In this document: positions 1-64,000 of the stretch, piece after piece
Layout: each line of letters opens with the position of its first letter
Position numbering within the stretch: position 1 is the first letter of the stretch
Assembly (NCBI RefSeq): GCF_902168435.1
Contig: NZ_LR656167.1
Location: 1 to 64,000 of the forward strand
Direction: 5' to 3'
Length of the DNA stretch: 64,000 bases
Origin: Bacillus marasmi
Lineage (GTDB): Bacteria > Bacillota > Bacilli > Bacillales > Cytobacillaceae
Position numbers and translations under genes: made by a program
Notes under the pieces: generated by a model
What the model was told of the DNA's origin: nothing
Database searches by the model: none
What the model saw: only the letters and a program-made list of their open reading frames with translations

Positions 1-25
1 CTAAATTTATAGTAATATTGATTTG

Positions 26-95
26 GGTCATCATCATAACCTCCGTATTAGTTTTCTTGGTCGAAAACATTGTAACACGGGTCATGATGATGACC
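26..95. repeat. 12-bp perfect inverted repeat with 46-nt loop
   Basis: GGTCATCATCAT at 26-37 is the exact reverse complement of ATGATGATGACC at 84-95. The trinucleotide periodicity of the arms allows several pairing registers. No gene is visible here, and the element lies next to the repeat array at 131-359. Whether it is a terminator of an upstream gene or part of a repeat is unknown; no long T run follows directly. Confidence 0.6.
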
Positions 96-130
96 TTTCC
101 TTTTTACACAATTATATGGACATAATCCTT

Positions 131-359
131 TACGTGCCCAATTTTGTGTTTCAACCTCGAATTCGGTCACGTAGATAAGCTCTACGTGCCCGGATTTGTG
201 TTTATGCCTCGGAATCGGTCACGTAGACAAGCTCTATGTGCCCGGTTTTGTGTTTATGCCTCAGATTCGGTCACGTAGACAAGCTCTATGTGCCCTCTTT
301 TGTGTTTCAACCTCAGATTCGGGCACGTAGACAGTCTTCACGTGCCCGCTTTTGTGTTT
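131..359. repeat. 52-bp tandem hairpin repeat, array 1 (about 4.4 units)
   Basis: Units begin with TACGTGCCC or TATGTGCCC-like sequence at 131, 183, 235, 287 and 339, an exact 52-bp step. Each unit joins a GGTCACGTA arm to the next unit's TACGTGCCC arm through a 9-10 nt loop, so the transcript could form a row of hairpins. The segment between hairpins (TTTTGTGTTT..CCTC) differs from that of the second array at 42821-43467, but the arms and the period are the same. It is not a CRISPR, because the whole unit repeats and there are no unique spacers. Confidence 0.85.
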
Positions 360-372
360 GTCAAAAGGAAAG

Positions 373-451
373 TGTTACCAATGTGGCTTATTGGTAACAA
401 ACTAGGCTCCATCAAAAGAGAAAATGTCACCAATAGGGCCTATTTGTAACA
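373..451. repeat. duplicated hairpin pair
   Basis: The first hairpin (373-399) has perfect 10-bp arms TGTTACCAAT and ATTGGTAACA around a 7-nt loop. A second, mismatched copy at 425-451 keeps the pattern TGTCACCAATA-GGGCC-TATTTGTAACA. The two are similar in both arms and in the loop (GGCCTAT-like), so they look like a duplicated element. They are not followed by a long T tract. Confidence 0.55.
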
Positions 452-508
452 AAAAGATATGTATTTAAGAGCAGATTGTAACTTAGGTCCGCAAACCAAA
501 GCTCTTGA

Positions 509-524
509 TGTGATGTTTATCACT
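509..524 (+). promoter_or_regulatory. candidate Fnr (CRP/FNR family) box upstream of the Mo-reductase operon
   Basis: TGTGA-TGTTTA-TCACT matches the TGTGA-N6-TCACx pattern bound by Bacillus Fnr. It lies about 140 nt before the first gene of the nitrate-type operon, and a CATAAAT -10-like sequence follows at 551-557. The distance from box centre to that -10 is a few bases longer than the ideal class II spacing, so the exact promoter is uncertain. Anaerobic control is the natural expectation for the genes behind it. Confidence 0.55.
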
Positions 525-663
525 TGTGTCGAAAACTTGAACAAAACAATCATAAATAGGGGAATTTTCCACGGACGATGGGGAAGTTCCCCGATGCCTT
601 AAGAGCCATCCAGACGAGTAAAATTATCGATATATTAACGGTCTAATATCACAGGGAGGACTA

Positions 664-1758
664 ATGATGGAGGCAAATTTAACACAATCAACAACAACAC
701 ATACCAACAAAAACACCCTCAACAACGCATTCGCATCTCATTTTGCAAAATCAATGTTCCTATCAATTACCGCTCTAATTATTTTAGTAGCCATTGGAAC
801 AAGAATGTTTACTCATATCGATTTAAACCTATACGGCTATATGGTCGGAACCATCGTCTTCATTGGCGGCTTTTTCTACCGATTCATCGCCTGGGGCGAG
901 AGACCACCGACGAAAATAATCATTAAAAAAGGTCTAAAATTACTTCTACGCGCTTCGACGCCAAAAACGTCAGTTGAGCATTTGGCAACCTACAATTTCA
1001 TTTGGAATCGGGGGATTTACCGATGGACCCAGCACGTGTTAATTGGTTGGGGTTGCGTGCTTTCCTGTTTAGTAACATTCCCGCTCGTATTTGGCTGGAT
1101 GTATTTTACGATGGGCGAGAACGGCTATTACACAATCGTGGCAATGGGCATGGACATTATGACAATTAAAGCGGATGGAATTATCGGCTTTCTTTCCTAC
1201 AACGCTTTAAATATTACAGCGATGATGGTTATCGCAGGTGTGTCAATGGCACTTTTCCGTCGCTTAAAAAATATGCAAGCTCGTGCGGAACAAAATTTCG
1301 TTTATGATTTCTTACCGTTGTATTTACTACTTTTCATCTCAATAACAGGCTTACTTTTAACATTTATGAACGTATTTTTACATGGCTGGGGTCAGCCGTT
1401 CATGTCATTGATACATCAATTTTCAGTCATTATTACGCTGATCTACCTGCCATTTGGGAAGCTAGCCCATATTCCATTTCGACCAATGAGCGTGCTCGCT
1501 CGAAATTATCGTGAGCATTATGCGGAGCAAGAAATGAAAGAATGTAAGGTTTGTGGCGACAAATTCGTATCACAAGAACAATCACAGGACGTTATTCAAG
1601 TGCTAGGTATCAATGAAATCGAGTTTAAGACAAATGAAGGTGCTCATTTAGCCGAGCTATGTTTACCTTGTCGCAGAAAATACCGGATAGCCCAATTTTC
1701 GGGGTTTCCTACTCACCAAGTGAAGGTCAAGGAGGCAAATCAAAATGCAAAGGGATAA
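664..1758 (+). CDS. membrane cytochrome-b/NarI-like anchor protein with C-terminal CxxC pairs
   Basis: This 364-residue protein has about five hydrophobic spans (roughly residues 28-50, 57-77, 123-150, 180-195 and 220-262) and then a cytoplasmic-looking tail. Histidines inside or beside the spans (WTQHVLIG, FLHGWGQ, SLIHQFS, KLAHIPF) could be heme b ligands, as in NarI/DsrM-type quinol-oxidising subunits. The tail carries CKVCGDKF and CLPCRRKY, a possible zinc or redox site. It is the first gene of the operon and overlaps the Mo subunit by 14 bp, so it probably anchors that enzyme to the membrane and the quinone pool. The start has an AGGGAGG site; the adjacent ATG at 667 is equally possible. 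The function is inferred from position and topology. Confidence 0.65.
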   Translation: MMEANLTQSTTTHTNKNTLNNAFASHFAKSMFLSITALIILVAIGTRMFTHIDLNLYGYMVGTIVFIGGFFYRFIAWGERPPTKIIIKKGLKLLLRASTPKTSVEHLATYNFIWNRGIYRWTQHVLIGWGCVLSCLVTFPLVFGWMYFTMGENGYYTIVAMGMDIMTIKADGIIGFLSYNALNITAMMVIAGVSMALFRRLKNMQARAEQNFVYDFLPLYLLLFISITGLLLTFMNVFLHGWGQPFMSLIHQFSVIITLIYLPFGKLAHIPFRPMSVLARNYREHYAEQEMKECKVCGDKFVSQEQSQDVIQVLGINEIEFKTNEGAHLAELCLPCRRKYRIAQFSGFPTHQVKVKEANQNAKG

Positions 1759-3913
1759 GTTTTTCCGTGAAATAGAAAACGTAATTCATCCAGGTGAAAA
1801 ATTAATTAAAACACATTGCAGCTACTGCGGTATGCAATGCGGAATGAATTTACGTGTAAATACTGCTACCAATAAGATTATCGGTGTCGAGCCACGTTAC
1901 GAATGGCCAGTAAATGTTGGAAAGATGTGTCCAAAAGGGGTTACCGCTTATCAACAAACGAATCATCAGGACCGCATCTTAAAACCATTAATTCGTGACA
2001 ATTCTGCACTAAAAGGAACGAAGGACGGCTTCCGTGAAGCAACTTGGGAAGAGGCATACGACCTAATCGCCAATAGATTTCAAGAACTTCAAAGGAACTA
2101 TGGGAAGGATACGCTTAGTGTCTTTAGTGGAGTATCAATGACCAATGAAAAATGCTACCTCACGGGGAAATTTGCTCGTGTAGGTCTACAAACCCGCTAT
2201 ATCGATTACAATGGTCGCTTTTGTATGTCTAGTGCAGCAGGTGGCTTTCTAAGAAGCTTTGGTGTAGACCGCGGTTCAACTCTACCTTGGACTGATTTAC
2301 ATGAAACTGATTGCCTGTTTATCGCAGGAAGTAATACGGCTGAATGTCATCCAACTTCAATGTTCAGAGTTTGGGCCGTTCAGGAACGTGGTGGATACTT
2401 AATTGTTGCTGATCCACGTGAGACTCCAATTGCTAGAAGAGCAGATATTCATCTTGATCTAAAACCGGGGACGGACCTCGCGTTAGCTAATGGAATTCTA
2501 AATCTATTAATCCAAAACGGATATGTTGATGAGGAATTTGTGAAAAATCACACAAATGGTTTTGAGGAAACAAAAGAGCTTGTGAAGCAATTTACACCGG
2601 AACATACAAGTGAGCTAACGGGTGTTGCACCGGAGAAAATTATCAAGGCAGCAGAAATTTACGGAAAGGCTCCAAATGCCATTGTCATGTTTGCACGTGG
2701 TATTGAGCAGCAACATAAGGGAGTCGATAATGTTTCTGGATATACGAATATGGCGCTTGTAACAGGGAAAATTGGACGACCGAAAGCGGGCGTTGCAACC
2801 TTCACAGGTCAAGGGAACGGTCAGGGTGGTCGCGAGCATGGTCAAAAATCAGACCTACTGCCAGGCTATCGCAAAATCACCAATCCTAAGCATGTTGAGG
2901 AAGTGTGCCAAGTTTGGGGCATCACTCCTGAAGAGATGCCACAGCCAGGTGTTTCTGCCTATGAAATGTTCGAGCTAATGGAGCAAAAGACGATTAGAGG
3001 TCTTTACTTATTATGCTCTAACCCAGCTGTGTCTGCACCAAACCTTAATTATGTTCGCAAACAAATGAAAAACCTAGATTTCATGGTTTGCGTTGACTTC
3101 TATCTATCTGAATCTGCCGAATTTGCAGATGTAGTGTTACCGACAACGACTTGGTCCGAAGACGAAGGAACGGTAACTAATCTTGAAGGACGAATTATTA
3201 AAATAAATAAAGCTCAGGAGCCGGTAGGTGAATCGAAGCCAGACTGGCAAATCCAAGTGGAATTAAGTAATCGCCTTGGGCGCGGAAAATTTTTCTCGCA
3301 CCTAAAAAATGCCAAGGATGTAGCGGATGAATTCCGTTTAGCTACAAAAGGTGGCTATGCCGATTATTATGGTGCGACATGGGACAAAATCGACAAGCAA
3401 GATGGTGTATTCTGGCCATGTAAGGATGAAAAGGATGAGGGAACACCTCATATGTTCCTCGATAAAAAATTCTACCATCCAGATGGAAAAGCAAAAATTT
3501 GTGCATTGCCTTATCGTCCGCCAGCTGAAGAGCCAGATGAGGAATTTCCGATTCGCTTAACAACTGGCCGAGTTGTATACCATTATCTATCAGGTAATCA
3601 GACACGCAGAATTCCATTCTTAAAAGATATGTGCCCTGAACCATATGTTGAAGTACATCCGGAATTAGCTGCAAAGTACGGTATTGAACATGAGGAAATC
3701 GTTCGACTCTATACCCGCCGTGGGGAAGCTCACTACAAGGTGAAAATCACTGAAGCCATTCGTAAGGATACTGTTTTCGTGCCATATCATTTCGGTCATG
3801 CGCAATCCATTAACTTATTGACGATTCCAGCACTTGATCCAATGTCAAGAATGCCAGAATTTAAAGCCTGTGCGGCGCAACTTGAAAAAATTGATTTAAA
3901 GAAGGTGCAGTAA
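1745..3913 (+). CDS. molybdopterin (MGD) oxidoreductase catalytic subunit, probable nitrate reductase of Nap/Nas type
   Basis: The 722-residue protein belongs to the DMSO-reductase superfamily. An N-terminal [4Fe-4S] motif is visible as Cys25, Cys28, Cys32 and Cys62, and GRFCMSS supplies Cys160 as the likely molybdenum ligand, in the RxCMxS style of Nap/Nas nitrate reductases. The MGD-binding core and the C-terminal molydopterin-dinucleotide domain (about residues 600-715) follow. No twin-arginine signal is present, so the catalytic site is probably cytoplasmic. Neighbouring ferredoxin, Rieske, NarK and Nre-like genes support nitrate as substrate, but formate or another oxyanion cannot be excluded. 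Cys160 is encoded by an ordinary TGT codon. The start has an AAGGAGG site. Confidence 0.85.
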   Translation: MQRDKFFREIENVIHPGEKLIKTHCSYCGMQCGMNLRVNTATNKIIGVEPRYEWPVNVGKMCPKGVTAYQQTNHQDRILKPLIRDNSALKGTKDGFREATWEEAYDLIANRFQELQRNYGKDTLSVFSGVSMTNEKCYLTGKFARVGLQTRYIDYNGRFCMSSAAGGFLRSFGVDRGSTLPWTDLHETDCLFIAGSNTAECHPTSMFRVWAVQERGGYLIVADPRETPIARRADIHLDLKPGTDLALANGILNLLIQNGYVDEEFVKNHTNGFEETKELVKQFTPEHTSELTGVAPEKIIKAAEIYGKAPNAIVMFARGIEQQHKGVDNVSGYTNMALVTGKIGRPKAGVATFTGQGNGQGGREHGQKSDLLPGYRKITNPKHVEEVCQVWGITPEEMPQPGVSAYEMFELMEQKTIRGLYLLCSNPAVSAPNLNYVRKQMKNLDFMVCVDFYLSESAEFADVVLPTTTWSEDEGTVTNLEGRIIKINKAQEPVGESKPDWQIQVELSNRLGRGKFFSHLKNAKDVADEFRLATKGGYADYYGATWDKIDKQDGVFWPCKDEKDEGTPHMFLDKKFYHPDGKAKICALPYRPPAEEPDEEFPIRLTTGRVVYHYLSGNQTRRIPFLKDMCPEPYVEVHPELAAKYGIEHEEIVRLYTRRGEAHYKVKITEAIRKDTVFVPYHFGHAQSINLLTIPALDPMSRMPEFKACAAQLEKIDLKKVQ

Positions 3914-4477
3914 ATGAAAAAGAGGCTCTATATTGAACTGGATAATTGTATCGGTTGCCGTTCTTGCTTGGCTGCCTGTACGCAATGTGGCGGCCATGAA
4001 CAGAAAAATCGCAACTATGTGTATGATGTCAATCCGCTTGTAAACCGGCAGACAATGCCTCTTATGTGCCTTCACTGTGTCAATCCGGCATGTGCGAGAA
4101 GCTGCCCGGCTCAAGCGATTCAAATTCATGAAACAGGAGCTGTTCTTTCAGCGCTAGTTGAAAAATGCATTGGCTGTCAGAACTGTACGATTGCATGTCC
4201 ATATGGAATTCCAAAATTTGACCACGAAGAGAATTTAATGTACAAGTGCGACTTATGCATCGATCGTAGTAAAGATGGTATCCCACCAATGTGTGCAAGC
4301 GTGTGTCCAACTAATACATTGCAGTGGTTAACGGATGAAGAAATAGAATTCAAACGTCAAGCTTATAATTTGGACAATGGTAAATGGGTAGCAAGCTCAA
4401 TGCCATTTTTGGAAAATGAAACAAATGTCCGTGTCAATCTTCCTGGTATATTACAGGGAATTACCAAACTGTTTTAG
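3914..4477 (+). CDS. 4Fe-4S ferredoxin subunit (DmsB/NrfC-like), four clusters
   Basis: This 187-residue protein carries four cysteine groups: CIGCRSCLAAC near residue 13, CLHCVNPACARSC, CIGCQNCTIAC and CDLCIDRSKDG..CASVC. The arrangement is that of the electron-transfer subunit of DMSO-reductase-type enzymes such as DmsB, NrfC and PhsB. It starts directly after the catalytic-subunit stop codon, consistent with translational coupling and a stoichiometric complex. It should pass electrons from the membrane or Rieske component to the N-terminal cluster of the Mo subunit. It has no signal sequence, so it is placed in the cytoplasm. Confidence 0.88.
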   Translation: MKKRLYIELDNCIGCRSCLAACTQCGGHEQKNRNYVYDVNPLVNRQTMPLMCLHCVNPACARSCPAQAIQIHETGAVLSALVEKCIGCQNCTIACPYGIPKFDHEENLMYKCDLCIDRSKDGIPPMCASVCPTNTLQWLTDEEIEFKRQAYNLDNGKWVASSMPFLENETNVRVNLPGILQGITKLF

Positions 4478-4489
4478 GAGGGATTATCC

Positions 4490-5014
4490 ATGAACGATAA
4501 AAATAATAAAATCCCATTTAATGAAGATAACTATACCCATAATATCAATCGGAACAATGAACGAAAGCTAGACCGTCGAGGTTTTATGAAGAATTTAGTC
4601 GGTGCAGCAGGTGTGTTTGCGGTATCATCTCTACCATGGGGAGCACTCGCTGCCAAGGAGCTAAACGGTCTTTCTGAAAAGGAATATCCCCATCAAAAGA
4701 TCATTGATGTTAGCTCGATTGCCATTGGTGATAGTGTTGATTTTAAATTTCCTGGAGAGCATGATGATGCGATTTTGATTCGTCTTTCAGAGGAAAAATA
4801 TGTTGCTTATCAAAATGCCTGCACTCATTTACGGTGCCCAGTATTTTGGGTAAAGGAAAAAAATGAAATGGTTTGTCCTTGTCACCATGGGAAGTTCGAT
4901 GTCAAGACAGGTGAGCCAACCGCAGGTCCTCCACGTAGGCCTTTACCAGAAATTCAAGTAAAAGTAGAAAATGGTGCGGTGTACGCAGTGAAGGTGAAAA
5001 GATATGAGGCATAA
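4490..5014 (+). CDS. Rieske [2Fe-2S] protein with Tat signal
   Basis: The 174-residue protein begins with a basic region and a twin-arginine motif (DRRGFMK, Arg29-Arg30), followed by a hydrophobic stretch to about residue 54. It is therefore exported folded and probably stays anchored. The Rieske boxes are CTHLRC (Cys111, His113, Cys116) and CPCHH (Cys129, Cys131, His132). The extra cysteine in each box is the disulfide pair typical of high-potential bc1/b6f-type Rieske proteins that oxidise quinol. An exported Rieske next to a signal-less Mo subunit is topologically odd and suggests a quinol-oxidising module. A strong TTAGGAGGG site defines the start. Confidence 0.88.
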   Translation: MNDKNNKIPFNEDNYTHNINRNNERKLDRRGFMKNLVGAAGVFAVSSLPWGALAAKELNGLSEKEYPHQKIIDVSSIAIGDSVDFKFPGEHDDAILIRLSEEKYVAYQNACTHLRCPVFWVKEKNEMVCPCHHGKFDVKTGEPTAGPPRRPLPEIQVKVENGAVYAVKVKRYEA

Positions 5015-5195
5015 TCTAGTTGGAGTAGCGTTATTATGTGCGATTTTATTGCTTAACATTGTATTTACACAATACATGGTCCATCAGTATTTTTATGAAA
5101 AATATTTAAATGCAATCATCTTTGGGGTTGGGAATGTACTATTATTCCCGGTGGCGATTTACGTTTATAAATGGGATCAAAAACGGAAGGCGTGA
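5004..5195 (+). CDS. small two-TM membrane protein of the reductase operon
   Basis: The 63-residue protein overlaps the end of the Rieske gene by 11 bp and has two hydrophobic helices (about residues 5-27 and 36-55), ending in a basic tail WDQKRKA. No cysteines or recognised motifs are present. By size and position it could be a small structural subunit or assembly factor of the membrane part of the enzyme. The family is not recognised, so the role is inferred from context only. Confidence 0.65.
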   Translation: MRHNLVGVALLCAILLLNIVFTQYMVHQYFYEKYLNAIIFGVGNVLLFPVAIYVYKWDQKRKA

Positions 5196-5200
5196 TAGTG

Positions 5201-5515
5201 ATGAATAACGAAACCTATCTCGATTTTTGTTTTATTCGAAAAGCAGATGGTAATTTTGCTGCGGAGATAGATGATATCCTCACTCGGATGTTTGCAGGAA
5301 TTAAATTGCACTGGTACTTAGAACAGAAAACAATTGAGGATGCAGAAATGGTTATTGCGGAAGTGAAAGGAATGAGTGGTTGGCGTTCTGAGGAAGAAAC
5401 TCTACACTTTCTAGAGCAAAACGGCTCTGACCAATTTTGGCATTATTTACAGGGCTATAAAATGTTCATTTATCCAGTAACAATGAGAGGATGTAACAGC
5501 TGTGGGACACATTAA
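5201..5515 (+). CDS. unknown 104-aa protein with C-terminal CxxC
   Basis: I do not recognise this family. The reading frame extends upstream to 5171, but the ATG at 5201 is better spaced behind GGAAGG, giving 104 residues. The protein is acidic, soluble and rich in aromatic residues (HWYLEQ, QFWHYLQGYKMFIYP), and it ends with GCNSCGTH, a possible metal-binding or redox pair. It overlaps the next gene by 14 bp. Its place between the structural genes and the transporter suggests an enzyme-specific maturation factor or accessory subunit (compare NapD/NarJ by position, not by visible sequence). Confidence 0.6.
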   Translation: MNNETYLDFCFIRKADGNFAAEIDDILTRMFAGIKLHWYLEQKTIEDAEMVIAEVKGMSGWRSEEETLHFLEQNGSDQFWHYLQGYKMFIYPVTMRGCNSCGTH

Positions 5516-5774
5516 GGTAGAGGATATACAAACATTTATCTCTGTTCCAGTAGAAATAGCAATAATAGATGAAGCTGAAGGGGAGCAGGCTCCATTTGTA
5601 AGAAAAATAATAAGACAAGTGAAGACGTGTCCAGACCAAACTCATTTACGGATATATTTTGATCATGTTCAATTTTTCGCAGTCCCTTTAATAGCACATG
5701 TGACTCAAACTAATGATGCATGGTCGGCTTACGATAATGATAGTGCTCTTCGATACACGATTAGGAAGGTGTGA
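5502..5774 (+). CDS. unknown 90-aa protein of the reductase operon
   Basis: The protein begins at a GTG overlapping the preceding gene, with GAGAGG upstream. It is soluble and mixed alpha/beta in character, contains one cysteine (VKTCPDQ) and has no recognised motif. Tight overlap with both neighbours argues that it is translated with the reductase genes. A chaperone or accessory role for the Mo enzyme is possible but not shown by sequence. Confidence 0.55.
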   Translation: MGHIKVEDIQTFISVPVEIAIIDEAEGEQAPFVRKIIRQVKTCPDQTHLRIYFDHVQFFAVPLIAHVTQTNDAWSAYDNDSALRYTIRKV

Positions 5775-5779
5775 TAGAA

Positions 5780-7084
5780 ATGGGTAAACGAATTAACACC
5801 TGGACTCCAGAGAACGAGCAATTCTGGAAATCCGAAGGAAAAAAGCACGCGACACGAAATTTGTGGATTTCCGTTCCAGCCCTAATGATGGCGTTTATTG
5901 TATGGCAAATTTGGTCAGTTGTCGCGAGCAGACTTAATGATATTGGATTTTCTTTTACGGACAATCAGCTTTTTACACTTGCAGCCATCCCTGGATTAGT
6001 AGGGGCAACAATGCGCTTTTTTTATACATTCGGCGTTGGTAAATTTGGCGGTCGAAATTGGACTGTATTTTCGACGATTATCCTTTTAATACCGGCTATA
6101 GGAATTGGGATTGCTGTTCAAAATCCAGATACGCCCTATTCTATTATGCTATTGCTAGCGGGGCTTTGTGGTCTTGGTGGAGGAAGCTTTTCTTCTTCTT
6201 CTGCGAATATGAGTTTCTTTTTTCCAAAAAAAGAAAAAGGGACAGCGCTTGGTATTAATGGCGGTTTAGGTAATATGGGAGTTTCAGTTGTACAATTTGT
6301 TACTCCGCTCATCATTACTACTGGTACGTTTGCTTTTTTAGGTGATGCACAGGTACTTCCTAATGGAGATAAAGTATGGCTTCATAATGCGGCGTTCATA
6401 TGGGTTGTGCCAATCATCATTATTAGTTTAGCTGCCTTTTTTGGCATGGATAACTTGCCTGGAACGAAGCAATCTGCAGCTGAGCAATTTGTCATTGTTA
6501 AGCGTAAGCATACATGGATTATGACATTTTTATATGTTGCGACTTTTGGCTCGTTTATTGGATATTCTGCAGCCTTCCCATTATTATTAAAAACTCAGTT
6601 TCCTGAGTATGTCTCCTTAGCATTTTTAGGTGCTTTCCTCGCGGCGGCAGCACGACCTGTCGGGGGCTGGATTTCTGATAAATTGGGTGGTGCCAAAGTA
6701 ACAGGAGCTGTTCTCGTTGTCATGACAATCGGTGCGCTTGGGGTAATTTATTTCCTTAATGAAAAACAGTTCGCTGGCTTTTTAATCTCGATATTATTTT
6801 TATTCCTAGCATCGGGTATTGGATCGGGTTCGACTTTCCAAATGATTCCGGGATTGTTCCCTGCTAAGGAAGCAGCAGCGGTTATCGGGTTCTCAGCTGC
6901 GTTTGCGGCCTACGGTTCCTTTTTTATCCCGAAGCTGTTCGGTTGGTCAATTAATGCGACAGGTTCATATGTAACAGCTTTCTACTTCTTTATTGGTTTT
7001 TATATCATTTCGATTGGCTTGAACTGGTTTTACTACCTGAGGAAGATTAAGGAGCAGGATGAAATTCTTGAGAAGGCATCTTAA
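5780..7084 (+). CDS. narK: NarK-type nitrate/nitrite transporter (MFS)
   Basis: The protein has about 434 residues with 12 membrane spans, characteristic of the nitrate/nitrite porter branch of the major facilitator superfamily. The diagnostic glycine-rich signature is seen twice: GGGSFSSSSANMSFFFPKK followed by GINGGLGNMGVS, and the second-half GIGSGSTFQMIPGLFP. A GTG lies nine bases upstream in frame, but the ATG at 5780 has the correct distance from GGAAGG. It should import nitrate and/or export nitrite for the reductase encoded upstream, which is the best evidence for that enzyme's substrate. Confidence 0.88.
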   Translation: MGKRINTWTPENEQFWKSEGKKHATRNLWISVPALMMAFIVWQIWSVVASRLNDIGFSFTDNQLFTLAAIPGLVGATMRFFYTFGVGKFGGRNWTVFSTIILLIPAIGIGIAVQNPDTPYSIMLLLAGLCGLGGGSFSSSSANMSFFFPKKEKGTALGINGGLGNMGVSVVQFVTPLIITTGTFAFLGDAQVLPNGDKVWLHNAAFIWVVPIIIISLAAFFGMDNLPGTKQSAAEQFVIVKRKHTWIMTFLYVATFGSFIGYSAAFPLLLKTQFPEYVSLAFLGAFLAAAARPVGGWISDKLGGAKVTGAVLVVMTIGALGVIYFLNEKQFAGFLISILFLFLASGIGSGSTFQMIPGLFPAKEAAAVIGFSAAFAAYGSFFIPKLFGWSINATGSYVTAFYFFIGFYIISIGLNWFYYLRKIKEQDEILEKAS

Positions 7085-7112
7085 GGTAATTTGTTAGGAA
7101 GGAGGACATGAA

Positions 7113-7760
7113 ATGAAGCCGAATAGGGTAAGTGCGATATCTTCGTATATTATAAAATCTCAGGAAGAAGAGATGAAAAGAGTTTCCCAGGAGCTTCATG
7201 AGGGAGTTGGTCAAACCTTATATAGTATTTTCACTGGTTTGCAATATATTGAAACCGGGGTAAATGAGGTCCAAACAAAACGATTTATTCGTAATATGGC
7301 CGAGCTCCTTGAGAAAACAATCCAGGAAATTCGCCTGTTTTCGGTTGAGTTATATCCTCCTACCTTAACTAGTTTTGGACTTTTTACTGCAATGAAGCAC
7401 TATGCAAAGCTTTATACTACCACCTTTGGCATTGAAGTTGAGGTGAACCACTCAGGAACAGAGCAGGTAATTCCAGAGGAGCAAAATATTGCTTTATTTA
7501 GAGTATGTCAAGAAGCATTGGCAAATATCGCTAAATATGCTGATACATCAAGAGCAATAATTATGTTTTCTTGGACTAGTGGCCACTTAAACATATCGAT
7601 TACTGATTTTGGCAAGGGCTTCTCAGAAGCAGACATAAATGAAAGCTCATTTGGTTTAGCTGCAATGAAGGAAAGAATGCAATTAATTGGTGGCAATTGT
7701 CATATTACTTCTAAAATCGGAAAGGGAACTACAGTGGAAATTGGGTTGGGCATTAATTAG
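7113..7760 (+). CDS. NarX/NreB-type histidine kinase without sensor domain (first copy)
   Basis: This 215-residue protein consists only of a HisKA_3 phosphoacceptor region and an HATPase_c domain. The acceptor His29 lies in SQELHEGVGQTL; the ATPase N box is VCQEALANIAKYA, followed by DFGKGF and a GLAAMKERM region. The kinase core begins almost at the N terminus, so there is no room for the PAS/Fe-S oxygen sensor found in staphylococcal NreB. Glu follows the acceptor His where Asp is usual. It probably phosphorylates the NarL-type regulator encoded next, with the input coming from a partner protein. Confidence 0.82.
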   Translation: MKPNRVSAISSYIIKSQEEEMKRVSQELHEGVGQTLYSIFTGLQYIETGVNEVQTKRFIRNMAELLEKTIQEIRLFSVELYPPTLTSFGLFTAMKHYAKLYTTTFGIEVEVNHSGTEQVIPEEQNIALFRVCQEALANIAKYADTSRAIIMFSWTSGHLNISITDFGKGFSEADINESSFGLAAMKERMQLIGGNCHITSKIGKGTTVEIGLGIN

Positions 7761-7778
7761 ACGTTGAGGTGGTAGAGA

Positions 7779-8435
7779 ATGATCAAGATACTGCTTGTTG
7801 ATGACCATGCAGTCGTCCGAATGGGGTTAACAATGCTTTTGAATCATCATCCTAATATGCAAGTTGTGGGCGAGGCGTCTGAAGGAAATGAAGGAATAAA
7901 AAAAGCTCTAGCTCTTAAACCTAATGTCGTCATAATGGATTTAAGTATGCCTCATGGCAAGGATGGCTTGTCGGCTACCGAAGAACTCATGAAGCAAATG
8001 CCTGAAGTTGCAGTACTCATATTGACAATGCATGATGACGAAGAATACTTATTTAAGGCGATTCAAGCAGGTGCATCAGGCTGTATTTTAAAAAGTGCTC
8101 CCCAAGATGAATTAATTGCGGCTATTGAGTCAGTAGCAGAAGGTAATGCTTATCTTCACCCGATGGCGACGAAAAGATTAATCACCGAGTATATGGAAGC
8201 CATTAAACAGGGCAATACACAAGAAGCAATCAGTTTATTGTCAGACCGTGAGAAGGAAGTACTAACACTAATCGCAAAGGGGTTTTCGAATAAAGAAATT
8301 GCCGAAAAATTAACAATTAGTGTTAAAACTGTTGAAACACATAAGGGGAATTTAATGGAAAAACTACAAATGAAGACACGTCCGGAATTGGTTCAATATG
8401 CTTTGAAGAAGGGATTGCTAGGATATGGGATATAG
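7779..8435 (+). CDS. NarL/NreC-family response regulator
   Basis: The 218-residue protein has an N-terminal receiver domain with Asp8, Asp9, phosphoacceptor Asp54 (VVIMDLSMP) and a conserved Lys in ILKSAP. The C-terminal LuxR-type helix-turn-helix is at about residues 150-210 (LSDREKEVLTLIAKGFSNKEIA). It resembles NreC/NarL regulators that activate nitrate respiration genes. It lies between two partner kinases and an NreA-like GAF protein, so it likely receives phosphate from one or both kinases and controls this operon and other nitrate-responsive genes. Confidence 0.88.
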   Translation: MIKILLVDDHAVVRMGLTMLLNHHPNMQVVGEASEGNEGIKKALALKPNVVIMDLSMPHGKDGLSATEELMKQMPEVAVLILTMHDDEEYLFKAIQAGASGCILKSAPQDELIAAIESVAEGNAYLHPMATKRLITEYMEAIKQGNTQEAISLLSDREKEVLTLIAKGFSNKEIAEKLTISVKTVETHKGNLMEKLQMKTRPELVQYALKKGLLGYGI

Positions 8436-8447
8436 AAGTGAGGTCAA

Positions 8448-8951
8448 ATGATGATGACAGGTGAACAGAGGGATCAACGCTTTGTTAATGATTGCCATAG
8501 TTTACTTAACCAAGTAGATTGTGACTTCGTTGGTCTTGCGATTCAAAATCAAAAGGGGCCAGATATTAACTGGTATTATGCGATTGGCAACGAAAATGAA
8601 AAATATAAACGGATTACCGTACGCTACGGTAAAGGAATCGCAGGAAAGGTAATATTAACCGGTGCACCGATGAGCATACAGTTTTTTCCTGAGCATATTT
8701 CCGGGAAGGCAACGGATTATCCAATCATGTTGGCTGAAAAATTAATCCATTCCTATGCTGCACCTATTCTATGTAAAGGATCACCAAAAGGAGTACTCTT
8801 GATAGGAAGAAGACAAGGTGAAATCTTTAATGAAGGCGAGAAGGAAAAAGTTCAACAGGTTGCAGCCAATATGGAGGAATGGTTAAATAGTATTTTTGTT
8901 TGCTACTGTGAAAAAGACTTACTGACAGAAGGAGCAGAAAATAATGGATGA
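8448..8951 (+). CDS. GAF-domain protein, NreA-like nitrate receptor candidate
   Basis: The 167-residue soluble protein is essentially one GAF domain (about residues 10-155), matching NreA in size and position. Staphylococcal NreA binds nitrate and restrains the kinase NreB. Aromatic and hydrophobic residues in the first half (INWYYAIGN, GKGIAGKVI) could line a small-ligand pocket, but nitrate binding cannot be read directly. Three tandem ATG codons make the exact start uncertain by up to two residues. The gene overlaps the following kinase by 8 bp, which suggests coupled synthesis and direct interaction. Confidence 0.72.
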   Translation: MMMTGEQRDQRFVNDCHSLLNQVDCDFVGLAIQNQKGPDINWYYAIGNENEKYKRITVRYGKGIAGKVILTGAPMSIQFFPEHISGKATDYPIMLAEKLIHSYAAPILCKGSPKGVLLIGRRQGEIFNEGEKEKVQQVAANMEEWLNSIFVCYCEKDLLTEGAENNG

Positions 8952-9582
8952 AGACGCACTTAAGATAGCGAGGCAAAAAATGTCGGCGAGGATAATTGAA
9001 GTGCAGGAGGAAGAACGAAAGCGGATTTCAAGAAATCTACACGACGATCTCGGTCAAAATCTGTATAGCCATTTAATCTCGATAAATCTGCTTCAGTCGC
9101 AGGTCGAACATCCACTGATTGAGCAAATAAAGCTAGAAGCTACTCAATTAATCGAGCAAGTTCGCGAAATATCTTGGGAACTTCGCCCTGCATTGCTAGA
9201 TGATCTCGGTCTTATTCCTGCTATTCGTTCTTTTATTACAAAATTCAATGAAAATTATCAACTTGTCATCCATTTTGATTACACACTTAATCATGTATTA
9301 GAAAATCATATTGAGCTAGCGATATACCGAATTATTCAGGAAGCTTTAACAAATATTCGAAAATATGCACATGTAAAGGAAGCCTGGCTCTCAGTAACAG
9401 AATTACCTTCTTCTGTTCAAGTTATTATTGTAGATCACGGTAAAGGCTTTAATCCACAGGAACAGACGAAAGGGGTTGGTATGTTAAGTATGGAAGAAAG
9501 AGTTCGAGCTGTTGGTGGGATCTTTCAGTACCAAACATTAATCGGAAAAGGTACTAAAATCATCGTAGATATTCCGTTATAA
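8944..9582 (+). CDS. NreB/DegS-like histidine kinase without sensor domain (second copy)
   Basis: This 212-residue HisKA_3/HATPase_c kinase has its acceptor His33 in ISRNLHDDLGQNL, an N box in IIQEALTNIRKYA, and DHGKGFNP and GVGMLSMEERV motifs. Like the kinase at 7113-7760 it has no N-terminal sensing region and lacks the four clustered cysteines of NreB. It is the last gene of the long plus-strand operon and is followed by a terminator shared with the germination genes. It probably acts with the GAF protein encoded immediately before it. Confidence 0.82.
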   Translation: MDEDALKIARQKMSARIIEVQEEERKRISRNLHDDLGQNLYSHLISINLLQSQVEHPLIEQIKLEATQLIEQVREISWELRPALLDDLGLIPAIRSFITKFNENYQLVIHFDYTLNHVLENHIELAIYRIIQEALTNIRKYAHVKEAWLSVTELPSSVQVIIVDHGKGFNPQEQTKGVGMLSMEERVRAVGGIFQYQTLIGKGTKIIVDIPL

Positions 9583-9630
9583 AGCCAGTCCACGAAACTA
9601 TGCAGAAGTTGTGGAGTCTGGCTTTTTTTG
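9582..9630. terminator. bidirectional terminator between nitrate and germination operons
   Basis: AAAGCCAG and CTGGCTTTTTTT form the ends of an imperfect stem with further pairing inside (CCAC..GTGG). The run of T on the plus strand serves the kinase operon; the A-rich opposite side could serve the convergent gerB-like gene. Confidence 0.7.
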
Positions 9631-10719
9631 TGTGTGTAATTTCTTTTTAAAAATAAATCCTAGCAGCCAAACTGAGACCGGTAGGAGGATAGCAATGGAT
9701 ACAGAAGCGGTAATCCAGTTGGTTTCCAAATAATACATAGCACGACGATGATCATTTACTATATAATAGCCGAATCCACCTAGTATTAGTGTTACAGGTA
9801 AAATGAGCTTCCGATAATTTTTTGTATTAGTTATTTTTTCAAGAGCGATTGAGGCGCAAAATAGAGTCATCATTATTTGTGTTAGACTCGATAAGGCAAA
9901 GAATGCGACCATCACCATTTCGTAACGGTGCAGAAAAACACCAATACTAGCACTCCTAGCCATTTGCATACATGAAATTATATATTGTCCAGCTACTTCG
10001 GATGTTAACACACCAGCTTCAAGGATTGGCCAAAGTAAAATAAACATTCCACTAAAAACACTACCATTTACACCAGCACTTTTCCATGAATCAATTTCTT
10101 TTACGTGTGGGAGGATTAAAGCTGCCATCATGGTCGCCATACCCCAATCGGAATTGTGGTGCCGACTAGCCCAAACAATCTTTGGAAGTCCGGATTCAAA
10201 GGTTGGTAAGAGCTCCCGAATATCAAAATTCTGAATTGAACCGATTAGGATAAGGATATTAAGTGCTAAAATCGAAAAGATCCCTAACAACGCCATTCTA
10301 GAAATAACCTCTAAACCGTGAAATATTCCAAACGACCCTACGATTAAAGCTGCGATAATAAAATATATTGTTGGCATCTCAGGAAGGAAATAGTCCCTTA
10401 AATGATAGACAAACGTAATCATGACAACTCCGTAAGACAACATAAAATAGATAAAGAAAATCAGCGCTATGAATTTCCCACCCCATTTTCCTAGGATTAA
10501 TTTGCATTGCTCAACAAGATCAAGTTCAGGGGCTCTTTTAATAACCAATATTGTAATAAACATAATCAAGATGCCTTGTAGGATTGATATTGTGGTAGAA
10601 AGCCACATATCGTTTCCAACTTCACGGGAAATTGAGCCTTGTGTCACTCCAATTGCTTTGGCATATATCATATTGATAATCAATGCCATAAACATACCAT
10701 TTGTAATTTGTACGCGCAT
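9598..10719 (-). CDS. spore germinant receptor B subunit (GerKB/GerAB type)
   Basis: The 373-residue protein is an integral membrane protein of the amino acid permease-like GerAB family with about ten hydrophobic spans (for example GIFHGLEVISRMALLGIFSIL). It is thought to bind the germinant in the spore inner membrane. The frame is open further upstream, but the ATG of MRVQITNG, behind GAGGG and just after the GerC-type stop, is the natural start. It is the third gene of an operon ordered A-C-B, the order of gerK rather than gerA in B. subtilis. Confidence 0.85.
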   Translation of the reverse strand: MRVQITNGMFMALIINMIYAKAIGVTQGSISREVGNDMWLSTTISILQGILIMFITILVIKRAPELDLVEQCKLILGKWGGKFIALIFFIYFMLSYGVVMITFVYHLRDYFLPEMPTIYFIIAALIVGSFGIFHGLEVISRMALLGIFSILALNILILIGSIQNFDIRELLPTFESGLPKIVWASRHHNSDWGMATMMAALILPHVKEIDSWKSAGVNGSVFSGMFILLWPILEAGVLTSEVAGQYIISCMQMARSASIGVFLHRYEMVMVAFFALSSLTQIMMTLFCASIALEKITNTKNYRKLILPVTLILGGFGYYIVNDHRRAMYYLETNWITASVSIAILLPVSVWLLGFIFKKKLHTQKKPDSTTSA

Positions 10720-10729
10720 GATGTGTCCC

Positions 10730-11929
10730 TCATTTACCTTCTTTAGTCGGTTTATAAAGCAGTGCTGAATCATTAATTTTTACTGAAACTTCGACAGTGA
10801 CAGGGGCTGTTTGAAAAACATCCTTCCAACGCTGCATAATACTATGCTTCCACTCACTAGGATATCGATTATGAAATACCTTTCCTAGCTCCAAAATATC
10901 TGCTTTGTACTCAGATTGTGCCTTCGACACAACACTGTTAATATTCCCTGTTAATTCGTCTTCAACTTGTTTCTCAAGCTTAGCTATCTGAGCTTCATCC
11001 TCTAGGGAAAGCGGACATCCAGCTTCAACCATTGTGTAGTTTCCAGCAAAGCGAATATGAAAACGTGGTTGATTTTTTTTAAAGGATGGTGTTACCTTAA
11101 ACTTATAATTTTTGAGTTCGAGGCTAACCATTTTATTTGGTTCTTTTGGGCAGCTAATTGCCATAACTCCTGATTCAATTTTTTCTATAAATGGAAGTAG
11201 ACCTCTTGTTTCCTTTTGGTTTAAAATACCTACTAGCTTATCGCCTTTAAACACACCAGCCCCCGCTAATTCAATTTGTTTCACACTGCCTTCTTGTCCT
11301 GGCTTTTTGTTGGAAATTCCTCGAGCAATTAATTTTACTCTAGCTAATACTGGCTCCGTGCTTTCGCTTAAAAAGGCAGCTTGCAAATCGAGCATTTGAG
11401 TTCGTGGCGCTAGGTTTGAAATATTTGAGTAGCGAAATAGCTTATCCATTGCTTCACCAGAAATAACCTCCAAGCCTGTCATGGTTGATAGAATATTACT
11501 AGCTTTATTTGGTGTAACGACAACCCAGGTTCGCATTCGCAGTTCAGGATTTCGCGTGAAGAAATCAATAATATCCTTAATACCCTCTCGAGCAAGGTCC
11601 TCATTGATGATGATGATATAATTATGTGCCCAAAAAACTCGACGAGTAGAGAAGGAAGAAAGATTGCGAATTGCTTCAAAAATTGTATCGCCACTAGCTT
11701 TTGCTGACCAAATGGGGTCGCCCGTATTTCCAGCTGGAGCACCGGTTTGACCTCTGGAATCAGCTGGGCGGGCAATTTGAACTGAAACCTCAACTTTCCC
11801 GTCCGTCCCTTTATCTAGACCAACGGCCATCACAAGTGCCAATTCATTGATTTCTCGCTTTCCGTTACAGCCGCTTAGAGTTATGGTAAGAACAAGGCTC
11901 ATTAACACAATTATTTGTGTAGTTTTCAC
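10730..11929 (-). CDS. spore germinant receptor C subunit, lipoprotein (GerKC/GerAC type)
   Basis: The 399-residue protein starts with a lipoprotein signal (hydrophobic core followed by LSGC near residue 20) and then has the three-domain GerAC fold region. Sequences such as NELALVMAVGLDKG are typical of the family. It is anchored to the outer face of the spore inner membrane and is needed for receptor function. It overlaps the A-subunit gene by four bases (ATGA), showing translational coupling. Confidence 0.88.
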   Translation of the reverse strand: MKTTQIIVLMSLVLTITLSGCNGKREINELALVMAVGLDKGTDGKVEVSVQIARPADSRGQTGAPAGNTGDPIWSAKASGDTIFEAIRNLSSFSTRRVFWAHNYIIIINEDLAREGIKDIIDFFTRNPELRMRTWVVVTPNKASNILSTMTGLEVISGEAMDKLFRYSNISNLAPRTQMLDLQAAFLSESTEPVLARVKLIARGISNKKPGQEGSVKQIELAGAGVFKGDKLVGILNQKETRGLLPFIEKIESGVMAISCPKEPNKMVSLELKNYKFKVTPSFKKNQPRFHIRFAGNYTMVEAGCPLSLEDEAQIAKLEKQVEDELTGNINSVVSKAQSEYKADILELGKVFHNRYPSEWKHSIMQRWKDVFQTAPVTVEVSVKINDSALLYKPTKEGK

Positions 11930-13602
11930 TCCTTCTTCCTCCCGTTGTCCAGTTTTAATTTTTTAACTTTTTTGAAAAATCTACCCTTTGTTGATAGTTT
12001 CTGCGTTATGTGATCAATATCTTTACCTTCGTGATTTATGTCCTTATCTGCAACCTGTGCGCCATCATTAGGTGGCTTAGGAATTTGATTTTGACCCATC
12101 CGTTTTGCGTCTACACCTTGAGCATCCTCTGGTAAAGTATTCATTGCCCACCATGGAAAGCGAATGATTGAATCCTTCTGATCACCAGGTTTAAATGGAG
12201 TGGCCGGTGCCAAATACGATTCTCCGAAAGATCTTAATGACATGGCATGAAGCGCAATGAGGACGAATATCATAGCAAACCCAAGCAGTCCTAATGTGCC
12301 GGAGGCTATTAATAAAGGAAAGCGTATCAGCCTAATAGAAAAGGAGGCAGATGGGTTAGGTATTGCAAATGATGAAATACCGGTAACGGCCACAACAATC
12401 ACCATAGTTGGTGAAACGATACCAGCTTGGACCGCCGCTTGACCTATAACTAGCGAACCAACTATACTTACTGCTTGCCCGATAGGTTTAGGCATCCGCA
12501 AACCAGCTTCCCGCATCAATTCAAAGGTAATTTCCATCGTGAGAGCTTCAAGAAGAACGGGAAAAGGGATGACATCACGTCCCGATGCGATAGTTAGCGC
12601 CAAGGGGGTAGGAATCATTTCCTGATGAAAGCTAACTAGCATCACAAAAATAGACGGCAGTGTTAGGCTAATAATAAACGCGATATAGCGGATAATTCTA
12701 AAAAAACTTCCGGCTAAATAACGTGAATAGTAGTCATCGCTTGCTTGTAGAAACTGCCAAAAAAAGGTTGGGACGATTAGTACAAACGGAGTGTTATCAG
12801 TAAATATGGCAACCCTTCCTTCGTATATGGATGAAGCAACTTTATCAGGTCTTTCGGTACATTGAATCGTCGAAAAAGGCGAAAGTGGAGCATCTTCAAT
12901 CATTTCTTCAATGTAGCCACTTTCTAGAATTGCATCAATTTTTATCCCATTTAAACGCTTCTTTACTTCTTCAACCAAGCCATCTTTGGCAGTCCCCTTT
13001 AAATAGGCGATATTAACATCTGTTTTTGATTTTGTGCCAATTTGAAAACCCTCAATCCGTAATAATGGATCGCGAATTCTCCTTCTAACCAAAGCGGTAT
13101 TAGTTCGAATACTTTCTGTAAAGCCATCGCGCGCACCACGGACGATTTGATCAGTTTGTGGCTCGTCCACGGAACGGGTATCCCAACCACGTGTCGATGC
13201 CACAAATGCTTTCTCAGAGTGGTCGATGAACAGTACTGTATCACCGGTTAGTAATGCATCGATGCCATCAGAAATTTTTGTGATAACCTTAAGAGAGGCT
13301 AAATCCATAACAGTTTGTTTTAAAATTTCTGCCATTTCCTTTGGCTGATTCATTTCATTCATCTCGGGGTGGATTTTTTCTGTTTTATACACCAAATTCT
13401 CAATTAATTTTCCTACGTTTTCGGTGTTGGCGAGTCCATCCGTGTAAAAAATAACTGCTCTCAGTTTCTTTTTTTTATGAAAAACAAAATTTCTTTGTGC
13501 TAGGTCAACGCTATCTTCGAGGATATCCCGAAATATATTAACGTTACAATCGATGTTTGCATCAATATTCCTTTCGAGCTTCTGCTTAAGTTGTTCATCC
13601 AT
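11926..13602 (-). CDS. spore germinant receptor A subunit (GerKA/GerAA type)
   Basis: The 558-residue protein has a large soluble N-terminal region (about residues 1-300) and a C-terminal block with several membrane spans (about 310-480), the standard GerAA architecture. Family blocks are visible, including DNTPFVLIVPTFFWQFLQASDDYYSR and SFHQEMIPTPL. GerA-family A subunits oligomerise into the germinant-gated ion channel. It is the first gene of the A-C-B operon, and a small membrane protein gene diverges from it upstream. Confidence 0.9.
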   Translation of the reverse strand: MDEQLKQKLERNIDANIDCNVNIFRDILEDSVDLAQRNFVFHKKKKLRAVIFYTDGLANTENVGKLIENLVYKTEKIHPEMNEMNQPKEMAEILKQTVMDLASLKVITKISDGIDALLTGDTVLFIDHSEKAFVASTRGWDTRSVDEPQTDQIVRGARDGFTESIRTNTALVRRRIRDPLLRIEGFQIGTKSKTDVNIAYLKGTAKDGLVEEVKKRLNGIKIDAILESGYIEEMIEDAPLSPFSTIQCTERPDKVASSIYEGRVAIFTDNTPFVLIVPTFFWQFLQASDDYYSRYLAGSFFRIIRYIAFIISLTLPSIFVMLVSFHQEMIPTPLALTIASGRDVIPFPVLLEALTMEITFELMREAGLRMPKPIGQAVSIVGSLVIGQAAVQAGIVSPTMVIVVAVTGISSFAIPNPSASFSIRLIRFPLLIASGTLGLLGFAMIFVLIALHAMSLRSFGESYLAPATPFKPGDQKDSIIRFPWWAMNTLPEDAQGVDAKRMGQNQIPKPPNDGAQVADKDINHEGKDIDHITQKLSTKGRFFKKVKKLKLDNGRKKE

Positions 13603-13721
13603 CGGTAAACTCCTATATGAAAATAAAATAATATTTCTATCTTAGACTTTCCAAAACCAACAAAAGGTATGAATAAAAATTGAGAGGGAAAAATGAGGGG
13701 GAATAGGAGGAGGGAGTAAGG

Positions 13722-13919
13722 TTGAATTTTTATCATTGGTGGATATATACTCACATCTTGAACGCGCCATGGTTTGTCTGGAGTATTGTCATATTTGTGT
13801 TTCTGTTTAATATTTTTGGACCCATTATTATTTGGCTAAGGATAAATAGTAAACGGATCCCGTTTTTACATACCAAATTAAATGGTCAACCCAAAACGGA
13901 AAAGGCTGCCGAAAAATAA
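13722..13919 (+). CDS. small single-TM membrane protein divergent from the germination operon
   Basis: The 65-residue protein starts at TTG behind a strong AGGAGG site and contains one long hydrophobic span (about residues 16-40) with a basic tail. It shares a roughly 120-bp divergent promoter region with the germinant receptor operon. The family is not recognised. Short membrane proteins beside ger operons can belong to the receptor (D subunits have two spans), but only one clear span is seen here, so that link is tentative. Confidence 0.55.
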   Translation: MNFYHWWIYTHILNAPWFVWSIVIFVFLFNIFGPIIIWLRINSKRIPFLHTKLNGQPKTEKAAEK

Positions 13920-13956
13920 AAAAAACAAGGAAGAAAGTATCCTTGTTTTTCTGAAG

Positions 13957-15840
13957 CTATTCATGATAAAGCGGAAGGATGATTTTGAAGGTGGTACCTT
14001 TATTCATCTCACTTATAACGTCAATTTTTCCCTGATGCTGTTCAATGATTTTTTTGCACATCATCAAGCCTAGACCATTTCCGTTTTCTTTCATCGTAAA
14101 GAAAGGTTCCCCCAATTTTAGGAGTGCGTCCTCTGGGATTCCGATACCAGTATCAGAAAACTCTATTATGATAGAATGCGGAGTTTTCTCTTTTATATCA
14201 ATTGATAATGAACCTCCATCTGGCATTGCTTCAAAGGCATTTTTCATGAGGTTAATAAAGACCTGTTTCAAATGGTTCTTTTCGCAAAAAACGGTCTTCT
14301 GAAAGATATTATCTTCAAGATGAATATCCACACCATGTAATAGAGCTTGTGGCTGTAGGAGGGATACGACCTGATTAATGATCTCGGAGATATTTTCAGG
14401 CTTAAACAGCAGTGCTTGAGGTTTGGCAACCGCCATAAACTCATTGGTAATTTGCTCAATCCGATCCACCTCATCAAGCATCAATTTAATATAAATTTGA
14501 TTTTGACTATCTGAATCATTTTTAATTAACTGCAAAAATCCTTTTAAAGTTGTTAACGGATTCCGAACTTCATGAGCAATTCCTGCAGCTAACTCACCCA
14601 GCACTCCAAGTTTTTCAGAACTGCGGATCATTTCCTCCATGTGCTTTAATTTTGATATATCTGTAGCCGAACCGATAATATGGTTAATCACGCCACCGAT
14701 AATAATCGGCTTTAATGTGATAAACAGTGAAAAGCCATTGCTGTCCATCTCAAAGGAAACCTTTTGTCCTGTATCCCAGGCATGATGATAGTTTTGCAAT
14801 AAGATATTTGCTTCATCAGGGGCCATTTCCATTTCCTTAATGGTTTTATTTTTGATGTGTTTTGGATTCAAGCCCATTTGGTGGAGCAATTCACCATCAC
14901 ATAATAAATGAATAAAATCATCATTCTGTTTTTTTATTTTATAAATAACACCTTGCTGTTCGCGGATAATTTCATCCAATTCCTGCTGTGCCTTTTTAAT
15001 GCTTTCTTCAGCAAGTTTATCTTCACTAATAGTTGAAAAATAAAATCCTCTAATGATAAAAATAAACCCAATAACCTTAAAGAAGTGCCCAAGAATGTTG
15101 TCAAAATCATAAATGCTTGAGTACATTGTAAACACGATCTCGCTTATGAGCAGAAAATAAAAGGATAAAAAGATATATAAGGAAGCGTGTTTTTGCGTCC
15201 TTTTATATTGTTTTACATTAATGATCATGCCAATTAAATATAAGAAGCAGACAAAATATTCAATGCCTTTTTTAATCGGTGTTGTTCCGACACCTTCAAT
15301 CACAACAACCGGTAAATAATTCCCATATTGAAAAATAAACAATGATATAAAGAAAATAACCAAGCCAGTCACGAGAACTAGGGTTGCGCGAGGATCATTT
15401 TCCATTCTTTTTTCTGTCTTTAATAGGATAACCATAATCGTAGTAGTTCCAATCAGTCTACTAACCAACCAAAACCATATCGAGTTAGTTATAGAACCCT
15501 CAGCAATAAAAAATGGCATACCCTCAAAGGTTAGTGTGTGGAAAAAGTCCAAAATACCTACAGTTAGAAAAACAAACGATAGATATAGTAATTTTTGCGA
15601 TTTGGAATAAGTAAATGCTTTCCAGCCATATGTAAAGATTGCGATAGATATAGATATGCTAAAAAATTCTAGAATGATATGTAAGCTTGTATAATACTTT
15701 GCCTGATACATTGGGATAAGGTCTTGATGAAAAAAATGAAATAGTCCAAAAAAAATCGTCCCAATTAGGGCATATATAATGATTTGTTTTTCAAAAACCT
15801 TAAGACCTTTCATATAATCAGCTCTTTCATCTATAGTCAT
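13957..15840 (-). CDS. membrane sensor histidine kinase (MASE3-PAS-HisKA), sporulation-kinase type
   Basis: The 627-residue protein has an N-terminal multi-span membrane domain of MASE3 type (about residues 15-270). A coiled linker and PAS-like region follow (about 275-395), then HisKA with GIAHEVRNPLTTLKGF and an HATPase domain (N box LMKNAFEAM, G boxes DTGIGIPEDAL and GNGLGLMM). The H box resembles the KinA-E family feeding the Spo0A phosphorelay, and no response regulator gene is adjacent, as is usual for those orphan kinases. No strong ribosome site precedes the first ATG; the ATG at 15813 is an alternative start. The signal sensed is unknown. Confidence 0.82.
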   Translation of the reverse strand: MTIDERADYMKGLKVFEKQIIIYALIGTIFFGLFHFFHQDLIPMYQAKYYTSLHIILEFFSISISIAIFTYGWKAFTYSKSQKLLYLSFVFLTVGILDFFHTLTFEGMPFFIAEGSITNSIWFWLVSRLIGTTTIMVILLKTEKRMENDPRATLVLVTGLVIFFISLFIFQYGNYLPVVVIEGVGTTPIKKGIEYFVCFLYLIGMIINVKQYKRTQKHASLYIFLSFYFLLISEIVFTMYSSIYDFDNILGHFFKVIGFIFIIRGFYFSTISEDKLAEESIKKAQQELDEIIREQQGVIYKIKKQNDDFIHLLCDGELLHQMGLNPKHIKNKTIKEMEMAPDEANILLQNYHHAWDTGQKVSFEMDSNGFSLFITLKPIIIGGVINHIIGSATDISKLKHMEEMIRSSEKLGVLGELAAGIAHEVRNPLTTLKGFLQLIKNDSDSQNQIYIKLMLDEVDRIEQITNEFMAVAKPQALLFKPENISEIINQVVSLLQPQALLHGVDIHLEDNIFQKTVFCEKNHLKQVFINLMKNAFEAMPDGGSLSIDIKEKTPHSIIIEFSDTGIGIPEDALLKLGEPFFTMKENGNGLGLMMCKKIIEQHQGKIDVISEMNKGTTFKIILPLYHE

Positions 15841-16129
15841 TGGGAACAGTCAAGAGTATTTTTTGAATAAATCGTGAATTTTTAATTGTTACAATTTTTA
15901 TAATATATTCGCAAAACATATCGGTCAATATGAATTGCAAAAAAAGCAAATATTATTGAGAAGTATAGTATGGATTTAATATCCAATAAGAAGTTTTTTA
16001 AGCCAAAATAAGCAAACCACAACAGAATATAGTAAAATAAGACAGTATATATAATAAGGAGAAAAGTTCATTTCCAAACACAACGATAAACCCTCCAAGT
16101 AGGAGGATAAATAAGGAGTCTAGCATTAA

Positions 16130-17161
16130 ATGTGGAAAAAGTGGATTTTTATCATCATTGTGGCACTGCTTGCTGCAATCATATTACCCTACAGTCTACC
16201 GCTAATATTTGCACTTGTTACCGCAGTCTTACTTGAGGGCTTAGTTAAATGGTTAATGCTCAGACTGCGTTTAAATCGATTGCAATCGGTTATTGCTGTG
16301 TTTACAAGCTATGTATTAATGCTAATGGTCATTGGCTACAACATGATTGCCATCATAACTACGCAAACGATTGCCTTATCAGAAAGGACCCCAACCTTTG
16401 TAAAGGATTTTTACCGGACTGGTATTAAGCCGTTAATCAAGAAATGGCAGTTTTATTCCCAGAGCCTTCCTGTTGAAGTGATTTCATCGATTGAAAAAAC
16501 GATTGATAATTCAGTTACCACATTAGATTCTTTTCTACAGGGGTTGTTACAATCAACAATTAATTTCCTAACCATCATTCCAGGATTTTTAATAGAAGTG
16601 TTGATTTACTTGGTGGCATTATTCATGATCAGCCTTGAACTGCCAAGATTAAAGAACAAATTGGAGCAATACTTAACTGAACAGACGAAAATGAAAGTAT
16701 TTGTAGTAACATCTGAATTAAGCAAAGCAGGTATTGGATTTATTAAGGCACAAATCATATTAAGTTTAATCACTTTCATCATGGCCTTTATCGGCTTATC
16801 AATTCTTCAGGTTTCCTATACTGCACTTCTTTCATTGTTAATAGTTATTGTTGATATTCTCCCAATACTTGGTACAGGCTCTGTTTTGGTACCTTGGGCA
16901 ATCGTCGCCATTCTTCAAGGAAATCATTTTTTAGGGATTGGGCTACTTATCCTCTTCCTAGTTATAACTGTTGTCAGAAGAATTGTCGAGCCAAAGGTTT
17001 ATTCAAGCAGCCTTGGAATATCACCACTCGCCGCTTTAATTAGTCTGTATATTGGCTTTAAACTCTTGGGAATCATCGGAGTATTTTTAGGTCCAGCAAT
17101 GGTGATCGTCTACGACACCCTCAAAAAAGCAAATGTCATCAAAATGAACTTTAAGTTTTAA
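16130..17161 (+). CDS. AI-2E family membrane protein (YtvI-like)
   Basis: The 343-residue protein has the AI-2E exporter family layout: two N-terminal spans, a soluble segment (about residues 85-145) and about five further spans. Conserved sequences include LLSLLIVIVDILPILGTGSVLVPW and EPKVYSSSLGISPLAALISLYIG. Bacillus members include the sporulation protein YtvI, which this resembles in length, but the exact orthologue is not certain. Substrates of Gram-positive members are mostly unknown. The start follows AAGGAG at a slightly long spacing. Confidence 0.8.
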   Translation: MWKKWIFIIIVALLAAIILPYSLPLIFALVTAVLLEGLVKWLMLRLRLNRLQSVIAVFTSYVLMLMVIGYNMIAIITTQTIALSERTPTFVKDFYRTGIKPLIKKWQFYSQSLPVEVISSIEKTIDNSVTTLDSFLQGLLQSTINFLTIIPGFLIEVLIYLVALFMISLELPRLKNKLEQYLTEQTKMKVFVVTSELSKAGIGFIKAQIILSLITFIMAFIGLSILQVSYTALLSLLIVIVDILPILGTGSVLVPWAIVAILQGNHFLGIGLLILFLVITVVRRIVEPKVYSSSLGISPLAALISLYIGFKLLGIIGVFLGPAMVIVYDTLKKANVIKMNFKF

Positions 17162-17185
17162 AAATTAGGCTGTGTAAATGCACGG

Positions 17186-17451
17186 TGTTGATTTTAGCCA
17201 AGTTGATCTTCGCTGCAGGCACGTAGACTCCTATGGGAGTAGCTGGCATGGGAGACCCAACAGGCGCAAAGCGCCGAGGAGAACGAAAAGCGGAAGCGGC
17301 TTGCTCAGGAGCGACAGGCATAAGACGAATCGCGCAAGAGACGTTAGTCTCTGGAGTGATTTGGCTTATGACCCCGAGCTCCTAGCCGCTGGAGCTAGAC
17401 AGGCTCCCAGTTAGCCTCATGAACCGCACGTGCCTGGAACGGAAATCAACA
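17186..17451. mobile_element. 266-bp MITE-like interspersed repeat (composite)
   Basis: The element is bounded by TGTTGATTT (17186-17194) and AAATCAACA (17443-17451). A second inner inverted pair is GGCACGT near the left end and ACGTGCC near the right end. Sequence such as GCAGGCACGTAGACTCC and GGCATGGGAGACCC belongs to a GC-rich intergenic repeat that I recognise as common in Bacillaceae genomes. It contains no credible gene. A second repeat type is nested inside at 17285-17401, so the reading frame across it is only a by-product. Confidence 0.7.
17285..17401 (+). repeat. nested GC-rich repeat, full-length copy
   Basis: This segment runs from GAAAAGCGGAAGCGG to CGCTGGAGCTAGACA and sits within the 266-bp element. 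Its ends recur, in the opposite orientation, at 59596-59635 (short form) and, more diverged, at 25216-25275. The central part is itself partly palindromic (GAGACGTTAGTCTC). No coding function is evident. Confidence 0.65.
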
Positions 17452-17496
17452 TCCAAAAATTAAGTGGCTACCTTCTCTACATGAGGAGGTAGCCTT

Positions 17497-18090
17497 TTAG
17501 TTGTTTGGGTTAATATTTACTGGATGGGAGGATTTCATTAATGTTAATGTAGTCATAATCCCGACAAATATAATCGTGATAAACGAATAACAGAACTTCT
17601 CAAATCCAACAATCTTTAAGCCGCTTAAAATTACTAATCCATCAATGATAAAAATCAGAATACCAACATTTATGGACGTGATTTTGCCAATTAATTGAGC
17701 TAATAAATCAGTGCCACCAGTGCTAGTTTTATAACGAAGCATCAAACCGATCCCACTACCGACTAATACTCCTCCAAGGACAGAACTCCAGAACATACTC
17801 AGTTGAAACAAAATATACCGATTATTTAGTAAATCGATAAACAAGGAAGAAATAATTAATCCGTGCAGGCTGTTATAAAAGAATTGCCGATCATGATGCC
17901 ATGCAAGAATATAGAGAGGAATACTTAAAAGTATCATACTTAATCCAGTTGGCCACCCAAAATAATAATGGAAAATTAAACCGATACCGATGATTCCACC
18001 ATCCAAGAGATGATGAGGAACCAAAAATCCATTAATTCCAAGTCCGATTAATAAACTTCCAAAAAAGACTGCCATTGTTTTTTCAAACAT
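17497..18090 (-). CDS. YitT family (DUF161) membrane protein, short form
   Basis: The 197-residue protein has five to six hydrophobic spans with family sequences GLGINGFLVPHHLLDGGIIGIGL and LRYKTSTGGTDLLAQLI. YitT proteins are conserved in Firmicutes; most are about 280 residues with a C-terminal DUF2179 domain that is absent here, so this is the membrane-only form. Transport function is suspected for the family but not established. A hairpin with a T run just downstream (about 17463-17500) may terminate it. Confidence 0.8.
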   Translation of the reverse strand: MFEKTMAVFFGSLLIGLGINGFLVPHHLLDGGIIGIGLIFHYYFGWPTGLSMILLSIPLYILAWHHDRQFFYNSLHGLIISSLFIDLLNNRYILFQLSMFWSSVLGGVLVGSGIGLMLRYKTSTGGTDLLAQLIGKITSINVGILIFIIDGLVILSGLKIVGFEKFCYSFITIIFVGIMTTLTLMKSSHPVNINPNN

Positions 18091-18247
18091 TCAGTATCAC
18101 CCTAACTTGTCCTCTAGTTAAAAATATGTATAAAAGAGCAAATTAGAAGTAATAATTGAAAAGCATATAGTTTTACAATACAACCATATCACTTTATAAT
18201 AATTATTAATAAATACTAATTTAACAATAGTACTAGGAGGAAAAAGT

Positions 18248-18811
18248 ATGTTTGATATAGCGATTATTGGTGCAGGTCCTGCTGGGGCAAGTGCTGCCTT
18301 ATTTGCAGCGAAGGCGGGTAAAAAAACACTATTACTTGATCACGGAAAGAGCATGACTGCAAGAGCATGGATGGAAAATCACTATGGGGTTGAAGCAATC
18401 TCTGGTCCAGATTTGCTTGAGGTTGGGCAAAAGCAAGCAACAAAATTTGGTGCAGAATATAAAAAAGAGCAAGTAATCGATGTGAAAGAAGATAACGGAA
18501 ATCTTGCAATCGTTACAGAACAAGGCACCTACCAGGCTAAGCATGTTATATTGGCAACAGGTGCGTTAACTGACTTAGCAGAAAAAATTGGTGTTACAAC
18601 CAAACCTGGTACAGAACCAAGAATTAAAACTGTTGCTGCTGTTGACGAAGCTGGGAAAACCAATATTAATGGAATTTGGGCTGCTGGGACAATCGCAGGG
18701 GTCAGTGTACACACGATTATCACAGCAGGTGACGGAGCACGTGTAGCTATTAACGTCATCAGTGAAATCAATGGCGAACGCTATGTAGACCACGATGTAC
18801 TAAAACAATAA
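18248..18811 (+). CDS. short FAD-dependent oxidoreductase (TrxR-like, FAD domain only)
   Basis: The 187-residue protein begins with the dinucleotide-binding motif GAGPAGASAALFAAKAG and contains the second FAD motif GIWAAGTIAG near the C terminus, as in thioredoxin reductases. The NAD(P)H domain with its active-site CxxC, normally inserted in the middle, is missing, as in other compact FAD proteins of Bacillus. It could bind FAD but needs another electron source or acts as an oxidase. It stands alone with its own AGGAGG site and a shared downstream terminator. Confidence 0.75.
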   Translation: MFDIAIIGAGPAGASAALFAAKAGKKTLLLDHGKSMTARAWMENHYGVEAISGPDLLEVGQKQATKFGAEYKKEQVIDVKEDNGNLAIVTEQGTYQAKHVILATGALTDLAEKIGVTTKPGTEPRIKTVAAVDEAGKTNINGIWAAGTIAGVSVHTIITAGDGARVAINVISEINGERYVDHDVLKQ

Positions 18812-18821
18812 AGAAACGTAA

Positions 18822-18858
18822 AAAAACAGGTTCATCATATCGATGAACCTGTTTTTTT
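18822..18858. terminator. bidirectional terminator
   Basis: AAACAGGTTCATC and GATGAACCTGTTT form a long perfect stem with A and T runs on both sides. It lies between convergent genes (the FAD protein and the phosphate permease). Confidence 0.92.
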
Positions 18859-19855
18859 AAAAGAAAATATTTAATATATAATAAGTAATTGCAGCACATA
18901 GGGCTGATATTGGTAATGTAATTACCCAGGTGATTAGCATCCGTTGAGCTGTTCCCCATTTAACCCCTTTTAACCGGTGCGATGCACCCACACCAAGAAT
19001 TGAAGAGGAGATAACATGTGTTGTACTGACTGGTAAATGAATATAGGTTGCACCGAAGATAATCATTGCCCCAGTTAAGTCTGCAGCAACACCATTGACC
19101 GGGCGGATTTTCATAATTTTTCCACCAACAGTTTTGATGATTTTCCAGCCACCAACAGATGTACCTAGTCCCATAGCAATAGCACAGGAAATCTGTACCC
19201 AAAATTGAACATCATCACCACTCTGATATCCATTTGCAATTAAAGCCATAGTGATTATTCCCATCGCTTTTTGTGCATCATTAGTTCCATGTGTGTATGC
19301 TTGTAATGCTGCTGTTCCAATTTGGAAAAGACGGAAATTTCGATTGGTTTTTGTTAAATTTAGATTTTTAAACAAGACTTTAAATATACTATACACAATA
19401 TAACCAGCTACAAATGCCAAAACTGGTGAAAGAAGTAAAGCTTCAATGATATTGATAAACCCGGAATAGTTTAATGAATCAAACCCAGTTGAAGCAATCG
19501 CAGCACCAGCAATTGAACCGATGATAGCATGCGATGAACTACTTGGAATCCCATAGTACCAAGTTAATAAGTTCCAAAAAATCGCAGCGATTAACGCAGC
19601 CAGTATTACCAAATCCCCATTTTCAAGACTGAATGGGTCGACGATACCTTTTGTAATGGTCTTAGCGACTCCAGTAAATGAGATGGCACCCAGGAAATTC
19701 ATAACAGCAGCCAAGTAAATGGCATGTCTTGGCTTTAATGCTTTTGTTGAAACGCTAGTTGCAATCGCATTTGCAGTGTCATGGAACCCGTTAATGAAGT
19801 CAAATGCAAGGGCACCTATAACGATTAACGCGGTTATTACAAACATTGAATCCAT
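18857..19855 (-). CDS. pit: PiT family low-affinity phosphate permease
   Basis: The 332-residue protein has about ten membrane spans with the duplicated PiT signature: NGFHDTANAIATSVSTKAL near residue 22 and THGTNDAQKAMG in the second half. It imports inorganic phosphate (as metal phosphate or with a cation). It follows the DUF47 gene by 13 bp in the same orientation, the ykaA-pit arrangement of B. subtilis. A candidate PhoP box is seen upstream of the pair. Confidence 0.93.
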   Translation of the reverse strand: MDSMFVITALIVIGALAFDFINGFHDTANAIATSVSTKALKPRHAIYLAAVMNFLGAISFTGVAKTITKGIVDPFSLENGDLVILAALIAAIFWNLLTWYYGIPSSSSHAIIGSIAGAAIASTGFDSLNYSGFINIIEALLLSPVLAFVAGYIVYSIFKVLFKNLNLTKTNRNFRLFQIGTAALQAYTHGTNDAQKAMGIITMALIANGYQSGDDVQFWVQISCAIAMGLGTSVGGWKIIKTVGGKIMKIRPVNGVAADLTGAMIIFGATYIHLPVSTTHVISSSILGVGASHRLKGVKWGTAQRMLITWVITLPISALCAAITYYILNIFF

Positions 19856-19868
19856 AGTTTAAGGCTCC

Positions 19869-20486
19869 TTATGCATTTTTCATAATAATGGTTTCTAGCG
19901 TATTAGCTACTGTTTGACAGTAGTCAGCGATATCCTCGAGGTTCTCATAGATTTCTTTATATTGAATAATGCGAATTGGATCCTTTTCAGTTGCAAACAA
20001 ATGTTTAATCGATTGACGTAAAATTCCATCACATTTTGATTCATAGTCTTTAATTTTTATCGCGTGATCACGAATGTTAAGAAGTTTTTTCGATGAAAGT
20101 AAATCGACTGCTTTATCAATTTCAATAGCTGCTCCACGGATAGCATCAACAAATTTCACCATGAATTCATCTGCTTGAGTGATAGAATACATTTCAAATA
20201 AAGCTGCACAAGCTTCAATTCCATCAAGTACATCATCCATACTCATTGCCAAATGAAGTATATCTTCACGTTCAATCGGAGTAATGAAGGCGTTGTTTAA
20301 GTCTACAGTAACTTCGTGAATGAATGAATCACCTTTGTTTTCGTATTCTTTCATTTTTTCGGAGAAAATTTTTAAATCACTCACATTTTTAAGTTTATAG
20401 TCAGCGAAAAAGTCTGCGCTTTCTTTTAAGTTTGCTGAAATGTTACTCAAAATGACTGCGAATTTATCCTTCTTTTTAAAAGCCAT
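19869..20486 (-). CDS. ykaA: DUF47/PhoU-like protein YkaA, partner of Pit
   Basis: The 205-residue, mostly alpha-helical protein belongs to the DUF47 family, which is PhoU-like and commonly encoded just before PiT permeases. Acidic Exx(E/D)xGD-type metal-binding segments are visible (KEYENKGDSFIHEV, KDYESKCDGILRQ). It is thought to modulate the permease or phosphate signalling. It is first in the two-gene operon with pit. Confidence 0.9.
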   Translation of the reverse strand: MAFKKKDKFAVILSNISANLKESADFFADYKLKNVSDLKIFSEKMKEYENKGDSFIHEVTVDLNNAFITPIEREDILHLAMSMDDVLDGIEACAALFEMYSITQADEFMVKFVDAIRGAAIEIDKAVDLLSSKKLLNIRDHAIKIKDYESKCDGILRQSIKHLFATEKDPIRIIQYKEIYENLEDIADYCQTVANTLETIIMKNA

Positions 20487-20614
20487 GGTTGAACCCCCAT
20501 TTATTTTTAGCGAAATTTAGAAAAAATCTCAACCGAGATATTGTAGCCGAAATTTGTCGGAATTGAAAAGATAATCTTAATAAAATTTACAAAATCTTAA
20601 TATTGAAGAGTCTT

Positions 20615-20631
20615 TGTTAAGTATTTGTAAA
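20615..20631 (-). promoter_or_regulatory. candidate PhoP box upstream of ykaA-pit
   Basis: Read on the minus strand, TTTACA-AATAC-TTAACA gives two PhoP-type hexamers at the required 5-nt spacing. Further hexamers next to it are weak. Position upstream of a phosphate uptake operon makes it plausible, but four repeats are normally expected. Confidence 0.35.
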
Positions 20632-20728
20632 GAGTTTTGTTGGTTATTTCCTAATATATGTAAAATATAAATCCACTTTATAAATGGAAAAATCATTTAA
20701 TGTATGATGAAATTATCATTATGTTTTC

Positions 20729-21670
20729 CTAACTTGTAAGGTCTTTATGCATGTTGAGTAATTCAATCCCATCATCTGGAAATATTGAGGTTTCATCATT
20801 GAAAGGCGCTAGGCATTCAATAAATTCCCCCGTTAACGGATGTATAAAGGTCATTTTTGCCGCATGAAGTGCTTGTCTTGGGAATGTTGCTGCTCCACCA
20901 TATAAAATATCACCAATCAGAGGATGACCAATGCTGCTAAGATGAACTCTTATTTGATGGGTTCTACCCGTTTCTAAGCTGCATTGAATTAAGGTTTGTT
21001 GCTTGTTTCGATATACTTTTAACACTTTATAGTGAGTAATTGCTGGTTGTCCTGATGGTGATACCCTCCTTCTAGTAGGGTGGTGGCGGTCCCGGCCAAT
21101 TGGTTCTTTGATGGTTGCTTTCTTTTTGTGGAGGATTCCTTCAACTAAAGCCAAATAGGTTCGTGTAATTTGGCGGCGCTCGAGCATCCTGTCTAGAATG
21201 GCTCCAACAAAAGCATGTTTGGCAAATAAAACTGCTCCAGTAGTATCCTTATCTAACCGATGAATATGGAGAACCTTTCGAAATTCACCTTTAGCCTGCA
21301 AATAATAAGCCACAACATTCGCTAGCGTATTATTTTGCTTAAGGTCATTCGGATGGGTATCGAGACCAGCTGGCTTATTTACGACAAGCAGATGATCGTC
21401 CTCATATAGTACATCAATATCTTGGTAAGAAGGGATCACACCAAAATCGGCATCTGCGAAAAATTTCAACTGAAGCCGATCTCCTCGATTTAGTGGACTA
21501 TGCCAATCTACTGGGACCCCATTAACAGTTACCTGCTTTTCCATTTTCAGCATATGAATCAATTTTTTGGGTCCATTCCAAACAACTCTTAGTATGTGAT
21601 CGATTGTAAACTCATTCCAATCTGGTGGGATGATAATCTCAAACCAATCGCCTTTTTTTGTTGTTTTCAA
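20729..21670 (-). CDS. yhcT: RluA/RluD family 23S rRNA pseudouridine synthase (YhcT)
   Basis: The 313-residue enzyme has an N-terminal S4-like region (about residues 10-85) and a pseudouridine synthase core with the catalytic motif HRLDKDTTG. Other family motifs are DHLLVVNKPAGL and LETGRTHQIRVHLSSIGHPLIGD. It isomerises specific uridines in structured RNA; the exact target cannot be read. TTG at 21670, 7 nt after TTAGGAGGA, is the best start. The neighbouring YhcU-like gene supports assignment as YhcT rather than YlyB or YjbO. Confidence 0.87.
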   Translation of the reverse strand: MKTTKKGDWFEIIIPPDWNEFTIDHILRVVWNGPKKLIHMLKMEKQVTVNGVPVDWHSPLNRGDRLQLKFFADADFGVIPSYQDIDVLYEDDHLLVVNKPAGLDTHPNDLKQNNTLANVVAYYLQAKGEFRKVLHIHRLDKDTTGAVLFAKHAFVGAILDRMLERRQITRTYLALVEGILHKKKATIKEPIGRDRHHPTRRRVSPSGQPAITHYKVLKVYRNKQQTLIQCSLETGRTHQIRVHLSSIGHPLIGDILYGGAATFPRQALHAAKMTFIHPLTGEFIECLAPFNDETSIFPDDGIELLNMHKDLTS

Positions 21671-21816
21671 TACAATTCCTCCTAATTGGTACACTTTGAG
21701 TTATGCATAAAGGACTTTTATCACCTGCGCGTGGTTATAATTACCACCATAATCTAGCGTCTTTCTATGCTATTCTTATTTTATCTGAATAAAAGGATGA
21801 TAAAGGTGGTCATACT

Positions 21817-22212
21817 GTGAAAATTGTGTTTGCTTCAACTCCCGGACAGGAAAATAAGGTAGAGGAGCTCGTTCAGTATTTTTACTCCACGATTTTTCCA
21901 AACTTTTTTCATGATGATCAGATTAAACAGTTCGAGCGCGAAAAGGTATTAAAGCCTACCTGCAATTTTGATGGCTTTGACACATTGAGGGATGCATATC
22001 AGGTAATCGCTTGCTTACAGACAATTATTTCGATTCTGGAAGCAAATGAAACGCAATATGAGTATAAAGCAATTTTTGATAAAAATGCTAGTATGCTAAC
22101 CGAAATGGGTCTCCATTTTCCATTCAAGTTTAGTCAGTTTCATCACGCACGTGGAATGAAAATTGAGATGTTAAGTATTTATAGCCAACCAGCAAATCAA
22201 TATCTCATATAA
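21817..22212 (+). CDS. yhcU: YhcU family protein (DUF5365)
   Basis: The 131-residue soluble protein starts at GTG behind AAAGGTGGT. Its size and its position beside YhcT, divergent here, match the YhcU family of Bacillus, whose function is unknown. It is mostly helical with no cofactor motif (KVEELVQYFYSTIFPNFFHDDQI). A perfect terminator follows at once. Confidence 0.75.
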   Translation: MKIVFASTPGQENKVEELVQYFYSTIFPNFFHDDQIKQFEREKVLKPTCNFDGFDTLRDAYQVIACLQTIISILEANETQYEYKAIFDKNASMLTEMGLHFPFKFSQFHHARGMKIEMLSIYSQPANQYLI

Positions 22213-22240
22213 AAAAGGATGACCGTGGTCATCCTTTTTA
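22212..22240. terminator. bidirectional terminator
   Basis: AAAAGGATGACC and GGTCATCCTTTT form a perfect stem between the yhcU-like gene and the convergent thioredoxin gene. Confidence 0.9.
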
Positions 22241-22714
22241 TTTTAGAGTATTTTGTTCAAACCATTGTTTAAATACATCTGGCTCATTGTAGCCCACGAT
22301 TCTGGCAACTTCTTTTCCGTCTTTAAATTGGATAATTGTCGGAGTTGATTCTAATTGGTATTCATCCCAGCCCTGTTCAAACTCAAGCAAGTTGAATTTT
22401 TCTAAATTGATATCCAGTTCTTCCGATAGTGGAACGAGCTCTGGCGTAGTCCGTTGGCAATGCGAGCAAGTAGGACTGTAAAAATAAACCGTTGCATCTG
22501 CGCCTTTATCAAGCTTGTCCGCTAACTCTTCAGGCAATATAAGATTTTGATAAACTGGGTCAGCTAATTGATCAATGGTTGCTGGATTTAGTGTATCTTT
22601 TTTATAAGGATTATCGCTTTCCTCCACTTTTTCCTCGTTTTTTGCATTGGTCAAATAAGTTATCGCACCAAAAATTACAATTACAACTCCTAAAAAAATT
22701 AATATTTTTTTCAT
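22238..22714 (-). CDS. membrane-anchored thioredoxin-fold protein (CSHC)
   Basis: The 158-residue protein has an N-terminal membrane anchor (about residues 3-22) and an extracytoplasmic thioredoxin domain with the active site YSPTCSHCQ and a cis-proline in ESTPTIIQF. It overlaps the DsbB-like gene by four bases, so the two form a thiol-oxidation pair: the DsbB-like protein reoxidises this one with quinone. The domain is shorter than BdbD. Substrates are unknown; competence, secretion or cytochrome maturation are family roles. Confidence 0.85.
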   Translation of the reverse strand: MKKILIFLGVVIVIFGAITYLTNAKNEEKVEESDNPYKKDTLNPATIDQLADPVYQNLILPEELADKLDKGADATVYFYSPTCSHCQRTTPELVPLSEELDINLEKFNLLEFEQGWDEYQLESTPTIIQFKDGKEVARIVGYNEPDVFKQWFEQNTLK

Positions 22715-23154
22715 TTAGATTCCTCCCCTTTACAAAACCTCCAAATGAATAGGCTGCAAATAAAAATTATGACAAAAGCTATCAGTGCTAAAAAAGGAAT
22801 GGTGACAAAGCCAAGCCAATTGATATATTGACCTGTACAGGGTATTCTGCCACAGCTTACGGCGTTATCAGCCATAAACGGTACCTTTTGAATTGAATAA
22901 TGGTAAAGAGATATAACCGCTCCAACAGCTGATAGGAACATGGTATAAAAAGAAATACGAAAATCCTTTTTAACTATTGCGATCACTAAAATAAGCACCA
23001 TTGGGTACATAAGGATTCGTTGGTACCAACACAATTCACAAGGTTCAAATTTTTGTACTTCAGAGAAAAAAAGACTGCCTAGCATGGCTATTACCGATGC
23101 TGCCCATGCAATAAATAGCAGATTTTCCTGCAGTTTATTTTTATCTTTATTCAT
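22711..23154 (-). CDS. bdbC: DsbB-like thiol:quinone oxidoreductase (BdbC)
   Basis: The 147-residue protein has four membrane spans and two extracytoplasmic cysteine pairs: CELC in FEPCELCWYQRILMYP and C-x4-C in SCGRIPCTG. These are the DsbB/BdbC redox centres that pass electrons from a periplasmic-type thioredoxin to quinone. It is co-transcribed with the thioredoxin-fold partner downstream. Confidence 0.9.
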   Translation of the reverse strand: MNKDKNKLQENLLFIAWAASVIAMLGSLFFSEVQKFEPCELCWYQRILMYPMVLILVIAIVKKDFRISFYTMFLSAVGAVISLYHYSIQKVPFMADNAVSCGRIPCTGQYINWLGFVTIPFLALIAFVIIFICSLFIWRFCKGEESK

Positions 23155-23420
23155 AGAAAAGCTCCTGTCGTAATACTTTTACAACTGATTATAGGATTAA
23201 GTTGATTGAAAAGTAAAATAAATTGTTTCTATTTGAAAACATTTTGGTCGAATGATTATTATGTATTTTAGATTAAGGTTGTTTGGAATCGGAATGGTTA
23301 ATATAATGATTATGGTATTATTTTCGAGATTTGTCATATTTGCTCGGAAGGTATTTAGAGGACTCCGTCTATAAATAGCGAACATTATTATTTGGAAATA
23401 CATAAAATGGAGGTTGTGTA

Positions 23421-25166
23421 ATGGATTGGAGAAATAAAGCAGAGACTTGGTTAAGTGATGAAAATTTAGATTCAGAACTAAGAGCGCAGCTTGAGGAAAT
23501 GCAAGGAAATGAGAAGATCCTTGAAGATGCTTTTTATAAAGATTTAGAATTTGGAACTGGTGGAATGAGAGGAGTCATTGGTGCGGGGACTAACCGTATC
23601 AATCTTTATACAGTTCGAAAGGCTTCAGCAGGTTTTGCGGCGTATATTGAAGCTAATGGTGCCGAAGCAAAGGAACGCGGAGTAGTCATTGCTTATGATT
23701 CACGTCATAAGTCACCAGAGTTTTCAATGGAAGCGGCAAAGACGCTTGCGACACGTGGTATCAAAACATACATATTTACAGAGTTAAGACCGACTCCAGA
23801 GTTATCATTTGCAGTTCGATACTTAAATGCTTTTGGTGGAATCGTCGTGACAGCAAGTCACAACCCACCAGAATATAATGGTTACAAGGTATACGGTCAG
23901 GATGGTGGTCAGTTACCGCCTGCTTTAGCAGATGAAGTGATTAAAAAGGTTAACGAAATTGAAAATGAATTAACTATTGAAGTAGACGATGAGCAAAGCT
24001 TAATCGATAAAGGATTAATTGTATTAATCAATGAAGAGGTTGATCAAGCATACACAGAAAAGCTTGTGACAATTTCTGAAAATCCAGATATCGCTTCGGG
24101 GTCAGATGTGAAAATGGTCTTTACACCATTACATGGTACAGCAAATAAGCCAGCGCGTAATGCGTTAAGTGCAATGGGCTTTAAAAATGTAACAGTTGTT
24201 AAGGAACAAGAGCTACCAGATCCAAATTTTTCGACAGTGAAAAGTCCAAATCCGGAAGAGCATGCAGCATTTGAATTTGCGATTAAGGAAGGCGAAAAAA
24301 TCGGTGCGGATTTGTTAATAGCGACTGACCCAGATGCCGATCGCCTTGGAATTGCTGTTAAAAACCCTGAAGGCGAATATGTTGTTCTAACAGGGAATCA
24401 AACCGGTGCATTGTTCCTAGATTATATTTTGTCTCAGAAAAAAGAAAAGGGAACACTTCCACAAAACGGTGTTGTGCTTAAAACCATTGTAACATCAGAA
24501 ATTGGGAAAACGATTGCAGCGTCCTATGGAATCGATACAATTGACGTTTTAACAGGCTTTAAATTCATTGCTGAGAAAATTAATGAGTATGAAACAACTG
24601 GGGAATATAGCTTCCTATTTGGCTATGAAGAGAGCTATGGTTATTTAATTAGTGATTTTGCTCGTGATAAGGATGCGATTCAGGCAGTTGTGTTAGCTGC
24701 TGAGGTATGTGCTTATTATAAAGCTAAAGGTATGTCCTTATATGAGGCGTTAATATCAGTGTTTGAACGCTATGGCTATTACCGTGAAGGGCTTCGTTCG
24801 TTAACGCTAAAAGGCAAAGAAGGAACTGAAAAAATCCAACAAACATTGGCTGCCTTCCGTGCTAATCCGCTTGAAGAAATCGGTAATTTGAAGGTAACGG
24901 TAAGTGAGGATTATTTGCGAGGAGTAAGAACAACAGCTGATGGAGCTACAGAAAAAATAGACTTACCATCCTCAAATGTTATAAAGTATCAGTTTGAAGA
25001 TGGTTCATGGGTGTGTCTCCGTCCATCTGGAACGGAACCGAAAATTAAGTTTTATTTTGGCGTAAATGATAAATCTCTACAAGCAAGTGTGGACAAGCTT
25101 TCCTTAATTGAGCAAGGCTTTATGGAACAAGTTGAAAAGAAAATGAATGAAGCAACAGTGCAATAG
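23421..25166 (+). CDS. pgcA: alpha-phosphoglucomutase
   Basis: The 581-residue enzyme interconverts glucose 6-phosphate and glucose 1-phosphate for UDP-glucose, teichoic acid glucosylation and glycolipid anchor synthesis. The phosphoserine loop [13 protein letters not shown] (about residue 146), the metal loop DPDADRLG and the C-terminal phosphate-binding motif [10 protein letters not shown] are all present. Length matches B. subtilis PgcA (YhxB). It has its own AATGGAGG site and a strong terminator. Confidence 0.95.
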
Positions 25167-25173
25167 AACATAA

Positions 25174-25208
25174 TGAACACGGCATCGGATGCGATGCCGT
25201 GTTTTTTT
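25174..25208 (+). terminator. rho-independent terminator of pgcA
   Basis: AACACGGCATCG and CGATGCCGTGTT form a perfect 12-bp stem with a 4-nt loop, followed by seven T. Confidence 0.95.
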
Positions 25209-25215
25209 GTTACAC

Positions 25216-25275
25216 TGTCTAGCTATAGAGACTAAGGGCTTGGGTCACAAGCCCTTAGATAAGCCGCTATAGCTT
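25216..25275 (-). repeat. diverged copy of the GAAAAGCGGAAGCG / AGCTAGACA repeat
   Basis: Starting TGTCTAGCT and ending GCCGCTATAGCTTT, this matches, with internal deletion and substitutions, the reverse complement of the repeat at 17285-17401 (shared GGGTCAxAAGCC core). It contains its own hairpin, CTAAGGGCTT..AAGCCCTTAG. Confidence 0.55.
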
Positions 25276-25281
25276 TATTTG

Positions 25282-25536
25282 CTAATTTAGACTATAAGCT
25301 GGACTGTCTAGTGCGTAGGCAGTAGCTGTTTCATTTGCATGGTCGATATAGCGAAGCATGGAGTATAATTTTTTCTCAATCGCAGAATAATCATGTTCAA
25401 AATGGTATGCGTGCAGAAAATGCTCAATTTTTTTTGCCAGAAATTGATCTTTAGTGCGTACCATTAAAATCAACAGATTATCCCATTGCGACCGATGCGT
25501 GTAGTATAAGGCTCGATCGTAATCCACTTTATTCAT
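25282..25536 (-). CDS. yhdB: YhdB family protein
   Basis: The 84-residue soluble helical protein starts with VDYDRALYYTHRSQWDNLLILMV and matches my recollection of the YhdB family, which lies near spoVR in Bacillus. It has an AGGAGGAG site. No motif reveals function. Its coding end abuts the repeat copy at 25216-25275. Confidence 0.65.
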   Translation of the reverse strand: MNKVDYDRALYYTHRSQWDNLLILMVRTKDQFLAKKIEHFLHAYHFEHDYSAIEKKLYSMLRYIDHANETATAYALDSPAYSLN

Positions 25537-25693
25537 TTTTTTTCTCCTCCTTATTAGGAGTTGAGATTAGTGTATGATTTTTTGATGAGAAATCTCGCAG
25601 TAAATGTTGGAGTAGTTGGCACTAATGAAGTGTCATCATCACGCGTATAAATCAATTGTATCGTGGCATTTTAAAAAGAAAAAGGAGTTCAAG

Positions 25694-26695
25694 ATGAAGA
25701 GCAAACTCACTTTTTTTATCAGCATATTGCTTTCATTAATTTTCATACAATCAAGTCACGGATATGCAAAAATTGTGAATCCTAATGTTATCTATACGTA
25801 CGAGCAAATGGAAAACGACCTGAGAACATTGGAGAGGAAGTACCCTGAAGGACTTTCCGTCACAAGTATTGGTCAATCGCATTTTGGTCGAGATATTTGG
25901 GCTGCGAAACTCGGAAAAGGAAAACGAAACATCTTATTCATCGGCGCACATCATGGTCGTGAGTGGTTGACCACCTCCCTGTTAATGGTGATGCTTGAAA
26001 ATTATCTCCACTTCTATGAAAAGAAAGCAGAGCTTGGCTGCTTTTCAACGAGTATATTTGATGATGTTGCCATTTGGTTTGTACCAATGCTAAATCCTGA
26101 TGGAGTATCAATCCAGCAACAGGGGCTAGCAGCTGTACCAAAAGAGATGGCAGATAATATTTTTGAAATGAATGCATTTTCTCCAGATTTTTCTAAATGG
26201 AAAGCGAATGGGATTGGCATTGATTTAAATCGGCAATACCCAGCCGGATGGACAACTTTGAAGGAGGTATCCATTCCATGGTACCAATTTCATAAAGGCA
26301 TGGCGCCATTGTCCGCAAAGGAAGTATTAACAATCACTTCTTTTACAAAAAAAATTAAGCCTAGTATCGCTGTTTCGTACCACTCTTCAGGACGGGAAAT
26401 ATTTTGGAATTATAAAAACGGCAATCATGTGGATCGAGATAAGTATATAGCAAATAAGGTTTCGTTATTAACCGGCTATTCATTAAGTAAGCCTTTAAAA
26501 GAATCAGTAGGAGGGGGATATACTGATTGGTTTATTACGACTTTTCATCAGCCTGGGATGACGATTGAAATCTGTCCGCTTATTGAAGAAAGCAGTCCAC
26601 CATTATCCGATTTTCAGGAAGAGTGGCTGCGTAATGAATTAGTTGGAATCATGTTGGCTACGGAAGTAAAAAATAAGCTGCAATCTAGTCAGTGA
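25694..26695 (+). CDS. secreted M14-family zinc carboxypeptidase / gamma-D-glutamyl-meso-DAP endopeptidase
   Basis: The 333-residue protein has a Sec signal peptide (about residues 1-24) and then a peptidase M14 domain. The zinc ligands are seen in GAHHGREW (His, Glu) and SYHSSGR (His), and the catalytic Glu in PGMTIEICPL. It has no LysM repeats. Bacillus relatives trim peptidoglycan stem peptides. The frame is open upstream, but AAGGAG 7 nt before the ATG of MKSKLTFF decides the start. Confidence 0.87.
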   Translation: MKSKLTFFISILLSLIFIQSSHGYAKIVNPNVIYTYEQMENDLRTLERKYPEGLSVTSIGQSHFGRDIWAAKLGKGKRNILFIGAHHGREWLTTSLLMVMLENYLHFYEKKAELGCFSTSIFDDVAIWFVPMLNPDGVSIQQQGLAAVPKEMADNIFEMNAFSPDFSKWKANGIGIDLNRQYPAGWTTLKEVSIPWYQFHKGMAPLSAKEVLTITSFTKKIKPSIAVSYHSSGREIFWNYKNGNHVDRDKYIANKVSLLTGYSLSKPLKESVGGGYTDWFITTFHQPGMTIEICPLIEESSPPLSDFQEEWLRNELVGIMLATEVKNKLQSSQ

Positions 26696-26785
26696 TTAAG
26701 CAAATAATAGATTCATTCTAAAAATTTCATTTTTCTTCTTTTTTCTTCATACATTGTGTTAAGGAGGAAGAAGGGAGAGAGATGT

Positions 26786-28201
26786 TTGAACCATTCGGAA
26801 CGCAAAGCGTTGGAGTATTCAATAGGTGAAATAACTGAGATTGCCAAAGGGTTTGGGTTGGATTTTTATCCGATGCGCTATGAAATATGCCCTTCAGAAA
26901 TCATTTATACATTTGGTGCGTACGGAATGCCAACAAGATTTTCCCATTGGAGCTTTGGAAAGCAATTTTATAAAATGAAGCTTCATTATGATTTTGGCTT
27001 ATCGAAAATTTATGAACTCGTTATTAATTCAGATCCGTGCTACGCGTTTTTGTTAGATTCCAATAGCTTGATTCAAAATAAATTAATTGTGGCGCATGTT
27101 CTTGCCCATTGCGATTTTTTCAAAAATAATATTCGCTTTCAAAATACAAAGAGAGATATGGTTGAAAGTATGGCTGCCACAGCTGACCGTATTCGGAAGT
27201 ATGAAATTCAATACGGAAAGCATGAAGTCGAAACCTTCTTAGACGCTGTACTGGCAATTGAGGAGCATATTGATCCGTCGTTAATGCGTCCAAAACTGGC
27301 ATGGTCTATTGATGAGGAGAATGTGGAATCAAGCGATGCTGTGCAAACTAGTCCTTATGATGATCTTTGGAATTTGGATAATAGTAAAAACGAGAAAAAG
27401 AGCGATTCGAAAAAAGTTCGAAAATTCCCACCACGTCCGGAAAAGGACTTGCTCCTGTTCATTGAATCATATAGTAGAGAATTAACGGAATGGCAGCGTG
27501 ACATCTTAACGATGATGCGGGAGGAAATGCTGTATTTCTGGCCGCAGCTTGAAACGAAAATTATGAATGAAGGCTGGGCTTCCTATTGGCATCAACGGAT
27601 TCTTCGTGAAATGGACTTAACACCGGGAGAGGCGATTGAATTTGCGAAATTAAACGCTGGGGTTGTTCAGCCATCGCGGACTGGGATTAATCCCTATTAC
27701 CTTGGTTTAAAGGTGTTGGAGGATATAGAAGAGCGTTATGATAATCCAACTGATGAAATGATTCGTCGTGGTGTTAAACCGGGATCTGGACGTGAAAAGC
27801 TATTTGAAGTCAGAGAGATTGAATCTGACATTTCATTCCTTCGTAATTATTTGACGAAGGACCTTGTTACCCGTGAGGATATGTATTTATTTCAGAAGCA
27901 AGGTAAGGATTATAAAATTGTTGATAAGCAGTGGGAGCATGTACGTGACCAGCTTGTCAGCATGAGAGTGAATGGGGGCTTCCCTTATATTACTGTTATT
28001 GATGGAGACTACTCGAGAAATGGGGAGCTATATTTAAAACATTGGTTTGAGGATATTGAGCTTGATGTGAAATATTTAGAAAAGGTGCTTCCGTACATCA
28101 ACCAGTTGTGGGGAAGACCAGTCCATTTGGAGACCGTTATTGAAGGTAGAACAATGCTTTATTCTTATGATGGAAAAGGGATACATCGTAAATATTTATA
28201 A
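26786..28201 (+). CDS. spoVR: stage V sporulation protein R
   Basis: The 471-residue protein is a SpoVR family member, required for spore cortex formation in B. subtilis. Conserved stretches include [35 protein letters not shown] and [17 protein letters not shown]. The reading frame has no ATG near its start; TTG at 26786, behind GGGAGAGA, begins the conserved N terminus. An out-of-frame ATG lies four bases upstream. The biochemical activity is not known. A terminator follows at 28209. Confidence 0.92.
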
Positions 28202-28208
28202 CACGTCA

Positions 28209-28241
28209 AAGGTGACCCGAAATAAGGGTCGCTTTTTTTTG
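28209..28241 (+). terminator. terminator of spoVR
   Basis: GTGACCC and GGGTCGC form a short stem with loop GAAATAA, followed by eight T. Confidence 0.75.
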
Positions 28242-28263
28242 GCATCATAAGAATAAAAGATAG

Positions 28264-28317
28264 TTGACAATCAAAAGTTTATTTGAATATCATATAATCA
28301 AAAGAACGTTTGAATAT
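28264..28317 (+). promoter_or_regulatory. cadC-cadA promoter with tandem CadC-type operators
   Basis: TTGACA (28264-28269) and TATCAT (28288-28293) are an 18-bp-spaced promoter candidate. Two copies of a TCAAA-N6-TTTGAATAT dyad lie at about 28271-28290 and 28298-28317, a 27-bp step, overlapping and following the promoter. They resemble the known CadC operator (TCAAATA..TATTTGA). One copy is the usual number. Confidence 0.7.
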
Positions 28318-28333
28318 AAGAGGAGTGGTTATA

Positions 28334-28702
28334 GTGAAGGAACATGATGTATGTGAAGTAACCTGTGTTGACGATGAAAAGGTAACCCGTGTTCGTTCAG
28401 CCATAAAAGACCACAATACGAATGAAGTAGCCAAAATCTTCAAGGCGCTTTCTGATGATACTAGACTTAAAATTGCTGTCTCATTAACACTAGAAGATGA
28501 GCTTTGCGTTTGTGACGTTGCAAATATCATTGGCTCTTCGGTTGCTACAGCCTCTCATCATCTTCGATTGCTTCGTAATTTGGGGATTGCTAAGTTTCGC
28601 AAAGAAGGAAAACTTGTATATTATTCGATTGATGACGAGCATGTACTTCAACTGATTCAACTAGCCTTCACTCATCAGAAGGAGGTGGAGAATCGTGTCT
28701 GA
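28334..28702 (+). CDS. cadC: CadC-type ArsR/SmtB metal-sensing repressor
   Basis: The 122-residue winged-helix repressor starts at GTG behind AAGAGGAG. Metal-sensing cysteines of the CadC alpha3N site are seen: two in the N-terminal arm (HDVCEVTC) and two in ELCVCDV. The DNA-binding helix is in SSVATASHHLRLLRNLGI. Cd, Pb or Zn binding releases it from its operator. It overlaps the ATPase gene by 8 bp, as in classical cad operons. Confidence 0.93.
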   Translation: MKEHDVCEVTCVDDEKVTRVRSAIKDHNTNEVAKIFKALSDDTRLKIAVSLTLEDELCVCDVANIIGSSVATASHHLRLLRNLGIAKFRKEGKLVYYSIDDEHVLQLIQLAFTHQKEVENRV

Positions 28703-30833
28703 AGAAACTGAAAAGCATAACGTCAAAACAGTATATCGTGTTCAAGGTTTTTCTTGAGCAAGCTGTGCGAAAAAGTTCGAAACGAACGTAAAACACCTGG
28801 ATGGTGTTTCTGATGCAATGGTAAACTTTGGTGCAGCAAAATTAACGGTGTATGGAGATACAACGATTGAACAGCTTGAAAAGGCAGGGGCATTTGAAAA
28901 TTTACAAGTGATTCCTGAAAAACAGCAATTCCAACAAAAACAAGAGCCATTTTTGAAAAAGCATGCGACTGTGCTAGTTTCATTCCTATTTTTAGTGCTT
29001 GGTTGGATATTGGGGAACTTGTACGGTGAAGGGGATATAGTTTCGATAGGGGCTTATGCTGTTTCGATTTTAATTGGTGGTTATCGCCTTTTTAAAACAG
29101 GGATAATGAATTTAGTCCAGTTACAATTTGATATGAAAACATTAATGACCATAGCGGTAATTGGTGCTGCTTTAATTGGAGAATGGGGTGAAGGTGCTAC
29201 AGTTGTCATTCTTTTTGCAATAAGTGAAGCCCTTGAAACCTATTCGATGGATAAGGCACGTAATTCGATTCGCTTATTAATGGACATTGCGCCGAAAGAA
29301 GCTTTAATCCGCAGAGGAAATCGCGAAATAACAATAGAAGTTGATGATATTGATATTAATGACATCATGATTGTAAAGCCTGGTCAAAAGATCGCGATGG
29401 ATGGAGTAATAGTAAAAGGTGTTTCAACGGTTAATCAAGCAGCGATTACTGGTGAATCTGTTCCGGTTGCAAAAATGATTGATGATGAAGTGTTTGCAGG
29501 AACATTAAATGAAGAGGGATTTTTGGAGGTCCGAGTTACTAAACACGTAGAAGATACAACCATTGCAAAAATCATTCATCTAGTTGAGGAGGCCCAGGCA
29601 GAGCGGGCACCTTCACAGGCTTTTGTTGATCGTTTTGCTAAGTACTATACACCCATAATTATGTTGGTTGCGTTAGGGGTGGCTATCATTCCGCCATTAT
29701 TATTTGGAGCAAGCTGGGACAAATGGATTTATCAAGGCTTGGCTGCATTGGTAGTCGGATGTCCTTGTGCGCTTGTTATTTCTACCCCAGTAGCCATTGT
29801 CACGGCCATTGGTAATGCAGCCAAACATGGTGTTTTAATCAAAGGCGGAATCCATTTGGAGCAAATGGGTGTGATTCGAGCAATCGCCTTTGACAAAACT
29901 GGTACATTAACAAAAGGAGCTCCAGCTGTTACAGATTTTTTAACATTTGGCACTAGCAATCCGGTAGACATTTTAGCAATCATTACAGCAATCGAAAAGG
30001 GATCTCAGCATCCGTTAGCTTCAGCAATTATCAAAAAAGCAGAAGCTGAGAATTGCGATTATCAACATCTTCATGTTGAGGAATTTGCTTCGTTAACAGG
30101 TAAAGGAATTAAAGCGAAAGTGAACGGAACGGATTATTTAGTTGGTAATCCAGGATTATTTGCAGAAACTTTACCAAATCCAATTCAACCTAAACTACTT
30201 AGCCAAATATCTGAATGGCAAAATCAAGGTAAAACAGTTATGATGGCTGGAACAACCATGGAGATCCTTGCGTTGATTGCGGTAGCTGATGAAATGCGTG
30301 AAAATTGTCATCAAGTTATCAAAACTTTACATTCAATTGGTATTCAAAAAACGATCATGCTTACAGGTGATAATCAAGGCACAGCAGTAGCGATTGGTAA
30401 GCAAGCTGGTGTAAAGGAAGTTAAATCTGATTTACTCCCACAAGATAAGTTGAAATATATTAAAGAGCTTCGAGCTAAATATAACCATGTAGCCATGGTT
30501 GGAGACGGTGTTAACGATGCACCGGCCTTGGCGGCTGCGTCTATAGGGATTGCGATGGGGGGAGCGGGAACTGATACCGCCCTTGAAACAGCAGACATCG
30601 CACTGATGGCTGATGATCTAGGTAAATTGCCATTTACATTGAAGCTTAGTCGCAAAGCTTTAGCTATTATTAAACAAAACATTACATTCTCATTGGGGAT
30701 CAAGCTACTTGCTTTGCTATTAGTCGTTCCGGGCTGGCTTACCCTTTGGATTGCAATTTTTGCCGACATGGGAGCAACCTTAATCGTAACCTTAAACGGC
30801 TTAAGATTACTGCGGGTATATGATAAAAAATAA
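28695..30833 (+). CDS. cadA: CadA-type Cd/Zn/Pb P1B-ATPase with in-frame TGA at the metal-site Cys codon
   Basis: The full reading frame begins at GTG 28695 (AAGGAGG site, 8-bp overlap with cadC). It encodes an N-terminal HMA metal-binding domain, but codon 21 is TGA (28755-28757) exactly where the first Cys of the GFTCxxC motif belongs: [14 protein letters not shown]. Homology continues in the same frame on both sides. The rest is a normal P1B ATPase: GESVP, the CPC motif in [10 protein letters not shown], phosphorylated DKTGTLT, and [10 protein letters not shown], 712 codons in all. Either UGA is read as selenocysteine, or the site is a nonsense mutation or sequence error. The first in-frame ATG after it (28818) would give a 671-residue pump lacking most of the HMA domain. 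Confidence 0.88.
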
Positions 30834-30849
30834 TAAAGTAAATAATAAA

Positions 30850-30895
30850 TGGCGTGTAAACTATACGTAAGTTTATACACGCCATTTTTTTATGT
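30850..30895 (+). terminator. terminator of cadC-cadA
   Basis: ATGGCGTGTAAACT and AGTTTATACACGCCAT pair with one bulge around a 5-nt loop, followed by seven T. Confidence 0.88.
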
Positions 30896-31063
30896 TTAAG
30901 GCGTTTTTTTGAATTCATAATAAAAATCATTGTAAACGAAAATTCAGCATTACTTTCATGATATACTAACTAAATAAAAAGTTTTATTGGAATGTCATGA
31001 TTTGATAGTATGCTATAGATGTGGTTTTGATATTTTGAAATATTTTCAACTAAGAGAGAGGTT

Positions 31064-32161
31064 ATGAAAGTGCGTTTAGTTTCAATTGGGAATTGCTACC
31101 CCGGGATGGTAGTTGGGAAACCCATTTATACAGAACGGGGAAATGTTCTGTTAGCTTCTGGAGTAACGCTCACAGATGGAATGATTAATCGCTTAAAACG
31201 CAGAAATGTATCAGTTTTATATATTCGAGATGGTCTAACCGATGATATAGAAATTGATGATGGTGTACCAATTGAACTGCGGGCAGAGGCAAATATTCGA
31301 ATTAAAGAAACCTTTGACGAATTAATAAAAGGTAATAGACGTGATGGGAAAAAAATTAGGCATTTCAATATCGAGAAAGTTCAAAGCGTTCTGGATAGTT
31401 TAGTAAAAGAAGTTCAAAAATCTAAGAATGTATCAAAGTTATTAACTGATGTGTATATTCATGATGACTATACATACGCACATTGTACAAATGTTACAAT
31501 CTATTCATTGGCCATGGCAGTCGAATTAAAAATGACTAGAGGAGAAATGAATATTGTTGGCATGGGAGCTATGATGCATGACATAGGGAAAATTCTAATT
31601 CCTAAAGATATTCTTAATAAAAAGGGAAAGTTGTCACCTGAAGAATTTGAAGTGATTAAGCAACATAGCGAATTTGGTTGGGAAATTCTTCGGAATGAGC
31701 CATCTGTTAATAATCTATCTGCAAATTGTGCATACCAACACCATGAGAAGTTAGACGGATCAGGCTATCCTCGAGGTATAAAAGGAGAAGAAATCTCTCG
31801 TTATGCTCGGCATTTAGCTGTTGCCGATGTATTCGATGCCCTAACTTCCAATCGAAGTTACCGAAGCGCGATGCTCCCTCATGAAGCAATGGAAATATTA
31901 TATACAGGAACTCACTCACAATTTGATCCTTATTATTTAAAAGCTTTCCAAAAAGCCGTTGCTACATACCCTGTCGGTGTAACCGTCACCTTAAGTTCTG
32001 GAGAAACGGCTGTTGTTACGGAATATAAATTTAACTATCCTGATCGTCCTACGGTTCGAGTGATTAAAGATTCACACGGAAACAATGTGGATAAACCATA
32101 TGAAATCGCCCTATCAAATCAATTAAATATTACAATCACAGGATGCGACGCTATTCTTTAA
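31064..32161 (+). CDS. HD-GYP domain protein (putative c-di-GMP phosphodiesterase)
   Basis: The 365-residue protein has an N-terminal segment (about residues 1-110) and then an HD-GYP domain. The HD pair is in GAMMHDIGKILIPKDIL; further metal and substrate motifs are KQHSEFGWEIL, YQHHEKLDGSGYPRGIKGEEI and VADVFDALTSNR. HD-GYP enzymes with a full motif hydrolyse cyclic di-GMP or related dinucleotides. It stands alone behind AGAGAGG and is followed by a terminator. Confidence 0.9.
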   Translation: MKVRLVSIGNCYPGMVVGKPIYTERGNVLLASGVTLTDGMINRLKRRNVSVLYIRDGLTDDIEIDDGVPIELRAEANIRIKETFDELIKGNRRDGKKIRHFNIEKVQSVLDSLVKEVQKSKNVSKLLTDVYIHDDYTYAHCTNVTIYSLAMAVELKMTRGEMNIVGMGAMMHDIGKILIPKDILNKKGKLSPEEFEVIKQHSEFGWEILRNEPSVNNLSANCAYQHHEKLDGSGYPRGIKGEEISRYARHLAVADVFDALTSNRSYRSAMLPHEAMEILYTGTHSQFDPYYLKAFQKAVATYPVGVTVTLSSGETAVVTEYKFNYPDRPTVRVIKDSHGNNVDKPYEIALSNQLNITITGCDAIL

Positions 32162-32164
32162 TAA

Positions 32165-32199
32165 AATGAGGATTCCTTTATCGAGGAACCTCTTTTTTA
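32165..32199. terminator. terminator between convergent HD-GYP and kimA genes
   Basis: GAGG-ATTCC and GGAACCTC form the stem, with six T on the plus side. Confidence 0.75.
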
Positions 32200-34020
32200 C
32201 TATTCCTTCAAATGGAACGGCAAGGTTGATACGACTATATCTTTTTTCCAAATTAAATAAAAGCGCAGGAACACTGCAGTTTGGTTATGCAACAATACAT
32301 GCCACCATTTTCTAGTAATAAATTGTGGCATTAAAATCGTAATAAAGGTTCCTTGCGGATGGTTCTCGGGCTTTTCTAAGTATTCCAAGAGCGGGTCTAA
32401 AATCGTCCGATAGGGTGAATAAACGACATCTAGCTTAATCTCTGGATACCATTTTTTCCAATGTTCCCTTACGATTTGTTCTTGTTCTTGACTAAAGACT
32501 ACCGAAAAAGCAGTAATATCAGTTGCGATAGATTTTGCATAAACAATGGATTGATCAACGGTTTTGCTTATGCCTGAAATAGGAACAATTACCCTAGTTG
32601 GAGGAATTTCCGTTTCCAGTCTTTGATGCAGTGCTAATTGATTCCCTAGTTTTATATAGTGCTCTTTGATATTATTAAAGACCCAAACGAGTAAAGGGAT
32701 GGTAATAATGATAAGCCAGGCTCCTGATGTGAATTTTGCAACAGCAGTAATAATCGTGACTACGGCTGTTGTTATTGTCCCCAGGGCAATTACACCAATT
32801 TCATAAATGCGATGTTTCTCCGCCCAAAGCTTCTTTACTAATCCGTATTGTCCTATTGTAAAGGAAAGAAAGACTCCAACTGCATATAAAGGAATTAAAG
32901 CGTGTGTATCACCTGAAAAAATGAGTACCAAAAAGCAGGCTAGCAAGCTAAGCAAAATGATTCCGTTAGAGAAAACAAGTCGATCGCCTCGAGCAGCTAA
33001 ACTACGGGGAAGATATCCGTCCTTGGCAATGATTGAAACAAGCTGCGGGAATCCAGCAAAGCTCGTATTGGCAGCGAGTACTAAAATCAACATGGTGACA
33101 ATTTGAAAGAAGAAGAAGACAATTCCGTTACCAAATATCCCTGATGCAATCTGTGAAATAACCGTTTTATTTTCAACAGGTGCAATCCCGAGTCCTGCAG
33201 ATAGGAAGGTAATTCCAAGAAACATGGTTCCTAACAAAATAGACATCCAAATTAAGGTGTAAGCTGCGTTTTTTGAACTATTGGGTCGGAAAGAAGGTAC
33301 CCCATTACTAATCGCTTCCACACCAGTCATTGCAGAGCAACCAGATGAAAAAGCTCGAGCCAAAATATAAATAAGCCCAGCTGTTGAAGTACTCTCCAGT
33401 GATGCTTGGTCCGAATTATGACCGTAGCCTGTCCAGCCTTCAGTTAATAGATGAACCCCCCCAAAGATTAGCAAAATCAAGACTGAAAGGATAAAGACAT
33501 ATGTTGGATAAGCAAATACAGTTGCCGATTCACGGATACCTCTTAAATTTAAAATCATTAATATGAAGATAAAACATACCGCTAGTTCGACTCTCCAATA
33601 GAGTAAGCTAGGAAAAGCTGAAATCAATGCTGCTACTCCGGAAGAAATACTAACTGCTACTGTAAGCACATAATCAATCATTAATGCAGAACCGGCAACT
33701 AAACTGGTTTTTGTTCCAATATGTTCGCGGGCGACTATATAAGCTCCTCCACCAGTAGGAAAGGAGAAAATTATATGACGATAGCTGATTGTGACAATTA
33801 GCAATAGTCCCAGAATGGTTAATGAAATAGGTATTGAATAGAAGAATGTGCCAATACCTATAATTGAAAGAACGAGTAGTATTTCTTCGGTCGCATATGC
33901 AACAGAAGAGAGTGCATCGGAAGAAAAGACGGCTAACGCTTTCCATTTCGGCAATTTTTCTTCTGATAACTTAGTGGTTTCCATAGGCTGTCCGATTAAG
34001 ATTCGTTTTAGCAACGCCAT
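32200..34020 (-). CDS. kimA: APC-family potassium importer, KimA (YdaO) type
   Basis: The 606-residue protein has about twelve membrane spans (to residue 455 or so) and a C-terminal cytosolic UspA-like domain (PTRVIVPISGISKTVDQSIVYAKSI), the layout and length of KimA. The N-terminal signature KALAVFSSDALSSVAYATEEIL and the FPTGGGAYIVAREHIG loop are typical. KimA is a proton-coupled K+ importer inhibited by c-di-AMP in B. subtilis. The start is the ATG at 34020 behind AGGGGG; the frame is open upstream only by chance. The leader shows no clear ydaO-type riboswitch. Confidence 0.82.
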   Translation of the reverse strand: MALLKRILIGQPMETTKLSEEKLPKWKALAVFSSDALSSVAYATEEILLVLSIIGIGTFFYSIPISLTILGLLLIVTISYRHIIFSFPTGGGAYIVAREHIGTKTSLVAGSALMIDYVLTVAVSISSGVAALISAFPSLLYWRVELAVCFIFILMILNLRGIRESATVFAYPTYVFILSVLILLIFGGVHLLTEGWTGYGHNSDQASLESTSTAGLIYILARAFSSGCSAMTGVEAISNGVPSFRPNSSKNAAYTLIWMSILLGTMFLGITFLSAGLGIAPVENKTVISQIASGIFGNGIVFFFFQIVTMLILVLAANTSFAGFPQLVSIIAKDGYLPRSLAARGDRLVFSNGIILLSLLACFLVLIFSGDTHALIPLYAVGVFLSFTIGQYGLVKKLWAEKHRIYEIGVIALGTITTAVVTIITAVAKFTSGAWLIIITIPLLVWVFNNIKEHYIKLGNQLALHQRLETEIPPTRVIVPISGISKTVDQSIVYAKSIATDITAFSVVFSQEQEQIVREHWKKWYPEIKLDVVYSPYRTILDPLLEYLEKPENHPQGTFITILMPQFITRKWWHVLLHNQTAVFLRFYLIWKKDIVVSTLPFHLKE

Positions 34021-34323
34021 GACAAATAGCCCCCTAGTAGTGTGGTAAGGGAGCGCGTCTCTATGTTTGATGTGATAATTTGTCAATTCCCGGTAATCTG
34101 GGAGTGGATAATATGTAGGGAATTTGGATTCTAACCTAGAGAAGAATCGCCCCAAATATCCTGAATGGTTTTTTATTTTAATATAATAGTACTCCTGAAT
34201 TATTACAATGTAAATGATGAAATGTACGTATTTTTTCAACCAAATGTTGATGAAAGGTTGCAGTTAAGATTTTACCCATGTAAACTGAACATATTGGACA
34301 AAAATAATTTAATAGGTGATACA
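34021..34323. other. divergent intergenic region between kimA and dedA-like gene
   Basis: The roughly 300-bp region must hold both promoters. On the minus strand it contains a GATTCT..AGAATC hairpin and an AATTCCC..GGGAATT inverted repeat. The conserved blocks of the ydaO (c-di-AMP) riboswitch were looked for and not found convincingly. Nothing else is assigned. Confidence 0.4.
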
Positions 34324-34941
34324 ATGAAGGACTTTATATTAACGATCTTGATGGCACTTACAGATTTGGGTTATTTTGGAATTGCGATTGGTTTAATGAT
34401 AGAAATCATTCCAAGTGAAATTGTGCTTGGATATGGTGGGTATATGATTTCGTTAGGTAAAATATCATGGGTGGGCGCAGTTGTTGCTGGAACTATAGGT
34501 GGGACACTAGCGCAATTGTTTTTATATTGGTTAGGTTATTATGGTGGAAGACCATTTTTAGAGAAATACGGTAAGTATATATTGATTAATAAAAAGCAAA
34601 TTGATATATCTGAAAAGTGGTTTGAGAAATACGGTACAGGGGTTATTTTTACAGCTAGATTTATTCCTGTTGTTCGTCATGCTATTTCTATTCCAGCTGG
34701 AATCGCTAAAATGTCTGCAATGAAATTCACCTTTTACACTGTTGCAGCGATTATTCCTTGGACGATTCTATTCTTGTATCTCGGTACTGTATTAGGTAGC
34801 AATTGGGCAGATATTAAGCATTATGCTGAGCCGTATATTATGCCGATAATAATTGGAGCAGTAGTACTTGGGGTTGCTTATTTCCTTGTAAAAAGAAAGC
34901 TCAACGTTAGCCCTAAAACAAAACCTGACACCATTCAATAA
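34324..34941 (+). CDS. DedA family membrane protein
   Basis: The 205-residue protein has the DedA (SNARE-associated/VTT) signature: IPSEIVLGYGGYMIS with a conserved acidic residue, and FTARFIPVVRHAISIPAGIAKM with the paired arginines. It has about four to five spans or re-entrant loops. DedA proteins include undecaprenyl-phosphate and phosphatidylethanolamine flippases in Bacillus; which branch this is cannot be fixed by eye. The ATG at 34324 after GGTGATACA is preferred over an upstream extension. A terminator follows at 34946. Confidence 0.87.
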   Translation: MKDFILTILMALTDLGYFGIAIGLMIEIIPSEIVLGYGGYMISLGKISWVGAVVAGTIGGTLAQLFLYWLGYYGGRPFLEKYGKYILINKKQIDISEKWFEKYGTGVIFTARFIPVVRHAISIPAGIAKMSAMKFTFYTVAAIIPWTILFLYLGTVLGSNWADIKHYAEPYIMPIIIGAVVLGVAYFLVKRKLNVSPKTKPDTIQ

Positions 34942-34945
34942 AAAT

Positions 34946-34977
34946 TAAAAGGCTGTCTCTGATGAGACAGCCTTTTC
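34946..34977. terminator. bidirectional terminator
   Basis: AAAAGGCTGTCTC and GAGACAGCCTTTT form a perfect stem around TGAT between convergent genes. Confidence 0.93.
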
Positions 34978-35522
34978 TAAATTGTTTTCGCGGTAAAGCC
35001 CGGTGCTTTTGGAATTTTGACCGATAATATAGTTCCTTGTCCTTGTTGACTAACTACCTCAATTTTCCCCTTCATAGAGTTGATTACATCAGTCCCAGGC
35101 AAAATGCTATTAAGCTTTTTTATCTGCTCATTTGTAAAACACCGTCCGTTGTGCTCAATGACAATTAAAATAGAAGATAGCATTTCATGGACAGCAATTT
35201 CAATACTTCCGTTTTGTGAAGCATCAAGACCGTTTTTAACCAAATTTAGCAAAGCGAGATGGAAATTATTTCGATTTCCTTTGATGAAGGTTGCTTGTTC
35301 TAAGGTTGAGTAGTATTTAATTTTAATATCTTGGTGTGTGGAAGTTGAGTGGACAGACTTGATAACAGTATCGAGTTCTTCATTAATATCTAGTAAGCTA
35401 TGGTCGGTCAAATGGACTTTACTTGATTGTCTTGTTTTTATTTGTATGATAAAAATCAATATAGTTATGATGGCAGCTAGGAATACCCAAAAGGCAATTG
35501 AAATCTGCGCGAAAATATTCAA
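34977..35522 (-). CDS. membrane-anchored degenerate HATPase (GHKL) protein
   Basis: The 181-residue protein starts at TTG 35522 behind AAGGAGG. One membrane span (about residues 5-27) is followed by a short linker and an HATPase_c domain with a good N box (ALLNLVKNGLDAS) and a C-terminal GQGTILSVKIPK. The usual DxGxG motif is replaced by EHNGRCF, and the second G box is absent. There is no phosphoacceptor histidine. It may be a decayed sensor kinase or a non-phosphorylating partner that binds other kinases or ATP. No response regulator is adjacent. Confidence 0.65.
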   Translation of the reverse strand: MNIFAQISIAFWVFLAAIITILIFIIQIKTRQSSKVHLTDHSLLDINEELDTVIKSVHSTSTHQDIKIKYYSTLEQATFIKGNRNNFHLALLNLVKNGLDASQNGSIEIAVHEMLSSILIVIEHNGRCFTNEQIKKLNSILPGTDVINSMKGKIEVVSQQGQGTILSVKIPKAPGFTAKTI

Positions 35523-35652
35523 TGATGATAACCTCCTTATATTGAAAGAGTTGTTATTAAGACAATTATAAGGAAATATAAAATCTATTTCTGTCATCTA
35601 TGTCACAATGTTGTAAAAAAATATCTGTATAATGTTCAAATGTTTAATAAAT

Positions 35653-35688
35653 CAAAAAAAAAACGGCTGACATGAGTCAACCGTTAAA
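35653..35688 (-). terminator. terminator of the CNNM-family gene
   Basis: On the minus strand AACGGTTGACT and GTCAGCCGTT pair imperfectly (loop CAT), followed by more than eight T. Confidence 0.8.
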
Positions 35689-37033
35689 GTATTACTTCTG
35701 ATTCAGCTATTTTAAGGGGATGAGCCGCTTCACTCAATACGGGGATTTTAGTTATCTCCACGTATTTGATGTGATGCTCTTCCATTTCCTTTATTTTAAA
35801 GGAATATTGTTCGAATTTTACGCTATCGCCTTCTTTGGCTTCGTAATCTTCTGTGAGAATCCAACCTCCGATTGTATCAACATCTTCATCATCAATGTCA
35901 AGTCCCAGCAAATCATTCACTTCACTGACTAATACTTTCGCATCGATGATATAATGATCATCTTTGATTTTTTGAACCATTGGAATCTCATCCATATCGA
36001 ATTCATCGCGAATTTCACCGACAATTTCCTCTAATATATCTTCAACCGTTACAAGTCCTGAGGTGCCGCCATATTCATCCATTAAAATCGCGAGGTGAAT
36101 TCGTTCTTTTTGCATTTTAACTAATAAATCATGAATCGGAACTGAATCAATCACGCGAATGATGGGCCGAATATAAGAAGCGAGTGTACGATTGGCGATG
36201 TTTTTATTTGTGATAATATCAGTCATGATTTCTTTAATATTGACCATACCGATAATATGGTCCTTATCCCCGTCAATGATTGGGTAGCGGGTGAATTTTT
36301 CAATTTGAGCAATCTGTAAAAAGGTCTCGAGCGTATCATCTTTTGATAGTGAGATGATTTCAGTCCGTGGGACCATGATTTCCTTAGCAATCCGATTGTC
36401 AAATTCAAAAATCTTATTTACATACTTAAACTCTGATTGGTTAATTTCGCCACTTTTATAACTTTCCGACAAGATGATGCGAAGTTCTTCTTCGGTATGG
36501 GCCAATTCATGCTCAGATACTTGCTTTAAGCCGAACATTTTAGTGGTAATCCGCGCAGCACTATTTAGTGCCCAAATAAACGGATACATTACCTTATAAA
36601 ACATGATTAATGGTCTTGCAGCAGCAAGGCTGACTATTTCGGCTTTTTGAATGGCTAATGTTTTCGGTGCCAGTTCTCCAACCACAACATGTAAAAACGT
36701 AACGACCGAAAAGGCGATCACGAGCGCAACTACATGTGTAATGGAACTTGGAATATTGATGCCTTGAAGTAACGGACTAATTAAATGCTCCACGGTAGGT
36801 TCACCTAGCCAACCTAAACCAAGAGCTGTCACGGTAATTCCCAGCTGACAAGCCGATAAATACTCATCTAAATTCGAGATGATTTTTTTTGTGACAATAG
36901 CATTCTTGTTTCCTTCCTCAATCAATTGGTCAATTCGAGAACTTCGAATCCTGATTATGGCAAACTCACTTGCCACAAAAAATGCCGTCAAAGCAATTAA
37001 AATGGCTATTAAAACCAAGTTTAATATGTCCAA
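35684..37033 (-). CDS. CNNM/CorC-type hemolysin-family protein (DUF21-CBS-CorC), YhdP-like
   Basis: The 449-residue protein has an N-terminal DUF21 (CNNM) membrane domain (about residues 1-180), a CBS pair (about 205-335, with VPRTEI and HLAILMDEYGGTSGLVTVEDILEEIVGEI) and a C-terminal CorC_HlyC domain (about 350-430). Relatives mediate Mg2+ efflux or cobalt resistance. It starts at TTG behind AAGGGAA. The gene just upstream encodes a MerR-type regulator, as in B. subtilis yhdP-yhdQ. Confidence 0.87.
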   Translation of the reverse strand: MDILNLVLIAILIALTAFFVASEFAIIRIRSSRIDQLIEEGNKNAIVTKKIISNLDEYLSACQLGITVTALGLGWLGEPTVEHLISPLLQGINIPSSITHVVALVIAFSVVTFLHVVVGELAPKTLAIQKAEIVSLAAARPLIMFYKVMYPFIWALNSAARITTKMFGLKQVSEHELAHTEEELRIILSESYKSGEINQSEFKYVNKIFEFDNRIAKEIMVPRTEIISLSKDDTLETFLQIAQIEKFTRYPIIDGDKDHIIGMVNIKEIMTDIITNKNIANRTLASYIRPIIRVIDSVPIHDLLVKMQKERIHLAILMDEYGGTSGLVTVEDILEEIVGEIRDEFDMDEIPMVQKIKDDHYIIDAKVLVSEVNDLLGLDIDDEDVDTIGGWILTEDYEAKEGDSVKFEQYSFKIKEMEEHHIKYVEITKIPVLSEAAHPLKIAESEVIL

Positions 37034-37093
37034 ATAAATTCCCTTAGCTCGCTAGAAATACGAGTAAGGAGTCACCTCCCAGTTAGTAAAAAA

Positions 37094-37515
37094 TTAACTT
37101 GTTAAACTTAATACAGATTGCATTAAAGCTGAGCTTTCTTTTGTAAGCTTTTTTGATAGGTCGCTTTTTTGTTGATCTTCCAGCTGCTCCAACAAAGGTA
37201 GAATGGCAGAAATTTCGGTGCGAAGCTGTTGGATTTGCTTCGTTACCTCATCAACATGCTTTTCAACTTCAGCACTTTTGAGTGAGTTAGATTTATTAAT
37301 ATCTAGTTTTCTTTTAATCTCTTCGAGCGGAAGATGAATTTTTTTGCATTCCTCAATAAACTTTAAATCGTAAATGGCTTGTTCGCTGTACATTCGGTAA
37401 TTTGATTTAGAGCGCTCAGCCTTCAACATTCCTAAACTTGTATAATAGTCAATCGTTCTTTTTGATACGTTCGCAAGCAGTGCTAGTTCACCGATACGAT
37501 AGAATGCCCCATCAT
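37094..37515 (-). pseudogene. MerR-family regulator (CueR/YhdQ-like) with a frame break near the start
   Basis: The intact portion encodes the MerR helix-turn-helix and coiled coil: YRIGELALLANVSKRTIDYYTSLGMLK followed by SNYRMYSEQAIYDLKFIEEC. No ATG, GTG or TTG lies between an in-frame stop and the conserved YRIGELA. Two ATG codons at 37513-37515 and 37510-37512, behind GGGGTGAT, are in another frame. Adding one G to the run of four (complement of 37507-37510) would join them: ATG ATG GGG GCA TTC TAT. The gene is therefore either broken by a 1-base deletion, affected by a sequencing slip, or phase variable. Without repair, the first usable ATG is at 37429, inside the DNA-binding domain. Confidence 0.72.
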
Positions 37516-37665
37516 ATCACCCCAATTTTTATTATGAATTATTAATCATTATAGAATAATTGAAACTGTACAGTCAAACGTTCTACTTTTGAAATGATGT
37601 TATCAATAGTTTATGATATTAAAATGTTAATATGATGCGGGATTAGCAGAAATTTTTTTTACAAA

Positions 37666-37697
37666 AATAGCATCGGAATATAGGTCCGATGCTGTGC
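37666..37697 (-). terminator. terminator of the GNAT gene
   Basis: AGCATCGGA and TCCGATGCT form a perfect stem with a 7-nt loop; on the minus strand it is followed by ATTTTTG and more T. Confidence 0.85.
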
Positions 37698-37707
37698 GGA
37701 TTGTTGT

Positions 37708-38256
37708 TTAGCTGCGTGAAACCCATTCATTTCGGAGCATGCTGTAAACGATTAAATTATGAAAGTTGTAGTGCAATCTTTCTCCATCACGAATGATTCC
37801 TTCCTTCGTAAATCCTAGTCGTTCAGGGATTGCCCGGCTTTTATGATTTTGCTGGCCACAGCGAATTTCAACTCGATTTAAGCCAAGTTCATAAAAAGCA
37901 TAGTAGAGGAGGGCTTGCACGCATTTAGACATGATTCCATTGCCTTGAACATCCTTGGCTAGGAAGTAGCCCATACTGGTTTGGGAGTTATGCCAGTCGA
38001 TTTGATGAAATCCAATCGAACCAACCAAGGCACCTTTGAAGCGAATCCCTGCATTAAATCCGGTGTTTTCGGCAAATTGCCTCAACCATGTGGGGATAAT
38101 GGAATGATATTGAATAGGAGAGGACATATTGTCTACCCAAGGCAACCATGTCCGCAAGTGCTCACGATTCCGATCAACTAGCAAAAATAACTCTTCAGCA
38201 TGATGGATTTGAAATAATTGGAGTTCAATTTCATTATCTACTTTCAAAGTAAACAT
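37708..38256 (-). CDS. RimJ/RimL-type GNAT N-acetyltransferase (YdaF-like)
   Basis: The 182-residue enzyme belongs to the acetyl-CoA-dependent GNAT family acting on N-terminal residues or ribosomal proteins. The acetyl-CoA loop is visible as YFLAKDVQGNGIMSKCV, with GLNRVEIRCGQQNHKSRAIPERLGFTKEG typical of the RimJ/L/YdaF branch. AAGGAG is too close to the first in-frame ATG, so the second (38256) is chosen. The substrate is not known. Confidence 0.83.
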   Translation of the reverse strand: MFTLKVDNEIELQLFQIHHAEELFLLVDRNREHLRTWLPWVDNMSSPIQYHSIIPTWLRQFAENTGFNAGIRFKGALVGSIGFHQIDWHNSQTSMGYFLAKDVQGNGIMSKCVQALLYYAFYELGLNRVEIRCGQQNHKSRAIPERLGFTKEGIIRDGERLHYNFHNLIVYSMLRNEWVSRS

Positions 38257-38280
38257 ATCCATCTCCTTAATAACAAAGTG

Positions 38281-39435
38281 TTATGAATTATTTGATTCAT
38301 TTTTTTTTGGACCAGCAATTGGCATGGTAATGATAAAGTTTGTTTGTTCAGGAATGGACTGACACGTGAGCGTACCTTTGTGTTTTTCGATAATTTCACG
38401 GCAAACAAACAGACCTAGCCCAGTACCAAGTTTCTTAGTCGTAACAAACGGTTCGAAAATCGTATTTAATTGTTGTTCCGGAATCATCGGACCATTATTA
38501 GATACAAGAATTTTTACAAAATTATTTTCAATTCGATAGCATTTAATTTGGATGGTGGGATCGTCACGATACTGACTTAATACATCAAGGGCGTTAAATA
38601 TAATATTGATAAATACTTGACGGATTTCATCTGCATAGCCATATAGGTCAAGTTCTCCTGCTAAATTTAGATTGTTAAGGACCTTTACCTTACTATCCAA
38701 TATACTAGGGTACAGGAAGGATAATACTTCCTCAACGAGTTCATTTAAAGAAAATAGGACCTTTTCCTTTCCGATAACTTCTTTTTTGGAAAGTAGCAGA
38801 AATTGAGAAATACGAAAATTGAGCTGTTCAAGTTCATTAGAAATAATATCTAAATATTTCATCTCTTCATTTTCAGCCTTTAACAGCTGAATAAAGCCTT
38901 GTATCGATGTAAGAGGATTCCTAAATTCATGAACAAAACTAGACGTCATTTGGCCAAGCAAGGTAAGGCGGTCTTGATGAGTTGAGTCTATAAAACGATT
39001 TTTTTCTTCAATAATCCTATCCTTGGCTTCAGTGTAGTAGGATACTGCGTAATAAGTGAATTTATCAAAGAAGTTATTTATTTCATTCATGAGATTTGAA
39101 AGGACTGACCATTCTATTTTAAGAGTCATTAAATATTGAAATAAAACGGAACGGCCCACATTGACATTAAATACAAAATCGCCAATATTGCTGTTAGCTT
39201 GAACCCGCTCTTTGCCAACATTTATAGCAATCACTCGCATATAAGTATCCAATTCTTCACCAGACATCGTTAACATTTTCATAATTGTATTGTAAATTAA
39301 TTCTCGATTCTGTCTGACTTTTTCCTTAAATGGATCCTCAGCTGAGGCATGCAGTCTTTTTTCCCAATCTGCAAATATGTTATTTTTTTGATCTATTAAA
39401 AAATCAAGGAGTCTATTTTTTGGAGTAGCAATCAT
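38281..39435 (-). CDS. cytosolic sensor histidine kinase with RsbRD-type N-terminal domain
   Basis: The 384-residue soluble kinase begins with an RsbT co-antagonist N-terminal (RsbRD_N-like) helical domain (about residues 5-145). HisKA (SSFVHEFRNPLTSIQGFIQLLK) and HATPase_c (NIIFNALDVL, NNGPMIPEQQL, GTGLGLFVC) follow. The H box resembles sporulation kinases of the Spo0A phosphorelay. No regulator gene is next to it. A stressosome-like sensor fused to a kinase suggests integration of stress or redox input into sporulation; this is an inference from domain order. Confidence 0.8.
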   Translation of the reverse strand: MIATPKNRLLDFLIDQKNNIFADWEKRLHASAEDPFKEKVRQNRELIYNTIMKMLTMSGEELDTYMRVIAINVGKERVQANSNIGDFVFNVNVGRSVLFQYLMTLKIEWSVLSNLMNEINNFFDKFTYYAVSYYTEAKDRIIEEKNRFIDSTHQDRLTLLGQMTSSFVHEFRNPLTSIQGFIQLLKAENEEMKYLDIISNELEQLNFRISQFLLLSKKEVIGKEKVLFSLNELVEEVLSFLYPSILDSKVKVLNNLNLAGELDLYGYADEIRQVFINIIFNALDVLSQYRDDPTIQIKCYRIENNFVKILVSNNGPMIPEQQLNTIFEPFVTTKKLGTGLGLFVCREIIEKHKGTLTCQSIPEQTNFIITMPIAGPKKNESNNS

Positions 39436-39618
39436 TTTATACCTCTCACCATTCTTCCTTCATAAATCCATATTAAAGATGTATTCGATTTAAAAAGACA
39501 AAATCCTTTGAATTTTTTAAAAAATTTAAATAATTATCCCGATATTGATTATATATATAATATCAGAGTAAGTATGAAAAATAGGTGAACTTTGCTTTGT
39601 ATTTATGTGAAATAGTGA

Positions 39619-39633
39619 AGATTATCATTCTCA
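39619..39633 (+). promoter_or_regulatory. Fur box 1 upstream of feoAB
   Basis: AGATTAT-C-ATTCTCA fits the 7-1-7 Fur consensus (TGATAAT-N-ATTATCA) with few mismatches on the opposite strand. It lies about 85 bp before feoA. Confidence 0.65.
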
Positions 39634-39655
39634 TTGATTTTTTTTTGCGTTATAA

Positions 39656-39670
39656 TGAGAACAGTTATCA
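39656..39670 (+). promoter_or_regulatory. Fur box 2 upstream of feoAB
   Basis: TGAGAAC-A-GTTATCA matches the 7-1-7 Fur consensus. Together with the box at 39619-39633 it flanks the likely feo promoter, in which TATAAT at 39651-39656 is a good -10. Confidence 0.65.
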
Positions 39671-39715
39671 ATATTTAATAAACTTTCTTTTTTCATATAT
39701 ATATGAGGTGATTAT

Positions 39716-39943
39716 ATGCTAGGGCACTTGAAGGCAGGAGAAAAGGGAAAAATAATGGATCTTGCTGGTGCGGACCGTTTAGTTAGACGCCGCTTAATGG
39801 ATCTTGGTATTACAAACGGATCGGAAATATGTATCAAATGCATTATGCCATTTGGTGGACCCGTAATGGTTGAATCTTGCGGTCAATGTGTTGGTATTCG
39901 CAGGAAAGAAGCCTGTCAAATAAAAGTGGAGAGGGTCGTATAA
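39716..39943 (+). CDS. feoA: ferrous iron transport protein A
   Basis: The 75-residue SH3-like protein has the FeoA sequence pattern (GADRLVRRRLMDLGIT, GGPVMVE). It assists FeoB, probably at its cytosolic domain. It ends directly before the feoB start codon. The upstream Fur boxes indicate iron repression. Confidence 0.92.
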   Translation: MLGHLKAGEKGKIMDLAGADRLVRRRLMDLGITNGSEICIKCIMPFGGPVMVESCGQCVGIRRKEACQIKVERVV

Positions 39944-41935
39944 ATGGATATTGCACTGTTGGGAAACCCAAATACCGGCAAAACATCACTGTTTAATAAT
40001 TTGACTGGCTCATACGAGTATGTTGGGAACTGGAGCGGTGTAACTGTCGAAAAAAAGGTTGGACAGTTTAAAAATAATCTCGCTACATTAATAGATTTAC
40101 CTGGAATCTATACTTTGAGTCCGCTTTCTCGGGATGAGGGAGTCGTAACAGACTTCATGCTTACAGGTGAAACGGATAAATTCCTAAATATTTTGGATGC
40201 TTCTCAGTTAGAACGCAATTTACACTTAACTATTCAAATTCTTGAATATGGCAAACCTGTTGTTATTGGATTAAATATGGGTGATGTGGCTAAAAACCGG
40301 GGTATTCAGGTAGATTCAACCGCTTTGTCTCGGTTATTAGGCGTTCCCGTTGTGCCGGTAATCGCAAGAAACGGTGAAGGTTGCAACCAATTAGCGCAAA
40401 TTATTACCGATCTAGAGCATAATGAAATAAATATGAATATCGTAAACTATGGGAAATCCTTCGAAAATCTGATTGGAGAATTTGTTTCGACGATTGAAAC
40501 AAAGACAAGCCATTCGCCAAGATGGTTAGCTCTGCAGTTGCTCGAAGGTAATACTTATGTGAAAAAGTATTTATATGAAACTATTGGACAAGGTACTGTT
40601 GATGAATTTTTGACTAAAGCACAGAAATTGCTTAAGGACGAGACGCTCGAGCACTATATTTATCGTCAAAGACGATTGGCGATTGAAAATATCGTAAAGA
40701 TGTCAACGAAACGGGAAGAAAAGGTGATTATTCCGCTCAGTGAGCGAGTTGATAAAATTGTTACGAATAAATTTTTGGGCATTCCACTATTTCTTATTGT
40801 TATGTATTTATTATTCATGCTTACCTTTGATTGGTTAGGTTTTCCGTTATCAGATGCGTTGGATGCGATAATATCCGGACCAATCACTTCAGGAATTGAC
40901 GCGCTATTAACAGCGGTTGGTGCCTCAACCTTTATTCAAGCGCTTGTATTAGACGGAATTGTTGCAGGTGTTGGTGGGGTTTTAGTATTTGTGCCCCAAA
41001 TTTTTATCTTGTTCTTATTTATCTCCATTTTAGAGGATTCAGGCTACATGGCTCGGGTTGCCCTAGTAATGGATCGCTTGATGGAAATGGTTGGCTTAAA
41101 TGGGAAAGCATTCATTCCGATGATGATTGGCTTTGGCTGTAATGTGCCAGGAATTATGGCAGCAAGAACAATTGAAACACCGAAGGAACGTCTGATGACA
41201 ATATTGTTAACACCATTAATGTCCTGTTCAGCCCGCTTACCGGTTTATGCATTATTTGTTGGAGCATTTTTCGTTGGTCACAAAGCGGTCGTAGTTCTGT
41301 CCTTATATGTTTTAGGAATCGTGATTTCCTTACTATTAGCGACACTTTTTTCAAAAACAATCTTAAAAGGTGAAACATCGCTGTTTGTTATTGAACTGCC
41401 ACCTTACCGTCGCCCTCAAGTACAGGCATTATGGAGAAGCACATGGGAAAAAGGTAAAGGCTTTATTAAAAAAGCAGGTACGTTTATATTTGCTGGATCA
41501 GTGTTAATTTGGTTGTTAGCATATCTTGGCCCAGGTGGCACTGATGTAGCAATGGATGATAGCTTCCTTGCCGCAATCGGAGGTATTCTTGCTCCAATAT
41601 TTGAACCGATTGGATTTGGAACTTGGCAGGCAAGTGCATCTCTCATCACTGGATTTTTAGCAAAAGAAGCGATTATTTCGACGATGAATATCATTTATTT
41701 TGTTCCGGATGAGGCAGGACTTCAAGGATTATTGGCAACATATTATACACCGCTTGCAGCATACAGCTTTATGGCGTTTATTTTACTTTATATTCCTTGT
41801 CTTGCCACAACGGCAACGATCTATAAGGAAACAGGTTCCAAAAAGTGGACAGCCTTTTCCATTGTCTACGCTCTAGTAATTGCTTATATCGTTTGTTTAG
41901 TGATTTACCAAGGTGGAAAATTGCTAGGTTTTTAA
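39944..41935 (+). CDS. feoB: ferrous iron transporter FeoB
   Basis: The 663-residue protein has an N-terminal G domain: GNPNTGKTSLFN (P loop), DLPGIYTLSPLS (G3) and NMGD (G4). A helical insertion and two Gate modules follow, with the conserved FIPMMIGFGCNVPGIMAARTIE and a later LITGFLAKEAIIST. It is the Fe2+ permease of the inner membrane. FeoB is relevant under the anoxic conditions in which the nitrate-type operon of this window would work. It is somewhat shorter than the E. coli protein. Confidence 0.95.
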   Translation: MDIALLGNPNTGKTSLFNNLTGSYEYVGNWSGVTVEKKVGQFKNNLATLIDLPGIYTLSPLSRDEGVVTDFMLTGETDKFLNILDASQLERNLHLTIQILEYGKPVVIGLNMGDVAKNRGIQVDSTALSRLLGVPVVPVIARNGEGCNQLAQIITDLEHNEINMNIVNYGKSFENLIGEFVSTIETKTSHSPRWLALQLLEGNTYVKKYLYETIGQGTVDEFLTKAQKLLKDETLEHYIYRQRRLAIENIVKMSTKREEKVIIPLSERVDKIVTNKFLGIPLFLIVMYLLFMLTFDWLGFPLSDALDAIISGPITSGIDALLTAVGASTFIQALVLDGIVAGVGGVLVFVPQIFILFLFISILEDSGYMARVALVMDRLMEMVGLNGKAFIPMMIGFGCNVPGIMAARTIETPKERLMTILLTPLMSCSARLPVYALFVGAFFVGHKAVVVLSLYVLGIVISLLLATLFSKTILKGETSLFVIELPPYRRPQVQALWRSTWEKGKGFIKKAGTFIFAGSVLIWLLAYLGPGGTDVAMDDSFLAAIGGILAPIFEPIGFGTWQASASLITGFLAKEAIISTMNIIYFVPDEAGLQGLLATYYTPLAAYSFMAFILLYIPCLATTATIYKETGSKKWTAFSIVYALVIAYIVCLVIYQGGKLLGF

Positions 41936-41939
41936 ATTT

Positions 41940-41971
41940 TCAAGCGTCGTTTTCGGCGCTTATCTTTTTTC
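41940..41971 (+). terminator. weak hairpin between feoB and the Cys-rich gene
   Basis: AAGCG and CGCTT pair around a loop and are followed by TATCTTTTTT. It may attenuate read-through into the small gene downstream. Confidence 0.45.
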
Positions 41972-41988
41972 GTTAGGGGAGAATTCAG

Positions 41989-42159
41989 ATGCTTGTTAAC
42001 TTTCTAATAGGTGGAGCAATTTTTGGCTACGCTGCCTGGGCACTGGTTCGATTTATTAATAAATCAAAGCAAGGGAAATGTGCAGCCTGCGATATACAGA
42101 AAACTTGTTCCAGCCAATCTAATTGTCAAACCTCGGTTATGAAAAATAAGGAAATTTGA
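41989..42159 (+). CDS. FeoB-associated Cys-rich small membrane protein
   Basis: This 56-residue protein begins at ATG behind TAGGGGAGA. It has one membrane span (about residues 3-22) and then a cysteine cluster: GKCAACDIQKTCSSQSNC. This is the FeoB-associated Cys-rich family found after feoB in Firmicutes, possibly an iron-handling subunit. The order feoA-feoB-this gene supports the assignment. Confidence 0.85.
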   Translation: MLVNFLIGGAIFGYAAWALVRFINKSKQGKCAACDIQKTCSSQSNCQTSVMKNKEI

Positions 42160-42195
42160 TGTGGATGCAGCGTTTTACTTTATTATAAGATTGAG

Positions 42196-42215
42196 TTGGT
42201 GTAAAATTACACCAA
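42196..42215. promoter_or_regulatory. perfect palindromic operator before the Xre-type regulator
   Basis: TTGGTGTAA-AA-TTACACCAA is a dyad with 9-bp perfect arms, located just after a TATTATAAG -10-like sequence and 25 bp before the regulator's start codon. The position suggests autorepression by the HTH protein encoded next. Confidence 0.65.
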
Positions 42216-42240
42216 AAGAGTGGTAAAGGATGACTTTGCT

Positions 42241-42705
42241 GTGACAAAGGAAGAATTGATTGGAATTGTCTCTGAAAAAATGAGGGATATACGGACTGAA
42301 GCAGGTTATTCTCAGGATAGAATGGCGGAAATTATCGGTTTATCTAAGAAGACACTTGTTCAAATCGAAAAGGGTAGAGCAAAAGCAGGTTGGTCAACAG
42401 TAGTAACTGTTTGTGCACTTTTCCGTGAAACCGTTAGTATCCGCTCATTGTTGGGAAGTGACGCACTGGAGGTATTAGAAACTATCGCCCGTGACGGTAT
42501 TGATTTTCGAAAGCAAAAAACGCTCGGCGGGAAAATTTGGTGGCGAGAAATTGCTCGACGGGATGGGTATATCTTGCAGCAGAATATGCTCAGTTCCCAT
42601 TATCGTATTCTTGACAGCGATTATTACCGTATTTACAGCAGCTTTGATGAGCAAGCTGCAATGGAATGTTTTCATGATTTGAATTCGGTTAAAAATAAAA
42701 ACTAA
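42241..42705 (+). CDS. Xre-family helix-turn-helix regulator with extra C-terminal domain
   Basis: The 154-residue protein has an HTH_3/Xre domain at about residues 8-60 (RTEAGYSQDRMAEIIGLSKKTLVQIEKGR). A C-terminal region (about 80-150, GGKIWWREIARRDGYILQQNMLSSHYRILD) follows and has no motif I can assign. GTG at 42241, 11 nt after AAAGGATG, is the chosen start. It lies after the feo genes with its own promoter and palindromic operator. The regulated genes are unknown. Confidence 0.75.
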   Translation: MTKEELIGIVSEKMRDIRTEAGYSQDRMAEIIGLSKKTLVQIEKGRAKAGWSTVVTVCALFRETVSIRSLLGSDALEVLETIARDGIDFRKQKTLGGKIWWREIARRDGYILQQNMLSSHYRILDSDYYRIYSSFDEQAAMECFHDLNSVKNKN

Positions 42706-42716
42706 CTAATGAAATT

Positions 42717-42757
42717 AATCCAATCTTCAATATTGAGGATTGGATTTTTCTTTTTAG
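42717..42757 (+). terminator. terminator of the Xre regulator gene
   Basis: AATCCAATC and GATTGGATT form a perfect stem around TTCAATATTGAG (itself partly paired), followed by a T-rich tail. Confidence 0.85.
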
Positions 42758-42820
42758 GTTTGTGCGAGGGGATTCTCAAAATATTTAAAGGGTACACGGT
42801 CAAATATATTATATTTGATG

Positions 42821-43467
42821 TATGTGCCCAAACGCGTTGTGAACCCATCCAAAAGGTCACGTAAAGAGTTTCTACGTGCCCAAAAGCGATGGGAAAGCAT
42901 CCAAAAGGTCACGTAAAGAGTTTCTACGTGCCCAAAAGCGATGGGAAAGCATCCAAAAGGTCACGTAAAGGGTTTCTACGTGCCCAAAAGCGATGGGAAA
43001 GCATCCAAAAGGTCACGTAAAGAGTTTCTACGTGCCAAAAAGCGATGGGAAAGTATCCAAAAGGTCACGTAAAGAGTTTCTACGTGCCCAAAAGCGATGG
43101 GAAAGCATCTAAAAGGTCACGTAAAGAGTTTCTACGTGCCCTAAAGCGATGGGAAAGCATCCAAAAGGTCACGTAAAGAGTTTCTACGTGCCCAAAAGCG
43201 ATGGGAAAGCATCCAAAAGGTCACGTAAAGAGTTTCTACGTGCCCAAAAAAAGAGTTTCTACGTGCCCTAAAGCGATGGGAAAGCATCCAAAAGGTCACG
43301 TAAAGAGTTTCTACGTGCCCAAAAGCGATGGGAAAGCATCCAAAAGGTCACGTAAAGAGTTTCTACGTGCCCAAAAACGAGATGAACCCCTCCAAAAGGT
43401 CACGTAAAACAAGTCTACGTGCCCAAACACAAGGCGAGTCGATAAAAAGGTCACATATAAAATGACC
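42821..43467. repeat. 52-bp tandem hairpin repeat, array 2 (about 13 units)
   Basis: Units start with TACGTGCCC or a variant at 42821, 42873, 42925, 42977, 43029, 43081, 43133, 43185, 43237, 43260, 43312, 43364 and 43416. All steps are 52 bp except one 23-bp truncated unit at 43237. Inner units are nearly identical, while the first and last units are diverged. Each boundary forms a GGTCACGTA-loop-TACGTGCCC hairpin. It shares period and arms with the array at 131-359. Frames open across it are repeat artefacts without a ribosome site. Confidence 0.92.
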
Positions 43468-43484
43468 AAAAGGTCATTCCTGCA

Positions 43485-44105
43485 TTAGTAGGCTAACCCG
43501 ACTCGACAATGCAAAAATTCATCCGAAAATAATTGTCTATAAGCAAACTCAGCTGTATCACAGGTCGAAATAGAGCGACCATTTTCCGGAAGATAATCTT
43601 TTTCAAACCGATAACTCCCCACACATTCACCATCAGGCAAATAGGTTGGGCAAACGACTGTCCAATCAAGACCTGATTCCTTCAATAATAAATATGCTTT
43701 GAGATGATCTTCGGTAGCCTTTGTCGAGCGATTGCGAGACTCACTAGATTGAAAACGAAATAAATCGTGTTCGTAACGAGCTTGCAGAATACCGGCAGTT
43801 CCAATTGTAACAATTCGCTTAATATGGTGCTTTTTCATCGACTCAATAATGATGGGCATGCACTTTGATAATGTTGAATTTCCAGCACTACTTAATGCGC
43901 AAAATACCATATTAGAGTCCGTCATAACTTGGTCAATATCCCCTGGATTTAGCGCGTCTCCTATAATTGATTTAACACTATTTGCATCGTGTAAAGTTTT
44001 GTTACTATAGCGAACCAGCGCTTTTACTGTATGTCCATCTTCAATTGTTTTAGCGATAAATATAGAGCCGACGCGCCCGGTTGCTCCTAACATTGTTATG
44101 TTCAC
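43485..44105 (-). CDS. NAD(P)-binding protein, atypical SDR / NmrA-like
   Basis: The 206-residue protein begins with a Rossmann motif MLGATGRVGSIFIAKTIEDGH and follows the pattern of NAD(P)H-binding flavin-reductase/NmrA-like proteins (ALVRYS, IIGDALNPGDIDQVM, TIGTAGI). No catalytic Tyr-x3-Lys is evident, so it may be a redox sensor or an isomerase-like member. The start is a GTG with a weak ribosome site. It lies next to the large repeat array. Confidence 0.75.
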   Translation of the reverse strand: MNITMLGATGRVGSIFIAKTIEDGHTVKALVRYSNKTLHDANSVKSIIGDALNPGDIDQVMTDSNMVFCALSSAGNSTLSKCMPIIIESMKKHHIKRIVTIGTAGILQARYEHDLFRFQSSESRNRSTKATEDHLKAYLLLKESGLDWTVVCPTYLPDGECVGSYRFEKDYLPENGRSISTCDTAEFAYRQLFSDEFLHCRVGLAY

Positions 44106-44215
44106 AAAATGTTCACATCCATGTCATAATTTTTAGAAAATACCCTCTGTGATATTTATATCTTTATGATATATTTAAATTGTTATTTTGTCAGTAAAGG
44201 TTGGGGGGGCTTAAA

Positions 44216-44305
44216 GTGGAGGAATATTCAATTACACTTGCAATCGCTAGTATCATGGTACTTTGTTATTTTATTGGAACTGCACTTATTAAAAAACCAT
44301 CCTAA
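44216..44305 (+). CDS. 29-aa single-TM peptide
   Basis: A GTG start follows GGTTGGGGGGGC; the frame encodes VEEYSITLAIASIMVLCYF and ends in KKPS. It is one hydrophobic helix with charged ends. The good ribosome site and clean end before an inverted repeat make it plausible as a small membrane peptide. The family is not recognised. Confidence 0.45.
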   Translation: MEEYSITLAIASIMVLCYFIGTALIKKPS

Positions 44306-44379
44306 GCTGTTTGTTAATTCAGGCAGTCTTTTTTGAATCGAAAATAAGATGCCTTGATTTCGATTCTGTATCAAATGAA

Positions 44380-44412
44380 AGCCCCATTCATTGCTGAATG
44401 GGGCTTTTGCCA
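44380..44412. terminator. bidirectional terminator downstream of the SASP gene
   Basis: AAAGCCCCATTCA and TGAATGGGGCTTT form a perfect stem with loop TTGC. Confidence 0.9.
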
Positions 44413-44439
44413 TATTTATTCGATTGTTGTTATCAAGAT

Positions 44440-44646
44440 TTAAAACTGTCCACCATTAAGTTGTTGCTGAGCCATTGAAACTAAACGCTTCGTAATTTCT
44501 CCACCGACAGATCCATTGGCGCGTGAAGTAGTGTCTCCACCCAATTGAACCCCAAATTCAGATGCAATTTCATACTTCATTTGGTCAAGCGCTTGTTCTG
44601 CACCAGGGACAAGTAAATTATTTGAGGAATTGCTTCGGTTACTCAT
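44440..44646 (-). CDS. sspB: alpha/beta-type small acid-soluble spore protein
   Basis: The 68-residue protein is a complete alpha/beta SASP with the GPR cleavage-site context ([33 protein letters not shown]). These proteins coat spore DNA in the forespore and are degraded on germination. Synteny with sspB of B. subtilis next to the yhe genes supports the symbol, though paralogues are very similar. GAGGAGATG precedes the start. A sigma-G-like promoter may lie within about 60 bp upstream. Confidence 0.9.
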
Positions 44647-44680
44647 AAAATCATCTCCTCATCATTTTTTTAGGATTTAA

Positions 44681-44743
44681 TGGTTGGGTTAAGCTGGATT
44701 TGCACCAACAGCAGACATTTATCTGCGTCACTAAGATTAACCC
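44681..44743 (-). ncRNA. tRNA-like / T-loop structured element upstream of the SASP gene
   Basis: On the minus strand GGGTTAA (complement of 44737-44743) pairs with TTAACCC (44686-44692), followed by AACCA. Just inside the 3' arm is a T-arm-like hairpin GTTGG-TGCAAAT-CCAGC (44693-44709). A middle hairpin GCAGA-TAAATG-TCTGC (44711-44726) takes the anticodon-arm position. Only about ten bases replace the D arm, and the middle loop has six bases, so it is not a normal tRNA. It could be a decayed tRNA, a D-armless tRNA-like RNA or a leader with a T-loop. Confidence 0.4.
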
Positions 44744-44921
44744 GTTTAAGAAGTTTTTTTATTTGCTGTGTAATCATATTATGGATTTATTTTTAGTTAA
44801 TATTCGATGAACTAAACGGTAATTTATGGAATTGATGAAAGGGTAAAATAAGTATTACATACATACGCTCTCACATACAGAGAAACAATATACATAAGAA
44901 TTTAATAAGCGAGGTCATGAT

Positions 44922-45164
44922 ATGGGGATTTGTCCAAATTGCAATGGGCTTTACCAGGTGATGTTTCAATGTCCGTCTTGTGGTGTGGAGATGGAAGACA
45001 ACGGAAAGATCATGGATTTTTATGATGATTATAGTCCATATATGGAGGTAGACGATTTAAAGCTAGAGGACGGCTATCCCAATACGCTATCGAAGCAGCA
45101 GTGCCCGCATTTAATGTCGTGCGTTAACTGTGGACGGAATGAGGTTGTATTCATACAAGAATAG
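44922..45164 (+). CDS. small zinc-ribbon-like protein
   Basis: The 80-residue soluble acidic protein carries CPNC, CPSC, a lone Cys in QQCPH and CVNC, enough for one or two zinc sites. It has a GAGGTCATG ribosome site and a strong terminator after it. I do not recognise the family; a role in nucleic acid or protein binding is only suggested by the zinc-ribbon look. Confidence 0.65.
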   Translation: MGICPNCNGLYQVMFQCPSCGVEMEDNGKIMDFYDDYSPYMEVDDLKLEDGYPNTLSKQQCPHLMSCVNCGRNEVVFIQE

Positions 45165-45165
45165 A

Positions 45166-45197
45166 AAGCAGGCCCAATTTAGAAGCCTGCTTTTTAA
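45166..45197. terminator. bidirectional terminator
   Basis: AAAGCAGGC and GCCTGCTTT form a perfect stem with an 11-nt loop and five T. Confidence 0.85.
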
Positions 45198-45238
45198 AAT
45201 AAATATGAATTTAGCTAATAAAAGGTTGTTCGAACCAT

Positions 45239-46336
45239 TTACACTATTCTTTTTTCAGTAGAAGCATCAAAAAAATGTGAGTTGTTCATATCGAACGAAA
45301 GCGTGATGTTATCCCCTGTATTAAAGTGGTTTTTTGAAAAAAGTCGGGCAACAAGTTCTTGGTTAGACACATTTGCATATAACAATGTCTCTGCTCCAGT
45401 AATTTCTGCAACATCAATTGTAACGTTAATTTTACAATTTAGAGGAGCAGCGATAAAGATTGGTTCATAATGTATGTCTTCTGGACGTATTCCGAAGAGG
45501 ATCTCTTTATTAAGATAGTCCTGGTTACGAAGTGCAAGGAGTTTTTCTTCAGGAATTGCAAGCTTCATATTGCAGCTAATAAAATAGCGCTCCTCAATTC
45601 TTCCTTTGAAAAAATTCATCGCAGGAGAACCGATAAATCCAGCAACAAAAACATTCTCAGGGTATTCATAAACATCTCTTGGTGTACCAATTTGTTGAAT
45701 GACACCATCCTTCATTACAACAAGTCGTGTAGCCATTGTCATCGCTTCAGTTTGATCATGGGTAACATAAATGGTTGTTGTTTGAAGCTGTTGATGAAGT
45801 TTAATAATTTCAGCACGCATTTGAACACGAAGCTGTGCATCAAGATTTGATAACGGCTCATCCATTAAGTAAACCTTTGCATCGCGTACAATTGCTCTCC
45901 CAAGCGCAACCCGCTGACGTTGACCGCCGGATAATTCCGCTGGCTTTCGATTTAAATATTGCTCCAAGCCTAGGATTCTTGCTGTATCCTTTACCCGTTT
46001 TTCAATTTCCCCTTTAGGATATTTACGCAAATTTAGACCGAAGGACATATTTTGATACACGGTCATATGAGGATAAAGGGCGTAGTTTTGGAATACCATT
46101 GCAATTTCTCGGTTTTTTGGTGGAACATCATTAACCCGTTTATCATCAATATAAAAATCTCCTTTTGAGATTTCCTCAAGTCCAGCAATCATTTTTAATG
46201 TGGTGGATTTCCCACATCCTGATGGTCCGACAAATACAATAAATTCTTTATCCTGAATATGAAGATTGAAATCAGTAACTGCTGAAACGTTTTTATCATA
46301 GATTTTGTATATATGCTCGAGCTTTAATTCGGCCAT
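45239..46336 (-). CDS. msmX: MsmX/UgpC-type ABC transporter ATPase for carbohydrates
   Basis: The 365-residue ATPase has Walker A GPSGCGKSTT, Q loop VFQNYALYPHMTV, signature LSGGQRQRVALGRA, Walker B VYLMDEPLSNLD and a C-terminal TOBE/MalK-like domain (about residues 240-355). In Bacillus such stand-alone ATPases energise several sugar ABC importers (MsmX) or glycerol-phosphate uptake. No permease genes are adjacent, which fits the shared-ATPase role. The paralogue identity is probable, not certain. Confidence 0.8.
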   Translation of the reverse strand: MAELKLEHIYKIYDKNVSAVTDFNLHIQDKEFIVFVGPSGCGKSTTLKMIAGLEEISKGDFYIDDKRVNDVPPKNREIAMVFQNYALYPHMTVYQNMSFGLNLRKYPKGEIEKRVKDTARILGLEQYLNRKPAELSGGQRQRVALGRAIVRDAKVYLMDEPLSNLDAQLRVQMRAEIIKLHQQLQTTTIYVTHDQTEAMTMATRLVVMKDGVIQQIGTPRDVYEYPENVFVAGFIGSPAMNFFKGRIEERYFISCNMKLAIPEEKLLALRNQDYLNKEILFGIRPEDIHYEPIFIAAPLNCKINVTIDVAEITGAETLLYANVSNQELVARLFSKNHFNTGDNITLSFDMNNSHFFDASTEKRIV

Positions 46337-46376
46337 TTGTATCTCCTGTCCTTGCTTTTCTGATTCCTAATAGTTG

Positions 46377-46589
46377 CTATTTTTCGTAGACATGAAACAA
46401 CATAAGCTCATGAATCTGTGCAGAAAGCTTTTTTTCATCATCCTCATTAGGATGAGAAGTGGTCCATTCAATGTTTCCAGATTGATGATAAATCCCTGTA
46501 TAATGCTGCTTTTTAAAATAAAAAGAAAATTTCCAGCCTGGCAGTTGGCTGTTTTCATATAATGGTTGAAATTGAAAATGGCTAATCAA
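46377..46589 (-). CDS. yheE: YheE family protein (DUF5342)
   Basis: The 70-residue protein (ISHFQFQPLYENSQLPGWKF at the N terminus, HELMLFHVYEK at the C terminus) matches the YheE family as I recall it, and its position near yheA agrees. It is soluble, aromatic-rich and of unknown function. An AAAGGAGGAG site precedes it. Confidence 0.75.
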   Translation of the reverse strand: MISHFQFQPLYENSQLPGWKFSFYFKKQHYTGIYHQSGNIEWTTSHPNEDDEKKLSAQIHELMLFHVYEK

Positions 46590-46735
46590 AGTAATCTCCT
46601 CCTTTTTTCATTATATTAATGTGGGCTATAACAAAGCAAACGGATTGTTTCATTCAAGCTTAGAGAACTTCTCGCATTGTAACTCATACTTTGATATAGT
46701 GGAATGGATTGGAAACGATAAAAGGAGAGATTGAA

Positions 46736-47086
46736 ATGGCAGTTAATATGTATGACGCAGCTTATGAATTAGAAAAGGCCATTCGTCAAAGTGATGAATA
46801 TGCTCGATTACAAACAATGTATCAAGCAGTAAATGCAGACGAGGAAGCACGTAAAATGTTTGAAGGCTTCCGTGAACTCCAATTAAATTTGCAACAAAAA
46901 CAAATGATGGGTGAAGAAATTAGTCAAGAAGAAATGGAACAAGCACAACAAACGGTTGCACTTGTTCAACAGAACTTGAAAATTGCTCAGCTTATGGAAG
47001 CAGAACAGGTTATGGGCAGAGTGATTTCTGAATTAAACCAAGTCATTATGAAACCGTTAGAGGAATTATATAGCGTGAACCAATAA
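46736..47086 (+). CDS. yheA: YheA, YlbF/YmcA family protein
   Basis: The 116-residue all-helical protein belongs to the YlbF/YmcA (DUF964) family (YDAAYELEKAIRQSDEYARL, QQKQMMGEEISQEEMEQAQQ). YlbF, YmcA and YaaT act with RNase Y, whereas YheA's own role is unclear. The ATG at 46736 behind AAAGGAGAG gives the family's usual length. Confidence 0.88.
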   Translation: MAVNMYDAAYELEKAIRQSDEYARLQTMYQAVNADEEARKMFEGFRELQLNLQQKQMMGEEISQEEMEQAQQTVALVQQNLKIAQLMEAEQVMGRVISELNQVIMKPLEELYSVNQ

Positions 47087-47185
47087 GCTAGTGCACTCGA
47101 AAAACGCTTGACCAACGTTCTATTTGCCTCTGCCTATTCATACAACTTAATTAGAGAGTACATCTATGAATAGGGGGGCCAATCA

Positions 47186-48052
47186 ATGATTTACCGCTTG
47201 CTTGCTTTAAATATTGATGGGACACTTCTACAGTCAAACGGAAAACTCCATCGCTCCACTAAGGAAGCTATTGGATACGTTTTGGATAAAGGTATTTATG
47301 TTACCCTCGTCACATCTCGGAGCTTTCCCTCAGCTAGTAAAGTGGCAAAAGCTTTAAAGATTCCATCGATGCTTGTTACGCATCGTGGTGCTTACATTGG
47401 TAATTCGGTTGATAAGCAGCTTCAAGTAAAAAGGATTTCGGAGGATGTAACCTACGATTTAGTCCGTTTTCTCGAAGGATTTGATTGTCAGATTCGCGTG
47501 CAGCATGAACGATTTTCGTTAATCAATAAAACCAAAACTAATCATAACCTATTGGCAAAAACGGTCTTTAGTTCTGGAGAACCGGTCCTTTATGCACATC
47601 AATTTGTTGACAGCATTAGCGAATCACTTGCTAAACAAAAAATTGCTCCGCCAAAAATTGAGGTTAAATTCGAGCATCCTGAGGATCTCAAAGATGCAAG
47701 GGAAGCAATCTCACAAATGTTTGCCGAAATCGAGGTACTTGTAGCAGGCCCGTTAGGTTTGGAGTTTGTTCCAACCGGCGCCTCAAAGGTAAATGGATTA
47801 ATTTACTTAGGGGAGTGCCTAGGGATTTCTAGAAAAGAAATGGTAGCTATTGGTGCAGATATTGATGATATTCCGATGATTGAGGCAGCAGGTTTAGGAG
47901 TGGCAATGGGAAATGCACCCGTGGCTGTGAAGCAGGCAGCTGACTGGATTACTAGGTCACAAAATGAACAGGGCGTTGCTTATATGATAAAAGAACATTT
48001 CCGTAAGCAGCATCCGATTTCATTTTTACGTAAGATGAACATCATAAAATAG
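47186..48052 (+). CDS. yhaX: Cof-type HAD phosphatase YhaX
   Basis: The 288-residue HAD-superfamily enzyme of the Cof/SupH type has an N-terminal motif LLALNIDGTLL, in which the first nucleophile Asp of the usual DxDGTL is replaced (NIDG). It ends with AIGADIDDIPMIEAAGLGVAMGNA. The Asn at the nucleophile position is odd and may mean reduced or absent phosphatase activity. Other family motifs (TSR, KVNGL) are intact. Synteny with hemZ supports YhaX, a gene known to respond to sporulation in B. subtilis. Confidence 0.83.
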   Translation: MIYRLLALNIDGTLLQSNGKLHRSTKEAIGYVLDKGIYVTLVTSRSFPSASKVAKALKIPSMLVTHRGAYIGNSVDKQLQVKRISEDVTYDLVRFLEGFDCQIRVQHERFSLINKTKTNHNLLAKTVFSSGEPVLYAHQFVDSISESLAKQKIAPPKIEVKFEHPEDLKDAREAISQMFAEIEVLVAGPLGLEFVPTGASKVNGLIYLGECLGISRKEMVAIGADIDDIPMIEAAGLGVAMGNAPVAVKQAADWITRSQNEQGVAYMIKEHFRKQHPISFLRKMNIIK

Positions 48053-48057
48053 ACACT

Positions 48058-48105
48058 AGGCTTTCCGAAAACCACTTTTGGTCGAGGGAAGCCTTTTTTT
48101 ATATT
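48058..48105 (+). terminator. terminator of yhaX
   Basis: AGGCTTTCC and GGGAAGCCT pair across an 18-nt internal region, followed by seven T. Confidence 0.8.
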
Positions 48106-48171
48106 TATATTTGACCGCTCTGTTTTTTGTTTAGTACACTATTAATTAGTTTACATTGAAAGGTGATTTCA

Positions 48172-49677
48172 TTGAAATTATATATTCAGGGTGTGAATGA
48201 TGAAAGACTTCATCGCCCGATTCAATTAATAGCGAATTTATTTTTCGAGGAAGCGGAGCTGTGCTTTCAAGCTAATCCCAACCAAACACTTACGCTTGCT
48301 TTTCAAATTGAGATACAAGAGCTCCTTAACGTAGAAGTCGTAATGACAAGTGAAATTGGGAGAAATTATTCGAGCTCATATACGGCAAAGCGAGTTCAAG
48401 GAGATGATAAGGAACAGCTACGGCAGATCAAACAAGCAGTTTCTAGAGTCATGTTAACTGTACTTCAGGAGTACACGGGGATTGTACAAAAATGGGGAAT
48501 ATTAACGGGTGTTCGGCCAACAAAGCTAATCCATCGTAAAAACATAGATGGTATCAAAATGGAGATAGCTCACCAACAACTGAAGGAAGAACACTTAATT
48601 ACTGATGAAAAAATAAATCTGATGGAAAGAATCGTTAAACGTCAGCTTGCTGTTGTACCTGATTTATACGAGTTGAGAGATGAAGTAAGTATCTATATTG
48701 GAATTCCTTTTTGTCCAACCAAGTGTGCTTATTGCACCTTCCCAGCTTATGCAATTAATGGCCGTCAAGGTTCCGTTCACTCCTTCTTAGGTGGACTTCA
48801 TTATGAAATTCAAAAAGTGGGTCAATGGCTTAAAGAGAATAATGTAAAAATTACAACTATCTACTTTGGTGGCGGAACACCAACGAGCATAAGTGCTCAG
48901 GAAATGGATTTGTTATACGAGGAAATGCACCGTTCTTTCTCTGATATAGATAAGATTCGGGAAATTACCGTGGAAGCAGGACGTCCAGATACGATAACTC
49001 CGGAAAAAATAGACATTTTGAAGAAGTGGAAGATTGATCGTATAAGCATTAACCCTCAATCCTATACTCAGGAAACGCTCAAAGCAATAGGTCGACACCA
49101 TACTGTTGATGAAACAATCAATAAGTTTAAGCTTGCCAGAGATATGGGAATGTCTAATATCAATATGGATTTAATCATCGGCCTCCCTGGTGAAGGTCTT
49201 GATGAATTTGCTAATTCCTTGGAAGAAACAAAAAAATTAATGCCGGAATCGCTAACGGTTCATACTTTGTCATTTAAACGAGCATCAGAAATGACTAAAA
49301 ATAAGCAAAAATACAAGGTTGCTGAACGTGATGAGGTAGAGGAAATGATGAATCTTGCTCAGCAATGGACAACAACCAATGGATATGAACCGTATTATCT
49401 TTATCGTCAGAAAAACATTCTGGGCAACCTTGAAAACGTTGGATATTCCGTCCCTGGAAAAGAAAGCATTTATAACATTATGATTATGGAAGAAATGCAA
49501 ACCATTATTGGAATAGGGTGTGGGGCCGCAAGTAAGTTTATTCATCCAATCAGCGGGAAAATTTCTCATTTTGCCAATCCTAAGGACCCTAAATCATATA
49601 ATGAAGGCTATAAGGAATACACAGACAAAAAACTAAACATTTTAACTGAGCTTTTTCGTAAAAACAGAACCTTTTAA
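48172..49677 (+). CDS. hemZ: oxygen-independent coproporphyrinogen III oxidase-like HemZ
   Basis: The 501-residue radical-SAM protein has the cluster motif FCPTKCAYCTFP (CxxxCxxC) near residue 180 and glycine-rich YFGGGTPTS. Length from TTG 48172, behind AAAGGTGAT, equals B. subtilis HemZ as I recall it. The family acts in anaerobic heme synthesis, fitting the anaerobic respiratory genes elsewhere in the window. The N-terminal 150 residues are a THUMP-like family-specific extension. The terminator stem begins inside the last codons. Confidence 0.92.
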   Translation: MKLYIQGVNDERLHRPIQLIANLFFEEAELCFQANPNQTLTLAFQIEIQELLNVEVVMTSEIGRNYSSSYTAKRVQGDDKEQLRQIKQAVSRVMLTVLQEYTGIVQKWGILTGVRPTKLIHRKNIDGIKMEIAHQQLKEEHLITDEKINLMERIVKRQLAVVPDLYELRDEVSIYIGIPFCPTKCAYCTFPAYAINGRQGSVHSFLGGLHYEIQKVGQWLKENNVKITTIYFGGGTPTSISAQEMDLLYEEMHRSFSDIDKIREITVEAGRPDTITPEKIDILKKWKIDRISINPQSYTQETLKAIGRHHTVDETINKFKLARDMGMSNINMDLIIGLPGEGLDEFANSLEETKKLMPESLTVHTLSFKRASEMTKNKQKYKVAERDEVEEMMNLAQQWTTTNGYEPYYLYRQKNILGNLENVGYSVPGKESIYNIMIMEEMQTIIGIGCGAASKFIHPISGKISHFANPKDPKSYNEGYKEYTDKKLNILTELFRKNRTF

Positions 49678-49698
49678 TAGAAGGTTCTGTTTTTTTAA
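49661..49698 (+). terminator. terminator overlapping the hemZ 3' end
   Basis: AAAACAGAACCTT and AAGGTTCTGTTTT form a perfect 13-bp stem around TTAATAG, which includes the hemZ stop codon, followed by T7. Confidence 0.92.
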
Positions 49699-49790
49699 AA
49701 TAATTAAATAGTAAAACTTTTTAGAAAAATTCTTATCAATTATAACTTTTCCCTTTATAATGTTAGTGGAGAACAAAGGAGGAGAAATCC

Positions 49791-50582
49791 ATGGGGGAAA
49801 ATATTATAGCAGAAATGGTCAATGTGAAAATCGATGGTCGAGTCGCCACGATTGAACTGAACCGACCTGAGGCATTAAACGCCTTAAATAAAGATATTTT
49901 GAAAACACTAGCCTGTAAACTGAAAGAAATTAGCATTTCTGACGATATCGATATTGTGATATTAACTGGAGCAGGTAATGTTTTTTCAGCAGGTGGAGAT
50001 ATTAAAACGATGCTGAATGGTATTACAGATAGCGATTTAACACAAGTAATGGAAATTATCGGTGAGCTTGTGATTACACTTTATTGCTTGCCGAAAGTAA
50101 CAATATCAGCAATTAAAGGGGCTGCAGCAGGTCTTGGAATGAGTTTAGCACTTGCTACAGATTATTGTCTCGCTGAAAGTTCAAGCAAAATCGCAATGAA
50201 CTTCATTAAGCTTGGCCTAATTCCAGATGGGGGAGCGCATTTCTTCCTTGAAAAACTTGTAGGTGAAGCGAAAGCGAAGCAGATTGTTTGGAAGGGAGAA
50301 ACAATGTCTGCAGACGAAGCTCTTGAGCTTGGTTTGATAAATGAAATTGTTGATGGTGAATTATCTACTGCACTGCAAAATAAAGTTGATGAATGGTTGG
50401 GTCAACCATTACAAGCCATGATCAAATCGAAAAAAATCTTTGCTGAAATTAATCGTCCACAATTATTAAAAGTTTTAGAACTAGAAAAAATTGCCCAAGT
50501 GAAAATGTGGGATACGGAAGACCATAAAGAAGGCATTCGAGCTTTCCTTGAAAAGCGCCAACCAAAATTCACTGGAAAATAG
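49791..50582 (+). CDS. yhaR: enoyl-CoA hydratase/isomerase family protein YhaR
   Basis: The 263-residue crotonase-fold protein shows the oxyanion-hole segments AGNVFSAGGDIKTM and IKGAAAGLGMSLALATDYC, and LGLIPDGGAHFFLEKLVG with the acidic catalytic-region residue. It probably hydrates or isomerises an acyl-CoA; the substrate is unknown. Synteny gives the name YhaR. An AAGGAGGAG site precedes it and a strong terminator follows. Confidence 0.88.
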   Translation: MGENIIAEMVNVKIDGRVATIELNRPEALNALNKDILKTLACKLKEISISDDIDIVILTGAGNVFSAGGDIKTMLNGITDSDLTQVMEIIGELVITLYCLPKVTISAIKGAAAGLGMSLALATDYCLAESSSKIAMNFIKLGLIPDGGAHFFLEKLVGEAKAKQIVWKGETMSADEALELGLINEIVDGELSTALQNKVDEWLGQPLQAMIKSKKIFAEINRPQLLKVLELEKIAQVKMWDTEDHKEGIRAFLEKRQPKFTGK

Positions 50583-50584
50583 TC

Positions 50585-50624
50585 AAAAAGCAAAGGGCTT
50601 AACTGGAGCTCTTTGCTTTTTTTG
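50585..50624 (+). terminator. terminator of yhaR
   Basis: AAAAGCAAAG and CTTTGCTTTT flank a further paired GGCT/AGCT stem, ending in seven T. Confidence 0.88.
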
Positions 50625-50663
50625 TGTTTAGTTTTGGATAGGAAACGCTTTTGTAATCCTATA

Positions 50664-50849
50664 CTAAGGATGAAATAATAGTAACTTCCCTTGTGGTGAA
50701 GTACAGCGATGTGTTTTGTCTAAAAGATTTTTTTCCTTGAGAAGTTGTTCACCTTGAATTTTTGCTTCGGCATCGTTATTTGCTTGAAAAGCTTCGTCGA
50801 TTAGTTTATGACCATTTGGTTCAAATGCTGTTAATTTGTAAACACCCAT
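50664..50849 (-). CDS. yhzC: YhzC family small protein
   Basis: The 61-residue protein begins MGVYKLTAFEPNGHKLIDEAF behind AAGGAG, and matches the YhzC family of Bacillus as I recall it. It is soluble, with no motif of known function, and sits between yhaR and yhaQ as expected by synteny. Confidence 0.72.
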   Translation of the reverse strand: MGVYKLTAFEPNGHKLIDEAFQANNDAEAKIQGEQLLKEKNLLDKTHRCTSPQGKLLLFHP

Positions 50850-50992
50850 AAATTGCACTCCTTTTACGGTAGTAATAACCAGTCTTTTTTATATTTTTAC
50901 ACATTTCTGAATATTTGGCAAATAGTAAAAATAAAAATGAATCTTTTTCACAAACTATTTCGTATAATTGAAGTATTAAGGAGGGAGAAAGT

Positions 50993-51892
50993 GTGGATCT
51001 ACAATTAAAGAATGTAACAAAGCGATTTGGTGATTTTACAGCGGTTGATGATTTATCCTTAACGATTCCAGCAGGAGAAATGTTCGGCTTCCTAGGCGCA
51101 AACGGAGCTGGAAAAACGACTACCTTCAGAATGATTTTAGGGCTACTTGATCCTAATGATGGTGTAATCAATTGGGGTAATCATCAAATTAATTATTCTA
51201 CAAGCAGTATGATAGGCTACTTGCCTGAGGAAAGAGGCTTGTATCCGAAGCTTAAGGTTCGCGATCAGTTGGTATATTTAGCAAGATTAAAAGGAATGGA
51301 TAAGCAGGAAGCGAGCAGAGGGCTTACAAGTTGGCTAGAGCGCTTCAAAATTCCTGATTATGCCGAAAAGAAAGTGGAAGAGCTGTCAAAGGGTAATCAA
51401 CAAAAGATACAGTTTATTGCAGCTGTTTTACATAAACCAAAACTATTAATATTGGATGAACCGTTCAGTGGCCTTGACCCGGTAAATGTTGAGCTTTTAA
51501 AGGCAGCTGTGCTTAAATTGCGTGATGAAGGGACAACCATAGTTTTCTCTAGCCATCGAATGGAGCATGTCGAGGAAATGTGCGAAAATCTCTGTATTTT
51601 GCAGCGTGGGAAACCTGTAGTTCATGGCAATCTTACTGAAATCAAACGATCTTTCGGAAAGAAAAACATCATCATTCATGCAGATGCAGATTTGGACTTT
51701 TTAGCCACTACTCTTGGGGTCACAAAGTTCACGCCAACAGCCGAGGGTGTAAGACTCCAGGTAGAAGGGGAAATGATTGCAGACCGAGTTCTTAAGGATA
51801 TAGTCGGTAAAGGTTTTATTCGGAAATTTGAACTGGAAGAACCTTCTCTAAACGATATATTTATTGAGAAAGTAGGTGCTTCCTTTGAATAA
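50993..51892 (+). CDS. yhaQ: ABC transporter ATPase YhaQ (Na+/drug-export type)
   Basis: The 299-residue ATPase has Walker A GANGAGKTTTF, signature LSKGNQQKIQ, Walker B LLILDEPFSGLDPVN and the switch His in SSHRMEHVEE. A C-terminal domain of the NatA type (DUF4162, about residues 220-295) follows. It overlaps the permease gene yhaP by 8 bp. NatAB-type pairs export sodium or drugs. Start GTG at 50993 behind AAGGAGGG. Confidence 0.9.
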   Translation: MDLQLKNVTKRFGDFTAVDDLSLTIPAGEMFGFLGANGAGKTTTFRMILGLLDPNDGVINWGNHQINYSTSSMIGYLPEERGLYPKLKVRDQLVYLARLKGMDKQEASRGLTSWLERFKIPDYAEKKVEELSKGNQQKIQFIAAVLHKPKLLILDEPFSGLDPVNVELLKAAVLKLRDEGTTIVFSSHRMEHVEEMCENLCILQRGKPVVHGNLTEIKRSFGKKNIIIHADADLDFLATTLGVTKFTPTAEGVRLQVEGEMIADRVLKDIVGKGFIRKFELEEPSLNDIFIEKVGASFE

Positions 51893-53135
51893 TTTCTTTA
51901 TTATCCTCATGCATACTTATTTAACAAAGCTAAAGACGAAATCGTTTCTTGTGACATCACTGATAACAGTGGCGATAATCGTTGCTTTGACTAATTTGCC
52001 AAACATTATTGAATACTTTAATAAAAACGACGAAGAAAAAATTGCTATCGTTGATGAAACAGGTGGGCAACTATTTGAACCGTTAAAGCAGCAAGTAAAA
52101 GCGGTAAATAGCGAATTGAAAATTATTGAATTTGATGGAAGTATAGCAGATGCGGAAAAAGCAGTTGAAAACGGTGAATATAAAGGCTTGCTCCAAATGA
52201 AGCTAAACAATGAGAAGCTGCCTGAGGCAACCTACAAAGCTATGAGTATCACAGATTCTCAGACCTCAACTGAGCTTCAAAGTTATGTTCAACAAATGAA
52301 AGTATCAATCGCTGCGTCGCAAATTAATTTAACCCCTGAGCAGTTAGGGAAGCTATATGAACCTGTTTCCTTTGAACAGATTGCTTTAGAGGAAAATGCG
52401 AAAACAGAAAAGGAGCTAAATCAGGCAAGAGGATTGGTTTATGTATTGCTTTTCATTATTTATTTTGCAGTGATTATGTATGCTAATATGATTGCGATGG
52501 AGGTAGCGACCGAGAAATCTTCGCGTGTCATGGAAATTCTTATTTCTAGTGTCTCTCCAATCAAGCAAATGTTTGCGAAAATATTAGGTGTCGGTCTTCT
52601 GAGCTTGACACAGCTATTCTTGATGATTGTGGTTGGTTATTTTTCAATTAACAAAAATCTTGACCAATTGCAGGGAGCACAGTTTGACTTCTTGGGATTT
52701 GGGGATGTTCCAATTGCGACTATTGTATATGGAGTAATTTTCTTTATTTTAGGCTATTTCCTATATGCAACCTTAGCAGCGTTTTTAGGCTCGTTGGTTA
52801 GCAGAATTGAAGATGTCCAACAGATGATCACTCCAATGACCATGCTAGTGGTGGCAGGTTTTATGATGGCGATGTTTGGCTTAACTCAGCCTGAGGCTAC
52901 GTTTATTAAAGTAACATCGTTTATTCCGTTTTTCGCACCGATGCTGATGTTTTTACGTGTTGGTATGTTGAATATCCCTGTTTGGGAAGCTGCCATCTCA
53001 ATTGGAATACTAGTGTTAACCATTGTAGTGTTAGCTGTATTTGGCGCAAGAGTGTACCGTGGCGGCGTGTTAATGTACGGTAAATCAAGTTCTTTCAAGG
53101 ATATTAAGAAAGCATTACAATTAACGAAAAAATAA
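51885..53135 (+). CDS. yhaP: ABC transporter permease YhaP (NatB-like)
   Basis: The roughly 416-residue ABC2-type permease has one N-terminal span, a large extracytoplasmic loop (about residues 45-180) and a C-terminal five- to six-span domain. Conserved EKSSRVMEILISSVSP sequence is present. TTG at 51885, 6 nt after AGGTG, is preferred; a GTG at 51876 is possible. It pairs with YhaQ. The substrate is not evident from sequence. Confidence 0.88.
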   Translation: MNNFFIILMHTYLTKLKTKSFLVTSLITVAIIVALTNLPNIIEYFNKNDEEKIAIVDETGGQLFEPLKQQVKAVNSELKIIEFDGSIADAEKAVENGEYKGLLQMKLNNEKLPEATYKAMSITDSQTSTELQSYVQQMKVSIAASQINLTPEQLGKLYEPVSFEQIALEENAKTEKELNQARGLVYVLLFIIYFAVIMYANMIAMEVATEKSSRVMEILISSVSPIKQMFAKILGVGLLSLTQLFLMIVVGYFSINKNLDQLQGAQFDFLGFGDVPIATIVYGVIFFILGYFLYATLAAFLGSLVSRIEDVQQMITPMTMLVVAGFMMAMFGLTQPEATFIKVTSFIPFFAPMLMFLRVGMLNIPVWEAAISIGILVLTIVVLAVFGARVYRGGVLMYGKSSSFKDIKKALQLTKK

Positions 53136-53146
53136 AATATACCAAA

Positions 53147-53188
53147 GTAAACTCGCTGTCGATTCTAAATTGGCAGCGGGTTTTTTAT
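53147..53188 (+). terminator. terminator of yhaQP
   Basis: ACTCGCTGTC and GGCAGCGGGT pair around an AT-rich loop and are followed by TTTTTTATTT. Confidence 0.82.
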
Positions 53189-53305
53189 TTATTGGAGTGG
53201 AAATGCATAGAAGAAATCAACAATTATATTATCGAACGTGCATTCTGTTTTTCTGGGTGTTAAAATGAAGAAAAGAAAGAGTGATATTAGAACTCGGAGG
53301 ATAAT

Positions 53306-54529
53306 ATGAAGAAAATTACGTTTATCCATGGTGCTGACCTCCATCTAGATAGTCCGATGGTTGGATTAAGGCACTTACCAGAACCCATATTTAAAAGACT
53401 TCAGGAAAGTAGCTTTACAGCCTTCCAAAAACTGATTGATGCTGCAATACAACATCAGGTTGATTTTGTTATATTAGCAGGTGATATATTTGATGGTGAA
53501 AACCGTAGTATTCGTGCGCAATCTCGCTTCCGCAACCAGATTGACAGACTTGCACTCCACCAAATTCCTGTTTTTATTATTTATGGTAACCACGATCATT
53601 TAGATGGCAAATGGGCGAGAATGTCATTGCCAGAAAACGCCTTTGTTTTTCCGGCAACTGTTGAGGTTAAGACCATTCAATGTGAGAATGCTACAACTGT
53701 CTCATTGTATGGCTTTAGCTATCCGCATCGACATGTACATGAAAGAAGAATTGTTGAATATCAAAAAACAGGATTAGCAGATTTTCATATTGGTATTTTG
53801 CATGGACACTATGAAGGAAGCAGTGATCATGGAAAATATGCCCCATTTCAATTAACCGACCTGCTCGAAAAGCAATTCGATTATTGGGCTTTAGGTCATA
53901 TCCATAAACGTGCCGAGCTTTCGCATGAGCCTCCGATTATTTATCCAGGCAATATCCAAGGGCGCCATCGTAAAGAGGTAGGTCAAAAGGGCTGTTATTT
54001 AGCCACTTTGACTGATACAGAAAAACAACTAAATTTTATTTCATTAAGTGACATTATATGGGATGAAATTGAGATTGATGTCTCACAAGTGGAATCAATT
54101 GCTGACCTTTATCAGCTCTGTCGCGAAGAGATGAACAGGATTAGGAAAGACAGAATTGGGATACTAGTTTCACTGAAGCTTATTGGGGTTAGTCTACTTG
54201 ACAACCAAATTCAATATCTAGAGTCAGGGGAATTATTAGAATCTTTGCAGGACGAGGAAAAAGACGATGAATATTCATTTGTATGGCCGATTGAATTAGT
54301 TTTTGAAAGGAAAGTAGAGTATGCACGTAATTCATTAATGAATGAAGCTGATTTTTTTAAAGAATTATTTCAAGCCGTTGATACATATGACAATTGGGAT
54401 GAAAAAATGTCACCATTTTATCAGCAAAGTGCTGTAAGGAATTTAGAATTACATCTTTCTCAAAATGAAAAGAACCAAATAATCGAGGATGCTGAGCGTT
54501 TATTAGTGAAATGGTTAAAGCAAGATTAG
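53306..54529 (+). CDS. yhaO: SbcD-like metallophosphoesterase YhaO
   Basis: The 407-residue nuclease-type protein has the calcineurin-like motifs HGADLHLDSP, ILAGDIFDG, YGNHDH, GILHGHYEG and GHIHKRAEL, as in SbcD/Mre11. A C-terminal region (about residues 270-407) is family-specific. It probably works with the SMC-like ATPase YhaN in DNA end processing. The start has AGGAGGATA before the ATG. Confidence 0.92.
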   Translation: MKKITFIHGADLHLDSPMVGLRHLPEPIFKRLQESSFTAFQKLIDAAIQHQVDFVILAGDIFDGENRSIRAQSRFRNQIDRLALHQIPVFIIYGNHDHLDGKWARMSLPENAFVFPATVEVKTIQCENATTVSLYGFSYPHRHVHERRIVEYQKTGLADFHIGILHGHYEGSSDHGKYAPFQLTDLLEKQFDYWALGHIHKRAELSHEPPIIYPGNIQGRHRKEVGQKGCYLATLTDTEKQLNFISLSDIIWDEIEIDVSQVESIADLYQLCREEMNRIRKDRIGILVSLKLIGVSLLDNQIQYLESGELLESLQDEEKDDEYSFVWPIELVFERKVEYARNSLMNEADFFKELFQAVDTYDNWDEKMSPFYQQSAVRNLELHLSQNEKNQIIEDAERLLVKWLKQD

Positions 54530-54547
54530 TGAAGGGAGGGAACAAAA

Positions 54548-57500
54548 CTGATTATTAATGAAATACATATATACGGTTATGGGAAATTGGAGAATTTTAT
54601 TGTTAGAGATCTTGCTGAATTAACGATTTTCTATGGTGAAAACGAAGCTGGGAAATCGACGATTATGTCGTTTATCCATAGTATTCTATTTGGTTTCCCG
54701 AATAAAAATCAAACCGAATTACGATATGAGCCAAAAAAGTTTTCTAAATATGGAGGTCAACTCGTTGTCACATTTCCTACTGGAAAAGCGGTCATCGAGC
54801 GTGTCAAAGGAAAGGCTGCCGGTGATGTAAGCGTCATTTTAGAGGATGGTACTCGGGGTGGAGAAGAATTGCTGCAGCAGCTGCTATCGCACATTGATAA
54901 AAGTCTTTATCAAGCAATTTTTTCGTTTAATCTACATGGATTACAGCATATGCAAGGGATGAATAACGCCGACCTAGGCAGGTTTTTGTTTTCTACGGGA
55001 GCGCTTGGGACAGATCGGCTATTGGCTACAGAAAACTTGTTGCAAAAAGAATTAGATGCTCGTTTTAAACCAAGTGGGAAAAAGCCGATATTAAACGAAA
55101 AAATTGCGGAACTAAGGCAATTGCACAAGCAATTAAAACAAGCAGAACAATCAAATGAGAAATATTGGGTATACCTGGATGAAAAAGAGCTACTAGAGCA
55201 AAAGATTCGTAATGTTCAGCTTGAATTAGCTAATAAGCAAAGCCGGTTGGTAAAGCTAAACGAGTGGCGACGACTGTTGCCACTAATAAAAGAATCTGAG
55301 GAATTATCAGAGGAAGCCACAAGGTTAGAAAGTATTATATTTCCTGATAGTGGAGTCCAAAAATTGGATGAACTCAAATGGCGCCAACTGACATGTCAAA
55401 ATAAACTGAACCAGCTTACTTCTAAACTTTCTGAGCTTAATGTTCAGATTGAACAAAGCATGCCGAATCTTGATTTATTGAACAGTGAATTGGACATTCA
55501 TACAGCTGTTGAAAATTTGCCATTATACGAACAGCTTATTCAAGAAAATAAACAACTTGAATTACAAATAAACCAGCTAAAGCAAGATATGGAGGATATC
55601 CAGCAAACACTTCATCTAAAAATCGATGAAGAGCAGGTGTTAACCTGTAACACTAGCTTGTTTATGAAAGAAAAAACATTGCAAGCACAACGGGTACAGA
55701 TTCAGCTAAATGAGAAGAAGCATCAGCTGGACGAACAATTTTACGATTCTAAAAAGGAACTTGAACAATTAGAGGAGGCGATAAGCAAATTAAAGACCTT
55801 GCTCCTTACTGATGAAGAACGAAATGAATTAACTGATCAATTAAAACAAGGCGAGGCTCAAGTTTTGTATGAGCAAGAGCTTAACTTCGTCCAAAATCAA
55901 ATCGGTATGTTAAAGCGTCTTGCGCAAAACAATCCTAGGCAGGCAAAAGCATTACAAAATCAGCAGCATTTTAGTAAATGGATTATGATGCTTGTTTTTC
56001 TTGGTTTATCAGTTTGGAGTGTTTTTGAAGGGCTATGGTTTGTAGCGGCTGTATCAGGCTTGCTGCTTTTGTATGTAGTGATATTTCTATGGAAAATTCC
56101 TACCGAAGACGCAAATCGGTTTGAAACTGAAATAGCAGAACTTTTAGAAAAGCAAAAAGTCCTGCAAACAAAATTAGCAAAGAGCAAGCTTGATAATTTT
56201 ACAATTACAGAAGAAAGGCTTGCAAAAGACAATTCTAATCGAGAGCAGCTGCGAATCCTAAATGTTAAACGGGAGCAAAAAAATGAGCAATATGAAAAAG
56301 TGTTGATGTCCTATGAGCAGTGGGAGCATGACGTTCGGAAATCAGCACAAAGGTTAGAAGAGCTAGGTAAGGAACTTGGGGTACCTAAAGCTATCGCTCA
56401 GCACTTTATTCATGATGCTTTTCAGCTGATAGAGAAATACAAAAATGTATTAACCGAAAAGGGAAAGTTAGCGTCAAGGCAAGAATTCGTCTATAAAGAA
56501 ATAAAACAAATAGAGGCTCGACTTTCAATTCTGACCAAAAGTTTTATTGGAGAAGGAGCCCACAACATTCAAAATGCTGCATATTTGCTAAAGCAGGCAT
56601 TAAAACGCGAGCAAGAAAAAGCATTTGTTTTTCAAGAAAAAAAGCAAAAGCTAATTGAAATCGAGGCGGAAATTCAACTGCTCCAGGATGAAAAAGTACA
56701 GCTTGAGCAAGAAATGCAGCAATTATTTACACTAGCTCAAACCGAAAATGACTTAGATTTTTATAAAGCAGCAGAGCTTTTCGAACGAAAGCAATTTGTT
56801 GCCGACAGATTAACTGATTTGTGGAGACAATTAAAGGAAACAGGCGTAGACGTAAAAGAGCTTCAAAATGAAAGTGGTTTAGAGGTAGAGGTAATTGACA
56901 TGCAAATTAGCTTGCTTGAGCAGGAACAAACTGAGGCTAGTGAAGAGATTGTAGCTATTCAGGAACGACTTGCAGAGCTGAAATACCAAATTTCTCTACT
57001 TGAAGAAGGTGGAACCTATTCTGAGCTCCTGCATTTGTATAAGCTTAAACAGTCAGAGTTGAATGAAGAAGCAAAGGTCTGGGCAAAGTATGCTGTCGCA
57101 AAAGATATACTTAATATTGCAGTTGAGCGCTATAAAAATGACCGTCTCCCAAAATTGATGGAAAAGGCAGTAGGTTATTTACGCGAGTTAACAGCACATC
57201 AATATATTGATATTCATCCACAAAAAAACGGAACTGGTTTTCTCATTGAAAGCCATGATCACATTTTTTATGAGCCTAAAGAGCTTAGTCAAGCAACCTC
57301 AGAGCAAGTCTATGTTGCGCTAAGACTAGCGCTAGCGACTACACTGTATGAAAAATATCAATTTCCAATTATTATCGATGATAGCTTTGTTAACTTTGAT
57401 CATCATCGTTCTAGGAAGGTAATTGATCTAATTTGTGGGTTAACAGGACATCAAATTTTGTTTTTTACATGTCATCAGCACTTGCTATCTCATTTTCAAA

Positions 57501-57553
57501 AAGGTAAATTGATTCAACTTAAAGATTGTAACCAAAGTATGATCAAAAAATAA
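54548..57553 (+). CDS. yhaN: SbcC/Rad50-like AAA ATPase YhaN, probable CTG start
   Basis: The protein has about 1001 residues: Walker A GENEAGKSTIMSF near residue 30, long coiled coils, and a double membrane-spanning hairpin near residues 478-515 (IMMLVFLGLSVWSVFEG). A signature LSQATSEQVYVALRLALA and Walker B FPIIIDDSFVNFD lie at the C terminus. The essential first strand (INEIHIYGYGKLENF) lies before the first in-frame TTG at 54587. Only CTG at 54548 separates it from an in-frame stop at 54530, with GGGAGGG correctly spaced. It follows yhaO by 18 bp. Confidence 0.9.
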   Translation: MIINEIHIYGYGKLENFIVRDLAELTIFYGENEAGKSTIMSFIHSILFGFPNKNQTELRYEPKKFSKYGGQLVVTFPTGKAVIERVKGKAAGDVSVILEDGTRGGEELLQQLLSHIDKSLYQAIFSFNLHGLQHMQGMNNADLGRFLFSTGALGTDRLLATENLLQKELDARFKPSGKKPILNEKIAELRQLHKQLKQAEQSNEKYWVYLDEKELLEQKIRNVQLELANKQSRLVKLNEWRRLLPLIKESEELSEEATRLESIIFPDSGVQKLDELKWRQLTCQNKLNQLTSKLSELNVQIEQSMPNLDLLNSELDIHTAVENLPLYEQLIQENKQLELQINQLKQDMEDIQQTLHLKIDEEQVLTCNTSLFMKEKTLQAQRVQIQLNEKKHQLDEQFYDSKKELEQLEEAISKLKTLLLTDEERNELTDQLKQGEAQVLYEQELNFVQNQIGMLKRLAQNNPRQAKALQNQQHFSKWIMMLVFLGLSVWSVFEGLWFVAAVSGLLLLYVVIFLWKIPTEDANRFETEIAELLEKQKVLQTKLAKSKLDNFTITEERLAKDNSNREQLRILNVKREQKNEQYEKVLMSYEQWEHDVRKSAQRLEELGKELGVPKAIAQHFIHDAFQLIEKYKNVLTEKGKLASRQEFVYKEIKQIEARLSILTKSFIGEGAHNIQNAAYLLKQALKREQEKAFVFQEKKQKLIEIEAEIQLLQDEKVQLEQEMQQLFTLAQTENDLDFYKAAELFERKQFVADRLTDLWRQLKETGVDVKELQNESGLEVEVIDMQISLLEQEQTEASEEIVAIQERLAELKYQISLLEEGGTYSELLHLYKLKQSELNEEAKVWAKYAVAKDILNIAVERYKNDRLPKLMEKAVGYLRELTAHQYIDIHPQKNGTGFLIESHDHIFYEPKELSQATSEQVYVALRLALATTLYEKYQFPIIIDDSFVNFDHHRSRKVIDLICGLTGHQILFFTCHQHLLSHFQKGKLIQLKDCNQSMIKK

Positions 57554-57626
57554 TGTAATTTTTTATGTAAACCGGGCATATGATGTAGAAACAATAGGAC
57601 AACCATATACCAGAGAGGTGAAATAA

Positions 57627-57818
57627 ATGATTATTCCAATTTGGGTTTACTTTGTGGTCACTGGGATCATAATTAGTGCATTTATGGCTGTAAAAACGGG
57701 TAGGGAAGAGCGGCAGTTTGAACAGGAAATGATTGAACGTGAAGGAGATATTTATATGCAGCGCCTTGAAACGGAAAAAGAGCAGCGCAAGCAAAACGTT
57801 CATGGGGCTGAAGGTTAA
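57627..57818 (+). CDS. yhaL: YhaL family small membrane protein
   Basis: The 63-residue protein has one N-terminal membrane span (about residues 2-20) and a charged cytosolic tail (EERQFEQEMIEREGDIYMQRLETEKEQRK). This agrees with YhaL, which lies before prsA in Bacillus. In B. subtilis yhaM lies between yhaN and this gene; here only 73 bp separate them. Ribosome site AGAGAGGTGA. Confidence 0.78.
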   Translation: MIIPIWVYFVVTGIIISAFMAVKTGREERQFEQEMIEREGDIYMQRLETEKEQRKQNVHGAEG

Positions 57819-57834
57819 AGTTGGAAATCATAAG

Positions 57835-57865
57835 GAAAGGACCTGAAAATTTTCAGGTCCTTTTG
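57835..57865. terminator. bidirectional terminator between yhaL and prsA
   Basis: AAAGGACCTGAAAA and TTTTCAGGTCCTTT form a perfect stem. Confidence 0.93.
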
Positions 57866-57866
57866 C

Positions 57867-58733
57867 TTATTTTGCTGTTCCTGCTGTAGTTCCGTGAGAG
57901 ATAACGCCTTCAAGGTCTTTATCCTCGATTTTAACGTTTGCACCCTTAATTTCTTTGTCTAAAACTTTTTGGATAGTTTCTGAGTCAAGTTTGGTTAATT
58001 TTACTTGATATTCAACTTCTTTTTTCATGTCTTCGTAAGATTTCTTTTCTTTTTTATCAGTTAATTGGATAACGTGCCAACCGTGTTCTGATTTTACAGG
58101 TGCACTAATTTCATCTTTTTTAAGCGCATATGCAGCTGTTTCAAATTCTGGCACCATAGCACCAGTACCAAACCAGCCTAAATCTCCGCCATTATCCTTT
58201 GAACCAGGGTCTGTAGAGTATTCTTTGGCTAAATCTTCAAATTTAGCTCCACCATCAAGCTTCGCTTTTACTTCCTTCGCTTTATCTTCGCTGTCAACTA
58301 AAATATGACGAGCCTTAATTTCAGGCTTTAGATTTTCGTAGTATTCTTTCATTTCCTTTTCGCTTGCTTTAACTTCTTTTAAACCTGCTTTTTCAATTAA
58401 AAGCTGTGGTTTTAATAATTCCTTTAGTTCTTTTTCGTCTTTCAGTCCATTTTGAGCAAGTAGCATATCAAAGCTTGCACCTGCTTGGTCCTTAATATCT
58501 TTTACCTTTTTGTCTAATTCATCATCAGATACTTTGTAGTTTTTAGAAAGAACTTTTGTATATAGTAATTCTTGAAGGACTGCTTCACCGTACTGATCCT
58601 TCATTGCTTCATATAGCTCGTCCTTCGTAATATCGCCAGCGTCAGTTTTTACAATTGTTTCTGAGGTGCCACCGCAGGCAGATAATCCAATAACCCCAGC
58701 CGCTAAGGAAAGGGATAGAATCCATTTTTTCAT
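57867..58733 (-). CDS. prsA: PrsA foldase lipoprotein (parvulin PPIase)
   Basis: The 288-residue lipoprotein has signal and lipobox LSACGG (Cys20), then a chaperone N-region, a parvulin-type PPIase domain (about residues 132-225: IKARHILVDSEDKAKEV, GSKDNGGDLGWF, GWHVIQLTDKKE) and a C-terminal helical part. PrsA folds secreted proteins outside the membrane. The ATG at 58733 behind AGGAGTG is the start; Hpr, encoded nearby, is a known regulator of exoprotease functions. Confidence 0.95.
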   Translation of the reverse strand: MKKWILSLSLAAGVIGLSACGGTSETIVKTDAGDITKDELYEAMKDQYGEAVLQELLYTKVLSKNYKVSDDELDKKVKDIKDQAGASFDMLLAQNGLKDEKELKELLKPQLLIEKAGLKEVKASEKEMKEYYENLKPEIKARHILVDSEDKAKEVKAKLDGGAKFEDLAKEYSTDPGSKDNGGDLGWFGTGAMVPEFETAAYALKKDEISAPVKSEHGWHVIQLTDKKEKKSYEDMKKEVEYQVKLTKLDSETIQKVLDKEIKGANVKIEDKDLEGVISHGTTAGTAK

Positions 58734-59069
58734 GTTGAACACTCCTAAATAGTAAATTCTGTGATTTTAGACCACAGCTTTTACTATAACATAAATCGAA
58801 AATAGAATAAAAATTATTATCGTAAATCTCTGTGAAAATCGGAAAAAATTAGGTATTTGGCTTACCCAAAAAGTCAGTTCTACATATGATAAAGGGAATA
58901 GATAATTGGATGCAAAATCTCAAGGGCAATTCAATTACATCTATTCGGGATAACCCTCAGGTGTTCATTCAGTGCTATTTGGAAATTTAGCCATATCGGG
59001 ATAATTGCCTAAACGAAATCGTCCCAAGTTGAATAGTATAGGGTAGCTAACCTAAAAGGGGGTGTTAAA
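58734..59069. other. intergenic region between prsA and the YjcZ genes
   Basis: This 336-bp region must contain the prsA promoter (TATAGT-like -10 on the minus strand near 58785) and the promoter of the first YjcZ gene. Two CGGGATAA copies at 58946-58953 and 58997-59004 are 51 bp apart; their meaning is unknown. No gene is seen. Confidence 0.5.
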
Positions 59070-59153
59070 ATGGGTGCAGGTTACGGTGGCGGCTTCGCGT
59101 TAATCGTTGTGTTGTTCATTTTATTAATCATTGTTGGCGCAGCATGGCTATAA
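59070..59153 (+). CDS. YjcZ-family sporulation peptide (27 aa)
   Basis: The peptide consists of a Gly-rich start (MGAGYGGGFA) and a hydrophobic helix ending IVGAAWL, the hallmark of YjcZ/sporulation small membrane peptides (TIGR01732-like). An AAAGGGGGTG site precedes it. A second copy lies 60 bp downstream. Function in the spore is not defined. Confidence 0.88.
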   Translation: MGAGYGGGFALIVVLFILLIIVGAAWL

Positions 59154-59213
59154 TTCAATCTTAATTCACATGGTAATAAAACCGTGTGGTTAAATTAAAA
59201 GGAGGAATTCAAT

Positions 59214-59309
59214 ATGTCCGGAGGTCATGGCGGATTTTACGGTGGAGGGTTTGCCCTTCTAGTGGTTCTTTTCATTCTATTGATTATTATTGGAGCAGCT
59301 TGGCTATAA
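59214..59309 (+). CDS. YjcZ-family sporulation peptide (31 aa)
   Basis: The peptide starts MSGGHGGFYGGGFA and ends with a hydrophobic helix closing IIGAAWL. It is a clear paralogue of the peptide at 59070-59153. An AAAAGGAGG site is present. The tandem arrangement suggests co-expression late in sporulation. Confidence 0.88.
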   Translation: MSGGHGGFYGGGFALLVVLFILLIIIGAAWL

Positions 59310-59341
59310 GCTGGTTGACTTCAACAAAAAATTAAATGAAC

Positions 59342-59372
59342 GAGAGGCTGCCGATTTAGGTTAGCCTCTTTA
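59342..59372. terminator. hairpin terminator after the YjcZ pair
   Basis: GAGGCT and AGCCTC pair around a 13-nt loop, with TTTAT after. The opposite side may serve the convergent small gene. Confidence 0.65.
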
Positions 59373-59376
59373 TCTG

Positions 59377-59559
59377 TTAGGCGAATAAAATTTCGATATA
59401 TGAGGTAATTAACAAAATGGTAACCAAAATATTAATGGTTCGGAATATGGATGGTTGGCGCTCAATTGGGATTTCACGTTGTAAACAAAGTGAATTGGTT
59501 AGGGTATTAATATAGAATAGTATAAACACAGCAAGTAAAATAAAAATGGAGATCAACAA
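59377..59559 (-). CDS. small two-TM membrane protein
   Basis: The 60-residue protein starts at TTG behind GGGAGG at 7 nt. It has an N-terminal span (about residues 2-18) and a C-terminal span (about 42-58) linked by a basic segment (REIPIERQPSI). The family is not recognised. It is convergent with the YjcZ genes. Confidence 0.5.
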   Translation of the reverse strand: MLISIFILLAVFILFYINTLTNSLCLQREIPIERQPSIFRTINILVTILLITSYIEILFA

Positions 59560-59595
59560 CGATTCCCTCCCCAGTTAATAAATAATTTAGCTAAT

Positions 59596-59635
59596 TGTCT
59601 AGCTCCAGCGCCTAGGCAAGGCGCTTCCGCTTTTC
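59596..59635 (-). repeat. short copy of the GAAAAGCGGAAGCG / AGCTAGACA repeat
   Basis: Read on the minus strand it runs from GAAAAGCGGAAGCG to CGCTGGAGCTAGACA with only about a dozen bases between. The ends are the same as in the 117-bp copy at 17285-17401, showing a deletion form. Confidence 0.65.
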
Positions 59636-59818
59636 TTGTATTTTACATGAATAAAGCAAAAAAAGATAGTGCAAATGGTACTAATACAAGGTATGGAGGG
59701 GGATTAACATTTTCAATAAAAAGGTTGTTAATGAAAAAATTGGTTATTTTATGTTATAACTATAGTGTTGATAGTTTGTTAAAGAAATATTTTATTCGGG
59801 GGAAATGAGGTATTGTCA

Positions 59819-60154
59819 ATGAATCATGAGGATTTTATACAAAGGTTACTGAGGCTGGAATACCACCAACAGCTTTTATTAAATATGGTAGGAAATACGA
59901 AACAGCAATTCTTCAAGCTTGTCATTAAAAAATCATTGAGCGAGGAGGAGGTAGAGGCCTTCTTTGAACTGTGTGAAAACTTGAGCATTGAACTCGATGA
60001 ACAAAAAGCGGAAGGATTTGTTCATTTCAATCCGCTTTTGGTCAAATTCAAAGAAGGCTTACATCCTAACCTCCGGGTCGATGAAGTAATACAAGCATGT
60101 CTAACTCAACAATTATATACCCCTTTGATGGCAGAACTTAGCAAATATTTGTAA
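59819..60154 (+). CDS. yhaI: YhaI family protein (DUF1878)
   Basis: The 111-residue soluble helical protein lies convergent to hpr, as yhaI does in B. subtilis, and shows the family's character (RLEYHQQLLLNMVGN, LSEEEVEAFFELCENLS). The start is ATG 59819 after GAGGT; a TTG at 59813 is an alternative. The stop codons of yhaI and hpr are adjacent. Function unknown. Confidence 0.78.
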   Translation: MNHEDFIQRLLRLEYHQQLLLNMVGNTKQQFFKLVIKKSLSEEEVEAFFELCENLSIELDEQKAEGFVHFNPLLVKFKEGLHPNLRVDEVIQACLTQQLYTPLMAELSKYL

Positions 60155-60787
60155 CTAGACGAACTCTTTTTCTGTAGATGGATCAGTTAAAGTATCTGTT
60201 GAGTTATCTGTTGCATTATTAATCTTGGAATCTCGTTTCTTGAGTTTCCCTTCTTCTTCTACATAATCCTGCTCGACATTATTAAATGAGCGTTCAAAAA
60301 TGTCCATGAAATCATCGCCATAAATATTCCGGACAATGGCCATCATTTCGATGATGTCTGGAAACTTTCCGTAAAGCTCTTTTAATGGCATTGCCCCTGT
60401 AAATGTCGCATTTTGAGTAGGATCGTAGTTTTCCATCAAACGTAGGAAAATTTCCTCTCCCTCTGGAGTAAGCTCGATATACGTATTTCGTTTATCAGTT
60501 TCCTTTTTTGAAAATTTCAAAAGGCCCCTTTCTTCTAATTTTTTCGAAAAGTTAAACGCTGTTGATACATGCATCACTCCAAATTTCGCTACATCCGAAA
60601 TTGAAGCACCATGTAAATGGTAAGCAATCCATAAAATATGGTGCTCGTTGATGTTTAAGTCAAAAGGCTTAATCCATTGCTGCCAATCCTTCTCAACCGA
60701 TTTCCACAGTGCCTTGCTTAACTGGGCAATCCTTTGACTAAAAAGCATCGCTTCTTTCATTGAATACTGTTTTTCCGCCATCCCCAT
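60155..60787 (-). CDS. hpr: transition-state regulator Hpr (ScoC), MarR family
   Basis: The protein has about 210 residues. The winged-helix core ([55 protein letters not shown]) is nearly identical to B. subtilis Hpr as I recall it. Hpr represses exoprotease and sporulation genes. An acidic, low-complexity tail ([20 protein letters not shown]) is variable. Start ATG 60787 or 60781; AGGTG lies just upstream. Confidence 0.93.
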
Positions 60788-61033
60788 TTTCACCTACTTT
60801 TTATTTCTCTACTGTTATTATGCCAATAAAACAAAAATTAATAAAGTAAATTTGCACAATTTTTTGAAATATTATTCTGCATATTTTGCCTTATTAATCC
60901 ATTTTATCGCGCGCCAAATAATTTAAATTTTCACACTATATTAAATTTCGTTCTTTATAAAGGAATTCCTGCTTTTCTCGCAATGTTTAATAAAAGAATT
61001 TCAATAAAATGCAAGAAATTCCAACTTCATACA

Positions 61034-61066
61034 AAAAAAGAACTCGTAACACGTACGAGCTCTTAA
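61034..61066 (-). terminator. terminator of trpP
   Basis: On the minus strand AAGAGCTCGTAC and ACGAGTTCTT pair imperfectly (short GTGTT loop) and are followed by seven T. Confidence 0.82.
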
Positions 61067-61075
61067 CGTAATGTA

Positions 61076-61603
61076 TTATGCATTTAATGCTGCTTCTGAT
61101 ATGTTTGTACGTTTAACAATTGATTTTGCAATTGGGTACAGGATGACCATGGCAGCTGTATTAAATGCTGCGGCTGGAAGAACAACTGCTGCAAATAATC
61201 CAACGAATGGACCAGGTAATCCAACGATAAAGTTAGCAGATCCTAAAAAGACAAGGCCACTAACAAGGGTACCGATAACCGTTAATGCGCCGATACCAAA
61301 TACTGAAAATCTTAATTTACCAAAAGCAATCAGTAAACCAAAGACAACAAAGGATGTCACAGCCTTATCAATGATGTTGGGGAATAAACCACCAGGGAAT
61401 GTTGTGGTAAGTCCGGAAATAATGCCGGTAACAAGACCTAATAAGAGTACGCTCTTTTTCTCAGGAAATAGGATAATCCCAAGAAACATCATGGTAAGCA
61501 TCATATCTGGCTTCATTCCTAGGAAAAAACCTGGTATTACCGTGTGTAACACGGCACCCATCCCAACTAATAATGACAATGCGACAAGGTTTTTCGTATT
61601 CAA
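61076..61603 (-). CDS. trpP: tryptophan transporter TrpP (YhaG)
   Basis: The 175-residue protein has about five spans of the ECF/TrpP-type fold (PGFFLGMKPDMMLTMMFLGIILFP, IIDKAVTSFVVFGLLIAF). It mediates tryptophan uptake in Bacillus. It starts at TTG, and its ribosome site lies inside a run of GAG/TAG triplets, the binding pattern of TRAP, so its translation should be shut off by tryptophan. It lies between hpr and serC as in B. subtilis. Confidence 0.9.
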   Translation of the reverse strand: MNTKNLVALSLLVGMGAVLHTVIPGFFLGMKPDMMLTMMFLGIILFPEKKSVLLLGLVTGIISGLTTTFPGGLFPNIIDKAVTSFVVFGLLIAFGKLRFSVFGIGALTVIGTLVSGLVFLGSANFIVGLPGPFVGLFAAVVLPAAAFNTAAMVILYPIAKSIVKRTNISEAALNA

Positions 61604-61605
61604 TT

Positions 61606-61653
61606 CTCATCTCTCCTCAACTATTCTAAACTATTATCTAAAAACCTCTCCTA
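61606..61653 (-). promoter_or_regulatory. TRAP (MtrB) binding site over the trpP ribosome site
   Basis: Read on the minus strand there are nine (G/T)AG triplets. Six consecutive ones (TAG, TAG, TAG, GAG, GAG, GAG) each have exactly 2-nt spacers, and three more lie upstream at slightly longer spacing. They cover the Shine-Dalgarno sequence and end 3 nt before the TTG start, so Trp-bound TRAP would block ribosomes. Confidence 0.85.
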
Positions 61654-61714
61654 CAGTGCACTCATTGCCTGCAGCGAAAAGCTTTAAATTATTATAGCAT
61701 ACTATGATAAAAAA

Positions 61715-61763
61715 ATTAAAGAAAAAATGCTTCTCATAGACTATACCTGTCTATGAGAAGCAT
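61715..61763 (-). terminator. terminator of serC
   Basis: ATGCTTCTCATAGAC and GTCTATGAGAAGCAT form a perfect 15-bp stem with a 7-nt loop; on the minus strand a T run follows. Confidence 0.93.
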
Positions 61764-61811
61764 CTTAACGTATACAATTAGCTTGTATTAATTAATAATT
61801 AGGGTCACGAA

Positions 61812-62894
61812 TTAATAATTTTTTTGGAATGATTTCATGAACTCAGCTAAAGCTTGAACATGTTCTAAAGGCACAGCATTGTAAATTGATGCACGGCAAC
61901 CACCTACAGAACGGTGCCCTGCAAGACCAACGAAGCCTTGTTCTTTTGCTTGAGCTAAAAATGCTTTTGTAGCTTCGTCAGATTGAAGAGTAAAAGTAAC
62001 GTTCATTGTTGAACGGCTGTCAGGCGTAGCATGACCATTATAGAACCCGTTGCTTCCGTCAATGACATCGTAAAGAAGCTTCGCTTTTTCTGCGTTAATT
62101 TTTTCGACAGCCTCAACACCACCTAGGGAATCAACATGTTCTAACACTAAAGATAATAAGTAGATCGCCAGTGTAGGAGGTGTGTTGTAAAGTGAATTAT
62201 TACCAGAATGTGTTTTATAGTCAAGCATAGTTGGAACGCTTTCTGGAGCTTGACCAATTAAATCCTTACGAATAATGACAAGTGTTACGCCAGAAGGACC
62301 AAGGTTTTTCTGAGCACCCGCATAGATCATGCCGAATTTATTTACGTCGAATGGTTTACACATAATATCACTTGACATATCGGCAATTAATGGTGCCCCG
62401 TTGACTTCAGGGAATGATTGCCATTGTGTGCCGAAAATTGTATTGTTGCTAGTGATATGTAGGTAAGCAGCATCGCTATCTAATTCCACTTTATCTAGGG
62501 TAGGAATAGTAGTGTAGTTGTTATCTTTTCCAGTAGCTAGTACAGAAGTTTGACCAACTTTTTTTGCTTCCTTTAATGCCTTTTCAGACCAAGAGCCTGT
62601 TAAAACGTAATGTCCAACTTTACCTTCAAGAAGGAGATTCATAGGAATCATTGAAAATTGTGTGCTAGCACCACCTTGTAAAAATAAAATTTCGTATTCA
62701 TCTGAAATGTTAAGAAGTTTACGTAGTAGGGCGATTGCTTTGTTATGTACCATTTCGTAATCCTTGCTGCGATGGCTAAGTTCCATCACATTCATACCAG
62801 TTCCGTTAAAATCTAACCACTCCTCTTGGGCTTTTTGTAAAACCTCTAGAGGTAAAGCGGCAGGACCCGCATTAAAATTATAGGCGCGTTTCAT
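61812..62894 (-). CDS. serC: phosphoserine aminotransferase
   Basis: The 360-residue PLP enzyme converts 3-phosphohydroxypyruvate to phosphoserine in serine biosynthesis. Visible are the N-terminal YNFNAGPAALP, the PLP lysine context YAGAQKNLGPSG, and VGGCRASIYNA with the C-terminal arginine. The ATG at 62894 behind TAGGAGGA gives the usual length; an upstream extension is not supported by a ribosome site. Confidence 0.95.
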   Translation of the reverse strand: MKRAYNFNAGPAALPLEVLQKAQEEWLDFNGTGMNVMELSHRSKDYEMVHNKAIALLRKLLNISDEYEILFLQGGASTQFSMIPMNLLLEGKVGHYVLTGSWSEKALKEAKKVGQTSVLATGKDNNYTTIPTLDKVELDSDAAYLHITSNNTIFGTQWQSFPEVNGAPLIADMSSDIMCKPFDVNKFGMIYAGAQKNLGPSGVTLVIIRKDLIGQAPESVPTMLDYKTHSGNNSLYNTPPTLAIYLLSLVLEHVDSLGGVEAVEKINAEKAKLLYDVIDGSNGFYNGHATPDSRSTMNVTFTLQSDEATKAFLAQAKEQGFVGLAGHRSVGGCRASIYNAVPLEHVQALAEFMKSFQKNY

Positions 62895-63014
62895 GTTTAT
62901 TCCTCCTAAAATGTTTGATTTTTTGACATTTTTCATGGTCTTATCGTACCAAATAAAGAGAATGTCCGTCATTAGAAAATTTAAAATCTTATAATTTTTT
63001 ATTTATTAAAAGAA

Positions 63015-63041
63015 AATAGACTTCCATACAGAGAGAAGTCT
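63015..63041 (-). terminator. terminator of hit
   Basis: TAGACTTC and GAAGTCTA pair, with the loop between; the minus strand continues with TTTTCTTTT. Confidence 0.75.
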
Positions 63042-63052
63042 AATGGTATCCT

Positions 63053-63472
63053 TTACAAATGTTTAGCGATATTTTGGGCCATTGTTTGTAAATCATCAGA
63101 GCTATAATCGTCGTGATGTGTTTTCCAAACTGCCCCGAAGCCGTCACCTTTGCCATACCGAGGGATAAGGTGGAGGTGGTAATGAAAAACCTCCTGACCA
63201 GCTGCTTTACCGTTATTATTTAGTAAATTTAAGCCTTCTGGATTGAATTCTTGTTTAATGGCGTTAGATATCTCAGGAACAACTTCAAAAATATGTTTAG
63301 AGATTTCTGGTGTTAGTTCAAAGACATTTTCTTTATGTATTTTTGGGATGACTAGTGTATGTCCCTTCGTCACTTGACCAATATCAAGAAACGCTAGTAC
63401 ATGTTCATTTTCAAAGACTTTCGCTGAAGGGATTTCTCCGTTGACAATTTTACAAAAAATGCAGTCGCTCAT
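63053..63472 (-). CDS. hit: HIT family protein
   Basis: The 139-residue histidine-triad hydrolase has the HIT motif HYHLHLIPRY and an N-terminal CIFCKIVNGEIPSAKV zinc-type segment. HIT enzymes cleave nucleotide-linked phosphoesters or phosphoramidates such as AMP conjugates. It is the hit gene beside ecsAB by synteny; ecsA would be expected just after the window. Confidence 0.92.
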   Translation of the reverse strand: MSDCIFCKIVNGEIPSAKVFENEHVLAFLDIGQVTKGHTLVIPKIHKENVFELTPEISKHIFEVVPEISNAIKQEFNPEGLNLLNNNGKAAGQEVFHYHLHLIPRYGKGDGFGAVWKTHHDDYSSDDLQTMAQNIAKHL

Positions 63473-64000
63473 TCATTTCACCCTTTCGATTAAAAAACTC
63501 TCTTTTCTAAATATTTTAGCATATAATTTCTACTTTAAAAAATAGGAAAGACAGGATTCAAACGAATCCTGCCTCCTGAAGGGGGGTATTTCATTACTCG
63601 TCTAATTCAGGTTCTTTTCTGCGATAAACACCTCATTTATTTAATAGAAATTAAATAATTAGTGTTTCAAGTGGGTTATTTACGTTGTTCAAAGTGACCA
63701 TCCCCTAATCATAAATAGGTTTTTTACAACTTATTAATGTGGATTGATGATCGTATCTTTAACAAACACCTCATTTGTTTAGTTAAATTAACTGCACAAA
63801 TTCAATTGGTGTAAGGACGTAAATTCATATACATTTTGCAATGTAATCATCCCCTGTTTTAGCAAAATCCCTAAGAATTAACGTTAGTAAATGAACGGGT
63901 CTTTAACAACCACCTCATCCGATTTATGGATTTTTAAAACCATAATGAATGTTTACCCCTTCGAAAATTATGATATCCAAAATCGGAAAAGAATATCCAC
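63473..64000. repeat. intergenic region with diverged ~140-bp repeats and minus-strand micro-ORFs
   Basis: CACCTCAT recurs at 63629, 63767 and 63911, and CATCCCCT at 63699 and 63848, giving degenerate units of about 138-149 bp. On the minus strand these motifs read ATGAGGTG and AGGGGATG, like ribosome sites. Each AGGGGATG is followed by a TTG frame of 13 or 17 codons (LNNVNN.., LQNVYE..). A hairpin CAGGATTC..GAATCCTG at 63551-63572 could end such a minus-strand transcript. No gene of normal size is present. Confidence 0.45.

Follow-up and report, generated by a model that had tools for sequence, protein, structure and literature searches.

The stretch of DNA analysed here (the window, 64,000 nt of Bacillus marasmi contig NZ_LR656167.1) carries on its + strand a cadC gene (28334..28702) encoding an ArsR/SmtB-family regulator (HTH_5, E 1.8e-10), followed by cadA (28695..30833, +), which encodes a heavy-metal P1B-type ATPase of 712 residues when codon 21 is taken as selenocysteine (Sec). 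The cadC ORF was listed from TTG 28310 and its start at GTG 28334 was picked by eye; its 3' end overlaps the start of cadA by 8 nt. We place the cadA start at GTG 28695 because a likely ribosome-binding site, AGGAGG (28680..28685, +, from the sequence), lies 9 nt 5' of it. A terminator-like hairpin with a T-run was located by eye 3' of the gene (30850..30891, +). From GTG 28695 the frame is open to TAA 30833 except for a single internal TGA at 28755..28757 (+), which is codon 21, as the original prediction had it. The protein comprises HMA, E1-E2_ATPase and Hydrolase domains, contains the CPC (VVGCPCALV) and DKTGT (FDKTGTLT) motifs, and scores 593.9 bits against TIGR01525 (cut-off, 346.25). 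Homology and the ArsR-family neighbour suggest cadmium as its substrate.

The in-frame UGA, flanked by GFS and ASCAKKFE, occupies a site at which homologues have Cys. The metal site at residues 21-24 would thus read UASC within the HMA domain, the Sec codon supplying the first residue of a UxxC that is CxxC elsewhere. Residues 11-77 aligned without gaps to the solved HMA domain 2aj0/2aj1 and the TGA lined up with the first CxxC Cys of that domain, which we take to be a metal ligand; the claim that the stop codon sits exactly on the ligand Cys is therefore borne out.

The genome (4.64 Mb in 46 contigs) contains selA, selB and selD, each above its curated cut-off, and also selC (62.2 bits, anticodon TCA, above the curated cut-off), so that all four genes proposed as a check on Sec decoding are present. 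The tRNA screen scored 150 of 280 candidates, with ARAGORN run on the window and three loci, and selC was the sole tRNA-Sec match above cut-off among the 150; Rfam and ARAGORN gave no matches on the 64,000-nt window itself. Three other genes of this genome have an in-frame TGA: selD (L020, G000:C33:149065-149991) at GUGCK, an fdhA above cut-off at UHAPS, and an fdhA-like gene, whose pieces score below cut-off, at UHSST. In all three, folding placed a hairpin loop 17-18 nt past the TGA (spacing by eye). UGA therefore appears to be used for Sec in this organism independently of cadA. The window also holds a formate dehydrogenase alpha-like gene (1811-3880, +) with no internal stop, which scores 657.5 bits against TIGR01591, slightly below the cut-off.

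Among relatives, the TGA was found at the CxxC site in 6/6 close CadA copies of the genus (5/5 genomes, a second copy included). In the family, 181 of 193 genomes gave a CadA match at E 1e-190, and a hand count of the 150 matches listed gave 120 with at least one TGA and 30 without, 29 of the latter being stop-free and one having a TAA only. For 58 loci fetched from that listing (34 in L025-30 and L055-83, 24 in L202-241; L030 and L241 are one gene) the position was verified, and it was the same codon in 58/58. L234, which the site-finding pattern passed over, is TGA-type at this codon. The stop codon is thus conserved in genus and family, a point on which the original prediction had made the Sec reading depend. 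A scan of named genomes used a TGA-type pattern, so that all its matches have the TGA by construction; at least 118 stretches matched, and among those listed 112/118 were CadA-like and 6/118 were not. The CadA-like stretches listed included 100 from Bacillaceae (NCBI names), 3 from Clostridia and 1 from Carnobacteriaceae, and the genera concerned were Neobacillus, Cytobacillus, Mesobacillus, Peribacillus, Halalkalibacter, Robertmurraya, Schinkia and others. In two Cytobacillus plasmids, annotated CDS with protein accessions extend across the TGA. Some single cases deserve mention on their own. One TGA-type stretch is labelled Chryseobacterium, probably wrongly. L238 (G048:C1:3392920-3394899), a TGA-type cadA whose match contains three TGA and one TAA, is probably decayed. 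A distant ATPase of Syntrophomonas sp. DTU018 (L122, 33% identical) has one HMA domain with CxxC and a second with a TGA at the same Cys.

The distribution of the TGA follows that of selA. The latter was found in 172/193 genomes of the family and in 139/299 sampled from the order, and the remark that Bacillaceae rarely decode Sec does not apply to this lineage. Among the 150 family matches listed, a TGA was present in 118 of 131 from selA-positive genomes versus 2 of 19 from selA-negative ones (Fisher p 1.6e-12, the related genomes not being independent). For 13 of the 21 family genomes lacking a selA match, selB was checked as well (G192 being taken as selA-negative because one such genome was left off the list); it was absent above cut-off in 12 and present in G183, where selA may merely be missing, since selB was found and the genome is 80% complete. 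The two exceptions, G169 and G171, have the TGA at this codon with no selA match and no selB above cut-off. The G169 gene (L202) lies within 5.6 kb that are 99.97% identical to the selA-positive G011 (L240), so a recent transfer between the two is likely. L202 seems to be a Sec gene that has entered a host without the capacity to decode it.

Two hairpins follow the TGA at the places indicated by the original prediction. Hairpin 1 (28773..28789, +; core GTTCG-AAA-CGAAC at 28775-28787) has a GAANN loop starting 21 nt past the UGA, and hairpin 2 (AAACACC-TGGAT-GGTGTTT, 28791..28809, +) has seven pairs and a TGGAT loop starting 40 nt past it; both were supported by pair counts and RNAalifold. In 132 distinct TGA-type segments, hairpin 1 was paired in 693/792 cells and hairpin 2 in 864/924, values that 0/1000 shuffles reached for either, while the 19 distinct Cys-type segments gave 83/114 and 67/133, scores attained in 744/1000 and 587/1000 shuffles. 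Hairpin 2 was lost in 16/19 Cys-type segments, where at most 4 of its 7 pairs remained. Hairpin 1 kept 4 or 5 of its 6 pairs in 19/19, part of it being held in place by conserved codons for Phe, Glu and Asn. The hairpin 1 pairs 20-32 and 23-29, however, join third codon bases, and these were formed in 130 and 131 of 132 TGA-type segments (GC or AT, CG or TA among them) versus 10 and 8 of 19 Cys-type ones.

Seven of the 132 distinct TGA-type segments were without the two-hairpin element by pair count, and two further ones (L092 and L108) passed the count yet had a different fold; these nine rows were excluded before alignment A1 and covariance model R1 were built. Six of the nine (L092, L108, L149, L173, L176 and L177) form one hairpin instead, its loop (A/G)GUU(U/C) lying 16-17 nt past the UGA. 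By eye, L289 is likewise a single-hairpin TGA-type cadA (CUGCUC-AGUUU-GAGCAG type, 16-17 nt past the UGA). In A1 (64 rows picked for diversity), 92.9% of cells were paired and 27 were double-changed, against 4.6 in shuffles (0/500 reached 27) and at most 11 in slid controls; two of the five measures stood out less, the number of pairs with changes on both sides being reached by 3/500 shuffles and that of pair types by 26/500. Compensatory changes are thus present in the hairpins of TGA-type genes; in Cys-type genes there were none above chance. RNAalifold, unaided, recovered the cores of both hairpins (4 and 6 pairs). One hairpin 1 pair is an A-G mismatch in 33/64 rows, among them the window's cadA, and in 19/64 rows hairpin 2 has its outer pair open. 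Against synonymous recodings, with codon weights taken from the window's cadA, the fold of +15 to +56 gave z -3.2 for this gene (12/2000 as low) and a median z of -4.3 for TGA-type rows, z being below -2 in 134/139 of them versus 3/21 Cys-type rows (L070, one of two L152 rows, and L220; L214 reached -1.9).

When the home genome was scanned with R1, only two cadA copies scored (85.8 and 82.5 bits; next, 14.5), and the element is therefore not shared by the other TGA genes. The second copy (L030 = L241, G000:C11:45572-47686) is TGA-type, 74% identical, and has the same two hairpins. In the order, R1 at E 0.001 matched 95 of 299 genomes, assumed from the identical settings, and from handles that agree where displayed, to be those of the selA scan; 59 had strong matches (at least 59 bits) and 36 weak ones only, the split being set by eye at the empty stretch of scores from 48 to 59 bits. 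Strong matches occurred in 58/139 selA-positive genomes versus 1/160 selA-negative ones (G357; p 6e-22, genomes not independent), and 7/36 weak-only genomes were selA-positive. Twenty of the 62 strong matches were fetched, all outside the window's family, and 20/20 encoded UxxC, a count that is partly built in because R1 contains the TGA, the selA association being less so. The 20 fetched out of 45 weak matches comprised 19 CxxC and one UxxC (G234, selA-positive), of the single-hairpin type.

The TGA also alternates with TGC/TGT in relatives, an alternation that the original prediction had proposed to look for. On a FastTree phylogeny of 146 rows built without the HMA part, and having some long branches, at least seven TGA/Cys changes were counted versus 23 after shuffling; six of the seven are forced by well-supported branches. 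The residue encoded at +45 differs between the two types, being Asp in 122/139 TGA-type rows and Pro in 15/21 Cys-type rows. L070, a TGT gene, has both hairpins intact; in L214, a TGC gene with a TGA sister (L239), the second hairpin is damaged. These features make both look like recent Sec-to-Cys changes. L070 (G124:C2) shares its genome with a TGA-type copy, L237 (G124:C1), which has an extra in-frame TGA upstream (KUKNVYR).

From the frame, the site, the decoding machinery, the co-occurrence with selA and the covarying RNA structure, all of them read in the sequence, we infer that TGA 28755-28757 is very probably translated as Sec at the metal-binding position. The best explanation, to which we give a probability of about 0.95, is that cadA encodes a selenoprotein heavy-metal efflux ATPase whose Sec would be inserted by SelA, SelB, SelC and SelD with the help of a two-hairpin SECIS. 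Several alternatives were weighed against it. An unlikely one is that UGA does specify Sec but serves mainly as a switch, full-length pump being made only when selenium is supplied. Any Sec gene inherently depends on the selenium supply, and some genomes (e.g., G050 and G186) do hold Cys-type copies beside their TGA-type ones, but no selenium-responsive element is known at this locus and a switch would not need the UxxC spot, which is precisely a predicted ligand. A reading of the UGA in which a different tRNA, or leaky read-through, inserts Cys or Trp is more improbable still. The residue replaced is Cys and the check for UCA anticodons covered 150 of 280 candidates; against this stand the conserved structure past the UGA, the co-occurrence with selA, the other TGA genes of the genome, which have theirs at known Sec sites, and the finding of selC, with anticodon TCA, as the lone tRNA-Sec match over cut-off.

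Of the two possibilities initially considered, Sec and a nonsense mutation, the former is far better supported, given that the machinery is present, the TGA is conserved and relatives alternate at the codon. A nonsense mutation would leave cadA broken, or restarting at ATG 28818 to give a pump without most of its HMA domain, and we consider this very improbable. It is true that ATG 28818 begins a 671-aa ORF and that some P1B ATPases lack an HMA domain. The TGA, however, is shared by all six close copies of the genus and by most of the family matches listed, a strong Shine-Dalgarno sequence precedes GTG 28695 only and none lies 5' of ATG 28818, and the HMA residues YRVQGF, N-terminal to the TGA, remain conserved. 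In addition, 125/139 TGA-type rows have no in-frame ATG within 39 codons past the TGA (ATG alone counted). The restart that was suggested as still yielding a pump is itself unlikely, because ATG 28818 is unique to the window's cadA, with 0/138 other TGA-type rows having an ATG there; nonsense mutation with restart was rejected. A sequencing or assembly error, for which a single base (TGT/TGC to TGA) would suffice, was dismissed outright, since separate assemblies of relatives across the genus, the family and many named genera (the last found by TGA pattern) share the TGA at the same codon.

As to the SECIS, the hairpins were where the original prediction put them; its view that either could serve fits less well, both being preferable because they are conserved jointly in most TGA-type sequences. 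The bSECIS model, as given in part of PMC13188914, has a loop of 3-9 nt, a stem of 4-16 bp, a G in loop positions 1-2, a spacing of 16-37 nt and an MFE of -7.5 or lower. The spacing of hairpin 1 (21 nt) fits and its energy (-3.9 kcal/mol) is too weak; hairpin 2 barely reaches -7.5 and its 40-nt spacing is outside the range, so that neither singly agrees with the model on every count. Jointly, their energy is -11.7. Like the bacterial SECIS described in that part of the source, the cadA element lies in the coding region 3' of the UGA, and a G occurs in the first two loop bases of both hairpins if hairpin 1 is drawn with four pairs and the loop GAAAC; it differs from the published consensus, as far as it is described there, in having two hairpins. 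Two outgroup sequences (L156 and L183) have a long hairpin with an inner loop at the place of the hairpin 1 loop, which by eye favours hairpin 1 as the one bound by SelB. By eye too, the hairpin 2 loop UGGAU is closer in look to the fdhA loops GGUCU.

With cadA read as a selenoprotein gene, the system might work as follows. CadC, encoded directly upstream, probably governs the operon and would release the promoter on sensing metal. The ribosome would start cadA at GTG 28695, and the two adjacent hairpins (+18 to +54 past the UGA) would recruit SelB and Sec-tRNA, so that UGA 28755 would become Sec as residue 21, in place of the first Cys of CxxC in the cytoplasmic HMA domain. Selenium binds soft metals more strongly than sulphur and is deprotonated at neutral pH, and the likely benefit, by this chemical analogy, would therefore be metal capture: the U-A-S-C site would be expected to hold soft metals (Cd, Zn, Pb or Hg) more tightly and to hand them over to the CPC site in the membrane. 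In the majority of characterised selenoproteins, Sec takes part in redox chemistry. A more detailed proposal, which we put forward tentatively and think somewhat likelier to fail than to hold as a whole, is that the cadA SECIS is a new two-hairpin architecture of Bacillaceae. In this proposal the upstream hairpin would hold or shorten the RNA and thereby bring a loop 40 nt from the UGA within reach of SelB, or the loops would be read jointly; the RNA would dictate some of the protein (HLDGV, against PGV in most Cys-type pumps); Sec would act as a metal ligand and not as a redox residue; and the pump would be mobile between genomes and have changed between Sec and Cys several times.

If the selenoprotein reading is true, cadA represents a transporter of wide distribution whose Sec occupies a metal-ligand position. 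With Sec and Cys forms both occurring naturally among culturable relatives, the contribution of selenium to metal binding would be directly testable, and the two-hairpin SECIS, with its natural covariation, would offer a way to probe the maximum SECIS-UGA distance in bacteria. The titles and abstracts of open-licence papers searched yielded none on a Bacillaceae Sec-CadA or on a two-hairpin bacterial SECIS. A Sec P1B ATPase is already known as a predicted kind, and it is the spread in Bacillaceae and the two-hairpin SECIS that we did not find in print. Predicted P1B-type ATPases with Sec in UxxC are listed in the portions available of PMC13188914 and PMC9312934, and the corresponding portions of two other reports count 32 proteins in 25 organisms (PMC5029168, 2016) and one in the GOS set (PMC2398784). 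The window's cadA resembles that family, as described there, in being P1B-type with Sec in UxxC; it belongs to a Bacillaceae CadA subgroup that adjoins cadC and has the two-hairpin SECIS, the published family (ABB15669.1) being known here by description only. NF041115 (UxxU_metal_bind, metal-binding (seleno)protein) gave an HMA-like match to CadA residues 11-53 at 23.1 bits, far under its cut-off of 95, and by its name has two Sec (UxxU). The closest likeness is with CadA-type ATPases of the CxxC kind (2aj0/2aj1; full-length 4umv and 7qbz), whose domain order is that of the window's CadA; the five plasmid CadA homologues checked are CxxC and 68-71% identical to it, and the ATPases of this kind carry Cys where the window's CadA would have Sec.
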